Shown here piece after piece: positions 1 to 64,000 of a DNA stretch of 64,000 nt (positions within the stretch are counted from its first letter, which is position 1; every line of letters starts with the position of its first letter). This DNA is from Synechococcus sp. Tobar12-5m-g (GTDB taxonomy: Bacteria; Cyanobacteriota; Cyanobacteriia; PCC-6307; Cyanobiaceae): the NCBI RefSeq assembly GCF_024345415.1, contig NZ_JAGQBB010000008.1:1-64000 (forward strand), read 5' to 3'. Made by a program: the position numbers and the translations under genes. Under the pieces are notes generated by a model. The model worked only from the letters and a program-made list of their open reading frames with translations, searched no databases and was not told the origin of the DNA.

Positions 1-54
1 CTTTTTGGCCGTGGACTGCTCGTAATCACCAAAGCCGAGCTGCTTGATGCCCAT
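1..54 (-). CDS. IS5-family transposase, N-terminal 18 codons only
   Basis: An ATG at 54 reads leftward as MGIKQLGFGDYEQSTAKK and runs off the window. Openings of this kind (short Gln/Leu/Gly/Phe/Asp-Tyr segment followed by a basic run) are typical of IS5/IS4-type DDE transposases. The frame sits where a transposase start would be relative to the element end near 122. Too little is visible to show catalytic residues or to say whether the copy is active. Confidence 0.55.
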   Translation of the reverse strand, partial: MGIKQLGFGDYEQSTAKK

Positions 55-122
55 GAACCCTGTTCACGCCTGCGATCACACGGCCATTCTCGCGCAGGGT
101 GGTGGGGTTTTCCAGAGTCTCC
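1..122 (-). mobile_element. Partial IS5-like insertion sequence (5' end of element)
   Basis: The window opens inside an insertion sequence read on the minus strand. Its likely outer end is near base 122, where the minus strand reads GGGAGACTCTGGAAAACC inward. That end abuts a CTAG tetranucleotide at 123-126. IS5-group elements are known to insert at YTAR sites, so the junction fits that group. Only one end is visible, so neither the mate repeat nor a target duplication can be checked. The first codons of a transposase-like frame start 68 bases inside the end. Confidence 0.6.
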
Positions 123-213
123 CTAGCCAACGGTGGTTGAATTCACAGGGAATCACCCTGGCGAATGGCGCCGCTTGGCGATAACGTCCCGGCAAAATTC
201 GGTGCCGCAGCGT

Positions 214-2409
214 ATGAACCAGAAGCCCTCGGGTGGTCATGCTCCTGCTTCCTGGTCTGGCGCCCTGCTGCTGGCCGCTCTGCTGCCGCTGGAGAGCCTG
301 ATCGATGGCCCAGCGGCCCTGGCCCAGGCGCCCAGGCCTACTCCGGTCGAGGCCCTTCCCGGAGATGGTCCGCTGGAGCTCAAGGTGCGGCGCCTGCCGG
401 ATGCCGTGGAGGTGGTGATCGAGAACACGGGGCCCGGGCCCCAGTTGCAGCAGTTCACCAACAGCGCCGGCTGGGAGGGGCAGCTGATCCTGACGAGGCC
501 GAGCGGCCTGCGGCGGGGCCCCCAGCAACTGGCGCTGCCGGACGCCGGCTTCAAGACGATCAGCCTGGAGGGGGCGGGCAATCGCTTCGTGGTGCAGGTG
601 ACCCCGCTGGCGAACGGCCCGGTGAATCGGCCGGTGGTGAGCGCCGACGGCCGCAACCTGATCCTCAGCTTTCCCTCCGTTCCCCAGACGTCGTTCCAGA
701 CCGGACGGCTGGATCTGACCATGCCGGGCCGGGTGCCCCAGGCCGCTTTCGTGCCGCCGCTGCAGCCGCGCGCCGTTGCCCCACCGCTGGGGGACATGGC
801 GGTGGGAAGCATGGTGCTGCGCAACCCCAGCTATGTGAATGTGCGGGGCCCGAGCGTGACGATGACGCTCCGCAACGCCCCTGCCCGGGACGCCCTGATG
901 GCGGTGGCCCAGTTGGGAGGCTACGGCTTCGTCTATGTGGATGACACCCCGCCCGGTGCGGCTGCACCCGTGGCGGCTGGACCAGGGACGCCATACGCCG
1001 CCGCCCCCCAGAAGCTGGTGTCGATCGCGTTTCGCAACGAGGGCTTCGCCAGGGCCGTCAACTCGATCCTGCTGGCGGCCGGACTGCAGGGCAAGTTGGA
1101 GGGCAACTTGATGATTGCCGGCCCGAAGGTGCAGAGCAAAACCTTCGGCACCCAGCTCTCGAAGGTGTATCGGCTCAACCAGGTGTCGGCCATTTCAGCC
1201 GCCGACTACCTCGCCAGCCTCGGCGCCACGATCAACAAGACCTTCACCACCACCTCCACGTCCAGCGAGGTGTCCTCCACAGGCACGCCAGCCAACAACA
1301 CGGCCAACTCCACCGCCACCACGGCCACCACCACCCAGATCAACTCCTTCGGGGCCAGCCAGGGGCCGCTGCTGGGCCTGATCGGCACGACAGACAGTCG
1401 CCTGGGCACGATCACCCTGGTGGGTGATTCCGCGCTGGTTCTGATCGCCGAGAACTATCTCAAGCAACTGGATCTGCGCCAGCGCCAGGTGGCCCTGGCG
1501 GTGCGGCTGCTGGATGTGAACCTGGAGAACAGCCAGGACGTGGCCAACAGCTTTGCCTTCCGCTGGGGCAACAACTTCATCGTCAATGACAACGGCCAGC
1601 TGCTCGGGGCGTTTGGCCGCTTCCTCCCTCCGACGCTGGAGAGCTTCCAGGGAGCGCCAGTTCAGAATCCCAGCCTGCAATACCCAAGGGATCACTTCTT
1701 CGATTTCGTGAAGGCACAGATCGTTTCTCGTAACACGAAGTTGCTGGCCAGTCCCACATTGATTTTGCAGGAGAATCCTTCGCAATTGAGAGCCGCCGGT
1801 CAAGGTGCAGCGACTTCGGCAAGCACCTCAGGTGGTTTGGATGAATACACGATTGATTCCCCGATCGGCCGTAGCCGTGCCAATGAAGCGGCGGTTCGCG
1901 TCGGCACCAACGTGATCACCAGTGTTCAGATCACCGAAACCCAGAACGGCGGCACGCAGTGCGAACTCAAGCTCTCCACTGCCGGGTTGGTTCTTGGCGC
2001 CCGGGTGGAGAAAATCGATGACAATGGATTCGTGACCTTCTCTCTCTCGCCTTCCGTGTCTGCCGTCACCGACACCGTGCCAGGCTCGCCCGCCTGCACC
2101 CCCGAGATCAGCATTCTCAGCGTGCGGCGGCTCGACACCGGAGCCCTGCGGGTGCGGGAAGGGCAGACCCTGATCCTCACCGGCGTGATCTCCGACTTCG
2201 ACGTGGCAGAGGTGTCGAAGTGGCCGATCCTGGGCGATCTGCCCCTGGTGGGTCAGTTCTTCAGGGGATCGAAGAACCAGCGGCAGAAGCGGGAACTGGT
2301 GATCATGGTGACCCCCCGAATCATTCGCGACGATGAGGGCGGCAGCTTCGGCTATGGCTTCCAGCCCTCCAGTCGTGAAATGCGTCAGTTCACCAGCAAC
2401 ACCCAGTAG
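214..2409 (+). CDS. pilQ: Type IV pilus secretin (PilQ-like)
   Basis: Outer-membrane secretin, about 731 aa, that forms the gated pore for type IV pili and natural competence. A hydrophobic signal-like segment ends at an Ala-rich LAQA site. An AMIN-type segment (LELKVRRLP...) follows, then secretin N domains and the C-terminal secretin gate with GQTLILTGVISD and a KRELVIMVTPRII end, all typical of PilQ. A Thr/Ser/Asn-rich low-complexity insert lies about one half of the way in (genomic 1245-1350). ATG 214 was chosen because it directly precedes the signal-like segment; the frame is open back to 133. pilMNO would be expected upstream, but an insertion sequence ends 90 bases before this gene. 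Confidence 0.88.
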   Translation: MNQKPSGGHAPASWSGALLLAALLPLESLIDGPAALAQAPRPTPVEALPGDGPLELKVRRLPDAVEVVIENTGPGPQLQQFTNSAGWEGQLILTRPSGLRRGPQQLALPDAGFKTISLEGAGNRFVVQVTPLANGPVNRPVVSADGRNLILSFPSVPQTSFQTGRLDLTMPGRVPQAAFVPPLQPRAVAPPLGDMAVGSMVLRNPSYVNVRGPSVTMTLRNAPARDALMAVAQLGGYGFVYVDDTPPGAAAPVAAGPGTPYAAAPQKLVSIAFRNEGFARAVNSILLAAGLQGKLEGNLMIAGPKVQSKTFGTQLSKVYRLNQVSAISAADYLASLGATINKTFTTTSTSSEVSSTGTPANNTANSTATTATTTQINSFGASQGPLLGLIGTTDSRLGTITLVGDSALVLIAENYLKQLDLRQRQVALAVRLLDVNLENSQDVANSFAFRWGNNFIVNDNGQLLGAFGRFLPPTLESFQGAPVQNPSLQYPRDHFFDFVKAQIVSRNTKLLASPTLILQENPSQLRAAGQGAATSASTSGGLDEYTIDSPIGRSRANEAAVRVGTNVITSVQITETQNGGTQCELKLSTAGLVLGARVEKIDDNGFVTFSLSPSVSAVTDTVPGSPACTPEISILSVRRLDTGALRVREGQTLILTGVISDFDVAEVSKWPILGDLPLVGQFFRGSKNQRQKRELVIMVTPRIIRDDEGGSFGYGFQPSSREMRQFTSNTQ

Positions 2410-2430
2410 TTCAGCAACGGTCAGCAGGGC

Positions 2431-3264
2431 TCAGAACGCCATGGGCGCGAAAGCTTTGATTGCCAGGGGCGCCAGGACCTGCAACGCTGCCATCGCACCG
2501 CCCAGCAGTTGGGGACCCAGCCCATTGCCAGCCTTGTCCTTGGCTGGTTCCTCCCCTAGCTTCTTGGCCGCTTCCTTGAGCTGCTGGCTGTAGTCCGGGC
2601 GGCCCTCCTGCTCAAAGAGGGTGGCCGCGTAGTTGAAATCCTGGGCGGCCGCTGTGGTGTTGCCCTGCTCACTGCGGCTGATGCCGCGCGCCACCCAGCT
2701 GATCGCTCCCTCCGGGCGCTTGAGGATCGCGGCGCTGAAGAACGCTTCCGCCTGGGGGAAGCGACCCTGCTGGGCTTCCCCCACACCGGCGTTGTGGAGC
2801 TCCGCGTAGCTCTGCTGGGCCGGATCGATGCCCCGGACGCCCTGCCAGTGGCTGCTGGCGAGGGCGTTGGCATCGAGCAGGGCGCCGCCCAGGTTGGCGT
2901 CGCGCAGGTCGGTGCCCAGCAGCCGTGCTCCGCGCAGGTCGGCTCCCCGCAGGGAGGCCCCCTGAAGGCTGGTGAAGCTCAGGTCGGCGCCGGCCAGGCG
3001 GGCACCATCGAGGCGGGCGCCGCTCAGGTTGGCCCGCTGCAGCTGGGCGCCCTTCAGCTCGGCGTCGCGCAGGTCAGCCTGCACCAGATCGGCATCGGCC
3101 AGAGCGCAGTTGTTGCAGCGCTTTGTGCCCAGCAGGCGGATCAGGGCCTGGCCATCGGCCGCCCGCACCGCCGGTGCCACCGTGGCGATCAGCCCGGCCA
3201 GCACCACCAGGCCCAGCAGCCGGAGGCGGGTGGTGAGGGGATGGGGCGCTCGGATCACGGCCAA
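2431..3264 (-). CDS. Secreted pentapeptide-repeat protein with TPR-like tail
   Basis: A 277 aa protein. Residues 1-35 form a signal peptide ending in VRAADG. A CxxC pair follows (CNNC), then about 17 tandem pentapeptide repeats of the A(D/N)LxG type over residues 55-135, which should fold as a right-handed quadrilateral beta-helix. The C-terminal half has TPR-like helices (QQGRFPQAEAFFSAAI, then ARGISRSEQGNTTAAAQDFNYA) and a final hydrophobic segment. Pentapeptide proteins are abundant in cyanobacteria and most have no known role; export to the periplasm or thylakoid lumen is inferred. It converges with pilQ at its 3' side. Confidence 0.8.
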   Translation of the reverse strand: MAVIRAPHPLTTRLRLLGLVVLAGLIATVAPAVRAADGQALIRLLGTKRCNNCALADADLVQADLRDAELKGAQLQRANLSGARLDGARLAGADLSFTSLQGASLRGADLRGARLLGTDLRDANLGGALLDANALASSHWQGVRGIDPAQQSYAELHNAGVGEAQQGRFPQAEAFFSAAILKRPEGAISWVARGISRSEQGNTTAAAQDFNYAATLFEQEGRPDYSQQLKEAAKKLGEEPAKDKAGNGLGPQLLGGAMAALQVLAPLAIKAFAPMAF

Positions 3265-3287
3265 CTGAAGTGGCTCTGCGGTGCGGT

Positions 3288-3431
3288 CTAACCAGTTTCC
3301 GGCTGATCAGGGCGCTTCGCCAGGGCGCCAGCCAGCAGACAGGTCATCGCCAGCCGGATCTTGCGCTCCTTGCCCAGCAGCGCCCTGCCGATGTGCTCCA
3401 GCACCGGCTGGTGCAAGGCTCGCTGGTCCAC
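3288..3431 (-). pseudogene. N-terminal stub of a MoxR-type AAA ATPase
   Basis: A 47-codon frame starting at GTG 3431, immediately preceded by an in-frame TGA, and ending at TAG 3288. It contains IGRALLGKERKIRLAMTCLL, which matches the conserved segment just before the Walker A loop of MoxR-family AAA+ ATPases (usually followed by an A-GGHLLIEDVPG-type stretch). Here the match stops at CLLAG and a stop follows 12 codons later, so the ATPase core is missing. It is a truncated relic unless a much shorter protein is made. It lies upstream of the pentapeptide gene on the same strand. Confidence 0.5.
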
Positions 3432-3458
3432 TGTTGATCACGATTCGGCAGACATTCG

Positions 3459-4586
3459 GTGAGGGATCAAGCCACGGCAGGAGGGGACAGTCTCCATGGC
3501 GAGAACCACCGCCATGGCGGCAACCTGGTGGCCGTCGCCCGCCGCTTGGGCTGTCGCCCCGGCCAGCTGCTTGACGCCAGCGCGTCCCTGGTGCCGTTCG
3601 GGCCACCGGCCTCGGTGCGGCGGGTGCTGCGCGCCGCCCTGCGGGCGCGGGCGGGCCGGCCCTCCCCCCTGCGGGATTACCCCGATCGGAGCTACGGCAG
3701 CCTGCGGGATGCGATCGCGGCGTTCCATGGCCTCGATCCGCTTGCCGTGTTGCCCGGCAACGGCGCCGCCGAGCTGTTCACCTGGGCGGCGCGGGATGCG
3801 GCGGCGGCGGGCCTGAGCCTGCTGCCCACCCCCGGCTTCGCCGACTACCCCCGCGCCCTGGCCTGCTGGGGCGGGTCCTGGCGATCCCTGCCGCTGGATC
3901 TTGCCCTTCCCCGTGCCGAGGGGTTCCCGGCGGTCGGTTCGGCCCTCCCCGCTGGCGCGCTCTGGATCACCAACCCCCACAACCCCACCGGCCAGCTCTG
4001 GAGCCGGGCCTTCCTGGAGCCGCTGCTGCCGCGGTTCGCCCTGGTGATCGTCGATGAGGCCTTCCTGCCCCTGGTGCCAGGCGGTGAGGCCCAATCGATG
4101 GTTCCGCTGCTGGCGGATCACCCCCAGCTGGTGGTGGTCCGCAGCCTCACCAAGCTGTTCGCGATCGCCGGCCTCCGGCTGGGCTATGCCCTGGCGGCTC
4201 CGGAGCGATTGGGCCGTTGGGCGGCCTGGCGGGATCCCTGGCCGGTGAACGGCCTGGCCGCCGCCGTGGGAGAGGCGGTGGTGGGGGATCACCGCTGGCA
4301 GGAGCGGGTGTGGCGCTGGGTGGCGGCGGAGGGGCCCTGGTTCCATGGCGAGCTGGCGGGCCTGCCCGGCCTCACCCCCCTGCCCTCGGCGGCCAATTTT
4401 CTGCTGGTGCGGGGGGAGACCTCCCTGCTGGGGCTGCGGCAGCGGCTGGAGCGCAACCAGCGGGTGCTGCTGCGCGATTGCCGCTCCTTCGACGGCCTCG
4501 GCCCGGAGTGGTTGCGGATCGGCCTCCAGCACCGGCGGGGCAACCGCCGGATCCTGCGGGCCCTGCGCACCGAACTTGGCCGCTGA
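3459..4586 (+). CDS. cobD: L-threonine-O-3-phosphate decarboxylase / CobC-CobD family PLP enzyme
   Basis: A 375 aa fold-type I PLP enzyme of the histidinol-phosphate aminotransferase superfamily. An early HGGN motif (about residue 18), a YPD motif, GNGAAELF cofactor binding, NPHNPTG, VDEAF and the PLP-lysine segment SLTKLFAIAGLRLGY all match CobC/CobD proteins. These make (R)-1-amino-2-propanol phosphate for the nucleotide loop of cobalamin, consistent with B12 (pseudocobalamin) synthesis in Synechococcus. The start used is GTG 3459. HisC is the main alternative, but the HGGN opening favours CobD. Confidence 0.78.
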   Translation: MRDQATAGGDSLHGENHRHGGNLVAVARRLGCRPGQLLDASASLVPFGPPASVRRVLRAALRARAGRPSPLRDYPDRSYGSLRDAIAAFHGLDPLAVLPGNGAAELFTWAARDAAAAGLSLLPTPGFADYPRALACWGGSWRSLPLDLALPRAEGFPAVGSALPAGALWITNPHNPTGQLWSRAFLEPLLPRFALVIVDEAFLPLVPGGEAQSMVPLLADHPQLVVVRSLTKLFAIAGLRLGYALAAPERLGRWAAWRDPWPVNGLAAAVGEAVVGDHRWQERVWRWVAAEGPWFHGELAGLPGLTPLPSAANFLLVRGETSLLGLRQRLERNQRVLLRDCRSFDGLGPEWLRIGLQHRRGNRRILRALRTELGR

Positions 4587-4640
4587 GCCCCCTGCCCAGC
4601 CCACGGCCCATCCCAACCCCCTGCCCCGCCGGCAAACGCC

Positions 4641-5714
4641 TCAGGCCAGCTCCTGCAGCAGGTGGGCCAGCCGCTGGTCCGCATCCCTCACCGCGAGGCG
4701 GCCCATCCCCGCCCGCAGGGGCGACAGCGGGTCAATCCCTGCGGCGCCCCCCCGCAACCGGGCGCCGAGCAGGCGCCAGAGGGTGCGGGCGAGGGCGGGA
4801 TCCTCCGGCGGGTGCTGGGTCACGATCACGGCGGCGCCCAGGTCGGCGGCGGCGGCGGCGTTGGCGTCCTGGTGGCGGTCGGCCGCCTGGGGGAACGGCA
4901 CCAGCACCGCCGGGGTGCCGCTCACGGCCAGTTCACTGAGGCTGCCAGCTCCGGCGCGGCTGATCGCCAGGTCGGTGTGCTGCAACAGGCCCGCCAGCTC
5001 CTCACTGAACGGGCGCTCGACGTAACCCGGCAACGGCATGCTTCCTGCCTCCGGATCGTTCGATCCGGTGAGGTGCACCACCCGGCAGCCCGCCGCCAGC
5101 AGCCTGGGAACCAGGGGCCGCACCATGCGGTTCAGGCCCACAGCCCCCTGGCTGCCGCCCATCACCAGCAGCAGCGGGCCCGTGCCGGTTGGCACCCAGT
5201 CGGGCAGCGGTGCCGCCTCCAGGAACTCCTGGCGCACCGGTGTGCCGCTCAGCAGCGGGTGGCAACGGGGGAGCAGGGCCGCCGCCGCCGGCAGACCCAC
5301 CGCCACCCGGCTGCACAGCCGGCCAAGCAGCCGCGTCACCCTGCCGGGGATGGCATTGGATTCATGCAGCACCACCGGAACGCTGCACCAGCGCGCCGCC
5401 AGGATCGTCGGGGCGGCGATGTACCCACCTGTGCTGAACACCACGTCGATGGCCTCGCGGCGGATCAGGCGGCGCACCTTGCCGCTGGCGGCGATCAGCT
5501 GGATCAATTGAAAGAGCTTGCGCAGGCCCCGGCCCTGCAGCCCACCGGCCCGGATCGTGTGCAGCGGGTAGCGCGCCGGCACCAGCTCCCGCTCCAGCCG
5601 ATCGGGCACCCCCAGCCACTGCACCGACCAGTCCGGCGGCAGGGCCTGCGCCACCGCCAGGGCCGGAAACAGGTGTCCGCCGGTGCCGCTGGCGGCGATC
5701 AGGAGCCGGGTCAT
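4641..5714 (-). CDS. murG: UDP-N-acetylglucosamine--lipid I transferase MurG
   Basis: A 357 aa GT28 enzyme of the usual MurG length. It transfers GlcNAc to undecaprenyl-pyrophosphoryl-MurNAc-pentapeptide, giving lipid II at the cytoplasmic membrane face. The N-terminal glycine loop [23 protein letters not shown]-like [27 protein letters not shown] and the UDP-GlcNAc site [12 protein letters not shown] followed by [10 protein letters not shown] are all visible. It converges with cobD and diverges from the next gene. Confidence 0.95.
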
Positions 5715-5785
5715 GGGCCGTTTCAGGCGCGTCAGGCGCCGTACCAGAGCGCGCCTAACTTATGTGAACACCTTCGACCGCTTCG

Positions 5786-6535
5786 ATGTCGCTGCCCCGC
5801 CCCAGCCTGCCGGCCCTGCTGGCGGCCGCTGCGCTGAGCTTGGCCCCCGCCGCCTGGGCCGCGGCGCCCAGTCCGGCCCTGCTCCAGAGCCTGGAAGGCG
5901 CCCTCAACAGTGGCGGCACGGGCAGCCTCGCCGGACTGCTGACGGCGGGCCCCGGTCTGGATCCGGCCGAACTCGAAACGCGTTATAGAGCCTTGCGCAG
6001 CCGCTTCCCAAACGCCCGCTGGCAGGTGAGCCCTGGCAGCAACCTGCGGGATGGCCGCAGCACCGTTCAGATCAAGGTGAGCGGCAGCCGCGAGGAGGGG
6101 CCTTTCCGTTACCGGCTCGAGGCCGAGCAGGTGCTCGCCCTGGCCAGTCGGGATGGCCGCCTCAGCGGTGAGGAAGTGATCCGTGAATCGAGCACCCTGC
6201 GCAGTGGTTCCGCCGAGCTGCCGATCAGCGTGCTGATCCCCGATGCCGTGCTCACCGGCCAGCGTTACGACGTGGACGTGGTGCTCGACGATCCCCTCGA
6301 TGGGGCGGTGGCGGCTGGTGGAATCGCCGCGATCACACCAGCCCAGATCAGCGCCTCCCAGAGCCCCGACCTGGAGCTGGCCGCCCTGGGCGGCGGCGGT
6401 GTGTTCAAAACTGTGCAGGCCCCGTTGCAGCCCGGCAGCCAGACCTGGGCGGTGCTGCTCGTGCACCCGCAGGGAATCGTCAGCACCACCAAACGGGTGC
6501 GGGTTGTGGCCGACAAGGCGGCGCTCACCCCCTGA
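5786..6535 (+). CDS. Exported protein of unknown function
   Basis: A 249 aa protein with a clear signal peptide (Leu/Ala-rich core, cleavage likely after AWAAA near residue 26). The mature part contains a region that reads like a nuclear-transport-factor-type or DUF4440-like load (RYRALRSRFPNARWQV) and then beta-rich C-terminal sequence. No catalytic motif is recognised. It has normal local codon use, diverges from murG, and lies 61 bases before another small exported protein, so the two may be co-transcribed. Confidence 0.7.
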   Translation: MSLPRPSLPALLAAAALSLAPAAWAAAPSPALLQSLEGALNSGGTGSLAGLLTAGPGLDPAELETRYRALRSRFPNARWQVSPGSNLRDGRSTVQIKVSGSREEGPFRYRLEAEQVLALASRDGRLSGEEVIRESSTLRSGSAELPISVLIPDAVLTGQRYDVDVVLDDPLDGAVAAGGIAAITPAQISASQSPDLELAALGGGGVFKTVQAPLQPGSQTWAVLLVHPQGIVSTTKRVRVVADKAALTP

Positions 6536-6596
6536 TCGGGAACATTCAGTCACAGTTGAGGCCGAGCCAGTCGGGACTCAGTCGGAGAGGAGGGCG

Positions 6597-7055
6597 ATGG
6601 TGGGTGGGTTCGAAGAACTCCCGCCGATGTCCCGTTCCTTGACCCTGCAACGCTGGCTCCTGCCGCCGGTCGCGGCTGCCCTGGCCATGGCGCTGCAGGT
6701 GGGCGCCAGCCAGGCACAGAGCCAACCATCCCCTAAGCCCCCCGGCCAGGAGCGGGCCAAGCTCACCGAAAGCCAGAAGCTGGAGCTGTTCAAGGCTCGG
6801 CGCGGTTGGGCACTGCGCGACAACGCCGCCCGCATGGCCATCCTCCAGAAGAGTGACCGGTGCGTCCAGGCCGCCATCGATCTGGAAACCCTGCGTGGTT
6901 GCCTGGGCGATGAGCGCATGGCCAACCGCAGGCTGATGGAAACCACCCGCAACGATGCCACTGCCCTGGCCCAGCGCCTGGGCATCCCGATGCCGGAAGG
7001 CCGCGGCGAAGGCAAACGGGGCCCATGGGGCAGGGGCAGCAACCCGCAGCCCTGA
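6597..7055 (+). CDS. Small exported basic protein of unknown function
   Basis: A 152 aa frame. A strong purine-rich ribosome site (GGAGAGGAGGG, 6584-6594) precedes ATG 6597 and supports that start, although an internal ATG at 6627 would put the signal peptide at the very N terminus. The hydrophobic core LLPPVAAALAMALQVGAS ends at a SQAQS cleavage-like site. The mature protein is rich in Arg, Lys and Gln, contains two Cys (RCVQ..LRGCLG) and ends in a Gly/Arg/Pro tail. No family is recognised. Confidence 0.65.
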   Translation: MVGGFEELPPMSRSLTLQRWLLPPVAAALAMALQVGASQAQSQPSPKPPGQERAKLTESQKLELFKARRGWALRDNAARMAILQKSDRCVQAAIDLETLRGCLGDERMANRRLMETTRNDATALAQRLGIPMPEGRGEGKRGPWGRGSNPQP

Positions 7056-7068
7056 GCCCGGCCCGGCG

Positions 7069-8274
7069 TCAGGCCTCGTTGAGGGCGGCGACGCCCGGCA
7101 GCACCTTGCCTTCCAGCAGCTCTAGGCTGGCGCCACCGCCGGTGGAGATGTGGCTCATCTTCTCGGCCACGCCCACCTTCTCCACCGCCGCCACCGAATC
7201 CCCGCCGCCGATGATCGTGCAGGTGCCGGTGGCGGTCAGGCCCGCCAGGGTATGGGCGATGGCATCGGTGCCGGCGGCGAACTTGTCGAACTCGAACACC
7301 CCCATGGGCCCGTTCCAGATCACGGTCTTGCAGTCGGCCAGGGCCGCTTCGAAGGCCTTGATCGAATCAGGGCCGATATCGAGACCCATCCAGCCGTCAG
7401 GGATGGCATCGATCGCGGTGATCTGGCTGTTCGCGTCGGGGGAGAAGGCATCGGCCAGCACCACGTCGGTGGGCAGCAGCAGCTGGACCCCCTTGGCGGC
7501 CGCCTTGGCTTCCAGTGCCTTGGCCAGTTCCAACTTGTCCTCCTCCACCAGGCTCTTGCCCACTGCCAGGCCCCGGGCCTTGTAGAAGGTGAAGATCATG
7601 CCGCCGCCGATCAGCACCTTGTCGCACTTGTCGATCAGGGCCTCGAGCACGCCGATCTTGCTGCTCACCTTGGAGCCGCCCACGATCGCCGCCAGGGGGC
7701 GCTTCGGCTCGTCGATGGCCCCTTGCAGGTACTGCAGCTCCTTCTCCATCAGCTGGCCCGCCACGCTGGGGTTGAGGAACTTGGTCACCCCTTCGGTGGA
7801 GGCGTGGGCGCGGTGGGCGGCGCCGAAGGCGTCGTTCACGTACACCTCGGCCAGGGCCGCCAGCTTCTCGGCGAAGGCTGGATCGTTCGTCTCCTCTTCG
7901 GCGAAGAAGCGCACGTTCTCCAGCAGCAGCACCCCCCCGTCGGCCAGGGCCGCCACCTTGGCTTCGGCATCGGGGCCGATGCAGCTCTCGGTTTTCTCCA
8001 CCGGCACCCCCAGCAGTTCGCTCAGGCGCGCCGCCACCTGGGTGAGGCGCATGCCCTCGTTCACCTGCCCCTTCGGCCGGCCGTAATGGGCCGCCAGGAT
8101 CACGCGGGCGCCGTGGTCCCGCAGGAAGGCGATCGTGGGCAGGGCAGCGCGGATGCGGGTGTCATCGGTGATCGCCCCGGCCTCATCGGCAGGTACGTTG
8201 AAGTCGACCCGCACCAAAACACGCTTGCCGCTGAGGTCAGCGGCGGAGAGGCTGGCCAGGGTGCGCTTTGGCAT
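7069..8274 (-). CDS. pgk: Phosphoglycerate kinase
   Basis: A 401 aa enzyme that interconverts 1,3-bisphosphoglycerate and 3-phosphoglycerate in glycolysis and the Calvin cycle. Visible motifs are VRVDFNVP at the N terminus, [45 protein letters not shown], the nucleotide region [13 protein letters not shown] and the C-terminal [11 protein letters not shown] and [14 protein letters not shown]. Length matches bacterial PGK. The AAHYGRPKG segment has His-Tyr where many PGKs have SHLGRP. It is divergent from the uspA-like gene. Confidence 0.96.
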
Positions 8275-8376
8275 GGCGGGAATTAAAAACGATGGGTGAG
8301 GTTAGCCCGCAGCCCTCTGGGCGCTAGGACAAGGGTTGGGCCCCCCTGGCCCCTTCTCCCCTCAGGACCGTGAACG

Positions 8377-8760
8377 ATGTTCAGCACTGTTCTGTTTCCG
8401 ATCGACCAAAGCCGCCAGACGATGGAAACCGCCGCGGTGGCCCTGGAGCTGGCCCAGCGCCACGCCAGCCGCCTGGTGGTGCTCTCGGTGGTGGAGCCCG
8501 AGGAGGGCGCCATGCATGACGCCGCCGCCGTGGCCCAACTGCTGGAGCAGGCCCGTCAGCACTTCGAGCAGGCCGGGATGGCCTGCGAGGTGATCGAGCG
8601 GGAGGGCAAGCCGGCCTTCGTGATCGGCGATGTCGCCGACGAGATCAACGCCGATGTGATCGTGATGGGCACCCGCGGCCTCACGCTCGGGGCCGATGAA
8701 CCCAGCACCGCCTCCCGGGTGATCCAGTTGGCCCCCTGCCCGGTGCTGGTGGTGCCCTGA
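8377..8760 (+). CDS. Universal stress protein, UspA family
   Basis: A 127 aa single Usp domain. It opens MFSTVLFPIDQS and has the C-terminal nucleotide-binding motif GTRGLTLGADEPSTASRVIQ followed by CPVLVVP, the G-2x-G-9x-G(S/T) type loop of ATP-binding Usps. Its stop overlaps the start of the ylqF-like gene (TGATG), so translation is probably coupled in a three-gene chain with ylqF and the pseudouridine synthase. Confidence 0.88.
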   Translation: MFSTVLFPIDQSRQTMETAAVALELAQRHASRLVVLSVVEPEEGAMHDAAAVAQLLEQARQHFEQAGMACEVIEREGKPAFVIGDVADEINADVIVMGTRGLTLGADEPSTASRVIQLAPCPVLVVP

Positions 8761-9731
8761 TGGAGGCTGTTGCCAGAGCAGGTGCCACCCCGGCGGGCCA
8801 CGGCCTCAGCGCGTCTGCCCCGGCGATCCAGTGGTATCCGGGCCACATCGCCAAGGCGGAGCGCCAGCTCAAGGATCAGCTCAGCAAGGTGGATCTGGTG
8901 ATCGAGGTGCGGGATGCCCGCATCCCCCGGGCCACCGGCCATCCCCGCCTGCAGCGCTGGATGCAGGGCAAGCAGCGCCTGCTGGTGATCAACCGCCGCG
9001 ACATGGTGAATGAAACGGCTCGGCTGGTCTGGGACCGCTGGCTGCGGGCCCAGGGGGAGACCCCCTGGTGGTGTGACGCCAAGGTGGGAACGGGTGTCAA
9101 GCAGCTGCAGGAGGCGGCGATCCGGGCCGGCGCCCAGCTCAATGCCCGCCGGGCTGGTCGCGGCATGCAACCCCGGCCGGTGCGGGCCCTGATGCTGGGC
9201 TTCCCCAACGTGGGCAAGTCGGCCCTGATCAACCGCCTGGTGCGCCGGAAGGTGGTGGACAGCGCCCGCCGGGCCGGTGTGACCCGCACCCTGCGCTGGG
9301 TGCGGGTGGGTCAGGAGCTCGATCTGCTCGATGCCCCCGGTGTGCTGCCACCACGGCTCGATGACCAGCGGGCCGCCCTGCTGTTGGCCCTCTGCGATGA
9401 CATCGGCCAGGCGGCCTACGACGGGGAGGCCGTGGCCATGGCCTTCCTTCGCCTGCTCGATGAGCTGGCCAAGCGGCCGGCAGCCGATCTCAGCCTTGCC
9501 CTGGTGGAGAGCCGCTATGGAGTGCCGGTGCCCCGGCTCGATTCCGCCGATCCCCGCACGGCCGTGGATGGGGCGGCCTGGCTGGCGGCGGCCGCCGGCC
9601 GCCACACCAGCGGCGACACCGCCCGCATGGCCCAACGGCTGCTCGACGACTTCCGCCGCTCCCTGCTGGGCGCGATCGCCCTGGAGCTGCCGCCATCGCC
9701 ATTGCCTCCAGCACTGCCACCGCCACCGTGA
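8760..9731 (+). CDS. ylqF: Ribosome biogenesis GTPase YlqF/RbgA
   Basis: A 323 aa circularly permuted GTPase needed for late 50S subunit assembly. The order of motifs is the permuted one: WYPGHIAKAERQL, then a G4-like NRRDMV, the P-loop GFPNVGKSALIN, the switch G2/G3 region ending LDAPGVLPP. The C-terminal RNA-binding part contains the GDTARMAQRLLDDFR helix. ATG 8760 overlaps the stop of the Usp gene by one base, and its own stop overlaps the GTG start of the next gene by four bases. Confidence 0.92.
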   Translation: MEAVARAGATPAGHGLSASAPAIQWYPGHIAKAERQLKDQLSKVDLVIEVRDARIPRATGHPRLQRWMQGKQRLLVINRRDMVNETARLVWDRWLRAQGETPWWCDAKVGTGVKQLQEAAIRAGAQLNARRAGRGMQPRPVRALMLGFPNVGKSALINRLVRRKVVDSARRAGVTRTLRWVRVGQELDLLDAPGVLPPRLDDQRAALLLALCDDIGQAAYDGEAVAMAFLRLLDELAKRPAADLSLALVESRYGVPVPRLDSADPRTAVDGAAWLAAAAGRHTSGDTARMAQRLLDDFRRSLLGAIALELPPSPLPPALPPPP

Positions 9732-10678
9732 CGGCCTTCGGTTCGGGCGATGGCGCCTTGATCAGCCTGGTCTATCCCAGGCCCCTGCCGATGCGCCTGG
9801 ACCGCTGGCTGGTGGCCCAACGGCCGGAGCAGAGCCGGGCCCGCATCCAGAAACTGATCGAAGCCGGGCTGGTGCAGGTGAACGGGGTCACCGGCCGCGC
9901 CAAGACCCCCCTGCGCCCGGGCGACGCGGTGGAGCTGTGGATGCCGCCGCCGGAACCGCTGCCTTACCTGCTGCCCCAGGCGATGCCCCTGGATGTGCTG
10001 TTCGAGGACGAGCACCTGATCGTGCTCAACAAGCCGGCCGGCCTCACCGTTCATCCGGCTCCCGGCAACCGGGATGGAACCCTGGTGAACGGGTTGCTGC
10101 ACCACTGCCCCGACCTGCCGGGCATCGGCGGGGAGCGGCGGCCGGGCATCGTGCACCGCCTCGACAAGGACACCACCGGCTGCATCGTGGTGGCCAAAAG
10201 CCAGGAGGCGCTGGTGAAGCTGCAGGTGCAGATCCAGAAGCGGATCGCCTCGCGTGCGTATCTGGCGGTGATCCACGGGGTGCCGAAAACGGAAAGCGGC
10301 ACGATCGAGGCCGCGATAGGCCGCCATCCGATCGATCGCAAGAAGTACGCCGTGGTGGACGGCGAGAAAGGTCGTCACGCCACCACCCGCTGGCGGCTGA
10401 TCGAGCGGCTCGGCGATTACTCCCTGCTGCGCTTCCAGCTCGACACCGGCCGCACCCACCAGATCCGGGTGCACTGCGCCCACCTGGGCCATCCGATCGT
10501 GGGGGATGCCACCTACGGCCGCTGCCGCAAGTTGCCGATGGCCCTGCCCGGCCAGGCCCTGCATGCGGTGCAGCTGGGCCTGGACCACCCGATCAGCGGC
10601 GAGCGGCTGGTCTTTGAAGCCCCCCTGCCCGAGGTGTTCGAGAAGCTGCTGGCGGTGCTGCGCAGGAGCCGCAGCTAG
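9728..10678 (+). CDS. rluD: Large-subunit rRNA pseudouridine synthase, RluD family
   Basis: A 316 aa enzyme that isomerises specific uridines in 23S rRNA. An N-terminal S4-like RNA-binding domain (MRLDRWLVAQRPEQSRARIQ, residues 18-80) precedes the catalytic domain with GIVHRLDKDTTG, where the Asp is the known catalytic residue of RluA/RluD enzymes, and LDTGRTHQIRVH. The start is GTG 9728, inside the stop region of ylqF. Its 3' end overlaps the convergent UPF0114 pseudogene by four bases. RluD versus RluC substrate choice cannot be read from the sequence. Confidence 0.88.
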   Translation: MTAFGSGDGALISLVYPRPLPMRLDRWLVAQRPEQSRARIQKLIEAGLVQVNGVTGRAKTPLRPGDAVELWMPPPEPLPYLLPQAMPLDVLFEDEHLIVLNKPAGLTVHPAPGNRDGTLVNGLLHHCPDLPGIGGERRPGIVHRLDKDTTGCIVVAKSQEALVKLQVQIQKRIASRAYLAVIHGVPKTESGTIEAAIGRHPIDRKKYAVVDGEKGRHATTRWRLIERLGDYSLLRFQLDTGRTHQIRVHCAHLGHPIVGDATYGRCRKLPMALPGQALHAVQLGLDHPISGERLVFEAPLPEVFEKLLAVLRRSRS

Positions 10679-11190
10679 GGATCGCCGCCGGCCTTGGCGG
10701 GATTGACCTGGTTTTCGCCGCCATAGATCTTGAAGGCCAGCAGGGCGGCAGTGACCAGGACCGTTCCGGTTCCGGCGAACAGCAGCTCGATGCCATTGGA
10801 ATGCTGATCCTTGATCGAGCTCTCCAGATGGCTGAAGGTCTCAAGGAAGGAAACGGCCATCGAGAGGGATCAGGAAGTTGGCGAACATGCTCTTGCCCTC
10901 ATGGAAGCTGCGTACCCGGATCGGCTCCGGCAGGTTCAGTTCTCGCACGAACAGGCAAAACATCCCGATCGCCAGGGTCAGGCAGCCGCTGCCCACCAGG
11001 AAAAACCGATGGCCTGCAGGATCTGCACCTCGAAGTGGCCCAGCTTCTCGAAATCCCCCCAGAAAGCCTCATCCAGCTGGTCCACCACCAGATGGGCTCC
11101 CATCAGGTAAGTGGCCGCCGTCGCGGCCAGCAGACCGAGAACGGCAATGACGATCAGAAAGCGCGCTCTCGGCAGGAAGCGATGGATCAC
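10675..11190 (-). pseudogene. UPF0114 (YqhA-like) membrane protein gene with two frameshifts
   Basis: Three pieces of one membrane protein lie in successive frames on the minus strand. The first (from ATG 11190) starts MIHRFLPRARFLIVIAVLG and ends after QAIGFSWWAAAA. The second reads LVGSGCLTLAIGMFCLFVRE, then PEPIRVRSFHEGKSM. The third reads MAVSFLETFSHLESSIKDQH and ends at 10675. Together they match UPF0114/YqhA layout: four helices and an S-h-x-FLE signature. The first shift sits in a run of five A on the plus strand near 10999, where a sixth A would restore frame. The second is near 10861. Either a decayed gene or sequence errors. Confidence 0.7.
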
Positions 11191-11453
11191 GGGGTGGGGG
11201 TCAGCAAAGCCGACAGATCACGGGAGAAGATCCTTGGTTTTATCTCGTTCTGTTCGTCGCGGCCATGGGCGACGAAGTCTCAGCCGGATTCGCCCCCCCG
11301 ACTCCATCTCCCCTTCTGGTCCCGCCACCCAGGCGATCGCCAGCTGGGCCAAGGCCACCCTCTCCCCCCCCAGGGCCCCTGCTCTGGCAGACCCTCTTTC
11401 ACAAGAGCGCCTGCCTCTCCTGCACCTGGGCCAGAGGGGGTGTTCGCCCAGCG

Positions 11454-11582
11454 CAGTCTGGCGACCTGCAGGCAGCGCTCAACGGCAAGACCTACCAGCA
11501 ACGCGCCGATCCCTTCTCCTCGCCAGCGAGGATCTCTGGCCAGTCGAGCCATCCGGAAGCAGGGGATCGGATAGGGAGGCAC
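11454..11582 (-). pseudogene. Fragment of a GNAT acetyltransferase (TacT-like toxin family)
   Basis: About 43 codons reading VPPYPIPCFRMARLA, DPRWRGEGIGALL and AVERCLQVA. This is the acetyl-CoA-binding part of a GNAT acetyltransferase (R/Q-x-x-G-x-G/A pattern as RGEGIG), most like the tRNA-acetylating toxins paired with DUF1778 antitoxins. A stop lies directly upstream, and the similarity ends after the fragment, so both the N-terminal strands and the C-terminal catalytic Tyr region are missing. No antitoxin partner is seen next to it. Confidence 0.5.
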
Positions 11583-11936
11583 TTAAGCCTCGCCTGACAA
11601 GGTCAGGGCTCATTCCGTCCTCAGTCCGCTATCATGAGCTTGGCGACTTATGTGGATCAGGCCATCAACACATTCACCAATTCCTGTCATTCGTCGATGG
11701 CCTTGGTTGCCAATTCGCTCGCCGCTATTCCGATCTGCTGGCGGTAGTTGAAGCCCAAGGACTAGCCCCCCTGGGAGCTGGTGCGGGCCTGGGGCCGGGT
11801 GACTAACCCCCGTTACCGCATCAAGCGCTGCCCACCGGCGGTGGCAGCTGGCTCAATGCCCTCCCTGACCCGGATCAAGGCTGTCCTGCGCTGGATGGGC
11901 GCAGATAGCTCAGAAGAAAGCGCATTTTTGCGGTAA
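11583..11936. other. Stretch without a convincing gene
   Basis: No full-length gene is recognised between the GNAT fragment and the hairpin at 11937. A short plus-strand frame from ATG 11634 (37 codons, MSLATYVDQAINTF...) and a later open stretch in the same frame ending SSEESAFLR at 11935 are separated by two stops. They may be relics of one small gene, but I recognise neither. Confidence 0.4.
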
Positions 11937-11975
11937 CGAGCCCAGCAGCGCCTCAGCAGCTCCTGGGCTCGTTTT
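11937..11975 (+). terminator. Hairpin with T-run, probable terminator
   Basis: A perfect nine-base stem, CGAGCCCAG (11937-11945) with CTGGGCTCG (11963-11971), encloses a 17-base loop and is followed by TTTT on the plus strand. It lies 37 bases beyond the 3' end of the minus-strand tRNA, so it might also fold in that transcript, but the T-run favours plus-strand termination. Confidence 0.5.
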
Positions 11976-12011
11976 GCTGAGAGCCCTGTGCTGCATTGGG
12001 TTTTGAGGGGA

Positions 12012-12083
<72 letters not shown>

Positions 12084-12143
12084 CTGGAGCCATTCTGAGG
12101 CCTGGCCATCACCATGCAGGCTGGGTTGACCCTTGTTGCATCG

Positions 12144-12671
12144 ATGGCCAACGGCCGCGCCCACGATCGCGCCACCTGGCTGCTTTGCCTGCCGTTCGGG
12201 CTGCTGTGGTGGCCGTGGCTGGGGATGGCGGGGCTGGGCAGCGGTGCGGCCGGCTTTCTGGTAGGCGGGCTGTGGCTTTCCCCCGATCTCGACACCCCCT
12301 CCAACCCGACGCGGCGCTGGGGGGTGCTGGCCGTGCTGTGGCTGCCCTACCGCCGACTGCTGCGCCACCGCTCGCTCCTCTCCCACAGTCCTGGCCTCGG
12401 CACGGCCGGTCGGCTAGCCTATCTGGCCGCGATCACCCTTGGTCTGAGCCTCGTCCTGCAGCCGCTGGGAATCATCCCCTCGCCACCGCGGTTGCTGGCC
12501 CTTGCCACCGGACTCTGGCGCCAGCAGCGGCCCCTCCTGCTGGCAGCGCTGCTTGGGCTGGAGGCGAGCAGCTGGCTGCACCTGATCCAGGATGGGGATC
12601 CACTGCCACGCCGTCCCCGGTTGATGCGCCGCCGCCTGCTGCGCCGCCACCGAAAGCGGATGGGACGGTGA
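12144..12671 (+). CDS. DUF2227-type putative metal-binding membrane protein
   Basis: About 175 aa. Opens MANGRAHDRATW, the conserved (S/N)GRxHDR start of DUF2227 proteins, then has two membrane segments, GGLWLSPDLDT with an Asp-x-Asp, WLPYRRLLRHRSLLSHSPG with clustered His residues likely to bind metal, a third membrane segment, and a final HLIQDGDPLPRR motif. ATG 12144 is preferred over 12114 because family members begin at this motif. Widespread in cyanobacteria; function unknown. Confidence 0.78.
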   Translation: MANGRAHDRATWLLCLPFGLLWWPWLGMAGLGSGAAGFLVGGLWLSPDLDTPSNPTRRWGVLAVLWLPYRRLLRHRSLLSHSPGLGTAGRLAYLAAITLGLSLVLQPLGIIPSPPRLLALATGLWRQQRPLLLAALLGLEASSWLHLIQDGDPLPRRPRLMRRRLLRRHRKRMGR

Positions 12672-12713
12672 GCGCGATCGAGCTTCGGTCCTCCCCGCAG
12701 GAAGCCCCTCACC

Positions 12714-13601
12714 ATGACCCCGCCCGATTCCCCTGGCACGACTGCAGAGACGGGTTCCGCCGCCACCTACGGGGCCACCAACGCCCTTGCCGAGTTGCTC
12801 AGCGTGGTGGACCGGTTGCGGGATCCGGATGGCGGCTGCCCCTGGGACCTGCGGCAGACCCATGCCTCCCTGATCCCCTATCTGCTGGAGGAGGCCCATG
12901 AAATGGCCGATGCGATCCGCCATGGCGACGACGCCCACCTCGCCGAAGAGCTGGGCGATCTGCTCCTGCAGGTGGTGCTCCACGCCCAGATCGCCGCAGA
13001 ACAGGAGCGCTTCGATCTCGAAGCGATCGCCCGCGGCCTCACCGCCAAGCTGGTGCGTCGCCATCCCCATGTGTTCGGCGATCGATCCGCCATCCATCCC
13101 AGCTGGGAGGCGATCAAGGCCGAGGAGCGGGACGTCCGCGGCGAGGCGGCCGGCGACAGCAGCCTCAGCGGGCGGCTGGGGCGCCAGGTGCGCGGCCAGC
13201 CGGCCCTGACCGGCGCCGGGGTCATCTCGTGCCAGGCGGCTGCCGCCGGATTCGAGTGGGACAGCCTTGAGGGCGTCTGGGCGAAGCTGGACGAGGAGCT
13301 GGCCGAGCTGCGCGAGGCGGTGGCCAGCGGCGATCGGGCCCATGCCCAGCAGGAGCTGGGAGATGTGCTGTTCACCGTGGTGAACGTGGCCCGCTGGTGC
13401 GGCCTTGATCCGGAGGAGGGGCTGGCCGGCACCAACCACCGCTTCCTGGATCGCTTCTCCCGGGTGGAAGCCGCCCTTGGCGGCAATCTCAGTGGCCAGA
13501 GCATCGAGCGCCTTGAAAGGCTCTGGCGCCAGGCCAAGGCCCAGATCCGCGCCGAGCAGGCGAGGGAACCGGACGGCGCTCAGTCATCGCTGCTGCCCTG
13601 A
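12714..13601 (+). CDS. mazG: Nucleoside triphosphate pyrophosphohydrolase MazG
   Basis: A 295 aa protein with two MazG halves, which hydrolyses NTPs to NMP and pyrophosphate. The first half contains GCPWDLRQTHASL, LLEEAHEMADAI and EELGDLLLQVVLHAQ with the EExxE...ExxD metal-binding pattern; the second has ELAELREA and QELGDVLFTVVNVAR. The full two-domain length matches E. coli-type MazG. Its last 22 bases overlap the convergent arfB gene. Confidence 0.93.
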   Translation: MTPPDSPGTTAETGSAATYGATNALAELLSVVDRLRDPDGGCPWDLRQTHASLIPYLLEEAHEMADAIRHGDDAHLAEELGDLLLQVVLHAQIAAEQERFDLEAIARGLTAKLVRRHPHVFGDRSAIHPSWEAIKAEERDVRGEAAGDSSLSGRLGRQVRGQPALTGAGVISCQAAAAGFEWDSLEGVWAKLDEELAELREAVASGDRAHAQQELGDVLFTVVNVARWCGLDPEEGLAGTNHRFLDRFSRVEAALGGNLSGQSIERLERLWRQAKAQIRAEQAREPDGAQSSLLP

Positions 13602-14014
13602 TCGCGCCGCTGCTGCTTGGCCTGGCTGCGCAGCCGCTTGGAGGCCAGCCGGCGCTGCACCGAGCCGCGCGTGGGCCGGGTGGGCCGGCGCGGCGGTGGC
13701 GGTGGGGCGACTGCTTCAGCCAGTAGCGCCGCCAGCCGCCGCAGGGCCGCCTGGCGATTGAGCCACTGGGAGCGGTGTTCGGAGGCGGCGATCACCACGG
13801 CCCCCTCCACCAGCGTGCCGCCGAGCCGACGCAGGGCCCGCTCCCGCAACAGCGGCGGCAGCGAGGGGGAGGTGGCGAGCGGAAACACCAGCTCCACGCG
13901 GGAGTCGGTGGTGTTCACCCCCTGGCCCCCGGGCCCGCCGGATCGCGAGAAACGCCAGCCCAGCTCGGTGGCGGGGATCTTCAGCGCGTCCGTCACCGTC
14001 AGATCGTCCGCCAT
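13580..14014 (-). CDS. arfB: Peptidyl-tRNA hydrolase ArfB-like (RF-1 GGQ domain)
   Basis: A 144 aa protein with one release-factor domain. The segment SRSGGPGGQGVNTTDSRVEL holds the GGQ motif that hydrolyses peptidyl-tRNA, and the protein ends in a long basic tail (QRRLASKRLRSQAKQQRR) such as ArfB/YaeJ uses to probe the empty mRNA channel of stalled ribosomes. The start ATG 14014 fits the family length; the frame is open further upstream only by antisense coincidence with speE. Confidence 0.9.
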   Translation of the reverse strand: MADDLTVTDALKIPATELGWRFSRSGGPGGQGVNTTDSRVELVFPLATSPSLPPLLRERALRRLGGTLVEGAVVIAASEHRSQWLNRQAALRRLAALLAEAVAPPPPPRRPTRPTRGSVQRRLASKRLRSQAKQQRRDQGSSDD

Positions 14015-14095
14015 GGAGCCAGGCTGCCAGGCCTGGCGCCGTGCTGCCGGACACCGGCGTGAAACGCTTAGCTGGAGGCCTTGCAAGCCATCCGC

Positions 14096-14989
14096 ATGCC
14101 GCCTGCCGCCGCCTCCCCCCAAACCCCGACGCCATCGCCGACACCGACCCCCGGCTGGGTCGATGAGATCCACGAGGGTGTGCGCTATGGCCTGGAGGCC
14201 ACCGTGCTGGTGGAGCGCCACAGCCCCTTCCAGCGGGTCACGGTGATCGAGAGCGCCCGCTACGGCAAGGGATTGCTGCTCGATGGCTGCTGGATGACGG
14301 CCGAGCGCCAGGAGCGCCACTACCACGAACCCCTGGTGCATCCGGCCCTCTGCGGTGCCGAGCGGATCGAGCAGGTGCTGGTGATCGGCGGCGGCGATGG
14401 CGGCACGGCCCGCGAATGCCTGCGCCACGACGGTGTGGACCACCTCGACCTGGTGGAGATCGACGGTCTGGTGGTGGACCTGTGCCGGGAGCATCTGCCC
14501 TCTCTGGGCGCCAGCGCCTGGAGCGACCCCCGCTTCCACCTCACCGTCGGCGATGGGATCGCCTGGGTGGCGGGCGCCGCAACCGCCAGCTACGACGTGG
14601 TGATCGTGGACGGTTCCGATCCGGCCGGGCCAGCCGAAGGACTGTTTAACCGGGCCTTCTTCGAGCACTGCCGCCGCCTGCTGCGGCCGGGGGGCGTGTT
14701 CGCCACCCAGAGCGAATCGCCGGAGGCCTTCCGCGGCGTGCACCTCGAGACGGTGCGGCTGCTGCGGCAGGTGTTCGGCCACGCCGATCCCCTCTACGGC
14801 TGGGTGCCGATGTATCCCAGTGGCTGGTGGAGCTGGACCTTCGCCGCCACCGATGGCCCCCGCTACCGCCATCCCGACCCGGAGCGGGCCGCCTCCGTGG
14901 CGCCCGGCTGCCAGATCTGGAGCCCCCGCTGGCAGGGTGGAGCCTTCGAGGCCGTGCCCGCCGGAATCGAGCGGGAGCTGGCGGGCTGA
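14096..14989 (+). CDS. speE: Spermidine synthase
   Basis: A Rossmann aminopropyltransferase, about 297 aa. Conserved segments: [30 protein letters not shown], the SAM-binding [16 protein letters not shown], the catalytic-region [16 protein letters not shown], and the C-terminal WSWTFA. It converts putrescine and decarboxylated SAM to spermidine. A Pro/Thr-rich N-terminal leader makes the start uncertain; TTG 14081 behind GGAGG is the alternative. Followed four bases later by speB, so agmatine and putrescine steps are genetically linked. Confidence 0.92.
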
Positions 14990-14993
14990 ACCG

Positions 14994-15929
14994 ATGGGCG
15001 ATCTGTTCGAGACCGATGGGGCCCTGTTCATGGCGGCCCGCCGCGATCCGGCCGGTTGCCGGGTGGGCCTCTACGGCGTGCCCTACGACGGCACCACCTC
15101 CTTCCGGCCGGGCGCCCGCTTCGGGCCAGCGGCGATCCGGGAGGTGAGCAACGGCCTGGAAACCCATGACCCCCAGCTGGATCTGGATCTCGAGGATCTG
15201 CCCTTCGCCGACCTCGGTGCCGTGGCCATCCCGTTCGGAGCGCCCGAACCGGTGGTGGCCGCGGTGCGCCGGGCCACCGAAGCGGTGCTGGGGATGGGCC
15301 TGCGCCCTCTGATGCTGGGCGGCGAGCACTCGATCAGCAGCGGTGCGGTGGCGGCTGTGGCCGCCCGCCACCCGGATCTGGTGCTGGTGCAGCTCGATGC
15401 CCACGCCGACCTGCGGGACAGCTGGCTGGGCTCCCGCCACAACCATGCCTGCGCCATGCGCCGCTGCCTGGAGGTGCTCCCCAGCGGTGAGTTGCTGCAG
15501 ATCGCCATCCGCAGTGGCACCCGGGCGGAATTCAGCGAACTGCGCAGCAGCGGGCGCCTGGTGGGGCCAGGCCCTGGGCTCTCCCTGCATCCCGAGCGGT
15601 TGCATGCGGATCTGGAGGCGGCCCTGGCGGCCCACCGCGGCCGGCCCCTCTACCTCACCGTGGACCTCGACTGGTTCGATCCCGCGGTGATGGCGGGCAC
15701 AGGCACGCCGGAGCCGGGGGGCTTTCTCTGGGGCCACTTCAGCGGCCTGGTGGAGGAACTTCGCCACCACAACCTGGTGGCGGCGGATGTGGTGGAACTG
15801 GCGCCGATGCTCGATCCCACCGGTTGCAGCGCCGTGCTGGCGGCCAAGGTGACCCGCAGCCTGCTGCTCCTGCTCGGCTTTGCCCGTTCGCAGGGTTCAG
15901 GAGCAGGGGTGAGTAGACGGGGTCAGTAG
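14994..15929 (+). CDS. speB: Agmatinase (ureohydrolase family)
   Basis: A 311 aa binuclear manganese ureohydrolase that should convert agmatine to putrescine and urea. Metal ligands are visible in GGEHSIS, QLDAHADLRDSW and TVDLDWFDPA, the standard His/Asp triads of the arginase superfamily. ATG 14994 lies four bases after the speE stop. Its 3' end overlaps the convergent cyclic-nucleotide-domain gene by seven bases. The SpeB rather than arginase assignment rests mainly on pairing with speE. Confidence 0.9.
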   Translation: MGDLFETDGALFMAARRDPAGCRVGLYGVPYDGTTSFRPGARFGPAAIREVSNGLETHDPQLDLDLEDLPFADLGAVAIPFGAPEPVVAAVRRATEAVLGMGLRPLMLGGEHSISSGAVAAVAARHPDLVLVQLDAHADLRDSWLGSRHNHACAMRRCLEVLPSGELLQIAIRSGTRAEFSELRSSGRLVGPGPGLSLHPERLHADLEAALAAHRGRPLYLTVDLDWFDPAVMAGTGTPEPGGFLWGHFSGLVEELRHHNLVAADVVELAPMLDPTGCSAVLAAKVTRSLLLLLGFARSQGSGAGVSRRGQ

Positions 15930-16318
15930 CAGTAGGAGCCGCTGGAGCGCTGCTCCCTCAGGCGCCGGTGCTGCTGAGCGATCAGCAACACCGCCAGGGT
16001 GGGATGGTTGTGAAGGAGGTTCAGAAAACTCAGCCTGCCAAGCTTCACCACTTCGACCGGCGTGCGGGCCAGGGCATCCATCCTGAACGCGCCGCCCCTC
16101 CAGACGATGTCCAGGTAGCTGAACAGCTCACCGGGCCTGTAGCAGACCCGCTCTCCTGATTTGTCGATCAGCTCGACGATGCCCTTACGCAGCCCATAGA
16201 TGGCGTTCACAGGCTCACCCTGGCGAAAGATGCGGGTGCCGGTGGGCAGAGTGAACGTTTCGCCATCCACCTGGGAGGCCAACAGATCTACCGGAAGAGC
16301 CTTCGCGGGTTGGACCAA
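15923..16318 (-). CDS. Stand-alone cyclic-nucleotide-binding-domain protein
   Basis: A 131 aa protein with one CRP-type beta-barrel (FTLPTGTRIFRQGEPVNAIY, GLRKGIVELI, YRPGELFSYLDI) and no helix-turn-helix after it. A very strong ribosome site, AAGGAGGT on the minus strand (16325-16332), sits six bases before TTG 16318 and fixes that start; a nearer ATG at 16324 is out of frame. The phosphate-binding cassette is not canonical (RTPVEVVKLGRL lacks the usual R-A-A core), so ligand binding is uncertain. Confidence 0.72.
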   Translation of the reverse strand: MVQPAKALPVDLLASQVDGETFTLPTGTRIFRQGEPVNAIYGLRKGIVELIDKSGERVCYRPGELFSYLDIVWRGGAFRMDALARTPVEVVKLGRLSFLNLLHNHPTLAVLLIAQQHRRLREQRSSGSYCY

Positions 16319-16474
16319 CCATCTACCTCCTTACAGGGCGAGATCAACGAAGTCGTTCGCCTGAATCGATCAGGCCAACTCCAGCAAACCAGGCCAACTC
16401 CAGGAATCTGGTGTGCCTGGCGACAAAGGCGCCAATCCCCACTTCTAGCGGAGCTTCAGCGTTTTCGGCGACTT

Positions 16475-16726
16475 TCAGGACACCAAGGCCGGCTCCAGCA
16501 GGCCGGCGATGGAAAGCTGCTGATCGGAGCTGACCTGGGGCTCCAGAGAAAACGCCTGGAAGGGCTTCCCGCTGGAGCGTGCCCCTGGGGGCGTCCAGTG
16601 ATGACAGGAGAGTTCACCACTCCAGTCCGGATGGATGGCCAGCCTCCTGAGCATGCACCAGCCCGGTGCACCGCCCTGGGGGGTGATGCAGTGGCTGCAA
16701 CTCCGACAGCTGGGGCGCTGGCCCAT
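16475..16726 (-). CDS. Small cysteine-rich protein of unknown function
   Basis: An 83 aa frame opening MGQRPSCRSCSHCITPQGG, followed by APGWCMLRRLAIHP and LSCHHWTPPG. The CxxCxxC cluster plus two further Cys and paired His suggest a zinc- or iron-sulfur-binding fold. Codon use is GC-rich like real genes nearby. No ribosome site is evident before ATG 16726. I cannot name the family. Confidence 0.5.
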   Translation of the reverse strand: MGQRPSCRSCSHCITPQGGAPGWCMLRRLAIHPDWSGELSCHHWTPPGARSSGKPFQAFSLEPQVSSDQQLSIAGLLEPALVS

Positions 16727-16904
16727 GAGCAGGTGAACGTCTTGGATTCAAGGGTCCCAAGGTACAGAGACCGAAGACTGTCAAGCAGGGGTAGAACCGA
16801 ACCTCCCGGAAGTCTTCCGGATTGGCGCTTCTGCCAACCGGTCGTCCGACCAGCCCATCGGCCTCCATAGGATCCCGTTGATCCCCCCTGATCGCTTGGC
16901 TTCC

Positions 16905-18062
16905 ATGGACCCTCATCCCATTCCCGCGGCGATCCATCCGCTCAGGCGGACTCCCCTGGCCGACCTCTGCCAGGGAGCCGGAGGGCGCATGGTGCCGTTC
17001 GAGGGCTGGGACATGGCGGTCCAGTTCAAGGGCTTGGTGGAGGAACACCGGGCCGTGCGGGAGCACTGCGGTGTCTTTGACATCTCCCACATGGGGGTGC
17101 TGTCGTTGCAGGGCGATGGGGTGAAGGAGGCCCTGCAACGGCTCGTGCCCAGCGACCTGGATCGCATCGGACCCGGTGAAGCCCTCTACACCGTGCTCCT
17201 CAACGACGCCGGCGGCATTCTTGACGACCTGATCATCTACGACCAGGGCCGCGTCGACGGGTCTGCAGGCCCCACCGACGCCCTGGTGCTCGTGATCAAT
17301 GCCGGCTGCGCCGAGGCCGACACCGCCTGGATCCGCGCTCAGCTGGCTGGGCATGCGGTGCAGATCAACGACCGCAAGGCCGACGGCGTGCTGCTCGCCT
17401 TGCAGGGCCCTGAAGCGCCCGCCCTGCTGGAGGCCCTGACCGGCGAGAGCCTGGCGGGCTTGCCCCGTTTCGGCCACCGCTCCGTGCATCTGAACGGCCG
17501 GGCTGATGGAGCCGCGGCCGGGGCCTCCGTGTTCGTGGCCCGCACGGGGTACACCGGCGAAGATGGCTTTGAACTGCTGCTGGATCGGCAGGGGGGCCGG
17601 GCGCTCTGGCAGCAGTTGCTCGCCGAAGGGGTCGCCCCCTGCGGCCTTGGCGCCCGTGACACCCTGCGCCTGGAGGCGGCCATGCACCTCTACGGCCAGG
17701 ACATGGACGCCACCACCACCCCCCTGGAAGCCTCCCTGGGCTGGCTGGTCCACCTGGAGATGCCCGCCGACTTCATCGGCCGCGGCGCCCTCGAACGCCA
17801 GACCGCCGACGGGGTGGGCCGGCGGCTGGTCGGGCTGAAGCTGCAGGGCCGGGCGATCGCCCGCCATGGCTATCCGGTGCTGCAAGGCGACGAAGTGGTG
17901 GGGGTAATCACCAGCGGCACCTGGTCCCCCACCCTGCAGGAGGCGATCGCCCTGGCCAGCGTGCCGGCCACGGCCGCCAGGCTGGGCACCGAACTGGATG
18001 TCGAGATCCGCGGCCGCCGGCAACCTGCGGTGGTGGTGAAGCGCCCCTTCTACCGGCGTTGA
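16905..18062 (+). CDS. gcvT: Glycine cleavage system T protein (aminomethyltransferase)
   Basis: A folate-dependent enzyme, 385 aa, that releases ammonia and methylene-tetrahydrofolate from the aminomethyl group carried by GcvH, as part of photorespiratory glycine breakdown. Conserved segments: GGRMVPFEGWDMAVQFKG, GVFDISHMG, ARTGYTGEDGFEL, GLGARDTLRLEAAMHLYGQD, and the C-terminal SGTWSPTLQEAIALA. ATG 16905 suits family length better than upstream TTG 16878. The next gene, aspS, starts 56 bases on. Confidence 0.93.
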   Translation: MDPHPIPAAIHPLRRTPLADLCQGAGGRMVPFEGWDMAVQFKGLVEEHRAVREHCGVFDISHMGVLSLQGDGVKEALQRLVPSDLDRIGPGEALYTVLLNDAGGILDDLIIYDQGRVDGSAGPTDALVLVINAGCAEADTAWIRAQLAGHAVQINDRKADGVLLALQGPEAPALLEALTGESLAGLPRFGHRSVHLNGRADGAAAGASVFVARTGYTGEDGFELLLDRQGGRALWQQLLAEGVAPCGLGARDTLRLEAAMHLYGQDMDATTTPLEASLGWLVHLEMPADFIGRGALERQTADGVGRRLVGLKLQGRAIARHGYPVLQGDEVVGVITSGTWSPTLQEAIALASVPATAARLGTELDVEIRGRRQPAVVVKRPFYRR

Positions 18063-18118
18063 GCTGATCGGCGATCTGCCCCCTGTGGGAAACTCCCTGA
18101 CTCTCCTGTTTTCTCGCG

Positions 18119-19936
18119 ATGCGCAGCCACGGATGCGGCGACCTGCGCCGTGAGGTCATCGGCCAGAGCGTCCAACTCTGCGGCTGGGTCGACCGGCGCC
18201 GCGACCACGGTGGGGTGATCTTTGTCGACCTGCGCGACCGCAGCGGCACGGTCCAGATCACTGTGGACCCAGACCTTGGTGCCGAGGCCTTCGCGCTGGC
18301 CGAGCACCTGCGCAACGAAACGGTGCTGCGGGTGGAGGGCCGGGTGAGGCCCCGGCCAGCGGCGTCCAGCAACGACCGGCTCGCCACCGGCGCCATCGAA
18401 GTGTTGGCGAGCACCATCACGGTGCTCAACGGAGTGAAGGGCAATCTCCCCTTCCAGGTGTCGGTGCACGACGACGAGAGCGTGCGCGAGGAGCTGCGCC
18501 TGCGTCACCGGTATCTCGATCTGCGGCGTGAACGCATGGGGCGCAACCTTCGCCTGCGCCACCGCACGATCCAGGCGGCCCGCCGCTTCCTCGAAGACGA
18601 AGGCTTCATCGAGGTGGAAACGCCGATCCTGACGCGCTCCACCCCGGAAGGGGCCCGCGACTATCTGGTGCCCTCGCGGGTGAATGGGGGTGAATGGTTC
18701 GCCCTGCCCCAGTCCCCCCAGCTGTTCAAGCAGCTGCTGATGGTGGGAGGCATCGAGCGCTACTACCAGGTGGCCCGCTGCTTCCGCGACGAGGACCTGC
18801 GGGCCGACCGCCAGCCGGAATTCACCCAGCTGGACATGGAAATGAGCTTCCTGGAGGAAGAGCAGATCCTGGCCCTGAACGAGCGGATGATCGCCGCGAT
18901 CTGGAAGGCCGTGAAAGGGATCGAGCTTCCCCTGCCTTTCCCCCGGCTCCCCTGGTCCGAAGCGATGGAGCGCTACGGCACCGACCGGCCCGACACCCGC
19001 TACGGCCTGGAGCTGGTGGACGTCAGCGACATCGTGGCAGGTATGGGCTTCAAGGTGTTTGCTGGTGCCGTGGCCAGCGGCGGGGCGGTGAAGGTGATCG
19101 CCATTCCCGGTGGCAACGAGGCGATCAGCAATGTGCGAATCAAGCCCGGCGGCGATGTGTTCGCCGAGGCCCAGACGGCCGGGGCCGGCGGACTGGCCTT
19201 CATCCGGGTGCGGGAGGGCGGCACGATCGATTCGATCGGCGCGATCAAGGACAACCTCTCGGCCCAGAGGACGGCCGAGCTGCTCAGCCGCACAGGAGCC
19301 CTGCCCGGCACCCTGCTGCTCTTCGGCGCCGGCGACACCGCCACGGTGAACAAGGCCCTCGACCGGGTGCGTCAGTTCCTGGCCAGGGAGCTGGGCCTGG
19401 TGCCAGACGATCGGGCCAACGACCGCTGGAACTTTCTCTGGGTGGTGGACTTTCCGATGTTTGGGTTCAACGCCGACGAGGACCGCCTCGAAGCCCTGCA
19501 CCACCCCTTCTGTGCCCCCAACCCGGATGATCTCGGCGCCGATCCTGCCGCCTGGGGCGAGCGGCTGCCCACGGCGAGGGCCCAGGCCTACGACCTGGTG
19601 CTCAATGGCCTGGAGCTGGGGGGCGGCTCCCTGCGCATCCACGATTCGGCCCTGCAACGGCAGGTGCTGAAGACCATCGGCCTGCCCCCCGAGGAGGCGG
19701 ACCGCCAGTTCGGCTTCCTGCTCGAAGCCCTCGATCTGGGGGCGCCCCCCCATGGCGGCATCGCCTTCGGCCTCGACCGCATGGTGATGCTCCTGGCCGG
19801 CGAGGAATCGATCCGCGACACGATCGCCTTCCCGAAAACCCAGCAGGCCCGCTGCCTGCTCACCCGGGCGCCGGCCGACGTAAGCGCTCAACAGTTGGAG
19901 GAGCTGCACGTGGCCAGCACCTGGAGCGACGACTGA
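18119..19936 (+). CDS. aspS: Aspartyl-tRNA synthetase
   Basis: A 605 aa class II synthetase of the long bacterial type. N-terminal OB-fold anticodon domain ([23 protein letters not shown]), motif 2 [21 protein letters not shown], the bacterial GAD insertion domain in the middle (roughly residues 290-420), and motif 3 [18 protein letters not shown]. Cyanobacterial AspRS is often non-discriminating (Asp/Asn); whether this one is depends on gatCAB, which is not in view. Confidence 0.96.
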
Positions 19937-19942
19937 GTCCCG

Positions 19943-21220
19943 ATGGGCCAGGCCAACCCCAACTCCGGCAGGCTCCAAGTCACCCCAGCCGATTCAGTCG
20001 TGAAGGAGAGTCTGTTCGTCCTCGGCAGCTGGGCCCTCAGCCGCCTGTTCATCCTGGGCCCCCTGGCGCTTGCGGCCGGTCGAGGCGAGGTGAAACCCTT
20101 CCCCCAGCTTCTCCTGATCTGGGACACGGTTCATTACATCACCATCGCCCAGGAGGGCGCCACTGGCGAGCTGCTGGCCTTTTTCCCCCTGTTTCCCTGG
20201 TTGCTGCAGGCCCTGGGCGACAGGAGCGAGAGCCAGCTCCTCTGGCTGGGCCTGGCTTTGGCGAACGGAGCCTTCCTGTTGGCCCTGTTCGTATTGCATC
20301 GGCAAGCCAAACAGCTCTGGGGTGGCCGTGCCGCCAGCTGGACCGTGCTGATCAGTTGCTTCAATCCATTCAGCATCTTTTGCAGCATTCCCTACACCGA
20401 ATCGCTGTATCTCCTCCTGACGGCTGCTTCGCTCTGGCTCTCTCAGCTCAGGTCTCCGGCGGGATGGGGGCTGATCGGCTCCGGCGGCCTGGGAGCACTC
20501 GCCGCAGCCACGCGCCCGACCGGAATTGTGCTGGCGCCTGCCCTGTTGATCGCTGGTCTTGCCAGGAGGCGCCCCTGGCAGGGAGTGCTGGCGGCAGGAC
20601 TCACGAGCCTGGGCCTGTTCTCCGTCATGGGCCTCTGCTGGAGAGCCAGCGGCAATCCATTGGCTTTTCAGGCGGCCCAGAAGGGATGGGGTCTCACCCC
20701 CGGCCTGAACCTGAGCGGCTTGCCCTCCTGGGGGCGCCTGCTTGGCCAGATCCTGCTGGGGCCAGGAAACACAGCCCGTGGGGCAGTGACCGACCTGTGG
20801 TACCCCGCAGCAATGGCCCTGCTGCTGGGGCTCGGCGTTGTGTCGTTTCAGCAACGGCTGCGCCGTCCCACTCTCAGCTTTTCCATGGGAGCCTTCGCCA
20901 TCGTTGCCGGCTGGATTGTGGGCGGCGCCCCCTTTTTGAATGGATCTGTGATCGCCGCCAGCGTTGGCCTGCTGATCTGGGGATGGGGACGGATTCCATG
21001 GCCCTTCAGCCTGTTCGGCTGGCTGAGTCTGTTCAGCTATCTGCTCAAGCAAAGCACCATCAGCCTGGAGCGCCATCTCTATGCCACCGTTCCCATCCTG
21101 CTGCTGGCTGGGCTGTGGGGCAGCACCCACCTCCGCTGGGCGCGCTGGCTGATTGCCTTTGGCAGCCTTCTTGCGGTGACCTTTTCGCTGCGCTTGTCCC
21201 GCGGCGCCTGGGTTGGCTGA
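19943..21220 (+). CDS. PIG-V-like integral membrane mannosyltransferase (GT-C)
   Basis: A 425 aa polytopic protein with about nine to ten hydrophobic helices. The first external loop has the GT-C-type acidic motif in LIWDTVHYITIAQEG (W-D-x-x-H-Y), followed by FFPLFPWL, NPFSIFCSIPYTESLYLLLT and AAATRPTGIVLA, the signature order of PIG-V/GPI mannosyltransferase 2 relatives. In bacteria such enzymes are thought to use lipid-linked sugar donors for surface glycans. It starts six bases after aspS. Confidence 0.72.
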   Translation: MGQANPNSGRLQVTPADSVVKESLFVLGSWALSRLFILGPLALAAGRGEVKPFPQLLLIWDTVHYITIAQEGATGELLAFFPLFPWLLQALGDRSESQLLWLGLALANGAFLLALFVLHRQAKQLWGGRAASWTVLISCFNPFSIFCSIPYTESLYLLLTAASLWLSQLRSPAGWGLIGSGGLGALAAATRPTGIVLAPALLIAGLARRRPWQGVLAAGLTSLGLFSVMGLCWRASGNPLAFQAAQKGWGLTPGLNLSGLPSWGRLLGQILLGPGNTARGAVTDLWYPAAMALLLGLGVVSFQQRLRRPTLSFSMGAFAIVAGWIVGGAPFLNGSVIAASVGLLIWGWGRIPWPFSLFGWLSLFSYLLKQSTISLERHLYATVPILLLAGLWGSTHLRWARWLIAFGSLLAVTFSLRLSRGAWVG

Positions 21221-21313
21221 GCCAGCCCTGAGGCTGCAGGTCCAACGATTTTCAACCAGAGACCCCCCTGGGGGGTTTCCCCGGCTACAACAAGATCACA
21301 GCGTACGAGTGGC

Positions 21314-21802
21314 ATGAGCATCGCCGAAGCCCCCCTCATCGACATCGGCATCCCGGAAACCCAGCGCCGTGAGATCGCCGAGGGGCTGGGCCGGTTCCTG
21401 GCGGACAGCTACGTGCTCTACGGCAAAACCCACGGCTTCCACTGGAACGTGACTGGACCGATGTTCAACACGCTCCATCTGATGTTCATGGATCAGTACA
21501 CGGAGCTCTGGACCGCGCTCGACGTGATCGCCGAGCGGATCCGCGCCCTGGGTTTCCCAGCCCCCTACGGCGGAGCGCACTTCGCTGCCCTTGCCTCGAT
21601 TCCCGAAAGTGAGGGCCGTCCCGGTGCCCTCGCGATGGTGCGCGAGCTGGTGCTGGGCCACGAAGCCGTGGCCCGCACCGCCCGCGGCCTGTTCCCCCTG
21701 GTGGCCGCGGCCGACGATCAGCCCACCGCCGATCTGCTCACCCAGCGGTTGCAGATCCATGAGAAAACCGCCTGGATGTTGAGGAGCCTGCTGGAGGCCT
21801 GA
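21314..21802 (+). CDS. dps: Dps-family ferritin-like DNA-protection protein
   Basis: A 162 aa four-helix ferritin-like protein. The inter-subunit ferroxidase motif is visible in [25 protein letters not shown] (His, then Asp region) and [13 protein letters not shown]. It should form a 12-mer that oxidises iron with hydrogen peroxide and stores it. A GC palindrome (CCCCCC-T-GGGGGG, 21263-21275) lies about 40 bases upstream. Confidence 0.92.
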
Positions 21803-23782
<1,980 letters not shown>

Positions 23783-24445
23783 ATGGCTGAGCCAACCGCC
23801 GGCAACGCCGCAGGGTTCTTGCCGGTGGTGGAAACCTTTCACTCCCTGCAGGGGGAAGGGGCCCATGCCGGCCGCAGCGCCTTCTTCATCCGGCTGGGCG
23901 GTTGCACGGTGGGCTGTTCCTGGTGCGACACCAAGCACTCCTGGCCCGCCGGAGTGCACCCGCAGACCGCGATCACGGAGTTGGCCGCCAGGGCGGTGGC
24001 GGCGACGAGGGCCGGAGCCGGCTTTGTGGTGATCACCGGCGGGGAGCCTCTCCACCACAACCTCGATGCCCTGTGCGAGGCCCTTCACCCCCTGACGCTC
24101 CACCTGGAAACCAGCGGGGTGGATCCGCTCTCCGGGCGCTTCGACTGGATCACGCTCTCCCCCAAGCCCCATCGCCCCCCCAGCGAGGAAGCCCTGGGCC
24201 AATGCGACGAGCTCAAGGTGGTGGTGCAGGGGTCGGCCGATCTCCCCTTCGCCGAGCGGATGGCCACCGCGGCGATCGAGGCCCGCCACCGCCGTTACGC
24301 CCAGCGAACGGCAGCCCCTCCCGTGCTCCTGCTCCAGCCCGGTTGGGAGTGCCCAGCTGGACGAGACCTGGCGATCGCCTTCGTGCGCCAGCAGCCAGGC
24401 TGGCGACTCAGTCTGCAGACCCACAAATGGCTCGGTGTTCGTTGA
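23783..24445 (+). CDS. queE: 7-carboxy-7-deazaguanine synthase
   Basis: A 220 aa radical SAM enzyme in queuosine and deazapurine biosynthesis. FHSLQGEGAHAGRSAFFIRL leads into the cluster motif CTVGCSWCDTKHSW (Cys-x3-Cys-x2-Cys), then GGEPL for SAM binding. Starts directly on the last base of pyrG plus one, so the two are a transcription unit. Size and motif spacing match cyanobacterial QueE. Confidence 0.92.
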   Translation: MAEPTAGNAAGFLPVVETFHSLQGEGAHAGRSAFFIRLGGCTVGCSWCDTKHSWPAGVHPQTAITELAARAVAATRAGAGFVVITGGEPLHHNLDALCEALHPLTLHLETSGVDPLSGRFDWITLSPKPHRPPSEEALGQCDELKVVVQGSADLPFAERMATAAIEARHRRYAQRTAAPPVLLLQPGWECPAGRDLAIAFVRQQPGWRLSLQTHKWLGVR

Positions 24446-24505
24446 GCGGCCAGGCGTGCGGTCACGCCAGCGGCAATACACTCTGACGGACTGTGAGCAG
24501 GACCG

Positions 24506-25450
24506 GTGAGCACGACCCCAAAGCGCAATCTCGTCACCGGTGGGGCCGGCTTCGTGGGCTCCCATCTGGTCGACCGGCTGATGGAGGCGGGCGAGGAGGT
24601 GATCTGCCTCGATAACTACTTCACCGGTCGCAAAGTCAACATCACCGGCTGGATCGGCCATCCGCGTTTTGAGCTGGTCCGCCACGACGTCACCGAACCG
24701 ATCCGGCTGGAGGTGGACCGGGTCTGGCACCTGGCCTGTCCCGCCTCACCGGTGCATTACCAGCACAACCCGATCAAGACCGCCAAAACAAGTTTCCTCG
24801 GCACCTACAACATGCTCGGCCTGGCCCGTCGGGTCGGGGCCAGGCTGCTAATGGCAAGCACCAGCGAGGTGTACGGCGATCCCGATGTGCACCCCCAGCC
24901 GGAGAGCTACCGGGGCTGCGTCAACACTCACGGCATCCGAGCCTGCTACGACGAGGGTAAGCGGGTGGCGGAAACCCTCTGCTACGACTACCACCGTATG
25001 CACGGCACGGAAATCCGCATCGCCCGGATCTTCAACACCTACGGGCCTCGCATGCTGCCGGATGACGGCCGGGTGGTGAGCAATTTCATCGTCCAGGCCC
25101 TGCGGGGCGAGTCGCTCACCCTCTACGGCGACGGCAGCCAGACCCGCAGCTTCTGCTTTGTGGACGATCTGGTGGAGGGCCTGATCCGGCTGATGAACGG
25201 CAACCACCCCGGCCCGATCAACATCGGCAATCCCGGCGAATTCACGATTCGCGAGCTGGCGGAACTGGTGCGCGATCGCATCGACCCCTCCCTTCCCCTG
25301 ATCACCCTGCCGCTGCCCCAGGATGATCCGATGCAACGGCAACCGGTGATCACCCTGGCCGAGCGGGAGCTCGGTTGGCAGCCCACCGTGGCCCTGAGCG
25401 ATGGGCTCGATCGCACCATCGCCGATTTCCGCCGCCGCCTGGCGGCCTGA
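24506..25450 (+). CDS. uxs: UDP-glucuronate decarboxylase (UDP-xylose synthase)
   Basis: A 314 aa short-chain dehydrogenase-type enzyme. NAD loop [23 protein letters not shown], the Ser in [11 protein letters not shown], and the Tyr-x3-Lys in YDEGKRVAE with the [13 protein letters not shown] segment are the UXS signature. It converts UDP-glucuronate to UDP-xylose. Start is GTG 24506. Its substrate is made by ugd two genes downstream. Confidence 0.9.
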
Positions 25451-25479
25451 GAACCTGCGGCCCCGCAAACTGGGCAGCA

Positions 25480-26796
25480 GTGCTGAGCCCTGGTGTGGAG
25501 AAACTGCAGTCCCTGCGGGGCATGGTCGACCTGCTGCCGGAGCAGACGGCCCTCTGGCAGCAGGTGGAAGCCTGTGCCCGCCAGCAGTTCCGCCGGGCCG
25601 CCCTGGCCGAGATCCGCACGCCCATTCTCGAGACCACCGAGCTGTTCGCCCGGGGCATCGGCGCCGCCACCGATGTGGTGGGCAAGGAGATGTACACCTT
25701 TGAAGACCGGAGCCAGCGCAGCTGCACGCTCCGGCCGGAAGGAACCGCCTCGGTGGTTCGCGCCGTGCTCCAGCACGGCCTGCTCAGCCAGGGGCCGCAG
25801 CGGCTCTGGTACGGCGGACCGATGTTTCGCTACGAGCGTCCCCAGGCGGGGCGCCAACGCCAGTTCCACCAGCTGGGCGTGGAGCTGCTTGGCTTCGGCG
25901 ATCCCCGCAGCGACGCCGAAGCGATCGCGATCGCCTGGGATCTGCTCATGGCCCTGGGAATCGGGTCCCTGTCACTGGAACTCAACTCCCTGGGTGATGC
26001 CGCCGACCGGGCCCTCTACCGAGAAGAGCTGGTGCAGTGGCTGGAAGCGCGCCGCCACCAGCTCGATCCCGAAGCCCAGGCGCGGATCAGCACGAATCCC
26101 CTGCGCATCCTCGATAGCAAGTCAACGGACACCCAGGCTGTGCTGGCCGAGGCGCCCTTGCTCGCAGACAGCCTGAGCGAGGCGAGCCGCCAACGCTTCA
26201 ACAGGGTGCGGCAGGCCCTGGATCAACTGGGGATTCCCTACCAGCTCAACCCCCGGTTGGTGCGGGGCCTGGACTACTACACCCACACGGCCTTTGAAAT
26301 CACCAGTGCTGAGCTCGGCGCCCAGGCCACCGTCTGTGGCGGCGGCCGTTACGACGGCCTTGTGGAGCAGCTGGGTGGGGCGCCCACCCCTGCTGTGGGC
26401 TGGGCAATCGGTCTGGAGCGGCTGGTGCTTCTGCTCAGCACAACGAAGACCTCCGATGGCTTGGTCCAGGGGCCCCGTCCGGATGTGTACCTCGTCAGCC
26501 GGGGTGAGGCGGCGGAGCTGCAGGCCCTGGCCCTGGCCCAGCAGCTCCGCCGGGGCGGTTGCGCCGTCGACCTGGATCTCTCCGGTGCCGCCTTTGCCAA
26601 GCAGCTCAAACGGGCCGATCGATCCGGCGCGCCCTGGGCCCTGTTGATCGGCGATGGCGAAATCGACCAAGGGGTGGTGATCCTCAAGAATCTGCGTCAC
26701 TCGGGCGAACAGCGGCTGGATCCGCAAGGGGCTGTGAAGATGCTGCTGGCTGAGCTCTGCGATGCTGGGCCACAGTCTTTGCACCCACAGACCTGA
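25480..26796 (+). CDS. hisS: Histidyl-tRNA synthetase
   Basis: A 438 aa class II synthetase. Motif 1 region [17 protein letters not shown], motif 2 [14 protein letters not shown] and [16 protein letters not shown], histidine loop [14 protein letters not shown], motif 3 [15 protein letters not shown], and a C-terminal anticodon domain. GTG 25480 is the likeliest start because the open frame upstream overlaps uxs. The stop overlaps the ugd ATG (ATGA), so ugd is coupled to it. Confidence 0.94.
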
Positions 26797-28232
26797 TGAG
26801 CGCCACCCCGGAGATCCGCACCATCTGCTGCATCGGAGCCGGCTACGTAGGAGGGCCCACGATGGCGGTGATCGCCGATCGTTGCCCGGGGATCCAGGTC
26901 ACGGTGGTGGATCTGAACGCGGCCAGGATCGCTGCCTGGAACGATGCCGACACCAGCCGGCTGCCCGTCTACGAGCCGGGCCTGGCGGCGGTGGTGGAAC
27001 GCTGCCGCGGCCGCAACCTGCACTTCACCACCGAGGTGAATGGGGCGATCGCCGCCGCCGACATGGTGTTTCTTTCTGTTAATACCCCCACGAAGACCCG
27101 GGGGATCGGCGCCGGCGAGGCTTCCGATCTGCGCTGGATCGAGGCCTCGGCCCGTCAGGTGGCCGCCGTGGCCCAGGGCCACACAATCGTGGTGGAGAAG
27201 AGCACGCTGCCGGTACGCACCGCCGAAACCGTCAAGGCGATCCTCAGCGCGGCCCAGAATCAGCCCAGCGAGGGCTCAACGGAACCCGCCAAAACCTTTG
27301 CGGTGCTCTCCAACCCGGAATTCCTGGCGGAAGGCACGGCGATCCCGGATCTGGAGAACCCGGACCGGGTGCTGATCGGCGGCGATGAACCCGCCGCGAT
27401 CGAGGCCCTGGCCTCGATCTATGGCCACTGGGTGAGCCCGGAGCGGATCCTGCGCACCAACCTCTGGAGCAGCGAGCTCTCCAAGCTCACCGCCAATGCG
27501 TTCCTGGCCCAGCGAATCTCCTCGATCAACGCCATTGCCGCCCTCTGTGAGGCCACCGGCGCCGATGTGGGCGAGGTGGGGCGGGCGATCGGCACGGATT
27601 CCCGCATCGGCAAGCGATTTCTGGCGGCGGGGCCAGGCTTTGGCGGCAGCTGCTTCCAGAAGGACATCCTCAACCTGGTCTACCTCTGCCGCCACTACCG
27701 GCTCGAGGAGGTGGCCCGCTACTGGCAGCAGGTGGTGGAACTCAACAGCTGGCAGCAGCAACGGATTGCGCGGCTGGTGGTGAGCCGGCTGTTCGGCACA
27801 GTGAGCGGCAAGCGCATCGCCGTGCTGGGCTTCGCGTTCAAGGCCGACACCAACGACACCCGGGAAGCCCCGGCGATCCGCATCTGCCGCGACCTGCTTG
27901 AGGAGGGCGCCCACCTGGCGATCCACGACCCCAAGGTGGGTGGCAGCCAGATCAGCACCGACCTGGGCTGTCCGGAAACGGTGGGTGGGGCCCTGGCTGG
28001 TCTTGGCGGGGAGGGCAGCTGGGAGGGCAGTGCCAGCGTGATGGACGCGGCCGCCGGCGCCGATGCGGTGGTGGTGCTCACCGAGTGGAGCGCCTTCCGC
28101 CAGCTCGACTGGCGGGCGATCGCGGCAGTGATGCGCTCGCCGTCCTGGCTGTTCGATGCCCGCGCCATCACCGATGCCGCAGCGGCCCGGGCGGCGGGGC
28201 TCCAGGTCTGGCGGGTGGGCGAAGGCGATTGA
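26796..28232 (+). CDS. ugd: UDP-glucose 6-dehydrogenase
   Basis: A 478 aa enzyme of the longer, animal-like type. NAD loop CIGAGYVGGPTMAVIA, VEKSTLPVRTAE, NPEFLAEGTAI, the catalytic Cys in GPGFGGSCFQKDI, and FAFKADTNDTRE. It oxidises UDP-glucose to UDP-glucuronate, feeding both the neighbouring decarboxylase and the epimerase. The stop overlaps the next ATG by one base. Confidence 0.93.
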   Translation: MSATPEIRTICCIGAGYVGGPTMAVIADRCPGIQVTVVDLNAARIAAWNDADTSRLPVYEPGLAAVVERCRGRNLHFTTEVNGAIAAADMVFLSVNTPTKTRGIGAGEASDLRWIEASARQVAAVAQGHTIVVEKSTLPVRTAETVKAILSAAQNQPSEGSTEPAKTFAVLSNPEFLAEGTAIPDLENPDRVLIGGDEPAAIEALASIYGHWVSPERILRTNLWSSELSKLTANAFLAQRISSINAIAALCEATGADVGEVGRAIGTDSRIGKRFLAAGPGFGGSCFQKDILNLVYLCRHYRLEEVARYWQQVVELNSWQQQRIARLVVSRLFGTVSGKRIAVLGFAFKADTNDTREAPAIRICRDLLEEGAHLAIHDPKVGGSQISTDLGCPETVGGALAGLGGEGSWEGSASVMDAAAGADAVVVLTEWSAFRQLDWRAIAAVMRSPSWLFDARAITDAAAARAAGLQVWRVGEGD

Positions 28233-29254
28233 TGACCGTTCTGGTCACCGGAGCGGCCGGCTTCATCGGCGCCGCGGTGGCGGAGCGGCTGCTGGAGCGG
28301 GGGGAGCGGGTGATCGGCCTCGACAACCTCAACAGCTACTACGATCCGGCCCTGAAGCAAGCCCGGCTGGAGCGGTTGCAGCGGCACCTTGGGTTCCAGT
28401 TCCACCAGCTGGATCTGGAGAACGGCACGGCGATCGCGCAGCTGTTCGCCGCCCAGCGGCCCAGCCGGGTGGTGCACCTAGCCGCCCAGCCGGGGGTGCG
28501 CTATTCGCTGGAGAACCCGCTGGCCTACGTGAACAGCAACGTGGTGGGCTTCCTCTCAATCCTGGAGGGGTGCCGCCACCACGGCATCAAGCACCTGGTG
28601 TATGCGTCGAGCAGCTCGGTGTATGGCGGCAACCGCCGCCTGCCGTTCTCCGAGCAACACGCGGTGAACCATCCGGTGAGCCTCTATGCGGCCACCAAGA
28701 AAGCCAACGAGCTGATGGCCCACACCTACAGCCACCTCTACGGCCTGCCTGCCACAGGCCTGCGCTTTTTCACCGTGTACGGACCCTGGGGTCGGCCGGA
28801 CATGGCGCCGATGCTGTTCGCCCGCGCGATCCTGGCCGGGGAGCCGATCCGGGTGTTCAACCAAGGCCGGATGGAGCGTGACTTCACCTACATCGACGAC
28901 ATCGTCGAGGGGGTGGTGCGCTGCCTGAACAAGCCAGCAACAGCCGCTGCGAACTTCGACCCGCAGGCTCCGGATCCGGCCACGGCGGCGGTGCCCCATC
29001 GGCTGTTCAACATCGGCAACAGCCAGCCGGTTGGCCTGCTGGAGTTCATCAGCCTGCTGGAGCAGGCCCTGGGCAAGAAGGCCTTGCAACACCTGGAGCC
29101 CATGCAACAGGGTGACGTGGCCTCAACCGCGGCAGACACCTCAGCCCTGGAGCAGTGGGTGGGATTCGCACCCCACACGCCCCTGGAGGAGGGGGTGGAG
29201 CGCTTTGCCGCCTGGTATCGAAGCTGGGATCAGGCAGAACCCACGGCCACGTAG
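28232..29254 (+). CDS. UDP-glucuronate 4-epimerase-like NAD-dependent epimerase
   Basis: A 340 aa enzyme with [15 protein letters not shown], the [17 protein letters not shown] stretch typical of UDP-glucuronate epimerases, [20 protein letters not shown], the catalytic [11 protein letters not shown] and [14 protein letters not shown]. It likely makes UDP-galacturonate for surface polysaccharide. It forms a coupled hisS-ugd-epimerase chain and its last 25 bases overlap psbJ on the other strand. Confidence 0.9.
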
Positions 29255-29430
29255 GAGCCGTAGAAGAACAGACCGACCACGAAGATCACGGCAATACCGC
29301 CGGCCGTGGCCACCAACCAGAGGGGGAGGGCTCCTTCCGTCCAACGACTGCGCCAAGCCACGGCTGGCCGACCATCCGGAAGACGGTCGGGAATGCGGCC
29401 ATCGGGCTGGGCTGATTTCTTACCGCTCAT
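29230..29430 (-). CDS. psbJ: Photosystem II protein J
   Basis: A 66 aa single-span subunit near cytochrome b559. The C-terminal membrane helix [19 protein letters not shown] ending [14 protein letters not shown] is the PsbJ signature. The N-terminal extension ([19 protein letters not shown]) is usual in picocyanobacteria. Last gene of psbEFLJ. Confidence 0.96.
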
Positions 29431-29445
29431 GGCGAGATCTCCAGG

Positions 29446-29565
29446 TCAGTTGAAGAAGTAGCTGGTGAACAACACGCCGATCACAAAGACCAACAGCAGG
29501 CCCAGATAGAGGCTGGTGCGGTTCAACTCAACCGGCAGGTTGTTCGGATTCGGGTTGCGCTCCAT
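29446..29565 (-). CDS. psbL: Photosystem II protein L
   Basis: A 39 aa protein starting [20 protein letters not shown], followed by one membrane helix and the invariant end TSYFFN. It sits at the photosystem II dimer interface. ATG 29565 gives the exact family length; open sequence upstream overlaps psbF and is not coding in this frame. Confidence 0.97.
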
Positions 29566-29575
29566 GGTTCTGAAT

Positions 29576-29713
29576 TCAGCGACGGACGAACTGCATGGCA
29601 GCAAGGGCACCCAGGAAAAACACCGTGGGAATGCCCAGAGCATGAACCGAGAGCCAGCGCACCGTGAAGATCGGGTAATTGCGCGGCGTGGTGGCGGTGG
29701 GGGATTGGCTCAT
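29576..29713 (-). CDS. psbF: Cytochrome b559 subunit beta
   Basis: A 45 aa single-helix haem protein reading from ATG 29713. The haem-ligand His lies in [20 protein letters not shown] and the protein ends AAMQFVRR, as in all PsbF. It shares the b559 haem with PsbE, encoded just upstream with a five-base gap. Confidence 0.97.
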
Positions 29714-29718
29714 GGGGG

Positions 29719-29967
29719 TTACTTCAGGCGCAGATCAAGCTGGCTCTTGCCTTCGTAGCGCTGGCTCACCACGGGCGCCTTGGCTTCTTGGGCCTGAAAA
29801 TAGGCATCCGGCCGTGGAGTGCCGAAGGCGTCGTAGGCGAGGCCTGTGGACACAAACAGAAAACCAGCCAGGAAGATCGCGGGCAGGGTCACCGCGTGGA
29901 TCACCCAGTAACGGATGCTGGTGATGATCTCGAAAAAGGGGCGTTCCCCGGTGGAGCCGGCAGCCAT
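29719..29967 (-). CDS. psbE: Cytochrome b559 subunit alpha
   Basis: An 82 aa subunit starting [20 protein letters not shown]. The haem His follows in [20 protein letters not shown], then [12 protein letters not shown] and the lumenal tail. First gene of psbEFLJ; ATG 29967 was chosen over upstream TTG 29979. The 88-base gap to ycf48 probably holds its own promoter as well as read-through from rubA-ycf48. Confidence 0.97.
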
Positions 29968-30055
29968 GGCAGCGGGCAATTCAACTGATGAATCTTAAGG
30001 GTCGGCCCGGGAGCAACGGGAGGGAATCGGGTGGTTGGTTACACAGGGGCGTCGA

Positions 30056-31060
30056 TCAGCCCACCCAGCGCAGCAGATTGCCGCGTTCCCCCAGCACGAA
30101 GCCCTTGCCATCGGGCGTGAACGCGAGGCGGGTGAAGTTGGTGGGCTGCTCCGCTCCCACAGGATCGCGCTGCCAGCTGGCGCCCCCATCCCGGCTGACC
30201 AGAAGGGTGCCGTTGCCACCCCCGGTCCAGATCGACCCGCTGGGGTCCCAAGCCATGTCGAGGTAACCGAAGCCATTGGTGATCGGGATGACCGGCTTGC
30301 TCCAGGCATCGAGATCGGCGGCATCGGCGTTGAAGCGGAGCTGGGCGCCCCGGGTCACCATCCAGAGGTTCCCCTCAGGCTGGAAGCCCATGCTCTGGAC
30401 CCGCTGGCTGCTGATCCGCTGATGGGGCTGCCAGATCTGCTGGCCAGGCTGCCAGGTGGCGAAGAAGTTCCCCAGGCTGGACACACTGACGTAATGACCT
30501 TCCGGTGAGCGTCGCAGGTCCCGGACGGCGCCGGCCGCGTCACTCACCTCCGCCTGCCAGCTGGCGCCGCCGTCGTCGCTGCGGTAGATCGCGCCCACCG
30601 TGGTCGCCAGCTCCGCCTGGCTTGGCCCGAGGGCGGTGATCAGGTAGGGCTCGCCTGGCAGCTTCGTGTCGAGCAGCAGGCGCTCCCAGTTCTGGCCGGC
30701 ATCGGTGCTGTGCAGCAGCAGGCCGGGCTGCCCGGCGATCCAGCCCTCCTTCCCGGTGAAGTCGACACTGATCAGCCGGTAGTTGTCGCCATCCGGCAGG
30801 GCCAGGGCCCGCTCCTGCCAATGGGCACCGCCGTCCTCGGTTTCAAGGATCAGGCGGTTGCTGCCCACCAGGAAGCCGTGCCGCCCGTCGCTGAAGGCCA
30901 GATCAAGGGGGCTGGCGTTGGTGTTGAGCTCCACGGGTTGCCAAGGGCTGGTGGCAGCCAGGGCCAGGCCGGAGGTGACACAGCCACTCAGCCCAAGACT
31001 GAGACCGAGGGCCAGCAGCAGGCCGAGCAGGGAAGGGAGCAGACGGTTCACGGGGCTCAA
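30056..31060 (-). CDS. ycf48: Photosystem II assembly factor Ycf48/HCF136
   Basis: A 334 aa lipoprotein with a lipobox-like LGLSGC at the end of a Leu-rich signal, then a seven-bladed propeller of BNR/sialidase-type repeats (ETEDGGAHWQERAL, HSTDAGQNWERLL, RSDDGGASWQAEV, VSRDGGASWQRDPV). It binds newly made D1 during reaction-centre assembly and repair. Its start overlaps the rubA stop by four bases, and psbEFLJ follows: the conserved cyanobacterial order. Confidence 0.95.
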   Translation of the reverse strand: MSPVNRLLPSLLGLLLALGLSLGLSGCVTSGLALAATSPWQPVELNTNASPLDLAFSDGRHGFLVGSNRLILETEDGGAHWQERALALPDGDNYRLISVDFTGKEGWIAGQPGLLLHSTDAGQNWERLLLDTKLPGEPYLITALGPSQAELATTVGAIYRSDDGGASWQAEVSDAAGAVRDLRRSPEGHYVSVSSLGNFFATWQPGQQIWQPHQRISSQRVQSMGFQPEGNLWMVTRGAQLRFNADAADLDAWSKPVIPITNGFGYLDMAWDPSGSIWTGGGNGTLLVSRDGGASWQRDPVGAEQPTNFTRLAFTPDGKGFVLGERGNLLRWVG

Positions 31061-31458
31061 CGAAGGGAATAAAGGGAAAGGAAAAAGGCGAAGGCCAGCG
31101 CGAAACCTCCGAAGATCAACACGTTCTTCTGGCCCGGGGTGAGCCTGTTGACGCCCAGGCCGAAGTTGAGGTTCTCTTCAAAGCCGCTCGCCTGGCTGCG
31201 CGGGCCGATGTCCCGGAAGGCGCCGACCCGGCTGCGGCAAACCGGACAGCGGAACCCCACCGGGTCCAGGGCGCTGAAGGGGGTGCCGGCGGCGATGGAG
31301 AGCTTGCGGATGCCCTCGTCGGGGTCGTAGACGAACCCGCAGCTGCGGCATTCGAAGCGATGGGTGTCGGGGTTCGATCCCTCCACCGCCACCGGTTCGG
31401 GAGCAGCCATCCCAACGGGCTGAGCCGGCTCTGGTCCGTTGTCCTGACCCTGGGTCAT
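31057..31458 (-). CDS. rubA: Membrane-anchored rubredoxin RubA
   Basis: A 133 aa protein with a rubredoxin domain ([13 protein letters not shown] and [12 protein letters not shown] supplying four Cys for one iron) and a C-terminal membrane helix ([19 protein letters not shown]). Known to be required for early photosystem II (and in some species I) assembly. ATG 31458 was chosen to avoid an upstream extension into the divergent ndhC promoter region. Confidence 0.94.
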
Positions 31459-31597
31459 GGCGATGGAACCCCTGCCGTCAGCCGGAACTCTATCGAGGCC
31501 CACTGGGGGGATGGATGGGGGCGAGGGATGGACCGTGGGGCGAACCCTTCAATTTCTGTCCCTGGGTGCCAGACTTCCGGCCAGGTTCGATCGGCCG

Positions 31598-31960
31598 ATG
31601 TTCGTTCTCCCCGGCTATGACGCCTTCCTGGGCTTTCTGCTGATCTCGGCGGCGGTCCCGGTGCTGGCGCTGGTCACCAACAAGCTGCTCGCTCCGCAAT
31701 CCCGGAGCGGTGAGCGGCGGCTCACCTACGAATCGGGCATGGAGCCGATTGGCGGTGCCTGGATCCAGTTCAACATCCGCTATTACATGTTCGCGTTGGT
31801 CTTCGTGATCTTCGATGTGGAAACGGTGTTCCTCTACCCCTGGGCCGTGGCCTTCCACCGCCTCGGCCTGCTGGCCTTCATCGAGGCCCTGATTTTCATC
31901 TCGATCCTGGTCGTCGCCCTGGCCTACGCCTGGCGCAAGGGCGCCCTGGAATGGAGCTAA
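31598..31960 (+). CDS. ndhC: NAD(P)H-quinone oxidoreductase subunit 3
   Basis: A 120 aa three-helix subunit of the photosynthetic NDH-1 complex. [15 protein letters not shown] start, [20 protein letters not shown] loop and [13 protein letters not shown] are universal in NdhC/NuoA. First gene of ndhC-ndhK-ndhJ, divergent from rubA across about 140 bases. Confidence 0.97.
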
Positions 31961-31973
31961 CTGGATTCCCAAG

Positions 31974-32768
31974 ATGACGATCACCCCTTCCCCAACCAAC
32001 CCAACCGCGGTGCAGGCCACCGGAGCCGCCCCATCAATCGATGCCCTGCGCGATCTGCGGGCCGCCACCTGCAACCCGGTCGGAGCGCCCACGGTCACCT
32101 CGGATCTCTCCGAGAACGTGATCCTCACCAGCCTCGATGATCTGCACAACTGGGCCCGGCTGAGCAGCCTCTGGCCCCTGCTGTATGGAACCGCCTGCTG
32201 CTTCATTGAGTTCGCCGCCCTGCTGGGTTCCCGTTTCGACTTCGACCGTTTCGGGCTGGTGCCCCGCTCCAGCCCGCGCCAGGCCGACCTGTTGATCACC
32301 GCCGGCACGGTGACGATGAAGATGGCCCCGGCCCTGGTGCGCCTCTACGAACAGATGCCCGAGCCCAAGTACGTGATCGCCATGGGCGCTTGCACGATCA
32401 CCGGCGGCATGTTCAGCGCCGACTCCACCACGGCCGTTCGCGGCGTTGACAAGCTGATTCCGGTGGATTTGTACATCCCCGGTTGCCCGCCGCGACCCGA
32501 GGCGATCTTCGACGCCGTGATCAAGCTCCGCAAGAAAGTGGGCAACGAAGCCCTGGCCGAACGGGGCAACCTCCTGCCCACCCACCGCTATCTCACGATC
32601 GAGCACCAGCTCAAGGCCGTTGCCCCGATCGTCACCGGGGCTTACCTGAAGGCTGAAACCCAGCAGGCTGCCCTTGCCGAAGCGGCTGGTCTGCCGATGG
32701 CGGCATCGGGCGAATCAGCCCAGACCCCCGAGCCGATTCCTGCCAGCAGCGCCACCTCCAATGCCTGA
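31974..32768 (+). CDS. ndhK: NAD(P)H-quinone oxidoreductase subunit K
   Basis: A 264 aa peripheral-arm subunit holding iron-sulfur cluster N2. Cluster ligands are in [22 protein letters not shown] and PGCPPRPEA. The N-terminal 40 residues and the Ala/Glu-rich C-terminal tail are variable extensions. It overlaps ndhJ by eight bases. Confidence 0.97.
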
Positions 32769-33318
32769 TCCCTCTGCCGATCCCGCTCTCTCAGCTGAGC
32801 CCGCCGCCGAGCTGGCCGCCCCCGCTTCCGGTCCGATCAGCGACTGGCTCAGCGGCCAGGGCTTCGATCACCAACCGCTCGGAACCGACCATGTCGGCGT
32901 CGAGCTGATCGGCGTCGAGCCCCTGTTTCTGCCGGCCCTGGCCTCGGCCCTCAAAGCCGCAGGTTTCGACTACCTGCAGTGCCAGGGCGGCTACGACGAA
33001 GGCGCCGGAGGAAACCTGGTGAGCTTCTATCACCTCGTGAAACTGGGGGTGGCGGCCGAACCTGCCCCTGGCAGCCGGCCCGAGGAAGTGCGCTTGAAGG
33101 TGTTCCTGCCCCGGGATGGCGCCCTCACGATCCCCAGCCTTTATGGCCTTTTCCGTGGTGCGGACTGGCAGGAACGGGAAACCTTCGACATGTACGGCAT
33201 TGAATTCGAGGGCCACCCCCACCCGAAGCGCTTGCTGATGCCCGAAGACTGGAAGGGCTACCCGCTCCGCAAGGATTATGTGCAGCCCGATTTCTACGAG
33301 CTTCAGGACGCTTACTGA
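32761..33318 (+). CDS. ndhJ: NAD(P)H-quinone oxidoreductase subunit J
   Basis: A 185 aa subunit of the NuoC/30-kDa family: [48 protein letters not shown]. The overlap with ndhK (ATG inside the ndhK end) indicates translational coupling. It converges with the yvcK homologue. Confidence 0.96.
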
Positions 33319-33355
33319 GGATGGCAAACCAGCCGGCAGCCTGGGGTGACTCGGT

Positions 33356-34690
33356 TCAGCTTAAATCAAGCGCCTTGTTCCCCTTGATCTTGCGGTAGAA
33401 GCGCATCACCGCCTGGGCGAGGCTGCGCGGGTCGTGCCGCAGGCTGGCCGTGGGTTGGGTTCCTTGCAAGGCGGCCTGCATCACCTCGTAGCCCTGGCTC
33501 CGCAGCTTGGGCGCGTCGCAGAGAACCGGCTCGGCGCCCCGGGATCGGTAGTGGTGAATCAACCTGTTGTCCCGGAGGCTCTCCTGGGCCAGCACAGCCG
33601 TGAACAGCCGTTCTTCCACTCCAAGGCTGGCCAACTGGGCTTCGATCGCCCGCAGATGGCCCTCGACATCCAGTCGATCGGTTTCACCGGGCTGGGTCAT
33701 CAGATTGCAGATGTAGAGGCGGGGGGCCTTGCTGCGGCTGATCGCCTCAACGAGCTGGGGCACCAGCAGGTTGGGCAGCAGCGAGGTGTAGAGGCTGCCT
33801 GGGCCGAGCACGATCAGTTCGGCGTTGGCGATGGCTTCGAGGGCCCGCGGCAGGGCCGGTGGACGCTCTGGAATGCAGCCGAGCCTCACGATCGGGCTGG
33901 TGGCTTGGCCGATGCTTGATTCTCCTTCGATGCGCTCGCCGTTCTCCAGCTCAGCCCAGAGGCGCACATCGGCCGTGGTGGCGGGCACCACCTGGCCCTG
34001 CACCGCCAGCACGCGGCTGCTGGCGGTGATCGCTGACTCCAGGCTGCCGGTGATCGCCGTGAGGGCGGTGAGGAAAAGATTGCCGAAGCTGTGGCCTTCC
34101 AGGCCACTACCGGCCTGGAAGCGGTATTGAAACAACCGGGTGAGCAGGGGCTCCTCGCGGGCCAGGGCGGCCAGGCAGTTGCGGATGTCGCCGGGGGGCT
34201 GCACCCCCAGTTCACGCCGCAGCACACCGCTGCTGCCGCCGTCGTCGGCCACGGTGACGATCGCGGTGATGTTGCTGCTGTAGCGCTTCAGCCCACTGAG
34301 CAGGGTGGCCAGGCCGGTGCCACCGCCGATCGCCACCACGCTGGGGCCCCGGTTCAGCCGCCGCTGGGCCAGCAGGGCATCCACCAGCACAGTGCCCTTC
34401 TCAGGAGCCAGGGCCTGCTGGATCGAGTCGAAGCTGCGGCTCTGTCCCCAGATCACCAGGGCCGCCCCGGCCAGCAGCACCAAGGGGCCGGTGATCCCTC
34501 GGGGCAGCACCTGGGTGAGCTGGGACAGCAGCCAGTTGAGCGATTCCAGCGACCAGTAGATCGGCTTGAGATCGGCGAGGATGGCGGCCCCCAGCAGGGC
34601 AAGGACCAGCCCCAGACCGGAGGTGAACACCCACCGCTTGACCACCAGGCCCGGCTGCAGCCAGCGGACCGCCCGCCTGGAGCGGCTCAT
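33356..34690 (-). CDS. YvcK/CofD-like gluconeogenesis factor homologue with membrane anchor
   Basis: About 444 aa. Two N-terminal hydrophobic segments (VFTSGLGLVLALLGAAIL and GITGPLVLLAGAALVIWG) precede a CofD-fold domain with VVAIGGGTGLATLLSGLK, TVADDGGSSGVLRRELG, PPGDIRNCLAAL, FGNLFLTAL, LGPGSLYTSLLPNLLV and a CNLMTQPGETD segment. These are YvcK motifs that bind UDP-sugars in Bacillus, where the protein affects cell shape and carbon balance. ATG 34690 is preferred; 34789 would add a basic 33-residue leader. Confidence 0.82.
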   Translation of the reverse strand: MSRSRRAVRWLQPGLVVKRWVFTSGLGLVLALLGAAILADLKPIYWSLESLNWLLSQLTQVLPRGITGPLVLLAGAALVIWGQSRSFDSIQQALAPEKGTVLVDALLAQRRLNRGPSVVAIGGGTGLATLLSGLKRYSSNITAIVTVADDGGSSGVLRRELGVQPPGDIRNCLAALAREEPLLTRLFQYRFQAGSGLEGHSFGNLFLTALTAITGSLESAITASSRVLAVQGQVVPATTADVRLWAELENGERIEGESSIGQATSPIVRLGCIPERPPALPRALEAIANAELIVLGPGSLYTSLLPNLLVPQLVEAISRSKAPRLYICNLMTQPGETDRLDVEGHLRAIEAQLASLGVEERLFTAVLAQESLRDNRLIHHYRSRGAEPVLCDAPKLRSQGYEVMQAALQGTQPTASLRHDPRSLAQAVMRFYRKIKGNKALDLS

Positions 34691-34836
34691 CAGATCCTGT
34701 TGACGCTGATCCCCCCGCCCGATCCAGCCGGGACGGCGAACCGGCCTGCCGCTCAGGCGTCGGGGCAAATGGGGGCGCTGGGGGTTCAAACCGATGGGGC
34801 GTCACGCCACAGCACGGAGTCGTTGGAACTGTACGA

Positions 34837-35658
34837 ATGAACGCCAAGGAACGCCCACCGCATCCATCCCGCTCCGGCGTGGAGCAGCCGGTGGTGGAAC
34901 TGGAGGGTCTGAGCATGCGCTGGGGGGAGAACACGGTGCTCGACGGAATCAGCCTGGCCCTCCAGGAAGGGGAGCGGCTGGCCGTGGTGGGACCCTCGGG
35001 AACCGGCAAATCCACCGTGCTGCGCATCCTGGCCGGGCTGCTGCTGCCCACCGACGGGGAGCTGCGCATCAACGGCGTCCCCCAGAGCTACCTGCGCATT
35101 GACCAGCCCCATCCCCCCGATGTACGGCTGGTCTTCCAGAACCCGGCCCTGCTGGCCTCCCTGACGGTGGGGGAGAACGTTGGATTCCTGCTGTATCAGC
35201 ACAGTGGCCTGAAGGAGCAGGAGATCCGTAGCCGGGTGCACAGGGCGCTGGAGGCGGTCGGGCTGCTGGGGATCGAGGACCAACTGCCAGGAGAGCTCAG
35301 CGGTGGCATGCAGAAGCGGGTGAGCTTCGCCCGGGCGCTGATCGAGGATCCCAGCCGCTCCACGGGCCAGCACCCCGTGCTTCTGTTCGACGAACCCACC
35401 GCCGGCCTGGATCCGGTGGCCTGCACCCGCATCGAGGATCTGATCGTCACCAGCAGCCGGCTGGCGGGGGGGTGCTCGGTGGTGGTGAGCCATGTGATGA
35501 GCACGATCCTGCGCTCGGCCGAGCGGGTGGCGATGCTCTACGACGGCCATCTGCAATGGTGTGGCGCCATCGCAGATTTCACCACCACGGATAATCCGTA
35601 TGTGGCTCAGTTTCGAAGCGGTAGTCTGCAGGGCCCGATGCAACCTGCGGAGCTCTGA
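34837..35658 (+). CDS. MCE-type ABC transporter ATPase (MlaF-like)
   Basis: A 273 aa ABC ATPase with Walker A GPSGTGKST, Q-loop VFQNPALLASLTV, signature LSGGMQKRVSFARAL, Walker B LLFDEPTAGLDP and H-loop VVVSHVM. The LASLTVGENVGF Q-loop pattern and the GGMQKRV signature are those of the lipid-transport MlaF/TGD3 group. The MCE gene follows after six bases; the permease is not in view. Confidence 0.88.
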   Translation: MNAKERPPHPSRSGVEQPVVELEGLSMRWGENTVLDGISLALQEGERLAVVGPSGTGKSTVLRILAGLLLPTDGELRINGVPQSYLRIDQPHPPDVRLVFQNPALLASLTVGENVGFLLYQHSGLKEQEIRSRVHRALEAVGLLGIEDQLPGELSGGMQKRVSFARALIEDPSRSTGQHPVLLFDEPTAGLDPVACTRIEDLIVTSSRLAGGCSVVVSHVMSTILRSAERVAMLYDGHLQWCGAIADFTTTDNPYVAQFRSGSLQGPMQPAEL

Positions 35659-35664
35659 GTCGTC

Positions 35665-36588
35665 ATGCGGCGAAGCGTGCGAGAGGCTCTGGTTGGATTT
35701 TCCTTGCTCGGCGCCATCGCGGGAAGCTTCGGGTTGTGGCTCTGGCTGCGCGGGATCTCGCTCAGTCAGAACAACTGGATCGTCAGGGCGCGCTTCGAGG
35801 ATGCCGCCGGCCTCGCCGATCGCTCACCGGTGATCTATCGCGGCGTTCAGGTGGGCAGTGTCAAGCGGATCCAAACCACCTCGGAGGCGGTGCTGGCGGA
35901 ACTGGAGATCAGCGACCCCAGGCTGCGGCTGGCCCGTCCGGCCATCGCCCAGGTGCAGACCGGCTCCCTGCTGGGGGGCGATGCCCAGGTGGCCCTGATC
36001 AGCACCGGCCACCCCCTACCCGCCTCCAGCCCGAATCCCCGCGACAAGGACTGCGACAAGGCCCTGATGGTGTGCGCCGGCAACGAGCTCAACGGTGTTG
36101 CCGCCGCCAACTTGCAAAGTGTCACCGAACTGATGCAGGAGCTCCTCGCCCAGGCCGAGCGCGAAAAAATCCTGCCGCAGCTGGCCTCCACCACCCGCAG
36201 CTTCGATGCCACCTCCCGGGAGGCCCAGATCTTCATCAAGGAAGCCCAGCGGCTGGTCAAGGACCTGAACGCGGCGGTGGGCAAAGCGGATCCGATCCTG
36301 GCCAACCTCAATGCCGCCAGCGCCGAAGCCGTTGCCGCCGGCCGCCACGTCCGCAACCTCACCGCCACCCTGGACAACCCCAAGACCCTCGCCGAGCTCA
36401 AGACCACCGTGGGCAACGCCCAGCGCCTCACCGCCCGGGTCGATGCGGTGGGGGGGGATGTCAGCAAGCTCACCAGCGACCCCGTGTTCATGGATGGCGT
36501 GCGCAGCGTCGCGATCGGGCTGGGCCAACTGTTCGACGAGCTCTACCCGGCCCAGACCAAAGCAGGCAAGGCCAAGGGGGGGGAGTAG
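35665..36588 (+). CDS. MCE (MlaD-like, Ycf22) substrate-binding protein
   Basis: A 307 aa protein. One N-terminal helix (VGFSLLGAIAGSFGLWLWL), an MCE domain (RFEDAAGLADRSPVIYRGVQVGSVKRI ... LLGGDAQVALI, roughly residues 40-115), and a long coiled helical tail. Such proteins form hexameric tunnels for lipid movement between membranes. Paired with the ATPase gene just upstream, it matches the cyanobacterial/plastid TGD2-TGD3 arrangement. Confidence 0.88.
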   Translation: MRRSVREALVGFSLLGAIAGSFGLWLWLRGISLSQNNWIVRARFEDAAGLADRSPVIYRGVQVGSVKRIQTTSEAVLAELEISDPRLRLARPAIAQVQTGSLLGGDAQVALISTGHPLPASSPNPRDKDCDKALMVCAGNELNGVAAANLQSVTELMQELLAQAEREKILPQLASTTRSFDATSREAQIFIKEAQRLVKDLNAAVGKADPILANLNAASAEAVAAGRHVRNLTATLDNPKTLAELKTTVGNAQRLTARVDAVGGDVSKLTSDPVFMDGVRSVAIGLGQLFDELYPAQTKAGKAKGGE

Positions 36589-36606
36589 GCGCCGTACGGC
36601 GGGGCG

Positions 36607-38679
36607 TCAGGTTCCGTTGAGGGCCTCCAGGGCGATCGCCGCGATCGCCTGGTCGCTGGCCTTGGGCAGCTGCACGTAGCGGCCTCCGGCCGCCTCGGCC
36701 AACTCCTTGCCCATGCCGCTGCCGATGAACTTGCGCTCGGTGTCGATCACCAGCAGCTTGAGCCCCAGACCGCGGTAACGGCCGGCCACGAGGCGCAGCT
36801 CTTCCTTGAGATCAACCGACTGCTCCCCCTCCAGCTCCGGTTGGCCAAGCGATCGGCTCAGGGGCACGTTGCCGCGCCCATCGGTGATCGCCACCACCAC
36901 CACCTGGCCGAGATCGCCGCTGGCCAGGGCATTGGCCCCCACCCGGGCCGCCTGGGTGAGGCCGTGGGCGAGGGGGGAGCCACCCCCGCAGGCCATGGAT
37001 TCCAGCCGCCGCCGCGCCGCCGTGATCGAGCGGGTGGGGGGCAGCAGCACCTCAGCCTGTTCACCCCGGAAGGGAATCAGGGCCACCTGGTCGCGGTTCT
37101 CATAGGCCTCCGTGAGCAGGCGGATCACGGCCCCCTTGGCGCTCTGCATGCGGTTGAGCGCCATCGAGCCGCTCGCATCGACCAGGAAGATCACCAGGGC
37201 GCCCGCCTTGCGTTGCAATCGCTTGGCCCGCAGGTCACCCTCCTCGACGATCACGCGGCGGTGCGGTTCGCGCTGGCGCCGCGCCTTCTGATGGGGGGCG
37301 GCGGCCCGCAGGGTGGCATCAACTGCGATGCGCCGCACCGGCCCGCGGGGCAGCATCGGTTTGACGTAGCGGCCCCGGCTGTCACTGAGCACGACCGATC
37401 GGCTGCCGCTGCTCCCGCGTTTGGTCTTCGCCGCCGCAAACAGCAACAGATCGGGATCGATGACGGTGGCCTCTGGGTCGAGCAGGAACTCCTCGGGAAT
37501 CGACGGTGGCGCCTGATCCTTGGGACTGTCGTCGTCCTCCGCTTCGGGGTCCGGCTCCTCGGGTGCATCAGGCTCCTCCGCTTCGCCCTGCGGCGGTGGT
37601 GGCTCCGGAGGCTGGTCGGCCTGGGGTGGTGGCGGCGGCTCCAGCGGCTGGTCGGGATCGGGGGGAGGGAGCTGCAGAGCCCGCGGCGCGATCACCAGCC
37701 GCACCGCCACCTGCAGGTCGTCGGCATCCACCCGATCGCGGCCGCTGAGGGCGGCATGGGCCCGGGCTACCCGCACCGCATAGAGCTCGGCCCGATGGCC
37801 CTCCACGCCACCGCGGATCGCCTCGTTCACCAGATAGAGGATCTGCTCCCGCTCGATCTGTACGTCCGGCAACCACTGGCGGGCCAACAGCAATTGGGTG
37901 GCCAGGGCGTCGGTTTCCTCCTGCCATCGCCGCACGAAGGCCTCACCGGCCTCCCCGTGCCGCAGGGCCGAGCGGGTGATCTCCACCCGCTGCTCGGTGC
38001 TGATCAGCTGGTTGGCGGAGAGGGCCATCGCGAAGCGATCGAGCAGGTGGTCGCGCACCGCCCCCTCCTCCGGGTTGTAGGTGGCGATCAGCAGGCAACG
38101 GCAGGGGTGGGAGAGGCTCAGCCCCTCGCGCTCGATCCGGTTTTCCCCCGAGCCCACCGCCGCCAGCAGGAGGTTGGTGATGCCGTCGTCCAGCAGGTTC
38201 AGTTCATCGACGTACAGGACCCCCCGGTGGGCCTCCGCCAGCAGGCCCGGCTGGAAGACGCTGGTGCCGGAGGCGAGGGAGGCGGTGACGTCCACCGAAC
38301 CGATCAGCCGGTCTTCGGTGATGCCCAGCGGAACCTGGATGAAGGGCGCCGGGATCACCCGGGTGGCCGGCAGGGCGCTGGGGTCGGCAGCGCTGGGATC
38401 CCACTCCTCGGGCCGTTGGGGATCGGCATTGAGGCTGCCCTCCACCACATCGATCGGGGGGAGCAGGGCGTGGAGCCCGCGGGCCAGAACCGATTTGCCG
38501 GTGCCACGGCCACCGGCGATCACCACACCGCCCAGGCCGGGATCGACAGCGGCCAGCAGCAGGGCCAGCTTGAGCGTGCCGTGGCCCGTGATCGCCGCCA
38601 GCGGGAAAGCCCCGTCCATGGGCTGACGAACCGTGCCTGAGGGGGCCCCTGGGGCTGGCTGCACGCCGCTTGCGACCAT
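36607..38679 (-). CDS. chlD: Magnesium-protoporphyrin chelatase subunit D
   Basis: About 690 aa. AAA+ half ([32 protein letters not shown]), a central Pro/Glu/Asp-rich linker, and a C-terminal von Willebrand A domain with the MIDAS motif [14 protein letters not shown] and the cognate [12 protein letters not shown]. With ChlI and ChlH it inserts magnesium into protoporphyrin IX, the first committed step to chlorophyll. ATG 38679 is likely, divergent from folK whose start is about 20 bases away. Confidence 0.95.
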
Positions 38680-38699
38680 GGGGTAAAGGACCGGTTGAG

Positions 38700-39377
38700 G
38701 TGGGCGCAAGTCTGGCCGATCAGCTTTTGGCCGGGAGCGACGGCACCTCCAGCAGCCTGGCGATCGCCCTGGGGGCGAACCTGGGCGATCCGCTCGCCAC
38801 CCTGCTGGCGGTGCGTCCCCTGCTTGAACGGATCGTGGCGGAAACGGTCCGGGCCGCGGGGCTGCCGGCCGATCACCTGCGCTGCCGATGGTCCCCCCTG
38901 TTCCGCACCGCCCCGGTCGGCGGCCCCCCGGCCCAACCGCCCTACCTCAACGCCGTCCTGGTGGCCGCCCCTGCCGACCCGCGATCCCCGCTGGGCGGCC
39001 TGGATCCCCTGGCCCTGCTGGGACGGTTGCAAGCGCTGGAGCACCGCTTCGGGCGTCAGCGCCATGAACGCTGGGGGCCACGCCACCTCGACCTGGATCT
39101 GCTCTGGTGCGGTGCGGTCTACTGCCGGACCCCCGGGCTGGAGCTGCCCCATCCGCGGCTGCTGGAGCGGGGCTTCGTGCTGGCGCCGCTGGCCGCCATC
39201 GATCCGAACCTGGTTCCGCCGGGGGCTTCAACCGCAGCCGCCCCGCTGCTGGCCGCCCTGCTCGGCCGTCCCGGCGAGATTCCCCCCATGGCCCTGCCAG
39301 GCCGAAGCGGCTGGCCGGAGCAGCGGTCAGACTGGGCCCCCAACACCGACCCCCATGGCGCCCCTGCCGCCCCCTGA
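38700..39377 (+). CDS. folK: 2-amino-4-hydroxy-6-hydroxymethyldihydropteridine pyrophosphokinase
   Basis: A 225 aa HPPK with [57 protein letters not shown] (metal-binding Asp pair) and [19 protein letters not shown]. It makes the dihydropteridine diphosphate precursor of folate. GTG 38700 was chosen because AAAGGA lies nine bases before it. Its end overlaps the nudix gene by 23 bases. Confidence 0.92.
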
Positions 39378-39915
39378 GCCCTCGCGGCACCTGACCACCG
39401 AGGCGGTGCTGCAGGCCCGCAAGCTGCGCTTCGAGCTCAACCGCATCGTGCTGCCGCTGGGGATCGAGGGCACGTTCGGGATCATCCGCCACCCCGGCGC
39501 CTCCCTGGCGGTGCCCGTGCTCGATGACGGCCGGGTGGTGATCCTGCGCCAGTACCGCTTCGCCGTGGAGCGCCGCATCCTGGAGTTTCCTGCTGGAACC
39601 CTGGAAGCCGGTGAGGATCCCCGCGACTCGATGGCACGGGAGCTGGGGGAAGAGGCGGGCTACGGCGCCGCCCGCTGGGACGACCTGGGCCTGATGCTGC
39701 CCTGCCCCGGCTACTCCGACGAGGTGATCCATCTCTTTCTCGCCCGGGAGCTCACCCCCCTGGTGGAGCGGCCCGCCGGCGACGAGGACGAGGATCTCGA
39801 GGTGCTGCTGCTGCAGCCCTCCGAACTGGACGCCGCCCTGGCCAGCGGCGATGAGGCCCTTGATGGCAAGAGCGTCACGGCCTGGTTCAGGGCCCGCCAG
39901 CTGCTGGGGCTCTGA
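39355..39915 (+). CDS. Nudix hydrolase (ADP-ribose pyrophosphatase-like)
   Basis: A 186 aa protein. The nudix box lies in AGTLEAGEDPRDSMARELG followed by EEAGYG; upstream VVILRQYRFAVERRILEFPA and the Pro after it are typical of ADP-ribose/NudF-type enzymes. The substrate cannot be fixed by eye. Overlaps folK and is followed 31 bases on by phr, so the three are probably co-transcribed. Confidence 0.87.
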   Translation: MAPLPPPEPSRHLTTEAVLQARKLRFELNRIVLPLGIEGTFGIIRHPGASLAVPVLDDGRVVILRQYRFAVERRILEFPAGTLEAGEDPRDSMARELGEEAGYGAARWDDLGLMLPCPGYSDEVIHLFLARELTPLVERPAGDEDEDLEVLLLQPSELDAALASGDEALDGKSVTAWFRARQLLGL

Positions 39916-39946
39916 AGCCCCGAACCAGATTGACGTCAACGCCGCC

Positions 39947-41386
39947 ATGAGTGTTCCCCGCTGGCTGTTCTGGCACCGTCGTGATCTGCGGCTGGCCGAC
40001 AACCTCGGCCTGGCCGCCGCCTGCCGCGCCACCCCCGCCGTGACCGGGGTGTTCGTGGTGGAGCCTCCAGATCCCTCGGCGGGGACTCCTTCGCCCGCCC
40101 AGCTCTGGTTCCTCGCCGAGAGCCTGCGGGAGTTGGAGCAGCGCTGGCGAGCCGCCGGCAGCCACCTGCTGCTGCTGGAAGGGGATCCGGTGGCGCTGCT
40201 GCCCAGCTTGGCGCAGGCGACCGGCGCCGAGGTGGTGGCCTGGAACCGGGGGGTGGAGCCCGCCGAGCGGGACCGGGACCGACAGGTGGCCGCCGCCCTG
40301 CAGGCCGGCGGAGCCAGGGTGCTTGTGGATTGGGACCACCTGCTGGTGCCCCCCGGGACCCTGCGGACAGGCGGCGGCGATCCCTACCGGGTGTACGGGC
40401 CGTTCTGGCGCAGCTGGCGCAAGCGGCTGGGCTCCCTGCCGGCCGCCGACCTGACCCCCCTGTCCGCTCCCACCGGCCTGCTCGACCTCGAGCCCACCCC
40501 CCTGGGCCATGACGGTCCTGAGGCCACGCTGGAGCGACTGGCGGAGCGGGGGAAGGCGTTCCGCGGCGCCGCGATCTGCCCCTGCCGCCCCGGGGAGGCG
40601 GCGGCCGCGGCGCAGTTGGCGGCCTTCGCCCACAGTGCCCTGCTGGGTTACGAGCCAGGCCGCAACCGGCCCGGCGAAGCGGGCACCTCGGTACTCAGCG
40701 CCGCGCTCCGCTTCGGCACGCTCAGCCCCCGCCAGGCCTGGGCCACCGCCCAGACGATGCGAGCGGCCGCCGGCAGCCACGAGCAGGAGCAGGCGATCAC
40801 GGTGTGGGAGCAGGAGCTGGCCTGGCGCGAGTTCTACCAGCAGGCCCTGTTCCAGTTTCCGGAGCTGGCCGAGGGTCCCTACCGCCTCCAGTGGCGCCAC
40901 TTCCCCTGGGAGAACGATGAACGCCGTTTCTCGGCCTGGTCTGACGGGCTCACGGGTGTGCCGATCGTGGATGCCGCCATGCGCCAGCTGAATGAATCGG
41001 GCTGGATGCACAACCGCTGCCGCATGATCGTGGCCTCCTTTCTGGTCAAGGATCTGATCTGTGATTGGCGCTGGGGCGAGCGCGCTTTCATGGAGCGGCT
41101 GGTGGACGGCGATCTGGCCGCCAACAACGGGGGCTGGCAATGGAGCGCCAGCAGCGGCATGGATCCGAAACCGCTGCGCATCTTCAACCCTTACACCCAG
41201 GCGGCCCGCTTCGACCCCGAGGCCGTGTACATCCGTCGCTGGTTGCCGGAGCTCGCCCACGTGGCCACAGCGGATCTGATCAGCGGCGCGATCGCGCCCC
41301 TGGAGCGACGGGGCTACCCCGAGCCGATCGTCAGCCACAAGGAGCAGCAGGCCCATTTCAAGGCCCTGCACGCCACGCTGCGCTGA
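39947..41386 (+). CDS. phr: Deoxyribodipyrimidine photolyase
   Basis: A 479 aa class I photolyase. N-terminal antenna domain (LFWHRRDLRLADNLGLAAA), FAD domain with the SVLSAALRFGTLSPR-type loop, WEQELAWREFYQQ, DAAMRQLNESGWMHNRCRM and DGDLAANNGGWQWSASSG. The Trp chain and the active-site Asn-Arg segment look intact. It repairs cyclobutane dimers with blue light. Confidence 0.93.
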   Translation: MSVPRWLFWHRRDLRLADNLGLAAACRATPAVTGVFVVEPPDPSAGTPSPAQLWFLAESLRELEQRWRAAGSHLLLLEGDPVALLPSLAQATGAEVVAWNRGVEPAERDRDRQVAAALQAGGARVLVDWDHLLVPPGTLRTGGGDPYRVYGPFWRSWRKRLGSLPAADLTPLSAPTGLLDLEPTPLGHDGPEATLERLAERGKAFRGAAICPCRPGEAAAAAQLAAFAHSALLGYEPGRNRPGEAGTSVLSAALRFGTLSPRQAWATAQTMRAAAGSHEQEQAITVWEQELAWREFYQQALFQFPELAEGPYRLQWRHFPWENDERRFSAWSDGLTGVPIVDAAMRQLNESGWMHNRCRMIVASFLVKDLICDWRWGERAFMERLVDGDLAANNGGWQWSASSGMDPKPLRIFNPYTQAARFDPEAVYIRRWLPELAHVATADLISGAIAPLERRGYPEPIVSHKEQQAHFKALHATLR

Positions 41387-41392
41387 CCGGCT

Positions 41393-42631
41393 TCAGGCGG
41401 CGACGGAAGCGGGGCGTGCCGGTGCTGCGAGTGCCACGGCGCAGATCCGGCGCACCATCTCCAGGACCCGACCCTGTTGGGCGCCGGTCAGTTCAGGGAA
41501 GATCGGCAGGCTGAGCACTTCTGAGGTGAGCCGCTCGGTGATGGGCAGGCTGCCTGGGCCATGGCCCAGATGGTTGTAGGCCGGCTGGCGGTGAATCGGA
41601 ATCGGGTAGTAGATGATCGTGTTCACGCCGGCGGCAGCCAGCTCCTGCTTCAACCAGTCACGGCAGGAGCTCTCCGGCAGACCGTGCTCGGCGCTCTCAG
41701 GCGAGGGGGAGCAGGAGCGGCCGCATCGGGCCTGGCCCTGAGGGCAGCGGGGCACCCGCACCACGAACTGGTTCCAGCTGGTTCCCTCGGGACCCGCATC
41801 GGGCAACTGCAGTCCTGGGGTGCCCTCCAGGCCCCGGCGGTAGATGCCGGCCAGCTGGCGACGGCGCTCGATCCACCCCTGCAGATGGGGCAGCTTGACG
41901 CTGAGAACGGCGGCCTGGATCGCATCGAGCCGGCTGTTGTAGCCCAGGGAGGTGTGGAGGTAGCGGCGCGGCATGCCATGGACGGCAAGCTCGCGGATGC
42001 GTTGCGCCAGCTCCGGATCCCGGCAGGTGACGGCGCCGCCGTCGCCGGCGCCGCCCAGGTTCTTGGTGGGAAAGAAACTGAAGCAGCCCGCATCCCCCCA
42101 GCTGCCCAGCGGCCGCCCTGCCCAGCTGGCGCCAGTGGCCTGGGCACAGTCTTCGATCACCCGGAGGTGGTGGGCGCTGGCGATGACGCCAAGCCGCTCC
42201 ATGTCGACGGGCCGGCCGAACAGGTGGACGGGCAGCAGGGCCCGGGTGGCGGGGGTGATGGCGGCCTCGATCCGATCCAGATCGATCAGATAGGAGCTCT
42301 CCTCGACATCGACGAACACCGGGGTGGCCCCGACGGCGCTGATCGCTTCGGCGGTGGCGAAGAAGCTGAACGCGGAGGTGATCACCTCGTCGCCGGGGCC
42401 GATGCCCAGCCCCCGCAGGGCCAGCACCAGGGAATCGGTGCCACTGTTGCAACCGATCGCGTGGGGGGAGCCCATGGCGGCGGCGAACTGTTGCTCGAAG
42501 CGGGCAATCGTGGCGCCCCCGATGTATTGCCCGCTGCGCAACACCTGCAGAACGGCATCCTCAAGCTCTTCACCGAGTTGATGAAGCTGCTCGGTGAGAT
42601 CGAAGGGGGGCACCTGCATGGGGGGCACCAT
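41393..42631 (-). CDS. DegT/DnrJ/EryC1/StrS sugar aminotransferase
   Basis: A 412 aa PLP enzyme that transaminates keto-sugar nucleotides. YIGGATIARFEQQFAAAMG, GTDSLVLALRGLGIGPGDEVIT, the PLP lysine in FFPTKNLGGAGDGGA, YNSRLDAIQAAVL and YYPIPIHRQPAY are canonical. A Cys/Ser-rich stretch (ARCGRSCSPSPESAEH) is inserted before the C-terminal helices. Start ATG 42631 follows a GGAGGGG purine run; ATG 42619 is also possible. It likely serves surface polysaccharide synthesis. Confidence 0.88.
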   Translation of the reverse strand: MVPPMQVPPFDLTEQLHQLGEELEDAVLQVLRSGQYIGGATIARFEQQFAAAMGSPHAIGCNSGTDSLVLALRGLGIGPGDEVITSAFSFFATAEAISAVGATPVFVDVEESSYLIDLDRIEAAITPATRALLPVHLFGRPVDMERLGVIASAHHLRVIEDCAQATGASWAGRPLGSWGDAGCFSFFPTKNLGGAGDGGAVTCRDPELAQRIRELAVHGMPRRYLHTSLGYNSRLDAIQAAVLSVKLPHLQGWIERRRQLAGIYRRGLEGTPGLQLPDAGPEGTSWNQFVVRVPRCPQGQARCGRSCSPSPESAEHGLPESSCRDWLKQELAAAGVNTIIYYPIPIHRQPAYNHLGHGPGSLPITERLTSEVLSLPIFPELTGAQQGRVLEMVRRICAVALAAPARPASVAA

Positions 42632-42700
42632 AAACCCCTCCGCTGGGCTTGCGCAGCAGGCTGTCTCCGGCAGGATCGGCATCGATTCCGACCTCCGTCC

Positions 42701-43243
42701 TTGCCGCGGCTCCTGCGTGGGTTCCCGATCTCCGCGTTGGCGGCCCTTCTGCTGTTGAGCGCTTGCACCCCCGCCCACCAGCGGGCCAGCTGGCGCATCT
42801 TCCCGCTGCAGCGCCACCAACCCCATGACGGACTGGCGGTGGTGAATCAGCCCGATGGCTACGGCCTTCACATCTGGCTGGAGACCGACACCCGCAAGCG
42901 GGGCGTCTGCCGGCCCCGCTGGCTGCCCGATGCGACCCGCCTGTTCAACGGCAATGGCTCCGTCCCCTTCAGCTCCGGCCTGGCGACACGGCCGGAATTC
43001 TTCGCCGCGATGGACCGACGTGACGTGCGGGACGCCCTGCGACGGGAACTGGAGGCCCTGTGTGGGGTGCGGGCTCCCCGCAGCCGCTGGGAATGGCGCG
43101 AACCCCCCCGCCGAGAAGACGAGGTGAAGGCAGAGCGGTTGCCGTTGCTGGAGGAAAAGGACCTGCTCAGCGATCCGAAAAAGGTGCGGCAGCAGGAAGA
43201 CGCCCTGGCGCCGATCCCCCCCCAGGAGGAACCGCCCCGCTGA
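42701..43243 (+). CDS. Predicted lipoprotein of unknown function
   Basis: About 180 aa. Basic start (PRLLRG), hydrophobic core and a lipobox-like LLLLSACTP near residue 22. The mature part begins AHQRASWRIFPLQRHQPHDG and has a charged C-terminal tail rich in Glu, Lys and Pro. No ATG is available in frame, so TTG 42701 is the best start. It diverges from the aminotransferase gene. Confidence 0.6.
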   Translation: MPRLLRGFPISALAALLLLSACTPAHQRASWRIFPLQRHQPHDGLAVVNQPDGYGLHIWLETDTRKRGVCRPRWLPDATRLFNGNGSVPFSSGLATRPEFFAAMDRRDVRDALRRELEALCGVRAPRSRWEWREPPRREDEVKAERLPLLEEKDLLSDPKKVRQQEDALAPIPPQEEPPR

Positions 43244-43270
43244 GGCGGGCGCTGTCCAGATGGCTTCAGT

Positions 43271-43954
43271 TCAGACCAGGGCAGCGGCGCCGCTGTAGCC
43301 CTGGGGCAACTCCAGATCGTGCAGCACGACCTCCGCTGAGGAGGACGGGTTTGGCTCAAGCGAAGCGCCAAAGCCAGTTCCCCGCGCCTTCAGCTGCGCT
43401 TCGAGCCGGCACCAGTGCCGCAGGAAGACCGGCAGCCTGGCAGCGGCAGGCTGGGCCTCGATGGACTCGCAGAGGTCGGGCGCCAGGCACCGCCGGGCGA
43501 TCGGCGCCCAGGCCAGGCCAGGACGGTGCCACTCCACATCCACCCCCACGGGCCGGCTGGCGTGGAATCCCAGCAGCACCAGATCGCCCGAGTGGGCGAT
43601 GTTGAACTCGGGGGGCTTGATTGGTAACCGAGCCCCGTCGCGATCGGCCAGACGGGGCTTGCCGTAGGGACCCGTCGCCAGCTCCAGCCCGGCCGGATCC
43701 TCGCCACACAATGTCCCCAGCAACAGCCGCAGCACACCGCGACCGAGCAGGAAGCGATCGCGGTCATCGGCCCGCCGCAGCCGCTCCAACCGGGCCTGCT
43801 CCTCGGCGGAGAGCAGGCCCAGCAGGGTTGGACGCCGGCCGCTCAACCCGTCCTGGCGGCGGTCGATCAACCAGAGGGCGGGAGGGGCTTCCGGCGAGGG
43901 ATCCAGGGCGCTCCAGGGACCCTCCGGCGGCCAGGACCGGGGCTGAAGGGGCAC
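43271..43954 (-). CDS. 4'-phosphopantetheinyl transferase (Sfp family)
   Basis: A 227 aa protein. The magnesium site is visible in GVDVEWHRPG, the substrate-start segment in GPYGKPRL and FNIAHSGDLVLLG, and the second motif as CRLEAQLKARGTGF, a variant of the usual W-x-x-K-E-A-x-x-K. It transfers the phosphopantetheine arm to carrier proteins; in cyanobacteria one Sfp-type enzyme serves fatty-acid ACP. It lies next to fabI, divergent, in keeping with that role. Confidence 0.86.
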   Translation of the reverse strand: MPLQPRSWPPEGPWSALDPSPEAPPALWLIDRRQDGLSGRRPTLLGLLSAEEQARLERLRRADDRDRFLLGRGVLRLLLGTLCGEDPAGLELATGPYGKPRLADRDGARLPIKPPEFNIAHSGDLVLLGFHASRPVGVDVEWHRPGLAWAPIARRCLAPDLCESIEAQPAAARLPVFLRHWCRLEAQLKARGTGFGASLEPNPSSSAEVVLHDLELPQGYSGAAALV

Positions 43955-43999
43955 GCTGGCGGACGCTGCGGGAGAATCCCATTCTCCTGATCCCGGCCC

Positions 44000-44782
44000 A
44001 TGCTCCTCGATCTGCGCGGCAAGAAGGCCCTCGTCACCGGCATTGCCAACAACCGCTCGATCGCCTGGGGCATCGCCCAGCAGCTCGCCGCCGCCGGTTG
44101 CGAGTTAGGCATCACCTATCTGCCGGATGAGCGGGGCCGCTTCGAGGCCAAAGTGCGCGAGCTCACCGCGCCGCTGAACCCCACCCTGTTCCAGCCGCTG
44201 AACGTTCAGGACCCGGCCCAGATTGAGGCGGTGTTCGCCGCCATCGCCCAGCAGTGGGGCAGCCTTGATGTGCTGGTGCACTGCCTGGCCTTCGCCGGCA
44301 AGGAGGAGCTGATCGGCGACTATTCCGCCATCAGCCCCGAAGGTTTCGGCCGGGCCCTGGAGGTGAGCGCCTACTCCCTGGCGCCGCTGTGCCGCCATGC
44401 CAAGCCCCTGTTCAATCCCGGGGCCAGCGTGATCACCCTCACCTACCTGGGGGCCGAGCGGGCCATCCCCAACTACAACGTGATGGGGGTGGCCAAGGCG
44501 GCCCTGGAGGCCTCGGTGCGTTATCTGGCCGCCGAGCTGGGCCCCCACAATCAGGTGCGGGTCAATGCGATCAGCGCCGGTCCGATCCGCACCCTGGCCA
44601 GCTCCGCCATCGGCGGCATCCTCGAGATGATCCACAACGTGGAGGCGAAGGCGCCGCTGCAGCGGACCGTCACCCAGGAGGAGGTGGGCAGCACAGCGGC
44701 GTTCCTGGCCAGCCCCCTCGCTTCCGGCATCACCGGCCAGGTGATCTACGTGGACGCGGGGTACTGCATCGCCGGGATGTGA
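44000..44782 (+). CDS. fabI: Enoyl-[acyl-carrier-protein] reductase FabI
   Basis: A 260 aa short-chain reductase: KALVTGIANNRSIAWGIAQ for NADH, HCLAFAGKEEL, SAYSLAPLCRHA, the Tyr and Lys of the active site in YLGAERAIPNYNVMGVAKAALE, and the end GQVIYVDAGYCIAGM. It performs the last step of each fatty-acid elongation cycle. Confidence 0.96.
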   Translation: MLLDLRGKKALVTGIANNRSIAWGIAQQLAAAGCELGITYLPDERGRFEAKVRELTAPLNPTLFQPLNVQDPAQIEAVFAAIAQQWGSLDVLVHCLAFAGKEELIGDYSAISPEGFGRALEVSAYSLAPLCRHAKPLFNPGASVITLTYLGAERAIPNYNVMGVAKAALEASVRYLAAELGPHNQVRVNAISAGPIRTLASSAIGGILEMIHNVEAKAPLQRTVTQEEVGSTAAFLASPLASGITGQVIYVDAGYCIAGM

Positions 44783-45280
44783 CGGCGGATGGGTAGCAGG
44801 CTGGGGCAGGCCTGCCGAGTTTGGTTTTGCGGCGGCCGGCAGGGGTCGCGGAATGGGGATGGTCTCAGAACAGGTCTCCAGACACAGTGGCTCAAAAGAT
44901 CTTTTCTTCTGGAACGCAAACTGCAGCTTTCGACTGGCTCGCCGTGGAGAGCTTGGATGACGTCCACGCCGCTCGTCTGCTGAGGGTCGCCATCCAGCCT
45001 GAGCTGGAAACTCCGATTGTCTCCTCCTTTGAGCAGAACTACGCGGGGACGGGTGTGTGGCGAATCAGCCCGCGGAAGAGCGCATGCGAGCTGGGATCGA
45101 GGCTATTCGGGAGACTTCTCATTCCAACTTTAAGTTTGGCCTGGGCTTCTGGATGGCCCCACCATGTCCCGCCCCCCTTCCGCCCAGCTGGCTCCGATGG
45201 TGAACATGCTGGATGGAGGCCAAAGCAAATGAAGTCATTCCAGTGGGATTTACCTGGGCATCCTGCCCAAGGACCGATCA
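44783..45280. other. Stretch without a convincing gene at the core/accessory boundary
   Basis: No recognisable gene. Short open frames exist on both strands, one reading QPAEERMRAGIEAIRETSHS near 45063-45120, but none has a start, length or motif that supports a protein. Base composition falls from the GC-rich core level towards the more even composition of the following island. Confidence 0.4.
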
Positions 45281-45499
45281 ATGACGCAAGCCCTCTCCGC
45301 TGCGATAGCCACGGCTTTCAAGCTGCCACGGGAGGAACAGGACGTGCTCGCTTCGATACTTTGGGAGGAAATCGCCTCGGCGGAGGAATGCTGGAGAGAT
45401 CGAGTCGCAGGATCCCAAAGCGTGCTGGAAATTCTGGCGGCTGAAGCGATCCGCGACTTCGACGGTGGCCGCATCGAGCCACTGGACGAACATGAATGA
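45281..45499 (+). CDS. Orphan antitoxin-like protein (addiction module type)
   Basis: A 72 aa protein: MTQALSAAIATAFKLPREEQ, then DVLASILWEEIASAEECWRD and a C-terminal acidic tail ending EPLDEHE. The layout (N-terminal LP-x-x-EQ helix, mid helix, short acidic tail) is that of cyanobacterial antitoxins that pair with RelE/ParE-type toxins. No toxin frame follows in the next 115 bases before the insertion sequence, so the partner is missing. Confidence 0.6.
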   Translation: MTQALSAAIATAFKLPREEQDVLASILWEEIASAEECWRDRVAGSQSVLEILAAEAIRDFDGGRIEPLDEHE

Positions 45500-45614
45500 A
45501 ATCGGACACGACCGAGAGATGTAGACAGCTCTGCTCCAAGACTGCACGGGATCGGAGACAGAAAATCAAGCGTGCTTAAAACCTATAGCAAAGTAATCTA
45601 TCGCATCCCAATTA

Positions 45615-47366
45615 GAGACTCCTGAACAACAAATTGCACGCCGGCTCGAGTTCAGCCAATGACCAGGGGGGTAGGCAGCTCGAAAACTAGGTTATGCAGT
45701 GACCAGCGAATCGGCTGTCTCAAGCAGGCAGATGGTCCTAAGCGCCACCCAGAGCAAGCCTGGCCGTTGCAAGGTGTGAAACCAAGCAAAGATAGTGACA
45801 AAAAAGAGGCGGAGAAGCCTCATGCTCTTCTCTGCGCACATCACCAGAAATGCCATGGCAATCGAGGTCTCTGCGCCTTTGTCCAGCCGAGCCATAATCA
45901 ATTCAAGAGAATACTTTCGCTTCCCTGTTCCAAAGCAACCTTCCACCTCATTTCGCCTCCTCTGGTCTGCGCTGAGCTGCTGCTTGTGGGCAGCATTGAT
46001 CTCTGGATCCTTTGGTGGCCTCCCTAATCGCTTACCAGATAGCCGTATGTTATTCCTCGTGCAGAAGTTTCTATTCTTGGTGTTGATGTAGATGCGATCA
46101 GCGCAGATTCGCTCGGGGTAACAGCCGAGTTCCTGCTTATATCTCTTGGCTTGTGGAATCAGGTCCTCGGCCTCATTGTATGGATCCCAGCTGATCCTGT
46201 GCAGAAAGGCAAAGCCATTTCGCACAGAGACACTAACTTTGGCGCCAAACTCAACAGCAGCTCTTGCCTTGCCGCGAACAATGGGACGAACCTGCCGCTG
46301 AATCAAGTTGACGATGCGGTCGGGGATGCTGCGCGTCGTGGCGTACAGCAGGATGCTTTGTAGGCGGTGCAGCTCGCTGATCACGAGAAGTTTGTGCCAC
46401 CAATGCGTCTTCAGGCCCGAAAGGCTTGCCCCAGAAGCGATCAAGGCATCGATAGCATCAAGATTACGCTGCAGGTAGTCGAGTTGGCGTCGTATTGCGG
46501 CTTTTATTTATCGACGGCGTGGCTTCTTCTGTTTGGCGACATTTAGGAAAACAGCACGTGCCCTGCCACGATCATATTGGGGCTTGTGTTTCGAAAGTCT
46601 GATTGCCGATCGCACAGATCATCAATGATTCGTTCAGTCGACTCCCTTGCCTCGTTCAGCAACTTCAGATCAGTCGGATAGGTGATGTCCGCTGGCGTGC
46701 AAGAGGCATCGATGGTGAGTGTTCCCCAGTTCTTGCCCTCTGGCCAATCTGCAGGCTTCACGAAATCGTCGAGTGATAGCTGGGTTCCAGCATCAGCGCC
46801 TGGAGCATCAGAGTCGTCGTCATCTGGGAGTGACGACACAGCCTCGATTACCATGGCCTTACGGGGTTCGGCAATCAGTTCGCTTATCCGCTTGAGATCC
46901 TCCTCCGAGAATCGGTTGCGGAAATGAACCATCATTGATGGATCAAACGGCACCTTGCTGGAATAGCCGGCAAAGCCAAGGAAAAACTGCATGTAAGCAT
47001 TTTCTCGGATCTGCTCGACGGTCTCCTCATCGGTCAAGCCAAGCCGCTGCTTGATGAACAGCGCGCCAAACGCCAGGCGTGCAGGCACCCCAGTCGTGGG
47101 GTTGAACTGAGGGGCATATGCTTCTTCTATCTCGTCAGATGGCATCAGCGAGGCGAAAAGAACCCAGCGGTTCTCCGGGTCCAACGTGCCGCCAAAAGGC
47201 ACATGGAACTCGACGATTGAGAGCTGCCCGTTATGGTGTTTTCGGTACATCTGCAGCGTTCAGCAGTTGTAGCAATCGTCAATTGCCCTGTTCGAGGCCA
47301 GTTAATCGGGTCTCGATCACTGAAACAAGTTGCGCCGCAGTCGATCTGGCATTTTCAGGAGTCCCC
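45615..47366 (-). mobile_element. Complete but inactive IS5-type insertion sequence, 1752 bp
   Basis: The left end reads GAGACTCCTGAACAAC inward (from 45615) and the right end, on the minus strand from 47366, reads GGGGACTCCTGAAAATGCC, sharing GACTCCTGAA at matching positions. AATTA flanks both ends (45610-45614 and 47367-47371) and is a plausible target duplication. Inside is one broken transposase gene on the minus strand. IS5-group elements usually make three- or four-base duplications, so the exact duplicated length (TTA, ATTA or AATTA) is unclear. Confidence 0.75.
45692..47250 (-). pseudogene. IS5/IS1182-like DDE transposase with frameshift and nonsense codon
   Basis: The first part (ATG 47250) begins MYRKHHNGQLSIVEFHVPFG and contains PFDPSMMVHFRNRFSEEDL (DUF772-type N domain) and TIDASCTPADITYPTDLKLL (first DDE Asp). 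Reading frame is lost near 46593, where one A appears deleted (RNTSPN in place of a RKHKPQYDRGRAR frame that continues one base over). That continued frame meets an in-frame TAA near 46510 (RRR-stop-IKAAIRRQLDYL), then resumes as the second part to 45692, with ERICADRIYINTKNRNFC and RRNEVEGCFG. Two lesions make it non-functional. Confidence 0.85.
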
Positions 47367-47786
47367 AATTACCGACGAAAGATGGAACGATTGGCCAGTC
47401 ACCGCATAGACGATGTCATGGCCTGCGTAAGCCCTCCTCAGATGTCAGTTGCGGGGCGATGTGGTGTAGGAGCTTATAGGAGTCTCTAAGTGCATCTTAC
47501 CGGAGAAAGATGCTTAGATCCACTGCGCTGCAGTCGGTCTGGCTAACCACAGGATGCCCTAGGTACGCCAACACTAGGTCCCGTTCCTCGTCCCCTCTCT
47601 TCATTCCCGCTGATCAGGGTAGCTTGTCCATAAGGGCTTGCGCAGCAGGGGGCCTCGAACTGCCGGGCAGCATTAGATTGACATCCTCTCGCTGAACCTC
47701 ATTCCTCTTGGCATGGGCAGCCCTGCTGACATTGCGTGGCTTTATGAACAGTTGGTCAGAAATTGAGTGGGGTGTAACTTTCCTGA
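47367..47786. other. Stretch without a convincing gene, with a second IS-end-like sequence
   Basis: No gene is recognised. On the minus strand 47476-47493 includes TTAGAGACTCCTATAAG, which resembles the ends of the IS just to the left and may be a leftover end of another copy. A short plus-strand frame from ATG 47713 reads MGSPADIAWLYEQLVRN and stops. Confidence 0.4.
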
Positions 47787-48005
47787 AAGCGGGGGGGGGG
47801 CAAGTCGGTAAGCTGGTTTACAGGCCGAAAAGCAATCTTTATCCACCGTCACCGCGCGCTTCATCAGCAACCATTGCCATACCCAGCGGCAATAGGAATT
47901 GCCGCTGTCAGAACCTTTGGCGAGGTGCCTGTCGAATCGATGGAAACACATGAAGGTGCAGCGGTGTACGCCGCAGTTGAAGACATTCTTATAACACTAG
48001 AATGA
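47787..48005 (+). pseudogene. C-terminal fragment of an unrecognised protein behind a poly-G tract
   Basis: An open frame of about 72 codons starts just after a stop and runs through a ten-G tract (47791-47800). It reads KAIFIHRHRALHQQPLPYPA, then IGIAAVRTFGEVPVESMETH and EGAAVYAAVEDILITLE before TGA 48003. The regular hydrophobic pattern and final stop look protein-like, but there is no start. I do not recognise the family. The G tract is a natural place for frameshifts. Confidence 0.3.
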
Positions 48006-48033
48006 TTCTGATTGACAAGTGATCGCCAAGTCA

Positions 48034-51000
48034 TCAGGGTGTAAAGCTGAGCCATTCCCGCGCCCTATTTAGCAACATATCGAACTCCTGCAGTGTGGCT
48101 GACCACTTCCTCACTGTCCCGTCTGAGGAAGCAGTTACTACGAAAAGTCCGTCTGGACTGAAACTGACAGCCCTGACAGGCCCTTTGTGCCCCCTAAATA
48201 GTCTAGTCGGCACAGCAGCATGAGCAGTAGATTTACACTCTAAATCCCATAAATAAGCATTCCGATCCAGGGAACCGCTAACTAAATAACGGCTGCAGGG
48301 ACTGAAACAGGCACTCCAAATAGGAATGGCAGGATCGTGGGTAAAATCCGTGAATAACTTGCGGGTTTTCCAGTTCCAGACATAGAGTTTACCAGCCGAA
48401 GAACTGCCCACGAGATACTTGCAATCAGGGCTAAAATTGACACTCAAGATCGGGCTTTTTCCTCCGGAAAACCCACATACCTTCTTTCCCTGAAGATCCC
48501 ACAAGCAGACGCTGCCGTCGTCTGCGCCACTGGCAAGGAATTTATCGTCAGGACTGAAGCTCACACTCCAAATCGGACCCTTAGCCCCAAGCCACTCGCA
48601 CTGCTGCTGCCCCTGCAGGTTCCAGAGACGAATTGTCTTGTCCGCCGAACCAGTAACCAGCAATTGCCCGTCGGGACTGAAGTTGATACTCCAGACAGAA
48701 TTTTGATGTCCCTTAAATGATTGGAGGCGATTGCCCTCCACATCCCACAGAGAAGCAGTGCCATCGGCAGAGGCGGTAGCGAAATGGAATGCTGTCGGGC
48801 TGAAACTGACTTGCTTGACCCAGCTTGCGTGGACATTAATCTGCTTGAGCGGCCTGTTGTCCACATCCCAACGCTGGACATCCCAGAGACAGACAGTACC
48901 ACCTGAGGAAGCAGTTGCCAGGTATTGACCATCATGACTGAAGCTGGAACTCAACAAAGACCCTTCCTGTCTCTTGACCTGGGGCAGCCGCTGTAAGTTC
49001 CAGAGGTGAATCTTGCGATCGCCGCAGGCAGAAGCCAACAACTCACCTTCGGGGCTGAAGCCAATCCCCTGAACCGGCGCGGCATGAACCAGTTTAGCCA
49101 GCTCGCTACCGTCAAAATCCCAAATGCGCACGGTACAGTCTTCCGAAGCACTGGCTAGGTATAAGTTTTGGGGGTGGAAGCGGACACTAAACACCCAGCC
49201 TTTATGACCTCTTAGGGTTTTATATTTTTTACCGGTTTCTGGGTTCCAGAGTTTGACGCTGTTATCGGAACTACCAGAGGCAAGCATCGTCCCTTCCTTG
49301 TTAAAATTCACGCTCCAGATGGCTGCATCGTGAGCCTCCCAGTCCCGCAGTTTCATTCCTGCTAAATCCCAGAGGCTGATGCTGCCGCTGTTTGAGCCAG
49401 TGGCGAAATAATTGCCATGGGGACTGAAACTGATGCACCAGATAGGACCCTGGGCGGCTAAAAACTGGAGGCGTTCATTGCCTTCTAAGTCGCAGAGGCG
49501 AACTTTACCATCCGTGCCAGCAATAGCCACCAATTTTCCGTCAGGACTGAAGGCGACATCGCGGATGGGCGCGGGATAGGGAATTAACACTAGGGGATTG
49601 CCTTGCGAGTGCAAGTCCCAGAGGCGAGCCGTCCCGTCATCGCAGGCAGAAACGAGATAGCGGCCGTCAGGGCTAAAATCAATGCCCCAGATCCAATTGC
49701 GAGGCTCTTTAAAGATTTTCAACAGTGTTCCCTGCCGGTTCCACAACCGAACGGTGCCGTCTTCTGAACTGCTGGCTAGTCTCTTGCCATCAGGAGCAAA
49801 AATAACGCTGCAAGCGGCTCCTTTATGACCTGACAGCTCTAGGATTTCTTGAATGTTGTCTAAGATATGTTCCAGTACTGACCTCAAGGAATCTGAAGAA
49901 TAGCCTCGCGGAAGCAAGTCTTCTTTAATTGCATTTTGTAGAGTTTCACCCGCATTTGCGATTGTCCGCAAAGCATTGAGTTGGGAGGATTCGGCAAACT
50001 GTTCCAGAGCTTTAGGAACTACCGTATCGAGAGTTAATTGTGCCTTATACTTGGCTCGATTGTATTGCATCCAATAATGGTTGTGCCACTCTAAAATTGC
50101 TTCAGCAAGGATGCTGTGGGAGATTTCGTAGCAGATTTGGCTGGGATTTGTCGGACAACTGACAGGGTTTAGAAGGTTTTGACGTTGTAGTGCCTTTAAG
50201 ATAGTTCGCAGTTCAGCTTCTCCCATACCTGCTTGTTTTGCCAAATCTTCAACGGGGTAGGCAATTTTTGTGCCCCCGGGAGTAATGAGGTAGCCAACGA
50301 TTTTTGCTAGAACTTTGACGGCATTCGGTTTGGCAGACTCAGCCAGCTGTTTTATTTGCTCATTGAAATAGTATTTTATAATCTTCTCGCGCCTACCTAG
50401 GTCTTGGAATGTCACAAGACGCAGGAGATCGGATTTATTATTTCTCTCTTTTGCCCAAAGGCACTGCATGACTAACTGCAAGCAGGCAGTATCAAAGTTA
50501 ACTTCTACTAAGTCTTTGATTATCTCGTCTATTAAGTCTGGTGCAATTCCAACTTTCTCATTTGGATTCTCGGAATTATATTTCTTAAATATAGGGTTGA
50601 CAATTGCTTCGTAGATAGCATCTTCGTCAAGAGGTAATAGTGGCAGTCGGTTGCGAATTATATCAGGGATTGCTCCCTTGAAGCGATCGAGTTTTGAAAG
50701 AAAGTCTTCATCAACGGCAATGAGAAAGTTGACGTTCAGTCCCAGATGGTTGACCGCATTAGGAAACTCTGCTTCAAAGCTGTTCTCTGCCATCTCTGGT
50801 TGAGGATGGTAGAGAAAGTATTCTTCAAATTCATCAAGAATGATATATATCATACCCTGATCGTCGCCGCGGTCGAGGGCTTTGCTATAATCTACTAAAA
50901 TGTCCTCAAAGCTATCAGGTTCTATTGATCTTGGCGGCAATGAATGCCCAGGAATTAACTCTTCAATTTCATTCCTTACTTGCTTGACTAAGCTCATCAG

Positions 51001-51279
51001 AGGATTAGGTTCTTGCCAATCCTTAAAGATGATAACAGCCAACTGAGGAAAACTGAAATTCTCAATATTTTGCTGTGCTAGCCGGTGGAGTTCATGAACC
51101 ACCCCCGCTTGCAACAATGAGGTTTGTCCTACGCTATGCTTACCATAGAGGACGGTCAGTCGGCAACTTTTTAGGTAATCAATAAGTTGCTTTTTCTCTT
51201 TATCTCTGCCAAAGAAAATATCGGCATCTGCTTCGTCAAAAGCGGCTAATCCTTTGTAGGGACAGGTTGGACTTGACAT
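48034..51279 (-). CDS. nSTAND1-like ATPase with 14 WD40 repeats
   Basis: A 1081 aa signal-transduction ATPase. Residues 6-24 (CPYKGLAAFDEADADIFFGRD) are the entry motif of nSTAND1 proteins. The P-loop is GKHSVGQT (46-53), in which Gln replaces the essential Lys. Walker B follows as IYIILDEFEEYF (Asp149, Glu150). A helical region precedes 14 WD40 repeats (about 480-1075; ends such as VRLWNRQG, ARLWDLHS, IRLWNLQG, AYLWDLEC), enough for two seven-bladed propellers. GAGGT precedes ATG 51279. Third gene of an AT-rich operon; probably the sensor and oligomerising platform for the two proteins encoded before it. Confidence 0.88.
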   Translation of the reverse strand: MSSPTCPYKGLAAFDEADADIFFGRDKEKKQLIDYLKSCRLTVLYGKHSVGQTSLLQAGVVHELHRLAQQNIENFSFPQLAVIIFKDWQEPNPLMSLVKQVRNEIEELIPGHSLPPRSIEPDSFEDILVDYSKALDRGDDQGMIYIILDEFEEYFLYHPQPEMAENSFEAEFPNAVNHLGLNVNFLIAVDEDFLSKLDRFKGAIPDIIRNRLPLLPLDEDAIYEAIVNPIFKKYNSENPNEKVGIAPDLIDEIIKDLVEVNFDTACLQLVMQCLWAKERNNKSDLLRLVTFQDLGRREKIIKYYFNEQIKQLAESAKPNAVKVLAKIVGYLITPGGTKIAYPVEDLAKQAGMGEAELRTILKALQRQNLLNPVSCPTNPSQICYEISHSILAEAILEWHNHYWMQYNRAKYKAQLTLDTVVPKALEQFAESSQLNALRTIANAGETLQNAIKEDLLPRGYSSDSLRSVLEHILDNIQEILELSGHKGAACSVIFAPDGKRLASSSEDGTVRLWNRQGTLLKIFKEPRNWIWGIDFSPDGRYLVSACDDGTARLWDLHSQGNPLVLIPYPAPIRDVAFSPDGKLVAIAGTDGKVRLCDLEGNERLQFLAAQGPIWCISFSPHGNYFATGSNSGSISLWDLAGMKLRDWEAHDAAIWSVNFNKEGTMLASGSSDNSVKLWNPETGKKYKTLRGHKGWVFSVRFHPQNLYLASASEDCTVRIWDFDGSELAKLVHAAPVQGIGFSPEGELLASACGDRKIHLWNLQRLPQVKRQEGSLLSSSFSHDGQYLATASSGGTVCLWDVQRWDVDNRPLKQINVHASWVKQVSFSPTAFHFATASADGTASLWDVEGNRLQSFKGHQNSVWSINFSPDGQLLVTGSADKTIRLWNLQGQQQCEWLGAKGPIWSVSFSPDDKFLASGADDGSVCLWDLQGKKVCGFSGGKSPILSVNFSPDCKYLVGSSSAGKLYVWNWKTRKLFTDFTHDPAIPIWSACFSPCSRYLVSGSLDRNAYLWDLECKSTAHAAVPTRLFRGHKGPVRAVSFSPDGLFVVTASSDGTVRKWSATLQEFDMLLNRAREWLSFTP

Positions 51280-51332
51280 TAGTCTCTACCTCGTTTGCTA
51301 TCATTCATCGAGTCAACACATTCTAGACGCAC

Positions 51333-52925
51333 TTAATTATCTTCTGGATTTATTAAAGCGTCCAGTTTGTTGCAAATCTCCACTAATGCGTCATTTAACT
51401 CAGAAGAATCAAGTGTTTGCTGAGGATCAAGCTTATCTAATGGTTTATTTACATCGTAAGCTGCTTGGTAGTTAGCAATTATTTTACCAAGATCAGTTCG
51501 TGTATACCTACAACTTGTCAGACAAAACCAGAATATGGTCAATCCTTCTTCTTCAGCAGCTTCTAGTAGAGGTGGCAGTTCGTTCTTGGTAATAAACTCT
51601 GAGTTTAAGAAATTTGAACTGACTAGCAAGACAGCAACTTTAGTTGAGGCAAGCGCTCTTTTGATTTCTTCTCCCCATTTCATTCCTGTTTTGATATAGG
51701 TGTCATCCCACCATAAGTCACCTTCATCGATTGTACTTCTACCGTACATGTCTTTGAACTTCTCTAGCCATTTGCTATCTTTATGGCTATAGCTAATAAA
51801 TATTCTACTTCGCTGAGGTATTTCAGGAGCAGGAACATTCACTTTAGAGATGTTGGTGACTGGTTTTTTCACGGTAGTAAGTTGAGATTTTAACTGTTTT
51901 TCTAGTTCAATAATGTAGGCTTCTAAAGAATCAATTGCAAGGTTATTGACACCGTATTTATCCCAGAACTTTTCATCCAAACGTTCTGGATGCTCTTGAA
52001 TTGCCCACCATCTTTTGTCAGTTTTATAAAGTTGTTCTCGCCAAATACGAGAGAGAATAAGTCGCAGATTCCAATGGCTGGGGCTGTATTCGAGAAACCA
52101 AAGCCGTCGATTTTTTTCTTGAAGCGCTACCAAAAGACTTGGAGGAAGTAATTCTTTGATACTTCTCTGAGTTAAGTAATCAATAAAGTCGTCTTCAGCA
52201 ATAGTAAATTGTCCACTATCAGCTTTCTCAACTCCTCCATAAAGCTTGAGAATAACTGGGCGCTGCTTGAGGGAGATTTCATAATCTTGAGGGTCTTCAA
52301 TTAGAATGGGTTTTTCGTTAAAGGGGGTATGCAGAAACCGTCCCCCCATTTCATTTCCAATAAATGCCACGACATCAAAATCCTGGTTTGCCTGCTGAAA
52401 AGCCTGCTCTAAGACACTATCTAAACAAGTTGTGACAATTAAGGGATAGGGAGGCGCATAATCATTGTCTTTAAGAAGGCTGGGCAATCTAGCCAAGAAT
52501 TGGTGAACTGGATTGGGTGAATACTTTGATTCTAAGATTTCTCTGAGCATAGCTTCAAGGGTATCTGAATCGCACAGAGATAGGTATTGGGCTACATTGG
52601 CTAATGCTAATTTAGTAATTGTATCCTTGTTGATTAACGGACACTCTGGTGGTAAATGATTATCAGTCGTGTTGCAAAGAGGGCAAGTATTGACATAGCC
52701 CCAGTCATTTTCCTTGGCCAAATGAATTGCCAGTTCATAACTACTGGGAGGGTAGTTGCCATCCTGCCAGTCTACCGGTTCTCCATTTTGTTTTTTGGGG
52801 CGGCCACAGAGGTTAACATCAGAACTCAAGAAAGGAATGATTATTCCCTGTTTGATTGCATCAATAACCACTTTGTAGTGGCTGTTTAGTTGTTTAGAAC
52901 TAGCCTTAGTTTGTGATGCTGGCAT
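51333..52925 (-). CDS. SIR2-like (catalytically degenerate) and TIR domain fusion
   Basis: A 530 aa protein. Residues 15-330 follow the SIR2_2-type fold of defence proteins, but its three active-site motifs are altered: the glycine loop reads [13 protein letters not shown] (34-36, normally GAG), the Asn motif reads TTCLD (165-169, normally TTNYD), and the His motif reads KLYG (227-230, normally KLHG). A CPLC...C insert (81-95) may bind zinc. A TIR domain (372-500) begins [10 protein letters not shown] and keeps Glu449 in [13 protein letters not shown], the position of the NADase Glu. AAGGAAGA lies before ATG 52925. It overlaps the upstream gene by 20 bases. Confidence 0.85.
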
Positions 52926-54120
52926 GGGACTCTTCCTTTTTGATTGTAGTTAAATCGTGAAATCCTTTGCGTCTCTTAAATCGCAAAGAGATGTATATCA
53001 TATCTCTTAGAGAATCTGGGAGATTTGGATGTTCTCCATTGGCAATCTCCTCAAATATAGATAGGGAGCCAGGATAGAGAATCGGATACAAGTTGGAATC
53101 AAAGAGGCAAGAAAAGATTGCCAATTCCTCAATCAAATATTGTTGGCAAATCTGGAGAAAGTCATTTCCCGAGATACTGGTTGCATCTACAGCGAGGTGG
53201 CGTTGCACGAATTGGAAAGAGAAAGTATTAACTGCGTTGACAAGTCTGGTATCATTCTTCATTAAATCCTCAATTATATCATAATATTCTCTGTAACTGT
53301 CTGTCTGCTGGATATCTGAGCAATAAACAAATTCAAATGGACAAGAATTCAAGTAGCGATCAAATACGGGTAATTCAGCATTAATGTATTTTCCACCCGC
53401 ATGGAGCGCTTGGACAAATGCTTGTCTTTCTGTCAAGCCGTGATTGTCTATTAGTAAACTCAGGCGGTATAGACTATCGCCCAGCAATACCCTACAGCTG
53501 CGAAAACGCTTAGCTATCCAGTCAGTCATGGCGATTAGTTTTGCCGTTGAGAAGCTGGGATTGTCTAGGCTTACTCCCAAATAACAACTATCATATGACG
53601 CAAGCTTCCCTCTCGCAATCTCAGGAGCAACTTCATTTACAAAGACATGGTATTTTGGTTTTGTGGGGATTTCAATGTCCTCTTTCATATCACTTAATGA
53701 CACCATATCAACGTAGGCCATAGAAAATACATTCCTTGGGGAATCACCCAGGAAGCTTATCTCTCCAAACTGTTTTAATTCAGGCGCAAAAAGTACATTG
53801 AGACCATAAAGCCTGCCTATGGGTGCGATGATACCCAATGAATGATTCGGCAGTATTAATTTAATATCATCAGCGGTTAACACTGTGATTTTACTAGCCT
53901 TAAGCCTATTTTGCAAATCAACCAAGTCAATTTGCTTGCAATGGGAGATAACAGCTATTACAATTTGATGACCATCAATTTCCAGTAAGCAAGAATCAAC
54001 AAATTCCATCCCAAGCATGGCTTGCTGGTCTTGTATTTCTTCCATGCTGCAAGAATTTGAATAACTTGTTATTGTATATTTGACCTGATTGCCGTCAAGA
54101 AAGTCTTTAAGAGCTAACAT
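52906..54120 (-). CDS. YbaK-like tRNA-editing domain fused to cyclodipeptide synthase domain
   Basis: A 404 aa protein, first gene of the operon. Residues 1-145 resemble YbaK/ProX aminoacyl-tRNA deacylases ([18 protein letters not shown], then [21 protein letters not shown]), though the usual substrate-contacting Lys appears to be Asp42. Residues 157-385 resemble tRNA-dependent cyclodipeptide synthases: [17 protein letters not shown] supplies Ser184 (AlbC Ser37), [11 protein letters not shown] supplies Tyr328 and Glu332 (AlbC Tyr178, Glu182) and LYPGSLSIF supplies Tyr349 (AlbC Tyr202), with near-identical spacing. Such enzymes join two aminoacyl-tRNAs into a cyclic dipeptide. The fusion and its TIR/STAND neighbours are, to my knowledge, unusual. 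Confidence 0.75.
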
Positions 54121-54156
54121 TAGTTTCTCAATTTCAGGGCAATTAGAAGCTAACTG

Positions 54157-54477
54157 CTATTTAAGCACATAAAGGTAGATTGTCAATGCCTGCGTAAGGA
54201 CTGGATAGGGCTTCCTGAGAGAGTGAGCCTGAGCCCGAACTGAACGACCGAGGTGGATACTCTGAGCAACAACATCGTTGAGGTCAAACGGATCAGGAAG
54301 ATCGGAAAAGGGCAAGTCGATTCGTTCCGCCAGGCTTCGAGCAAGCCAGTGATACAAAGGAATCGAAGTTCCATCCTCTTCAACAGTCACCAGCTCTGGG
54401 CCGATCACTGGAATCACCTTGCCCTCCTCCACAAAGAGCAGCAGGTCTTCCCAGAATCGCTCCAGAGATTCAGGCAT
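54157..54477 (-). pseudogene. Truncated N terminus of a SIR2-like protein
   Basis: A 106 aa frame opening MPESLERFWEDLLLFVEEGK and VIPVIGPELVTVEEDG, the start of defence-type SIR2 proteins with the variant loop VIGPEL. DLPDPFDLNDVVAQ is still recognisable, then the sequence diverges and stops at 54157. A full SIR2 domain needs about 250 residues, so the rest is gone. The open frame extends upstream of the ATG (KIFILSFWGLGE), so the true start is unclear. The join to AT-rich sequence at about 54200 marks the edge of the inserted operon. Confidence 0.6.
54158..54186 (-). promoter_or_regulatory. Sigma70-type promoter of the CDPS-TIR-STAND operon
   Basis: On the minus strand TTGACA (54181-54186) and TAAATA (54158-54163) are separated by exactly 17 bases. 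Transcription would start near 54150, about 30 bases before ATG 54120. The -10 box lies at the very end of the truncated SIR2 frame. Confidence 0.65.
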
Positions 54478-54745
54478 TTCGCCAAGGCCCCAGAAGCTCA
54501 GAATGAAGATCTTCGGCTTGGGAGCGACGTCGTCGAACTGAAGATAACGGTCTCACACGCGATCACCATTTTGATCCAACAGTAGGCAAGGCATGCCTGA
54601 GCGTCAAGAGATTTGTTGGCCGTTAGCCGCTCCATCAGCCCACAAAGCGTTCAGATCGATCCAGCGTTGTGAAATCCTTCAAACAAATCAGCCCGATCTT
54701 TGATGTTGGCTAAGGTTGCTTCAGTGCCTGAATGCGCAACTCCCC

Positions 54746-56743
54746 ATGCCAGTCCTGCCCCATGCGTTTGTGGTGATGCCCTTCGGCCGCAAGCCTGGAG
54801 GCGATGGGGTGCCGATTGATTTCAATCGCATCTACTCCAACTTCATTCATCCGGCCCTGAAGAAGGCTGGCCTGGAGCCTTTCCGTGCCGACGAGGAGCA
54901 GCGTGCCGGCAACATCCACAGCGACATGTTCCAGGAACTGCTGCTCGCCGATCTGGTGGTGGCCGACCTCACCATTGACAATCCCAATGTCTGGTATGAG
55001 CTCGGGGTCCGCCACGCTCTGAGCGCCCGGGGCGTGGTGCTGATCTGCGGCGGCAGGGTCCCCACCGCCTTTGATCTCCAACCCGACCGAAAACTGCGCT
55101 ACGGCCTGCTTGATGGTGTTCCCGATCCCACCACCCTGCCCAGCGATATCGAGAACCTGGCGGACATGGTGCGGGCCACCATGGAGAGCTGGCAGGGCCG
55201 ACGCATCAGCCCCGTGTATGCCCTGTTGCCCAATCTTCAGGAGCCCGACTGGAGAAGCTTGCGCGTTGGGGGCGTATGCGAATTCTGGGAGCAACATGAC
55301 GCCTGGCTGGAGCGGATCGAGCGCGCCCGCCGTGCCAACGACATCGGCGACATGCTCGTGCTCGCCGACGAGGGCCCCGTGGCCGCGTTCCGTGCTGAAG
55401 CCTGGATTGCTGCCGGCACCGCTCTGCGCAAGGCAGAGCGATTCCGGCTCGCCCTGGAGCAGTTGGAGAAAGGCCTGGCCATCAAGCCCACCGACCTCAA
55501 GGCACTCCAGGAGAAGGGCACCTGTCTGCAGCGTTTAGCGATCGCAGGGGAGCCCGGCCACAGCCTCGATCGGGCGCGCGACCACTACCGCAAGGTGTTG
55601 GAAGCGCATCCGAAGGATGCGGAAACCAGGGCCCTCGCCGCCAGGGTGGACAAGGACGCCTGGGTGGATGGGTGGCGCCTAACCGATACCCCGCCGGAGC
55701 AGAAGCGGGCGGAGGCCGCCGAAGCCATCGACCTGCTCACGATGGCGATCGATCAGTACGCGGCGGCGTTCCGCTCCAATCCGGCCCATTACTACTCCGG
55801 CATCAATGCCCTCACCCTGATGCATCTGGCCTTGAATCTCACCGGCGACCACCGCTGTGATCACCAGATGGAGGTGATGGCTGGGGCGGTGCGCTTCGCG
55901 GCCGAGTGCGAGGAGGATCCCGCTCAGCAGTTTTGGGCCCTGGCCACCCTTGCGGATCTCGAGGTGCTGGTGGGAACCCCCGAGGGGGTACAGGGGGCCT
56001 ATCGCAAGGCCATCGCCCGCAATGACAAGGATCGTTTTGCACTCGAATCCGTGCGCTCCCAGTTGCTGCTCCTGCAGGATCTGGAATTCCAGCCTGAAAC
56101 GGTGAGCGTGGCGATTGCCACCCTCGATCGTGCCATCGAGAAAACCACTCCCGCCGCGGTGCGCTGGCGGCCTCGCCAGGCCATCCTGTTCAGCGGCCAC
56201 ATCATGGACACGCCCAACCGCCCCCAGCCCAGGTTCCCTGCCGCCATGGAGGCCGCAGCCACGGAAAGAATCGGCGCTGCCCTCGATGCCCTCGGCGCCG
56301 GTGCCGATGACATCACCTACTGCCAGGCAGCCGCGGGCGGTGATCTGATCTTTCTGGAGGCCGCCCTGCAGAGGCAGGTGCGATGCCAGGTGCTGCTGCC
56401 TTTTGATGAGGCCACGTTTCTGCAGCGCTCGGTGCTTCCATCCGTGCATGGGGAACAGTGGCGTGATCGCTATTTCGCCATGAAGGAAAGGCTCACGCTG
56501 CCCATTCGCTTCATGCCCGATGAACTGGGCCCCACTCCGCCACAGCTGAATGCCTTTGAACGCTGCAATATCTGGCTGCTCAACTCCACGCTGGCCTGTG
56601 GGATTGATCGTGTGCGGTTCATCGCCCTCTGGAACGGTGCTGGGGGCGATGGCCCCGGCGGCACCGCCCATCTGCATCAAGAAGTGCAACGCCGCACCGG
56701 CCAGGTGAGCTGGATCGACACCCGCTCCCTACCTTGTGCCTAG
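54746..56743 (+). CDS. Deoxyribosyltransferase-like / TPR (DUF4071) / SLOG-like protein
   Basis: A 665 aa protein with three parts. Residues 1-100 (HAFVVMPFG, ADLVVADLTIDNPNVWYELG, Glu85) resemble the nucleoside deoxyribosyltransferase-like fold related to TIR. Residues 160-450 are TPR-like helices matching the TRAFs-binding/DUF4071 family (RAEAWIAAGTALRKAERFRL, LALEQLEKGLAIKP). Residues 475-665 (QAILFSGHIMDTPNRPQPRF, QAAAGGDLIFLEAAL, RTGQVSWIDTR) look like a SLOG/Rossmann nucleotide-handling domain. TTG 54716 is an alternative start. GC-rich, unlike the operon to its left. The patatin gene follows directly. Confidence 0.72.
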   Translation: MPVLPHAFVVMPFGRKPGGDGVPIDFNRIYSNFIHPALKKAGLEPFRADEEQRAGNIHSDMFQELLLADLVVADLTIDNPNVWYELGVRHALSARGVVLICGGRVPTAFDLQPDRKLRYGLLDGVPDPTTLPSDIENLADMVRATMESWQGRRISPVYALLPNLQEPDWRSLRVGGVCEFWEQHDAWLERIERARRANDIGDMLVLADEGPVAAFRAEAWIAAGTALRKAERFRLALEQLEKGLAIKPTDLKALQEKGTCLQRLAIAGEPGHSLDRARDHYRKVLEAHPKDAETRALAARVDKDAWVDGWRLTDTPPEQKRAEAAEAIDLLTMAIDQYAAAFRSNPAHYYSGINALTLMHLALNLTGDHRCDHQMEVMAGAVRFAAECEEDPAQQFWALATLADLEVLVGTPEGVQGAYRKAIARNDKDRFALESVRSQLLLLQDLEFQPETVSVAIATLDRAIEKTTPAAVRWRPRQAILFSGHIMDTPNRPQPRFPAAMEAAATERIGAALDALGAGADDITYCQAAAGGDLIFLEAALQRQVRCQVLLPFDEATFLQRSVLPSVHGEQWRDRYFAMKERLTLPIRFMPDELGPTPPQLNAFERCNIWLLNSTLACGIDRVRFIALWNGAGGDGPGGTAHLHQEVQRRTGQVSWIDTRSLPCA

Positions 56744-56774
56744 GCCAGTGGTGGCCCCCTTCGATCAGCCCATC

Positions 56775-57986
56775 ATGACTGACGTCTCCGCAGATCATCC
56801 CATCCTGGCCCGGATGAGGAAGGAAGGGCCCAAGAAGATCCTCACCTGCGATGGTGGAGGCATCCGCGGGCTGATCAGCGTGGAGATCCTCGCCAAACTC
56901 GAGGCGGATCTGCGTATAAAGCTAGGGCAACCCGAGCTCCTTCTGGGCGACTATTTCGATTTCATCTGCGGCACCAGCACGGGGGGCATCATCGCCGCGT
57001 GCCTATCGTCCGGGATGTCTGTGAGCCAGATTCGCGACTTCTACGTGAGCAACGGTTCCAGCATGTTCGAGCGGGCCAAGTGGTACATGCAACTGCATCA
57101 GAAGTATGAAGCCGAACCCCTGGCCTTGCTGCTGCAGCAGGCGCTGACCTGTCAGCTCAACGGCCCCGGTTCCATCTACAACGAAAACGATCCCCCCGTT
57201 GAACTCGGCGATCTCAGGATGCGTGGGCTGCTGATGCTCGTTCTGCGCAACCACAATACCGATTCCCCCTGGCCGGTTTGCAACAACCCCCTGGCCAAGT
57301 ACAACCAACTGGATCGGAAGGATTGCAACCTTCATCTGCCGCTCTGGCAGCTGGTGAGGGCAAGCACGGCGGCGCCCACGTTCTTTCCGCCCGAAGTGGT
57401 GACCTTTGCTGCGGGGACCAACCGGGAGTACCAGTTCGTGTTCGTGGATGGGGGCATCACCACCTACAACAATCCCGCCTACCTGGCCTTCCAGATGGCC
57501 ACCGCCAGCCCGTACAAGATCAATTGGACCACAGGGGTTGATCAGATGCTGATCGTTTCAGTGGGCACGGGCAACGCTCCCGCCGCCAGGCCTGACTTTC
57601 GCCCGGAGGAACTTTCACGGCTCGGCCTTGCCATTACGGTTCCCTCCGCGCTGATGAATGCCGCCACAGCGGGCTGGGACATGGTGTGCCGCGTGTTGGG
57701 CGAGTGCCGCTATGGCGGGGAGGTGGATCGCGAGTTCGGCGCCATGATCCAGGCTCCGAATACGCCTGCGGGAGAGAGCAACTGGAGTGGGCTAAAGCAG
57801 TTCGCTTATGTTCGCTACGACCCCCTCACAAGCCGTGAGGGGCTGAATGATCTCGATCTCCCGGATGTGAGCGATAAGGCCATGGCAGGCATGGATGACG
57901 TCAAACTCATTCCCGAGCTCCAGCGGGTGGGAGAGGCCTACGCCGGGCGTCACGTGAAGATCGATCACCTCGCGGGCTTCGTGTGA
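56775..57986 (+). CDS. Patatin-like phospholipase
   Basis: A 403 aa lipid acyl hydrolase. Oxyanion loop CDGGGIRG (26-32), nucleophile motif GTSTGG with Ser68, and the catalytic Asp225 in VDGG complete the Ser-Asp dyad. AAPTFFPP precedes the Asp as in CapV-type bacterial patatins. GTG 56736, overlapping the upstream stop, could add 13 residues and would make the pair translationally coupled. With the nucleotide-handling partner upstream it fits an effector that attacks the cell's own membrane on a signal; this is inference. Confidence 0.88.
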   Translation: MTDVSADHPILARMRKEGPKKILTCDGGGIRGLISVEILAKLEADLRIKLGQPELLLGDYFDFICGTSTGGIIAACLSSGMSVSQIRDFYVSNGSSMFERAKWYMQLHQKYEAEPLALLLQQALTCQLNGPGSIYNENDPPVELGDLRMRGLLMLVLRNHNTDSPWPVCNNPLAKYNQLDRKDCNLHLPLWQLVRASTAAPTFFPPEVVTFAAGTNREYQFVFVDGGITTYNNPAYLAFQMATASPYKINWTTGVDQMLIVSVGTGNAPAARPDFRPEELSRLGLAITVPSALMNAATAGWDMVCRVLGECRYGGEVDREFGAMIQAPNTPAGESNWSGLKQFAYVRYDPLTSREGLNDLDLPDVSDKAMAGMDDVKLIPELQRVGEAYAGRHVKIDHLAGFV

Positions 57987-58178
57987 TCAATGTGGTCAAA
58001 CCAGTCAAGCGGTTGGCTACGCTCTTCCCACTGGGAACTCCGAGCCCGAACGCGCTGTAGATCGAGACACTCGAGTACATACTCCAGGACTTGGAGGCCC
58101 GATGGTTCTATCGGCGGGTTGCCGATCATTCCCCACCCGAGAGCCTACGCTTTTGATTCTGATTGCACCAGCTGACCC

Positions 58179-58616
58179 ATGCCCCATACCCCCCCATTCG
58201 GAGGCCACGCAAAATGGTTCCTGAGCACAACCGCAGCGGGCCTGATCGCCCTGCTGCCCTTCGCTTCAGGAAAAGCAGGGGATGCAGGTGGAATCGCTCC
58301 ACAGATCCCGCGAGACCAATGGAAAGACTGTGGATTCAATGACCAGATCATTGGTTGTATTGACAAGCAACTTTCCAATGGTCTGAGTCTTGTCTGGAAA
58401 GACGGACTTCGCATGACCTACCTAGAGCAGCAGGGGCGCCAGGTGGGGGAGGTAGTCTATTTGGTCGATAGGCTTGGTGGCCTGTGGAGGCGCGAAGTGT
58501 TGGCGCAAGGAAATACATTGCTCACCAGTCTTGGAAGCGGGAATCGGATAGTGGTACCACTCCGCTTTCCCTGCAGGCCTCCCTTGAAGGGCGAAGTGGG
58601 CTATTGCCGCTATTAA
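58179..58616 (+). CDS. Small exported protein of unknown function
   Basis: A 145 aa frame with a hydrophobic signal-like stretch (WFLSTTAAGLIALLPFAS) and a mature part with four Cys (DCGFNDQIIGCIDK, then PCRPP and GYCRY) that could form two disulfides. The C-terminal half is beta-rich (GEVVYLVDRLGGLWRREVL). No family recognised. It ends 38 bases before the convergent GH19/C39 gene and might be an inhibitor or partner of it, but nothing proves this. Confidence 0.55.
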   Translation: MPHTPPFGGHAKWFLSTTAAGLIALLPFASGKAGDAGGIAPQIPRDQWKDCGFNDQIIGCIDKQLSNGLSLVWKDGLRMTYLEQQGRQVGEVVYLVDRLGGLWRREVLAQGNTLLTSLGSGNRIVVPLRFPCRPPLKGEVGYCRY

Positions 58617-58653
58617 GTTGAAGCCGGATAACTCCTAAAGGCTGGATTTGAGC

Positions 58654-59958
58654 TTAGTTTGGTGGTTCGGCAATAATTGCCCACCCCTTGCCGGGAGCAT
58701 AGGTGCCATTGTCTAACACCATCCAGCGACGACCGAAGTTTTTGTAGCTGTATTGAAGGCCTTTGGCTACGCGATTGACATAGGTACCGTTGATCAAATC
58801 CATATCGCCAAAAGGATCATTCACGATCACCCCTGTTGGGGTGTAGCCAACTACGCAGAGCCAGTGCCCCCCTCCGGTTGGTGCATCAACATGGCCATGG
58901 TGGAGAAATCCGCACGGCACTGGAATGCCTCGGTTGATCTGTTGCTCAATGATGGAGAAGTCGCAATTCTGATTAAACCTGGCTTTGAGGCCAAAGCTTT
59001 CCAGGGCCTGAATCTGGGAAGCGGCGTCCGTTGTGTCGCCGTAGGTGAAAACCTTCTTCAAATAGATGTCATCACCATTGGGGCCTGGAAGGGTACCTGG
59101 CTTCAGGAATTCAAGCAACATGGCACAACTGGAGCTGAAGCACATCCGATCGGCTTGAGCTTCTCCCTGGGCAAAAACGGCGGAATCTAGCTGGTAAAAG
59201 TAGGGAACGTCAAGAGGGTTCCTGCCGGCAACACTTACCCCAGCGGGCTTCTCCGCTTGGGTAGGAGAAACCGAATCGGGAATGAACTTGGTTGCTGTTG
59301 CGAAGTAGTCCTCCCGTTCCTGGAGTCCGTTGGCGGGATCACGTCCGTTGACCCGTTCGGAAATCTGACGGCAGCTTGCTCCACTGTCAACCAGGCTGTT
59401 CATGTGGTTTTTGTTCCACCAGAATCCCGCTGAGGTGAAAGGGTATTGGCTCGCTACGTAGCTGCAACCCTCCATCACACGCATATCGTTGATTGATTTG
59501 GCAAATTGTTCGTAGTTGTAGCGGCCTGTCAACTGGATGGCCCCCGCTCCTTTGAAGCGGGTGCCATCACCTGGCTGGGTGTTCCCTAAGTCACGCCTTC
59601 CCTCGTAGGCCTTACCACTTGCTAATTCCTGGAGCCACCGCAACCCTCCAGATTCATGGGCAATCTGTGCGATGAAATGGCGTATCCTTGCTGGCGTATC
59701 GATGTCGAAGCGATCAAGACAGCTGTTTAAATCAACAAGCTGATCGGGAGTGATATCGCGCCCGAAGATCGCTTTGCATTGATCGGCTGTGATCAACGCA
59801 GTCTCTGGTGCCTGGAATGGGGGCGCGGAGCGATACTGCTCGGCAAACCCATCAATTTGTGCTGTGGTCAGCTGATCTTGAAGCCATTGCCAAGCGGATT
59901 TCTGATGGGGAAGATCATTGTAGAATTTGGCGGCATCAATCAGGTTAATTGAGTTCAT
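58654..59958 (-). CDS. GH19 chitinase/endolysin domain fused to C39-like peptidase
   Basis: A 434 aa protein without a signal peptide. Residues 60-225 are a GH19-type glycosidase: FIAQIAHESGGLRWLQ gives Glu102, AYEGRRDLGN gives Glu119, and RFKGAGAIQLTGRYNYEQF is the family signature. Residues 248-430 resemble C39/papain-like peptidases: VPYFYQLDSAVF and DRMCFSSSCAML (Cys273), GGHWLCVVGY (His365) and VNDPFGDM (Asp381). Phage endolysins often carry GH19; coupling to a peptidase gives two ways of cutting peptidoglycan or a way to process a partner. Confidence 0.8.
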   Translation of the reverse strand: MNSINLIDAAKFYNDLPHQKSAWQWLQDQLTTAQIDGFAEQYRSAPPFQAPETALITADQCKAIFGRDITPDQLVDLNSCLDRFDIDTPARIRHFIAQIAHESGGLRWLQELASGKAYEGRRDLGNTQPGDGTRFKGAGAIQLTGRYNYEQFAKSINDMRVMEGCSYVASQYPFTSAGFWWNKNHMNSLVDSGASCRQISERVNGRDPANGLQEREDYFATATKFIPDSVSPTQAEKPAGVSVAGRNPLDVPYFYQLDSAVFAQGEAQADRMCFSSSCAMLLEFLKPGTLPGPNGDDIYLKKVFTYGDTTDAASQIQALESFGLKARFNQNCDFSIIEQQINRGIPVPCGFLHHGHVDAPTGGGHWLCVVGYTPTGVIVNDPFGDMDLINGTYVNRVAKGLQYSYKNFGRRWMVLDNGTYAPGKGWAIIAEPPN

Positions 59959-60600
59959 TAATTTATGAAGCCATGTTAATGCTTTTACTTTATAGTTTGC
60001 CTATGGGGTCACCAGGCTAAGTGCTGAAGCCGTTGCAAATATTATTATTCGTGGTATTGCTGGTGTTGTTGGTCACTTTTCTGCGCCTCTAAGCAATCCT
60101 TGTCGAATGTCACCATCGCGTTTAAGCGATCAAAGGATCTGCGGTCCCGCGATCAGCTGAGATGATGGCACTCTGCGGCACTGGCGGACTATCTCGCCGG
60201 TGGTCGCAGCAAGCCCAACTGCCCAGATGCGGTGAAAACCTGATCGATTTGGATATCGCTGACCTGATCACTGGAGCGGCTGACGGCATGCTGGTGATCT
60301 TTCGCCCCGATTGCTGATTGCAGAGATCTGCCAATCGTTTCATGACCAGCTCCCTCCCATGGATTCACAAATGCCAGCAGAGGCGGCAGCTCACGCAACC
60401 CCCCCATGGCGTGGCCACTTCAAGCAATGAAAATCATAGTGATGGATTTCATCTCTCTCGTAGAAGCAATTTGTGAAGCACCCCCAGGGCAGCCTTGCGC
60501 TCGATCGAAATGCGCTGCCTGAGCAGAATCTCCCAAGGGTATTCAGTGTCGCCATGGAAGACGCTTGCGATGCGGGCTTTCCCATTTTCTCAACGACGCC
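59959..60600. other. Stretch without a convincing gene
   Basis: No gene is recognised in about 640 bases between the GH19/C39 gene and the glycosyltransferase. The 5' leader of the GH19/C39 gene (59960-60060) is AT-rich and may hold its promoter. Short frames such as one ending DLITGAADGMLVIFRPDC at 60317 lack a supported start or family. Confidence 0.4.
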
Positions 60601-61740
60601 TCACCGTGGCGACGTCCAGCCAACCTCTTCTCCATTCTCCTTTAGACGGCCGCGCCACAGCCCCATGAGCGTGCCGAGAGCCATCAGGAAAGCCAGGCTT
60701 CCCACAACCCCACTCAGCAGCGGCTCCAACACAACCGTGTGCCATGGCGGCCGACCATGGCGGCTCAGGAGCCAGCAACTTAGCCGCTGCAGATAAAGAA
60801 TGGTCGTTGTGATTGCCACCACCTGGATCCATCCCAGGCGCAATACGCAGGTGCGCCCGGCGGCCAGAACTCCGATCAGCACCAGGACGCCGAGCGGCAC
60901 CACCAGAGTGGCCAACAGGAAATTCGGCAGCGTCAGCCAACGGAAGCGAAGCGTGGCCGCCTCCTTCGTCAGCCCATGGCGCAGCCCGCACTGCAGATGG
61001 CCGGTCATCCAGCGTCTGCGCTGGCGCAGGAGGTTGGCGAACGTGCGGGGGACCAGGGTGACGGCCGTGGCGCCGGTCGCCAGGCCGAGGTGATGCCCTT
61101 TGCGGCTGAGGCTGAGGGTGAGATCGGCATCTTCGGTGCGGGTGCGGCAGGAGAAGGGCGTCTCCACCAGCGCCGATCGCCGGAACAGGGTGGCGGCCCC
61201 CGGAAGAATGGCGATCGCACCGAGGGCTGCCTGGCCGGCGCGCTCCACATTCAGCGCGTTCTGATATTCCTGACGCTGCATTGAGGTCAGCAGGCCGGGG
61301 GCGGGCTGCGCCTCCAACATGAAGGCCACGGCATCGGCCCCCTCCGCCTCCAGCCATGCCGCGGCTGCGGCCAGGGCGTCCGGCTCGGGTCGGGTGTCGG
61401 CATCGAGGGTCAGCACCAGATCACCGCGACACGCTTCGATCGCGGTGTTGAGGGCAGCCGACTTGCCGCGATTGTGGGGGTGGCGCAGCAGCATCCCGCG
61501 GGCCAACGCCTTGAGCGCGCCCTGTGTCAGGTTCCCTGTCTGATCGCTCGAGCCGTCATCGACGACGATCACCTCCCAAGGGGATAGCGAACTGCACCGC
61601 AACGACCGCAGCGTTGCGACGATCACCGCTGCTTCGTTGTAGGCCGGGATAACGACCGACACATGACAGGCCTGGCGCGGCAGCGACGGCCCGGAGGGGC
61701 GGCCACCAAGGACATGCAGACCCAGCCACCAGAGCACCAA
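60601..61740 (-). CDS. Family 2 glycosyltransferase, processive membrane type
   Basis: About 379 aa. SVVIPAYNEAAVIVATLRSL, VVDDGSSDQTG, TLDADTRPEPDAL (Asp-x-Asp), TEDADLTLSL and QRRRWMTG (Q-x-x-R-W) are the full motif set of BcsA/PgaC-like synthases that polymerise and export a polysaccharide. Two or three membrane helices follow. GTG 61740 is the first usable start; the hydrophobic run LIELLLLLIWLR continues upstream in frame, so the real N terminus probably lies up to 50 bases further out at a non-ATG codon. Confidence 0.85.
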   Translation of the reverse strand: MVLWWLGLHVLGGRPSGPSLPRQACHVSVVIPAYNEAAVIVATLRSLRCSSLSPWEVIVVDDGSSDQTGNLTQGALKALARGMLLRHPHNRGKSAALNTAIEACRGDLVLTLDADTRPEPDALAAAAAWLEAEGADAVAFMLEAQPAPGLLTSMQRQEYQNALNVERAGQAALGAIAILPGAATLFRRSALVETPFSCRTRTEDADLTLSLSRKGHHLGLATGATAVTLVPRTFANLLRQRRRWMTGHLQCGLRHGLTKEAATLRFRWLTLPNFLLATLVVPLGVLVLIGVLAAGRTCVLRLGWIQVVAITTTILYLQRLSCWLLSRHGRPPWHTVVLEPLLSGVVGSLAFLMALGTLMGLWRGRLKENGEEVGWTSPR

Positions 61741-61802
61741 CAGGCGCAGCCAGATCAGCAGCAGGAGCAGCTCAATCAGCCGCCCAAAAACCGAACAGCC
61801 CG

Positions 61803-62426
61803 TCAGCGGAACTTCTCCACGATCCAGCGTGCCTTGCGATTGCCCGTGGACTCGTCGATCACCAGGCCCGGGTAGGAAGCCAGGGGCTCAATTCCATCGT
61901 CGGAGCGATCGGGGGAAACGAGCACATAGCCATAGCGACGGCAGCCGCTGCGTGCATAGGTCTCCTTACTCTCACAGGGTTGGAGTGCCGACAGCGGCCA
62001 GGCGGCGAACAACCAGTGTGTCTTGCCGGCGAGATCTTTGGTATTGGCCTGAAAGGTGACCACCCTGCTGGCCCCGCTCTTCGGCAGGGGGACGCGTTGG
62101 GCCGGCAGATCGAAGGATGGGGTGTTGTCATCGGTGATGATTTTTCGACCAGCGGTGCCGGTGGATTTCGCGTTGCCCGGCAGGGGCTTGTAGGCGGTGA
62201 GCCCCACCAGTACCTCCGGTTGCGAGGGGAAGGGTCTGCTGCCGGGTGCCTTGCCGCTGCAATCGAGCGTGATGCGGAACTGCAACTTCGATCCACTTGT
62301 TTCCATGGCAGGTCTGGTCAGCCCGCAGGACAGGGTCGGTTTCGCCAGCACTGGCGGGGCGCCCAGCAGCAGCAGTGCCACCAAGAGGCTGCGGCTAGGG
62401 ATGGTGGAGGATGTAAAGCGCATCAC
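61803..62426 (-). CDS. Exported protein encoded downstream of the AAA-lysozyme gene
   Basis: About 207 aa with a signal peptide (SLLVALLLLGAPPVLAKP). The mature part has four Cys in two pairs (LSCGLTRP and LDCSGK; QPCESK and SGCRRY), suggesting disulfides, and is beta-rich. It overlaps the upstream AAA-lysozyme gene by 32 bases, so it is translated with it. A periplasmic partner, such as an immunity protein or regulator of the lysozyme-like domain, is possible. No family recognised; GTG 62426 or ATG 62423 is the start. Confidence 0.62.
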   Translation of the reverse strand: MMRFTSSTIPSRSLLVALLLLGAPPVLAKPTLSCGLTRPAMETSGSKLQFRITLDCSGKAPGSRPFPSQPEVLVGLTAYKPLPGNAKSTGTAGRKIITDDNTPSFDLPAQRVPLPKSGASRVVTFQANTKDLAGKTHWLFAAWPLSALQPCESKETYARSGCRRYGYVLVSPDRSDDGIEPLASYPGLVIDESTGNRKARWIVEKFR

Positions 62427-64000
62427 GGAGCTCCAGTTCGTTGCGTAAGGGAATCAACTTGGCATAATTATCGCCGTTTCGCTTCCGTTCGGGAAAATAA
62501 AGCTTCACGTTGTCACGTTGCTGGTATAGCGCCTGGATGATTTCCGCGTCGGATGCCTTGGAAGGATCAGGCAGCGTGCTCAGTGCATTTTGCACGAGTG
62601 ATGTTTCAGGGCCGTACTGCACCGCGATGGAGAACATCACCGCCTCTAGGGCCAGTGATTTTCTGGCTTTCACGTTTAAGTGATAGGGCACACCCGAAGG
62701 GGTGGCGAGGGCGGTCCCCTTCACTTTGGCCAGAAGCTGTTTATAGTCTCTCTGCTCGATGTAGTCCCGCTGTGAATTGATGAAGCTGTCTCTGGTTTTT
62801 GGATCCTGTGCTAGTTTCTTCCAGGCTGTTGCGAAGGCAGCGGATTGGCCGTTAGTGTTGGGGTTGTTGCCCACCTGCGGCAGGGCTGCATGGAGTACCG
62901 GAAGCCTGTATTCAAGGAAGCCTAGGTAGTCATCCATTGACCCTCCGGCTTTGATGCTGTAGTAGCCGTAGTAAATACCACCGTGAGCATCGGTGAATCT
63001 CGTCCAAGCTTCATTCCCCTCAAAGCGCTTGGCCAGGATGTCGATGGTGTAAGGCGGTGACGGAACGGAGCGGATGCTGGCCACTTTCAGTAGCCGCTCC
63101 TGAAACACCTCGTTGTCTTCTTTCTGCTGCAACGCCCGCTCGGCCTGCCTGCCTTGGCGCACCGCTTGCCAGGTGGCCATGGCCAGTCCCACCACAAGCA
63201 GAGCGCAGAGGCTAAGACCCCATTTCAGCAGCTTCGCCCGTTCCTGCTGCGCCCTGGTACTGATCTGCAGTGCCTTCCGTTCGAGCTCTGCCCGCGTCTG
63301 CTGCTCTTCTGCGGAGCGGCTGGCTTCGAGGAAGGCGAGGTCGGCGTCACTGAGCCGTTTTCCCTGCGCCCACGCCTGGGCTTCCTCCAGAGGCCGGCCC
63401 CGCAGCAGGAACGACGGCTGCTGAGCTGGCCCTGCCGACTGCCAGGCGAGCAGGGCCTCGCCGTAAAGGGGCGGGCGCAGCTCTGCCAGCATCAGCTGCA
63501 CCCAGGCAACGTTGAACACTTCGGCGTAAATCGGGTTGTAGATCTGCAGCCTGCTGCCCCGCTTCACCACCAGTCCCGTCAACCGCAGTTGCAGCTGCTC
63601 TTGGCTGTCGTCGGCCTCGATGGCCCCGCTCTCCTGGATCTGCTGCACCAGGCCCAGCAGCCGCCCCCGGCCACGCTCGTCGGTCTGCAGCAGCCGGTCG
63701 CGGATCGTCTTGAGGTGCGGCGGCACATCCTGGGCTTCCCAGTTCTCGATCACCTGCCGGCGTGCCACCTGCTCCACCAGGGCCTCGGCGGACAATTCTT
63801 CAGTCCCGCCGCCGGCGGCTTCCGTCACCAGCTTGAGCAGCTTCTGAGTGAGAAACGGCTGGCCGCCGCTCCAGTGCAGTACGGCCTTCAGCACCGCCTC
63901 GGGCTCCCGCACCAGACCGTTCAGCCCCCCCAGCAGCGGCCGGGCTTCCTCCAGCCGGAAACCGGCTATTTCAACCGCGTGGCCGATGTTGAAGGCGGAG
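62395..64000 (-). CDS. AAA-like ATPase, membrane helix and lysozyme-like domain (5' end beyond window)
   Basis: At least 535 codons; the frame is open to the window edge. The visible N-terminal part (FNIGHAVEIAGFRLEEARPL, GGQPFLTQKLLKLV, LLRGRPLEEAQAWAQGKRLS) is the C-terminal half of the cyanobacterial AAA-like (AAA_35) ATPase that normally leads into WD40 repeats. Here a coiled coil and one membrane helix (LLKWGLSLCALLVVGLAMA) are followed by a domain with GGIYYGYYSIKAGGSMDDYL, ATAWKKLAQDPKTRDSFIN, AVMFSIAVQYGPETSLV and SDAEIIQALYQQRD, the order seen in VgrG/phage-tail lysozyme-like domains. P-loop lies outside the window. Confidence 0.75.
   Translation of the reverse strand, partial: SAFNIGHAVEIAGFRLEEARPLLGGLNGLVREPEAVLKAVLHWSGGQPFLTQKLLKLVTEAAGGGTEELSAEALVEQVARRQVIENWEAQDVPPHLKTIRDRLLQTDERGRGRLLGLVQQIQESGAIEADDSQEQLQLRLTGLVVKRGSRLQIYNPIYAEVFNVAWVQLMLAELRPPLYGEALLAWQSAGPAQQPSFLLRGRPLEEAQAWAQGKRLSDADLAFLEASRSAEEQQTRAELERKALQISTRAQQERAKLLKWGLSLCALLVVGLAMATWQAVRQGRQAERALQQKEDNEVFQERLLKVASIRSVPSPPYTIDILAKRFEGNEAWTRFTDAHGGIYYGYYSIKAGGSMDDYLGFLEYRLPVLHAALPQVGNNPNTNGQSAAFATAWKKLAQDPKTRDSFINSQRDYIEQRDYKQLLAKVKGTALATPSGVPYHLNVKARKSLALEAVMFSIAVQYGPETSLVQNALSTLPDPSKASDAEIIQALYQQRDNVKLYFPERKRNGDNYAKLIPLRNELELRDALYILHHP

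Follow-up and report, generated by a model that had tools for sequence, protein, structure and literature searches.

To our knowledge, cyclodipeptide synthases (CDPSs), whose substrates are charged tRNAs, are known so far only from natural-product pathways, as makers of antibiotics and pigments. They were called standalone in 2010 (PMC2922099), and the CDPS fusions listed in 2018 comprised only C-terminal methyltransferase, P450 and ABC-transporter partners, with a YbaK fusion unmentioned; some of the XYP CDPSs that showed no activity when assayed in E. coli came from cyanobacteria (PMC5816076). With respect to conflict systems, Avs5 (AVAST type 5, SIR2-STAND-TPR) is a single protein that joins a SIR2-like domain to a STAND NTPase carrying repeats at its C-terminus and uses nSTAND3 and an active SIR2 NADase with GAG, TTNxD and HG or NG motifs; a change of HG to NG is tolerated in Avs5 but loss of the Asn is not, and N110A abolishes immunity (PMC12931631). 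Thoeris brings SIR2 and TIR together in one system, as ThsA (SIR2-SLOG) and ThsB (TIR). The nSTAND1/EAD multi-effector conflict systems, described from multicellular prokaryotes, have cyanobacterial hosts and use nSTAND1 with effectors that can be exchanged, TIR, SIR2 and PNPase among them, and CDPS, YbaK and aminoacyl-tRNA effectors are mentioned in neither description of them (eLife 2020, PMC7159879; 2021, PMC8195603). In agreement with the earlier note on this DNA, which knew of no defence system with a CDPS, none was found described in the open-access literature, an absence which the open-access scope makes weak evidence. Here we present an operon encoding a CDPS together with SIR2-like, TIR and STAND domains, which we read, with slightly better than even confidence, as a modular STAND-type conflict system (probably anti-phage) with the CDPS as effector and a SIR2-like protein as adaptor.

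The window, a stretch of 64,000 nucleotides from Synechococcus sp. Tobar12-5m-g, contains three genes on the reverse strand, transcribed in the order YbaK-CDPS fusion (52906..54120, 404 aa), SIR2-TIR (51333..52925, 530 aa) and an nSTAND1 NTPase-like domain with 14 WD40 repeats (48034..51279, 1081 aa). All three frames are open, the reading-frame coordinates of the first two overlap by 20 bases (52906..52925, reverse strand), which likely gives translational coupling, and 53 bases separate SIR2-TIR from the STAND gene; the overlapping or closely spaced same-strand arrangement described in the earlier note therefore holds. The clear promoter described with it was not recovered, as a consensus scan gave no sigma-70-type match just upstream of 54120 and the TTGACA near 54184 is followed by a poor -10. 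Codon differences are concentrated at position 3 over position 2 (0.60 versus 0.24 for the CDPS), which indicates that the genes are under selection. The operon occupies a low-GC island of roughly 6 kb (about 40% GC at 50-54 kb versus about 68% at 40-44 kb), and its CDPS gene is the only one in the source genome by PF16715 search. Just upstream of the CDPS gene lies a truncated frame of 106 aa (54157..54477, reverse strand) which has no Pfam match, looks by eye like the N-terminus of another SIR2-like gene and likely marks the island's right edge; it had no match in its own genome within the stretches compared. When an empty insertion site was sought in close relatives, the flank was found in none of the genus's four genomes. 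Transposase-like frames lie alongside the operon, and a TPR-S and patatin conflict-type pair adjoins it.

The fusion protein was analyzed by Pfam, PDB alignments, an AlphaFold model (pLDDT 80) and a residue table. Residues 156-383 form a CDPS domain of the XYP type with a PF16715 match of 2.6e-10, above cut-off. The fusion model superposes on the CDPS 9j61 of Streptomyces sapporonensis with Z 29.3 and 33-34% identity (alignment E 2.7e-43), and residues 156-383 also superpose on other solved CDPSs. All 33 aligned relatives share S184, D215, Y328, E332, Y349 and P350 without exception, and S184, Y328, E332, Y349 and P350 correspond to Ser37, Tyr178, Glu182, Tyr202 and Pro203 of AlbC, which we take to be the CDPS catalytic set. 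Judged from sequence and model, the window CDPS looks like a complete enzyme with every catalytic residue kept. The CDPS of the bicyclomycin producer, BcmA, makes cyclo(Ile-Leu). As S. sapporonensis is a bicyclomycin producer (PMC6934819), 9j61 is probably its BcmA. Residues 1-153 form a YbaK/tRNA_edit-like domain (PF04073, 1.8e-9, above cut-off), the corresponding part of the model matches 3op6 with Z 18.6, and the GXXXP loop is kept. The residue named as catalytic in YbaK is K46 (PMC9425024). This Lys site reads AKT in 3op6, VDS in the window, and VEA and IEA in L077 and L078, two homologues from another cyanobacterial order, so that the Lys is replaced by Asp in the window and by Glu in both homologues, and this comparison marks the N-terminal part of the fusion as a degenerate YbaK.

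HMM searches of 245, then 391 genomes of that order yielded six further YbaK-CDPS genes (L077, L078, L079, L080, L081 and L115, the last at a contig end). A Pfam YbaK scan, which took in L077-L081 and left out L115, placed the domain above cut-off in L077 and L078 and below cut-off in L080, and in L079 and L081 it was recognized by alignment alone. A genome-wide pattern scan gave only five CDPS loci, all without YbaK, and missed the fusions because its patterns were narrow. L077 and L078 are both full-length copies from one genome, G399, and each lies beside SIR2-like and nSTAND1-WD40 sequences. While the window has the order CDPS, SIR2-TIR, STAND, L077 has the CDPS, a gap of about 440 bases and then a SIR2-nSTAND-WD40 fusion, and L078 has SIR2 followed by nSTAND1-WD40 and, after a gap of about 19 bases, the CDPS. 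CDPS identities among these associated loci are 37-48%; L077 shares 44% with the window in its CDPS and 60% in its SIR2 part, and the L078 CDPS shares 37%. Recurrence of the fusion with such neighbours elsewhere, which had been proposed as a check, was thus found twice in another order and in different gene orders, and the trio is neither confined to one genome nor found solely beside natural-product genes. SIR2-like and STAND neighbours were present at 3 of the 6 YbaK-CDPS loci with readable neighbours versus 0 of 26 YbaK-less CDPS loci, for which the hypergeometric chance, calculated by hand with loci treated as independent, is about 0.004 and approximate owing to their relatedness. Since the window and L077 sequences are sisters in the tree (100/98) and join L078 and L115 at moderate support (91/65), the loci are most simply read as one recruitment with later rearrangement. 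No CDPS-fusion relatives were found in phage records and viral contigs; a plasmid search with the window fusion gave no match, and one with the L078 fusion gave solely YbaK-region matches among the matches listed.

Pfam and motif alignments place a SIR2-like domain at about residues 15-345 of the SIR2-TIR protein (SIR2_2, 1.7e-13) and a C-terminal TIR domain at about 372-525 (TIR_2, 4.8e-10); the AlphaFold model of this protein (pLDDT 55) was too poor for use. The Glu of the TIR motif ITKNEL aligns with the Glu of PQKEL in 3h16, and we take it to be the catalytic Glu of a putative NADase. The SIR2 family profile matches ThsA at 1e-5. When aligned to ThsA, six of six family members have the catalytic His replaced by Tyr (KLHG to KLYG), the GAG motif is altered, and the Asn is also lost in the window, L077 and L042 (TTNxD to TTCLD or TACLD); in the window GAG reads SSD, TTNxD reads TTCLD and HG reads YG. 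The earlier description of a degenerate SIR2 was therefore correct, as were the CDPS, YbaK, TIR (with its Glu) and STAND-WD40 assignments, which Pfam, PDB matches and the 3h16 alignment support. NAD+ depletion by SIR2 is not supported, given the lost catalytic residues, and SIR2 as an NADase effector was dropped for the same reason. Because these residues are lost, the SIR2-like protein is better explained as a scaffold or adaptor than as an effector.

This SIR2-like family adjoins nSTAND1 in about ten loci in which the attached enzymes vary, being a C-terminal TIR in the window, L042, L141 and L145, an N-terminal metallophosphatase in L043, CHAT in L044, and a nucleoside phosphorylase (PNP) in L142 and L144. 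In L077 and L078 the TIR, CHAT, metallophosphatase and PNP domains are all absent, with the CDPS in their place. As the SIR2-like/nSTAND1 pair recurs without a CDPS and then carries other enzyme domains, the CDPS appears to fill its effector slot. The absence of TIR from both L077 and L078 places it outside the core, which is CDPS, SIR2-like and nSTAND1-WD40, with TIR an optional extra. The conflict system first proposed for this DNA is thus supported with respect to its CDPS component, which recurs as YbaK-CDPS beside SIR2-like and nSTAND1-WD40 genes, and unsupported with respect to TIR as a constant part.

The STAND protein was assigned by Pfam (PF20703, nSTAND1, 3.2e-34) and by Walker motif comparison. 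Its Walker B (IYIILDEFEEY) is kept, and its Walker A reads GKHSVGQT, with the Lys lost, where relatives have GxSGVGK[ST]. The P-loop region is deleted in the L077 STAND, and the L078 protein, with Walker A and B intact and 14 WD40 repeats, is the sole intact copy of the three loci. Because Walker A is mutated or deleted, two of the three loci (window and L077) may be decayed; the loss may reflect decay, or the protein may have become independent of NTP, and the window copy may be impaired by it. The earlier note had remarked on neither this mutation, the YbaK Lys replacement nor the truncated frame at 54157-54477. An account of the window locus as a decayed or dormant remnant of horizontal acquisition, with a STAND protein unable to bind NTP, would draw on the altered Walker A, the missing P-loop of L077 and the truncated and transposase-like frames alongside the locus. 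We consider this account unlikely, although it is the alternative to which we give most weight, since the three frames run uninterrupted through 6 kb, the WD40 repeats number 14, the CDPS retains its whole catalytic set, variation in the window genes is greatest at third codon positions, and STAND function may survive P-loop loss.

It is also unlikely, in our view, that SIR2-TIR and nSTAND1-WD40 form the complete system and that the YbaK-CDPS gene, of natural-product or housekeeping type, is carried next to them in the same variable islands and has a role of its own. The SIR2-TIR and STAND pair does occur without a CDPS in L042 and L141, and L079, L080 and L081 are solo YbaK-CDPS genes without STAND or SIR2. 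Most of the YbaK-less CDPS relatives adjoin TerB-like genes and a few adjoin P450s (L117, L119); the wider CDPS family seems from such neighbourhoods to include natural-product-like members, and the nearest CDPS lineages include P450-linked ones. The solo genes and the P450-linked lineages count against our main reading, as do the lost Walker A motifs of the window and L077 STAND proteins, the inactivity in E. coli of XYP CDPSs whose sources include cyanobacteria, and an association known from two genomes of different families with two of the three loci in G399. Set against the separate-gene account, the CDPS adjacency persists across three gene orders at 37-48% identity, its spacing is tight both in the window overlap and in the L078 gap, and in L077 and L078, where another effector domain is absent and the SIR2 looks catalytically dead, the CDPS is the only enzyme.

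If the CDPS is the effector of a STAND-type system, as we prefer, the WD40 propeller would sense a molecule from the invader and the nSTAND1 domain, by analogy with STAND biology, would oligomerise. The SIR2-like adaptor, whose co-occurrence with the STAND is observed, would physically couple it to an attached or co-encoded effector, which may be TIR, CHAT, metallophosphatase or nucleoside phosphorylase in relatives and the CDPS in the window locus. The activated CDPS would turn two aminoacyl-tRNAs into a cyclic dipeptide, with the dead YbaK domain acting as a putative tRNA-holding or regulatory module, and the outcome would be charged-tRNA depletion and translation arrest, or a small-molecule signal, with TIR as a probable second output in the source genome. 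Depletion is slightly favoured over a cyclic-dipeptide signal because a receptor candidate for the latter is not evident in all three loci. The fuller proposal of an immunity based on tRNA-dependent cyclodipeptide synthesis, in which the STAND, by way of a dead SIR2 adaptor that takes interchangeable effectors, activates a CDPS to exhaust aminoacyl-tRNAs or to produce a cyclic dipeptide as alarm molecule, is offered tentatively, as somewhat short of an even chance. The defence role itself is suggested by architecture and by context, namely the adjacent TPR-S and patatin pair.

We regard as improbable a Thoeris-like scheme with a new messenger, in which a cyclic dipeptide made by the CDPS would be the signal that activates the TIR protein, or else the SIR2-like one. 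A SIR2-like protein, TIR and small-molecule synthase in one operon do recall Thoeris logic, and the window CDPS is related to that of a bicyclomycin producer (9j61, 33-34% identity; PMC6934819), but neither L077 nor L078 has a TIR, Pfam revealed no ligand-binding domain of the SLOG type in SIR2-TIR, and the TIR has its own Glu. A natural-product locus producing a diketopiperazine, which would accord with the pathways from which CDPS activity is solely known and with the P450s beside L117 and L119, is very improbable, since no tailoring oxidase, P450 (as the earlier note had observed for the window) or transporter adjoins the CDPS in the window, L077 or L078.

Should the effector reading hold, CDPSs would gain an immune role, charged tRNA or a diketopiperazine messenger would join the targets of STAND systems, and the persistence of catalytic-residue-less SIR2 beside STAND genes would be accounted for by a dead SIR2 adaptor whose effectors can be exchanged. 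It would also offer a possible function for some cyanobacterial XYP CDPSs that seemed inactive in E. coli, and the intact L078 operon is suited to a direct test.

With respect to enzymes already described, the window CDPS shares with XYP CDPSs (9j61; PMC5816076) the fold, the catalytic Ser/Tyr/Glu/Tyr and the YP signature, and differs in its N-terminal YbaK-like domain and in having STAND and SIR2 neighbours in place of tailoring enzymes. With YbaK/ProXp trans-editing domains it shares the fold of 3op6 and the GXXXP loop, whereas the STAND-linked members carry Asp or Glu in place of the catalytic Lys. The SIR2-like domain resembles the NADases of ThsA and Avs5 without their GAG, TTNxD and HG or NG motifs. 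The system falls outside Avs5, as its genes are mostly separate, it uses nSTAND1 and WD40, its SIR2 catalytic residues are lost and a CDPS is added. It falls outside Thoeris in having no SLOG match, a SIR2 inactive by sequence, a TIR fused to SIR2 instead of a separate ThsB, and a STAND sensor and CDPS. While SIR2 is an effector in the nSTAND1/EAD systems, here it is adaptor-like. These comparisons suggest that the CDPS adds a new effector to the STAND/SIR2 conflict systems, whose core is here reorganised so that TIR is optional and SIR2 serves as the adaptor.

In the STAND protein of the window (48034-51279, minus strand), the Walker A motif at residues ~44-53 reads GKHSVGQTS, as compared with GxSGVGKSS in its relatives, and in L077, a locus of a distant cyanobacterium with YbaK-CDPS beside SIR2-like and nSTAND1-WD40 genes, the same region is gone through an in-frame deletion or fusion. 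A truncated open frame cut at the island edge (54157-54477, minus strand) was judged by eye to have a SIR2-like N-terminus (VIPVIGPEL), and transposase-like broken frames, also judged by eye, lie just past the island's left side (45692-47250, minus strand). Beside the island is a second conflict-type pair (54716-57986, plus strand), consisting of a TPR-S sensor protein (PF20308) and a patatin-like phospholipase which matches PADLOC effector models. Elsewhere in this genome, another contig (C47 84000-111000; L147, L148) holds a cluster of several TIR proteins with apparently caspase-like genes.

With respect to CDPS relatives at other loci, a NACHT gene was observed no more than a few kb away in three cases (L009, 1789-4619; L079, 11721-14822; L088, 4147-7605); in L079, where its domains were read, this gene also encodes HEAT repeats and an NNH2 helical domain. 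This proximity may be due to chance, because such NACHT genes can be common in those genomes. Most members of a separate YbaK-less cyanobacterial CDPS group (L082, L085, L086, L088, L089, L090, L117-L121, L123-L125, L127, L129) adjoin a TerB-like gene, and L082 encodes the two as a single TerB-CDPS fusion protein of 454 aa.

In large-genome cyanobacteria a P450 (PF00067) adjoins the CDPS gene (L117, 7202-9687; L119, 5246-8003; L116/L007), likely forming a diketopiperazine natural-product pair. At L142 and L144, a nucleoside phosphorylase fused to SIR2-like accompanies nSTAND1 and a small protein resembling a SLATT-type membrane protein (no Pfam match in L142); these loci are a further effector version of the SIR2-like and nSTAND1 system.

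Follow-up and report, generated by a model that had tools for sequence, protein, structure and literature searches.

The window analysed here is a stretch of 64,000 nt from Synechococcus sp. Tobar12-5m-g (GCF_024345415.1, contig NZ_JAGQBB010000008.1, positions 1-64,000, forward strand), and this report concerns a block of three genes on its minus strand. The middle gene (51333..52925) encodes a protein of 530 aa, with a frame that is uninterrupted throughout, in which Pfam recognizes SIR2_2 (1.7e-13, residues 162-327) and TIR_2 (4.8e-10, residues 375-472). Upstream, and overlapping the start of the SIR2-TIR gene by 20 bases, lies a gene (52906..54120, minus strand) for a 404-aa protein in which a YbaK-like tRNA-editing domain is joined to a cyclodipeptide synthase (CDPS); downstream, 53 bases past the SIR2-TIR stop codon, lies a gene (48034..51279, minus strand) for a 1081-aa protein composed of an nSTAND1 NTPase and a WD40 propeller. 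The window has a GC content of 0.64 and the block one of 0.39-0.48, and none of the other genomes sampled from the family, three members of the genus among them, carries the SIR2 gene; on both grounds the block looks horizontally acquired. No full-length second copy of the SIR2-TIR gene was found in the organism's own genome.

Several other features surround the block. Remnants of a DUF772-type transposase lie near the low-GC island (45692-47250, minus strand). Upstream of the operon there is a short ORF (54157..54477, minus strand; it contains VIPVIGPEL), which has no Pfam match and a weak phmmer match (0.46) to one SIR2 row, and which is possibly a truncated SIR2-type N-terminus, judging from its sequence. 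A gene for a patatin-like phospholipase (56736-57986, plus strand) has a counterpart that is 48 % identical over 385 aa in the nearest relative, the Prochloraceae metagenome genome L036 (4696-5862, minus strand); of all the loci fetched, only these two have it placed divergently beside the YbaK-CDPS gene. Between the patatin and YbaK-CDPS genes, the window also has a gene for a TPR-S protein with an N-terminal MPFG...-type domain (54716-56743, plus strand), which overlaps the patatin gene and probably represents a second conflict system beside the operon.

Defence sirtuins have been described as destroyers of NAD+, and to our knowledge their catalytic His was held to be universal until lately. 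The N-terminal part of the window protein (residues 8-353; 51867..52904, minus strand) has their fold, as the AlphaFold model, with a pLDDT mostly >75, superposes on ThsA with a Z of 20.2 (260 residues, rmsd 3.2), on DSR2 with 20.1, on KomC with 19.4 and on SPARSA with 19.1. What it lacks are the residues of the active site. The glycine loop reads SSD (residues 34-36; 52818..52826, minus strand) in place of GAG; the Asn motif reads TTCLD (residues 165-169; 52419..52433, minus strand) in place of TTNYD, with Cys167 at the position of the catalytic Asn and the Asp retained as Asp169; and the His motif reads KLYG (residues 227-230; 52236..52247, minus strand) in place of KxHG, with Tyr229 at the position of the catalytic His. 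These correspondences come from an alignment with solved sirtuins of a profile built from 21 relatives, in which TTCLD falls on the TTNYD of ThsA and KLYG on the KMHG of ThsA and KFHG of KomC. Thus, the protein shares the fold of SIR2-type NADases of the ThsA/DSR/Avs5 kind and has neither GAG, nor the catalytic Asn, nor the catalytic His or the Asn that PaAvs5 carries in its stead. With Asn, His and glycine loop all changed, the better bet is that the SIR2 domain would be catalytically inactive.

The C-terminal TIR domain spans approximately residues 374-525 (51351..51806, minus strand), as judged from Pfam TIR_2 and TIR alignments, and resembles ThsB models (9.5e-10). Its putative catalytic residue, Glu449 (51579..51581, minus strand), is invariant among seven related TIRs and aligns with the Glu of PdTIR and AbTIR, in the latter within the ELDGL segment. 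AlphaFold confidence is poor in this part of the protein, where there are only two aligned rows, and hence it is from sequence that the domain is assigned as a TIR with a predicted NADase activity. The first-pass annotation of this DNA had described a SIR2 domain changed in all three of its motifs while the fold and the TIR Glu were kept, and both halves of that description hold.

The downstream partner matches nSTAND1 (PF20703, 3.2e-34) and WD40 (8.8e-133) in Pfam. Its position is nearly constant: of the 39 distinct checkable genes with a Tyr, Phe or Cys motif and readable 3' sequence, 38 have an nSTAND1 gene downstream in the same orientation, within -57 to +83 bases; in the 39th (L039), the contig ends 401 bases later. 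The window copy has a degenerate Walker A, GKHSVGQT (51121..51144, minus strand), where relatives have GxSGVGK[ST], and has thereby lost the Walker A Lys. The motif is intact in the checked relatives, except for L036, which is without it, and L130, L133 and L141, which give no match to the pattern. In PaAvs5, replacement of the Walker A Gly or Lys by Ala abolishes defence (PMC12931631). Given this, the loss of the Lys in the window and the loss of the P-loop in L036, the NTPase is possibly non-functional in this lineage, where the system could be partly defective, independent of NTP or under a different regulation. In L036, the SIR2 part is fused directly and in frame to nSTAND1-WD40 (7962-11762, plus strand), and the fusion is without the SIR2 C-terminus, the TIR and the P-loop. 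It may be a natural deletion derivative or an artefact of metagenome-bin assembly. Since both the SIR2 C-terminus and the entire P-loop are lost at the junction, it was rejected as proof of a working SIR2-nSTAND1 fusion and is used below for motif conservation only.

The upstream partner is assigned by Pfam (tRNA_edit 1.8e-9, CDPS 2.6e-10) and by profile search, in which the YbaK part matches 3op6 (6e-32) and the CDPS part matches 9j61, of the AlbC family, over its length (3.3e-65). It keeps GxS (as GVSLDN), YLxEE (as YLIEE) and YPGS, whose residues we take, with roles after AlbC, to be the catalytic Ser, Tyr, Glu and Tyr; by homology and by these catalytic-type residues, the sequence is that of a cyclodipeptide synthase. 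What distinguishes it from the AlbC-family enzymes is its YbaK-like fusion partner and its linkage with a STAND operon, whereas a survey from 2010 knew CDPSs as standalone proteins only (PMC2922099). The fusion was seen in five neighbourhoods chosen through their SIR2 gene (the window, L036, L040, L044 and L046), a biased selection. When 217 Nostocaceae genomes were instead searched with the CDPS profile alone, seven YbaK-CDPS fusions were recovered, and a phosphoesterase-SIR2 and nSTAND1-WD40 pair adjoins all six of those with readable flanks, two of which come from the contigs already sampled as L044 and L046. Because CDPS genes that lack YbaK (L105-L109) have other, unrelated neighbourhoods, the claim of linkage is limited to the YbaK-CDPS fusion, and its lack at many SIR2-nSTAND1 loci marks it as an optional module and not as part of the core. 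Prochloraceae and Nostocaceae both have the fusion, whereas scans of viral contigs and plasmids for YbaK-CDPS gave no match. Several Nostocaceae genomes contain short remnants of the first 42 YbaK residues, with stop codons (L087-L090, L094 and L096).

Whether the altered SIR2 motifs reflect decay or a conserved state can be judged from the relatives, with motif positions counted over 45 aligned rows and invariance over the 17 rows of a clade. Single-sequence scans of genome contigs and viral contigs gave no relatives of the window SIR2 gene, whereas a query with an alignment yielded 21 loci; phages had no match and plasmids had only partial and distant ones. L036, which is 60 % identical by tblastn and 57 % in the tree, carries the same SSD, TTCLD and KLYG. 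The SIR2-TIR architecture also occurs in L007 and L136 (GDE, TAC[LF]D, KLYG) and in L039 (GPD, TTCFD, KLYG), so that the window gene cannot be taken as a unique oddity. In a tree built with the motif columns removed, L036 is the sister of the window protein (100/100); L039, L007 and L136 join the two (81/85), and the resulting group is nested in a clade of 15 rows (98/94) and in one of 20 rows (96/94), none of which has His. Across all 45 rows, the His position is occupied by Tyr in 30, Phe in eight, His in four and Cys in three, and the Asn position by Asn in 37, Cys in seven and Ile in one; the exact GAG was counted in one row of the alignment, and the rows that combine GAG with KIHG are all distant (Anaerolineae L041 and Deltaproteobacteria L053). 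With 41 of 45 rows, including the whole 20-row clade, lacking it, the loss of His is old and family-wide and not peculiar to the window protein. The loss of Asn is younger: it is seen in all four TIR-fused genes, as well as in L038 and L052, requires approximately four changes on the tree, and marks a subclade containing all SIR2-TIR forms. Inactivity is less certain for relatives that keep TTNYD, and in the most distant of these rows the SIR2 domain may have remained enzymatic. Four rows (L041, L047, L053 and L134) retain the catalytic His, L041 and L053 having GAG as well, and are likely active relatives. They too adjoin nSTAND1, and thus the association with it may predate the loss of catalysis.

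The altered domain has been under purifying selection. Pairwise dN/dS over the SIR2 part is 0.07-0.28 in 12 pairs, with 0.15 for the window and L036, a value that is indicative only, as silent sites are saturated. Tyr229 is invariant in all 17 clade rows, along with Asn38, Arg42, Asp169, Glu173 and Gly230, and invariant columns make up 12 of the 27 in the three former motif segments as against 24 of 305 elsewhere (Fisher p 2e-6, a rough figure because the rows are related). Decay would neither fix a single substitute nor conserve its surroundings. These results support the proposal made from the sequence at first reading, namely that the SIR2 domain is a pseudo-sirtuin retained by selection and not a recent casualty; close homologues with GAG, TTNYD and KLHG, which would have pointed the other way, were sought and none was found. 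As to whether SSD, TTCLD and KLYG are conserved in a clade, all three are identical in L036 and Tyr229 is fixed; the glycine loop and the Asn motif differ among the other relatives. The first reading mentioned neither the family-wide extent of the His change, nor the operon with nSTAND1 and CDPS, nor the degenerate Walker A.

What varies at these loci is the effector that is fused to the SIR2 part, which may be a Metallophos (calcineurin phosphoesterase), CHAT, PNP_UDP_1, ParA-like, trypsin, PGAP1-like hydrolase or TIR domain. Such swapping at a constant SIR2-nSTAND1 core favours a scaffold or adaptor role for the SIR2 domain over that of a ligand sensor. It also places the window locus with the nSTAND1 conflict systems by its nSTAND1 domain and its variable effectors at a constant core, although an intact Walker A is missing. 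The reading that we prefer, at a probability of roughly 60 %, is that the SIR2 part is a selected pseudo-sirtuin that acts as the unchanging adaptor in an immune operon of the STAND type, with interchangeable effectors. By this account, the nSTAND1-WD40 protein would sense an invader, oligomerize or change shape, and engage the SIR2-fold domain encoded by the adjacent gene. The SIR2 domain would then assemble in the manner of defence SIR2 domains, of which ThsA, KomC, Avs5 and FAM118 form filaments (PMC12700824; structure titles), and so gather the fused effectors. In the window the effector would be the TIR with Glu449, which would then consume NAD+, and the YbaK-CDPS protein, acting on aminoacyl-tRNA, would be a linked third component, either arresting growth as a second arm or supplying a small molecule. 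The domain identities, the motif losses and their conservation, the operon linkage and the effector swapping are features of the loci themselves; the contact between nSTAND1 and SIR2, the assembly, the activity of the TIR, the role of the CDPS and the antiviral purpose are what we infer from them.

Of the other readings, the most plausible, although still an unlikely one, is that the SIR2 pocket, freed from catalysis, is a binding site for a small molecule, whether NAD+, an ADP-ribose product or some other compound (conceivably what the CDPS makes), and thereby gates the TIR or the STAND protein. The invariance of the old active-site surroundings in 17 rows would suit a pocket of this kind, as conservation within the domain peaks in the motif segments and the His was replaced by a fixed Tyr and not at random. 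However, the same segments form the core of the fold and may be conserved for structural reasons, the middle position of the glycine loop is free to vary (A, S, P or D), and there is no known ligand. Sensing of a ligand can, moreover, coexist with an adaptor role. A more specific version is given a low probability: the linked YbaK-CDPS enzyme would make a cyclodipeptide or other aminoacyl-tRNA-derived product that serves as a second messenger in immunity, and its receptor would be the emptied SIR2 pocket, which on binding it releases the fused effector.

Equally improbable is the reading in which a horizontally acquired operon is decaying and the three SIR2 changes are part of that decay. The missing Walker A Lys, the low GC content, the absence of the gene from the other sampled genomes of the family and the nearby transposase are all in keeping with it, but the operon has three long genes with intact frames, its CDPS, WD40 and TIR domains are well conserved, and the same SIR2 changes are present in L036 at a path length of approximately 0.9 changes per site. 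Least probable is that the SIR2 domain is still an NADase through different residues. PaAvs5 is functional with Asn where the catalytic His would be, and Avs5 proteins have NG about as often as HG (PMC12931631), so that loss of the His by itself is no proof of inactivity, and Asp169 has been retained in the window protein. Against this, the catalytic Asn has been lost too, and in PaAvs5 N110A abolishes defence, as does Ala or Gln at the His position (PMC12931631); the glycine loop is also changed, and a precedent for Tyr was not found.

The window protein differs in several respects from the systems that it most resembles. ThsA, DSR2, KomC and SIR2-HerA share its SIR2 fold (Z 17-20), yet they are NADases with GAG, TTNxD and HG, whereas the window protein has lost the catalytic Asn and His along with the glycine-loop motif and carries a fused TIR. 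Avs5, as represented by PaAvs5, likewise couples SIR2 to a STAND NTPase and has a variable His motif (NG); however, it is a single SIR2-nSTAND3 protein with an active SIR2 domain, whereas here the Asn is lost, the effector is swappable and the nSTAND1-WD40 protein is encoded by a separate gene; membership in Avs5 was rejected on domain content. Thoeris also brings SIR2 and TIR together, but its SIR2 protein, ThsA, is an NADase with a SLOG sensor and its TIR protein, ThsB, a separate signal maker, whereas the window has one protein with a SIR2 domain that is predicted to be inactive; with TIR_2 at the C-terminus and no SLOG found by Pfam, membership in Thoeris was also rejected. In organization, the locus also resembles the constant-component conflict systems, namely EACC1 and the EAD- and TRADD-N-coupled STAND systems (Kaur 2020, 2021). 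In these, one module stays constant while the effectors vary widely within a shared pool that includes TIR, calcineurin, PNPase, caspase-like and trypsin domains, although the text of those papers describes neither a SIR2-fold pseudoenzyme as the constant module nor a cyclodipeptide synthase. In the open-access literature, neither an nSTAND1 study with SIR2 as the constant part nor a paper linking CDPS to anti-phage defence was found. Effector swapping of the STAND type is known, and no earlier report of a pseudo-SIR2 constant adaptor with a YbaK-CDPS partner was found there.

If the adaptor reading is true, a large cyanobacterial family would give the SIR2 fold a second life as an immune adaptor, and, through its recurrent YbaK-CDPS partner, a peptide-making enzyme that depends on tRNA would be added to bacterial immunity. 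The Nostoc operons, in which the P-loop is intact, make both the adaptor and the CDPS ideas testable.
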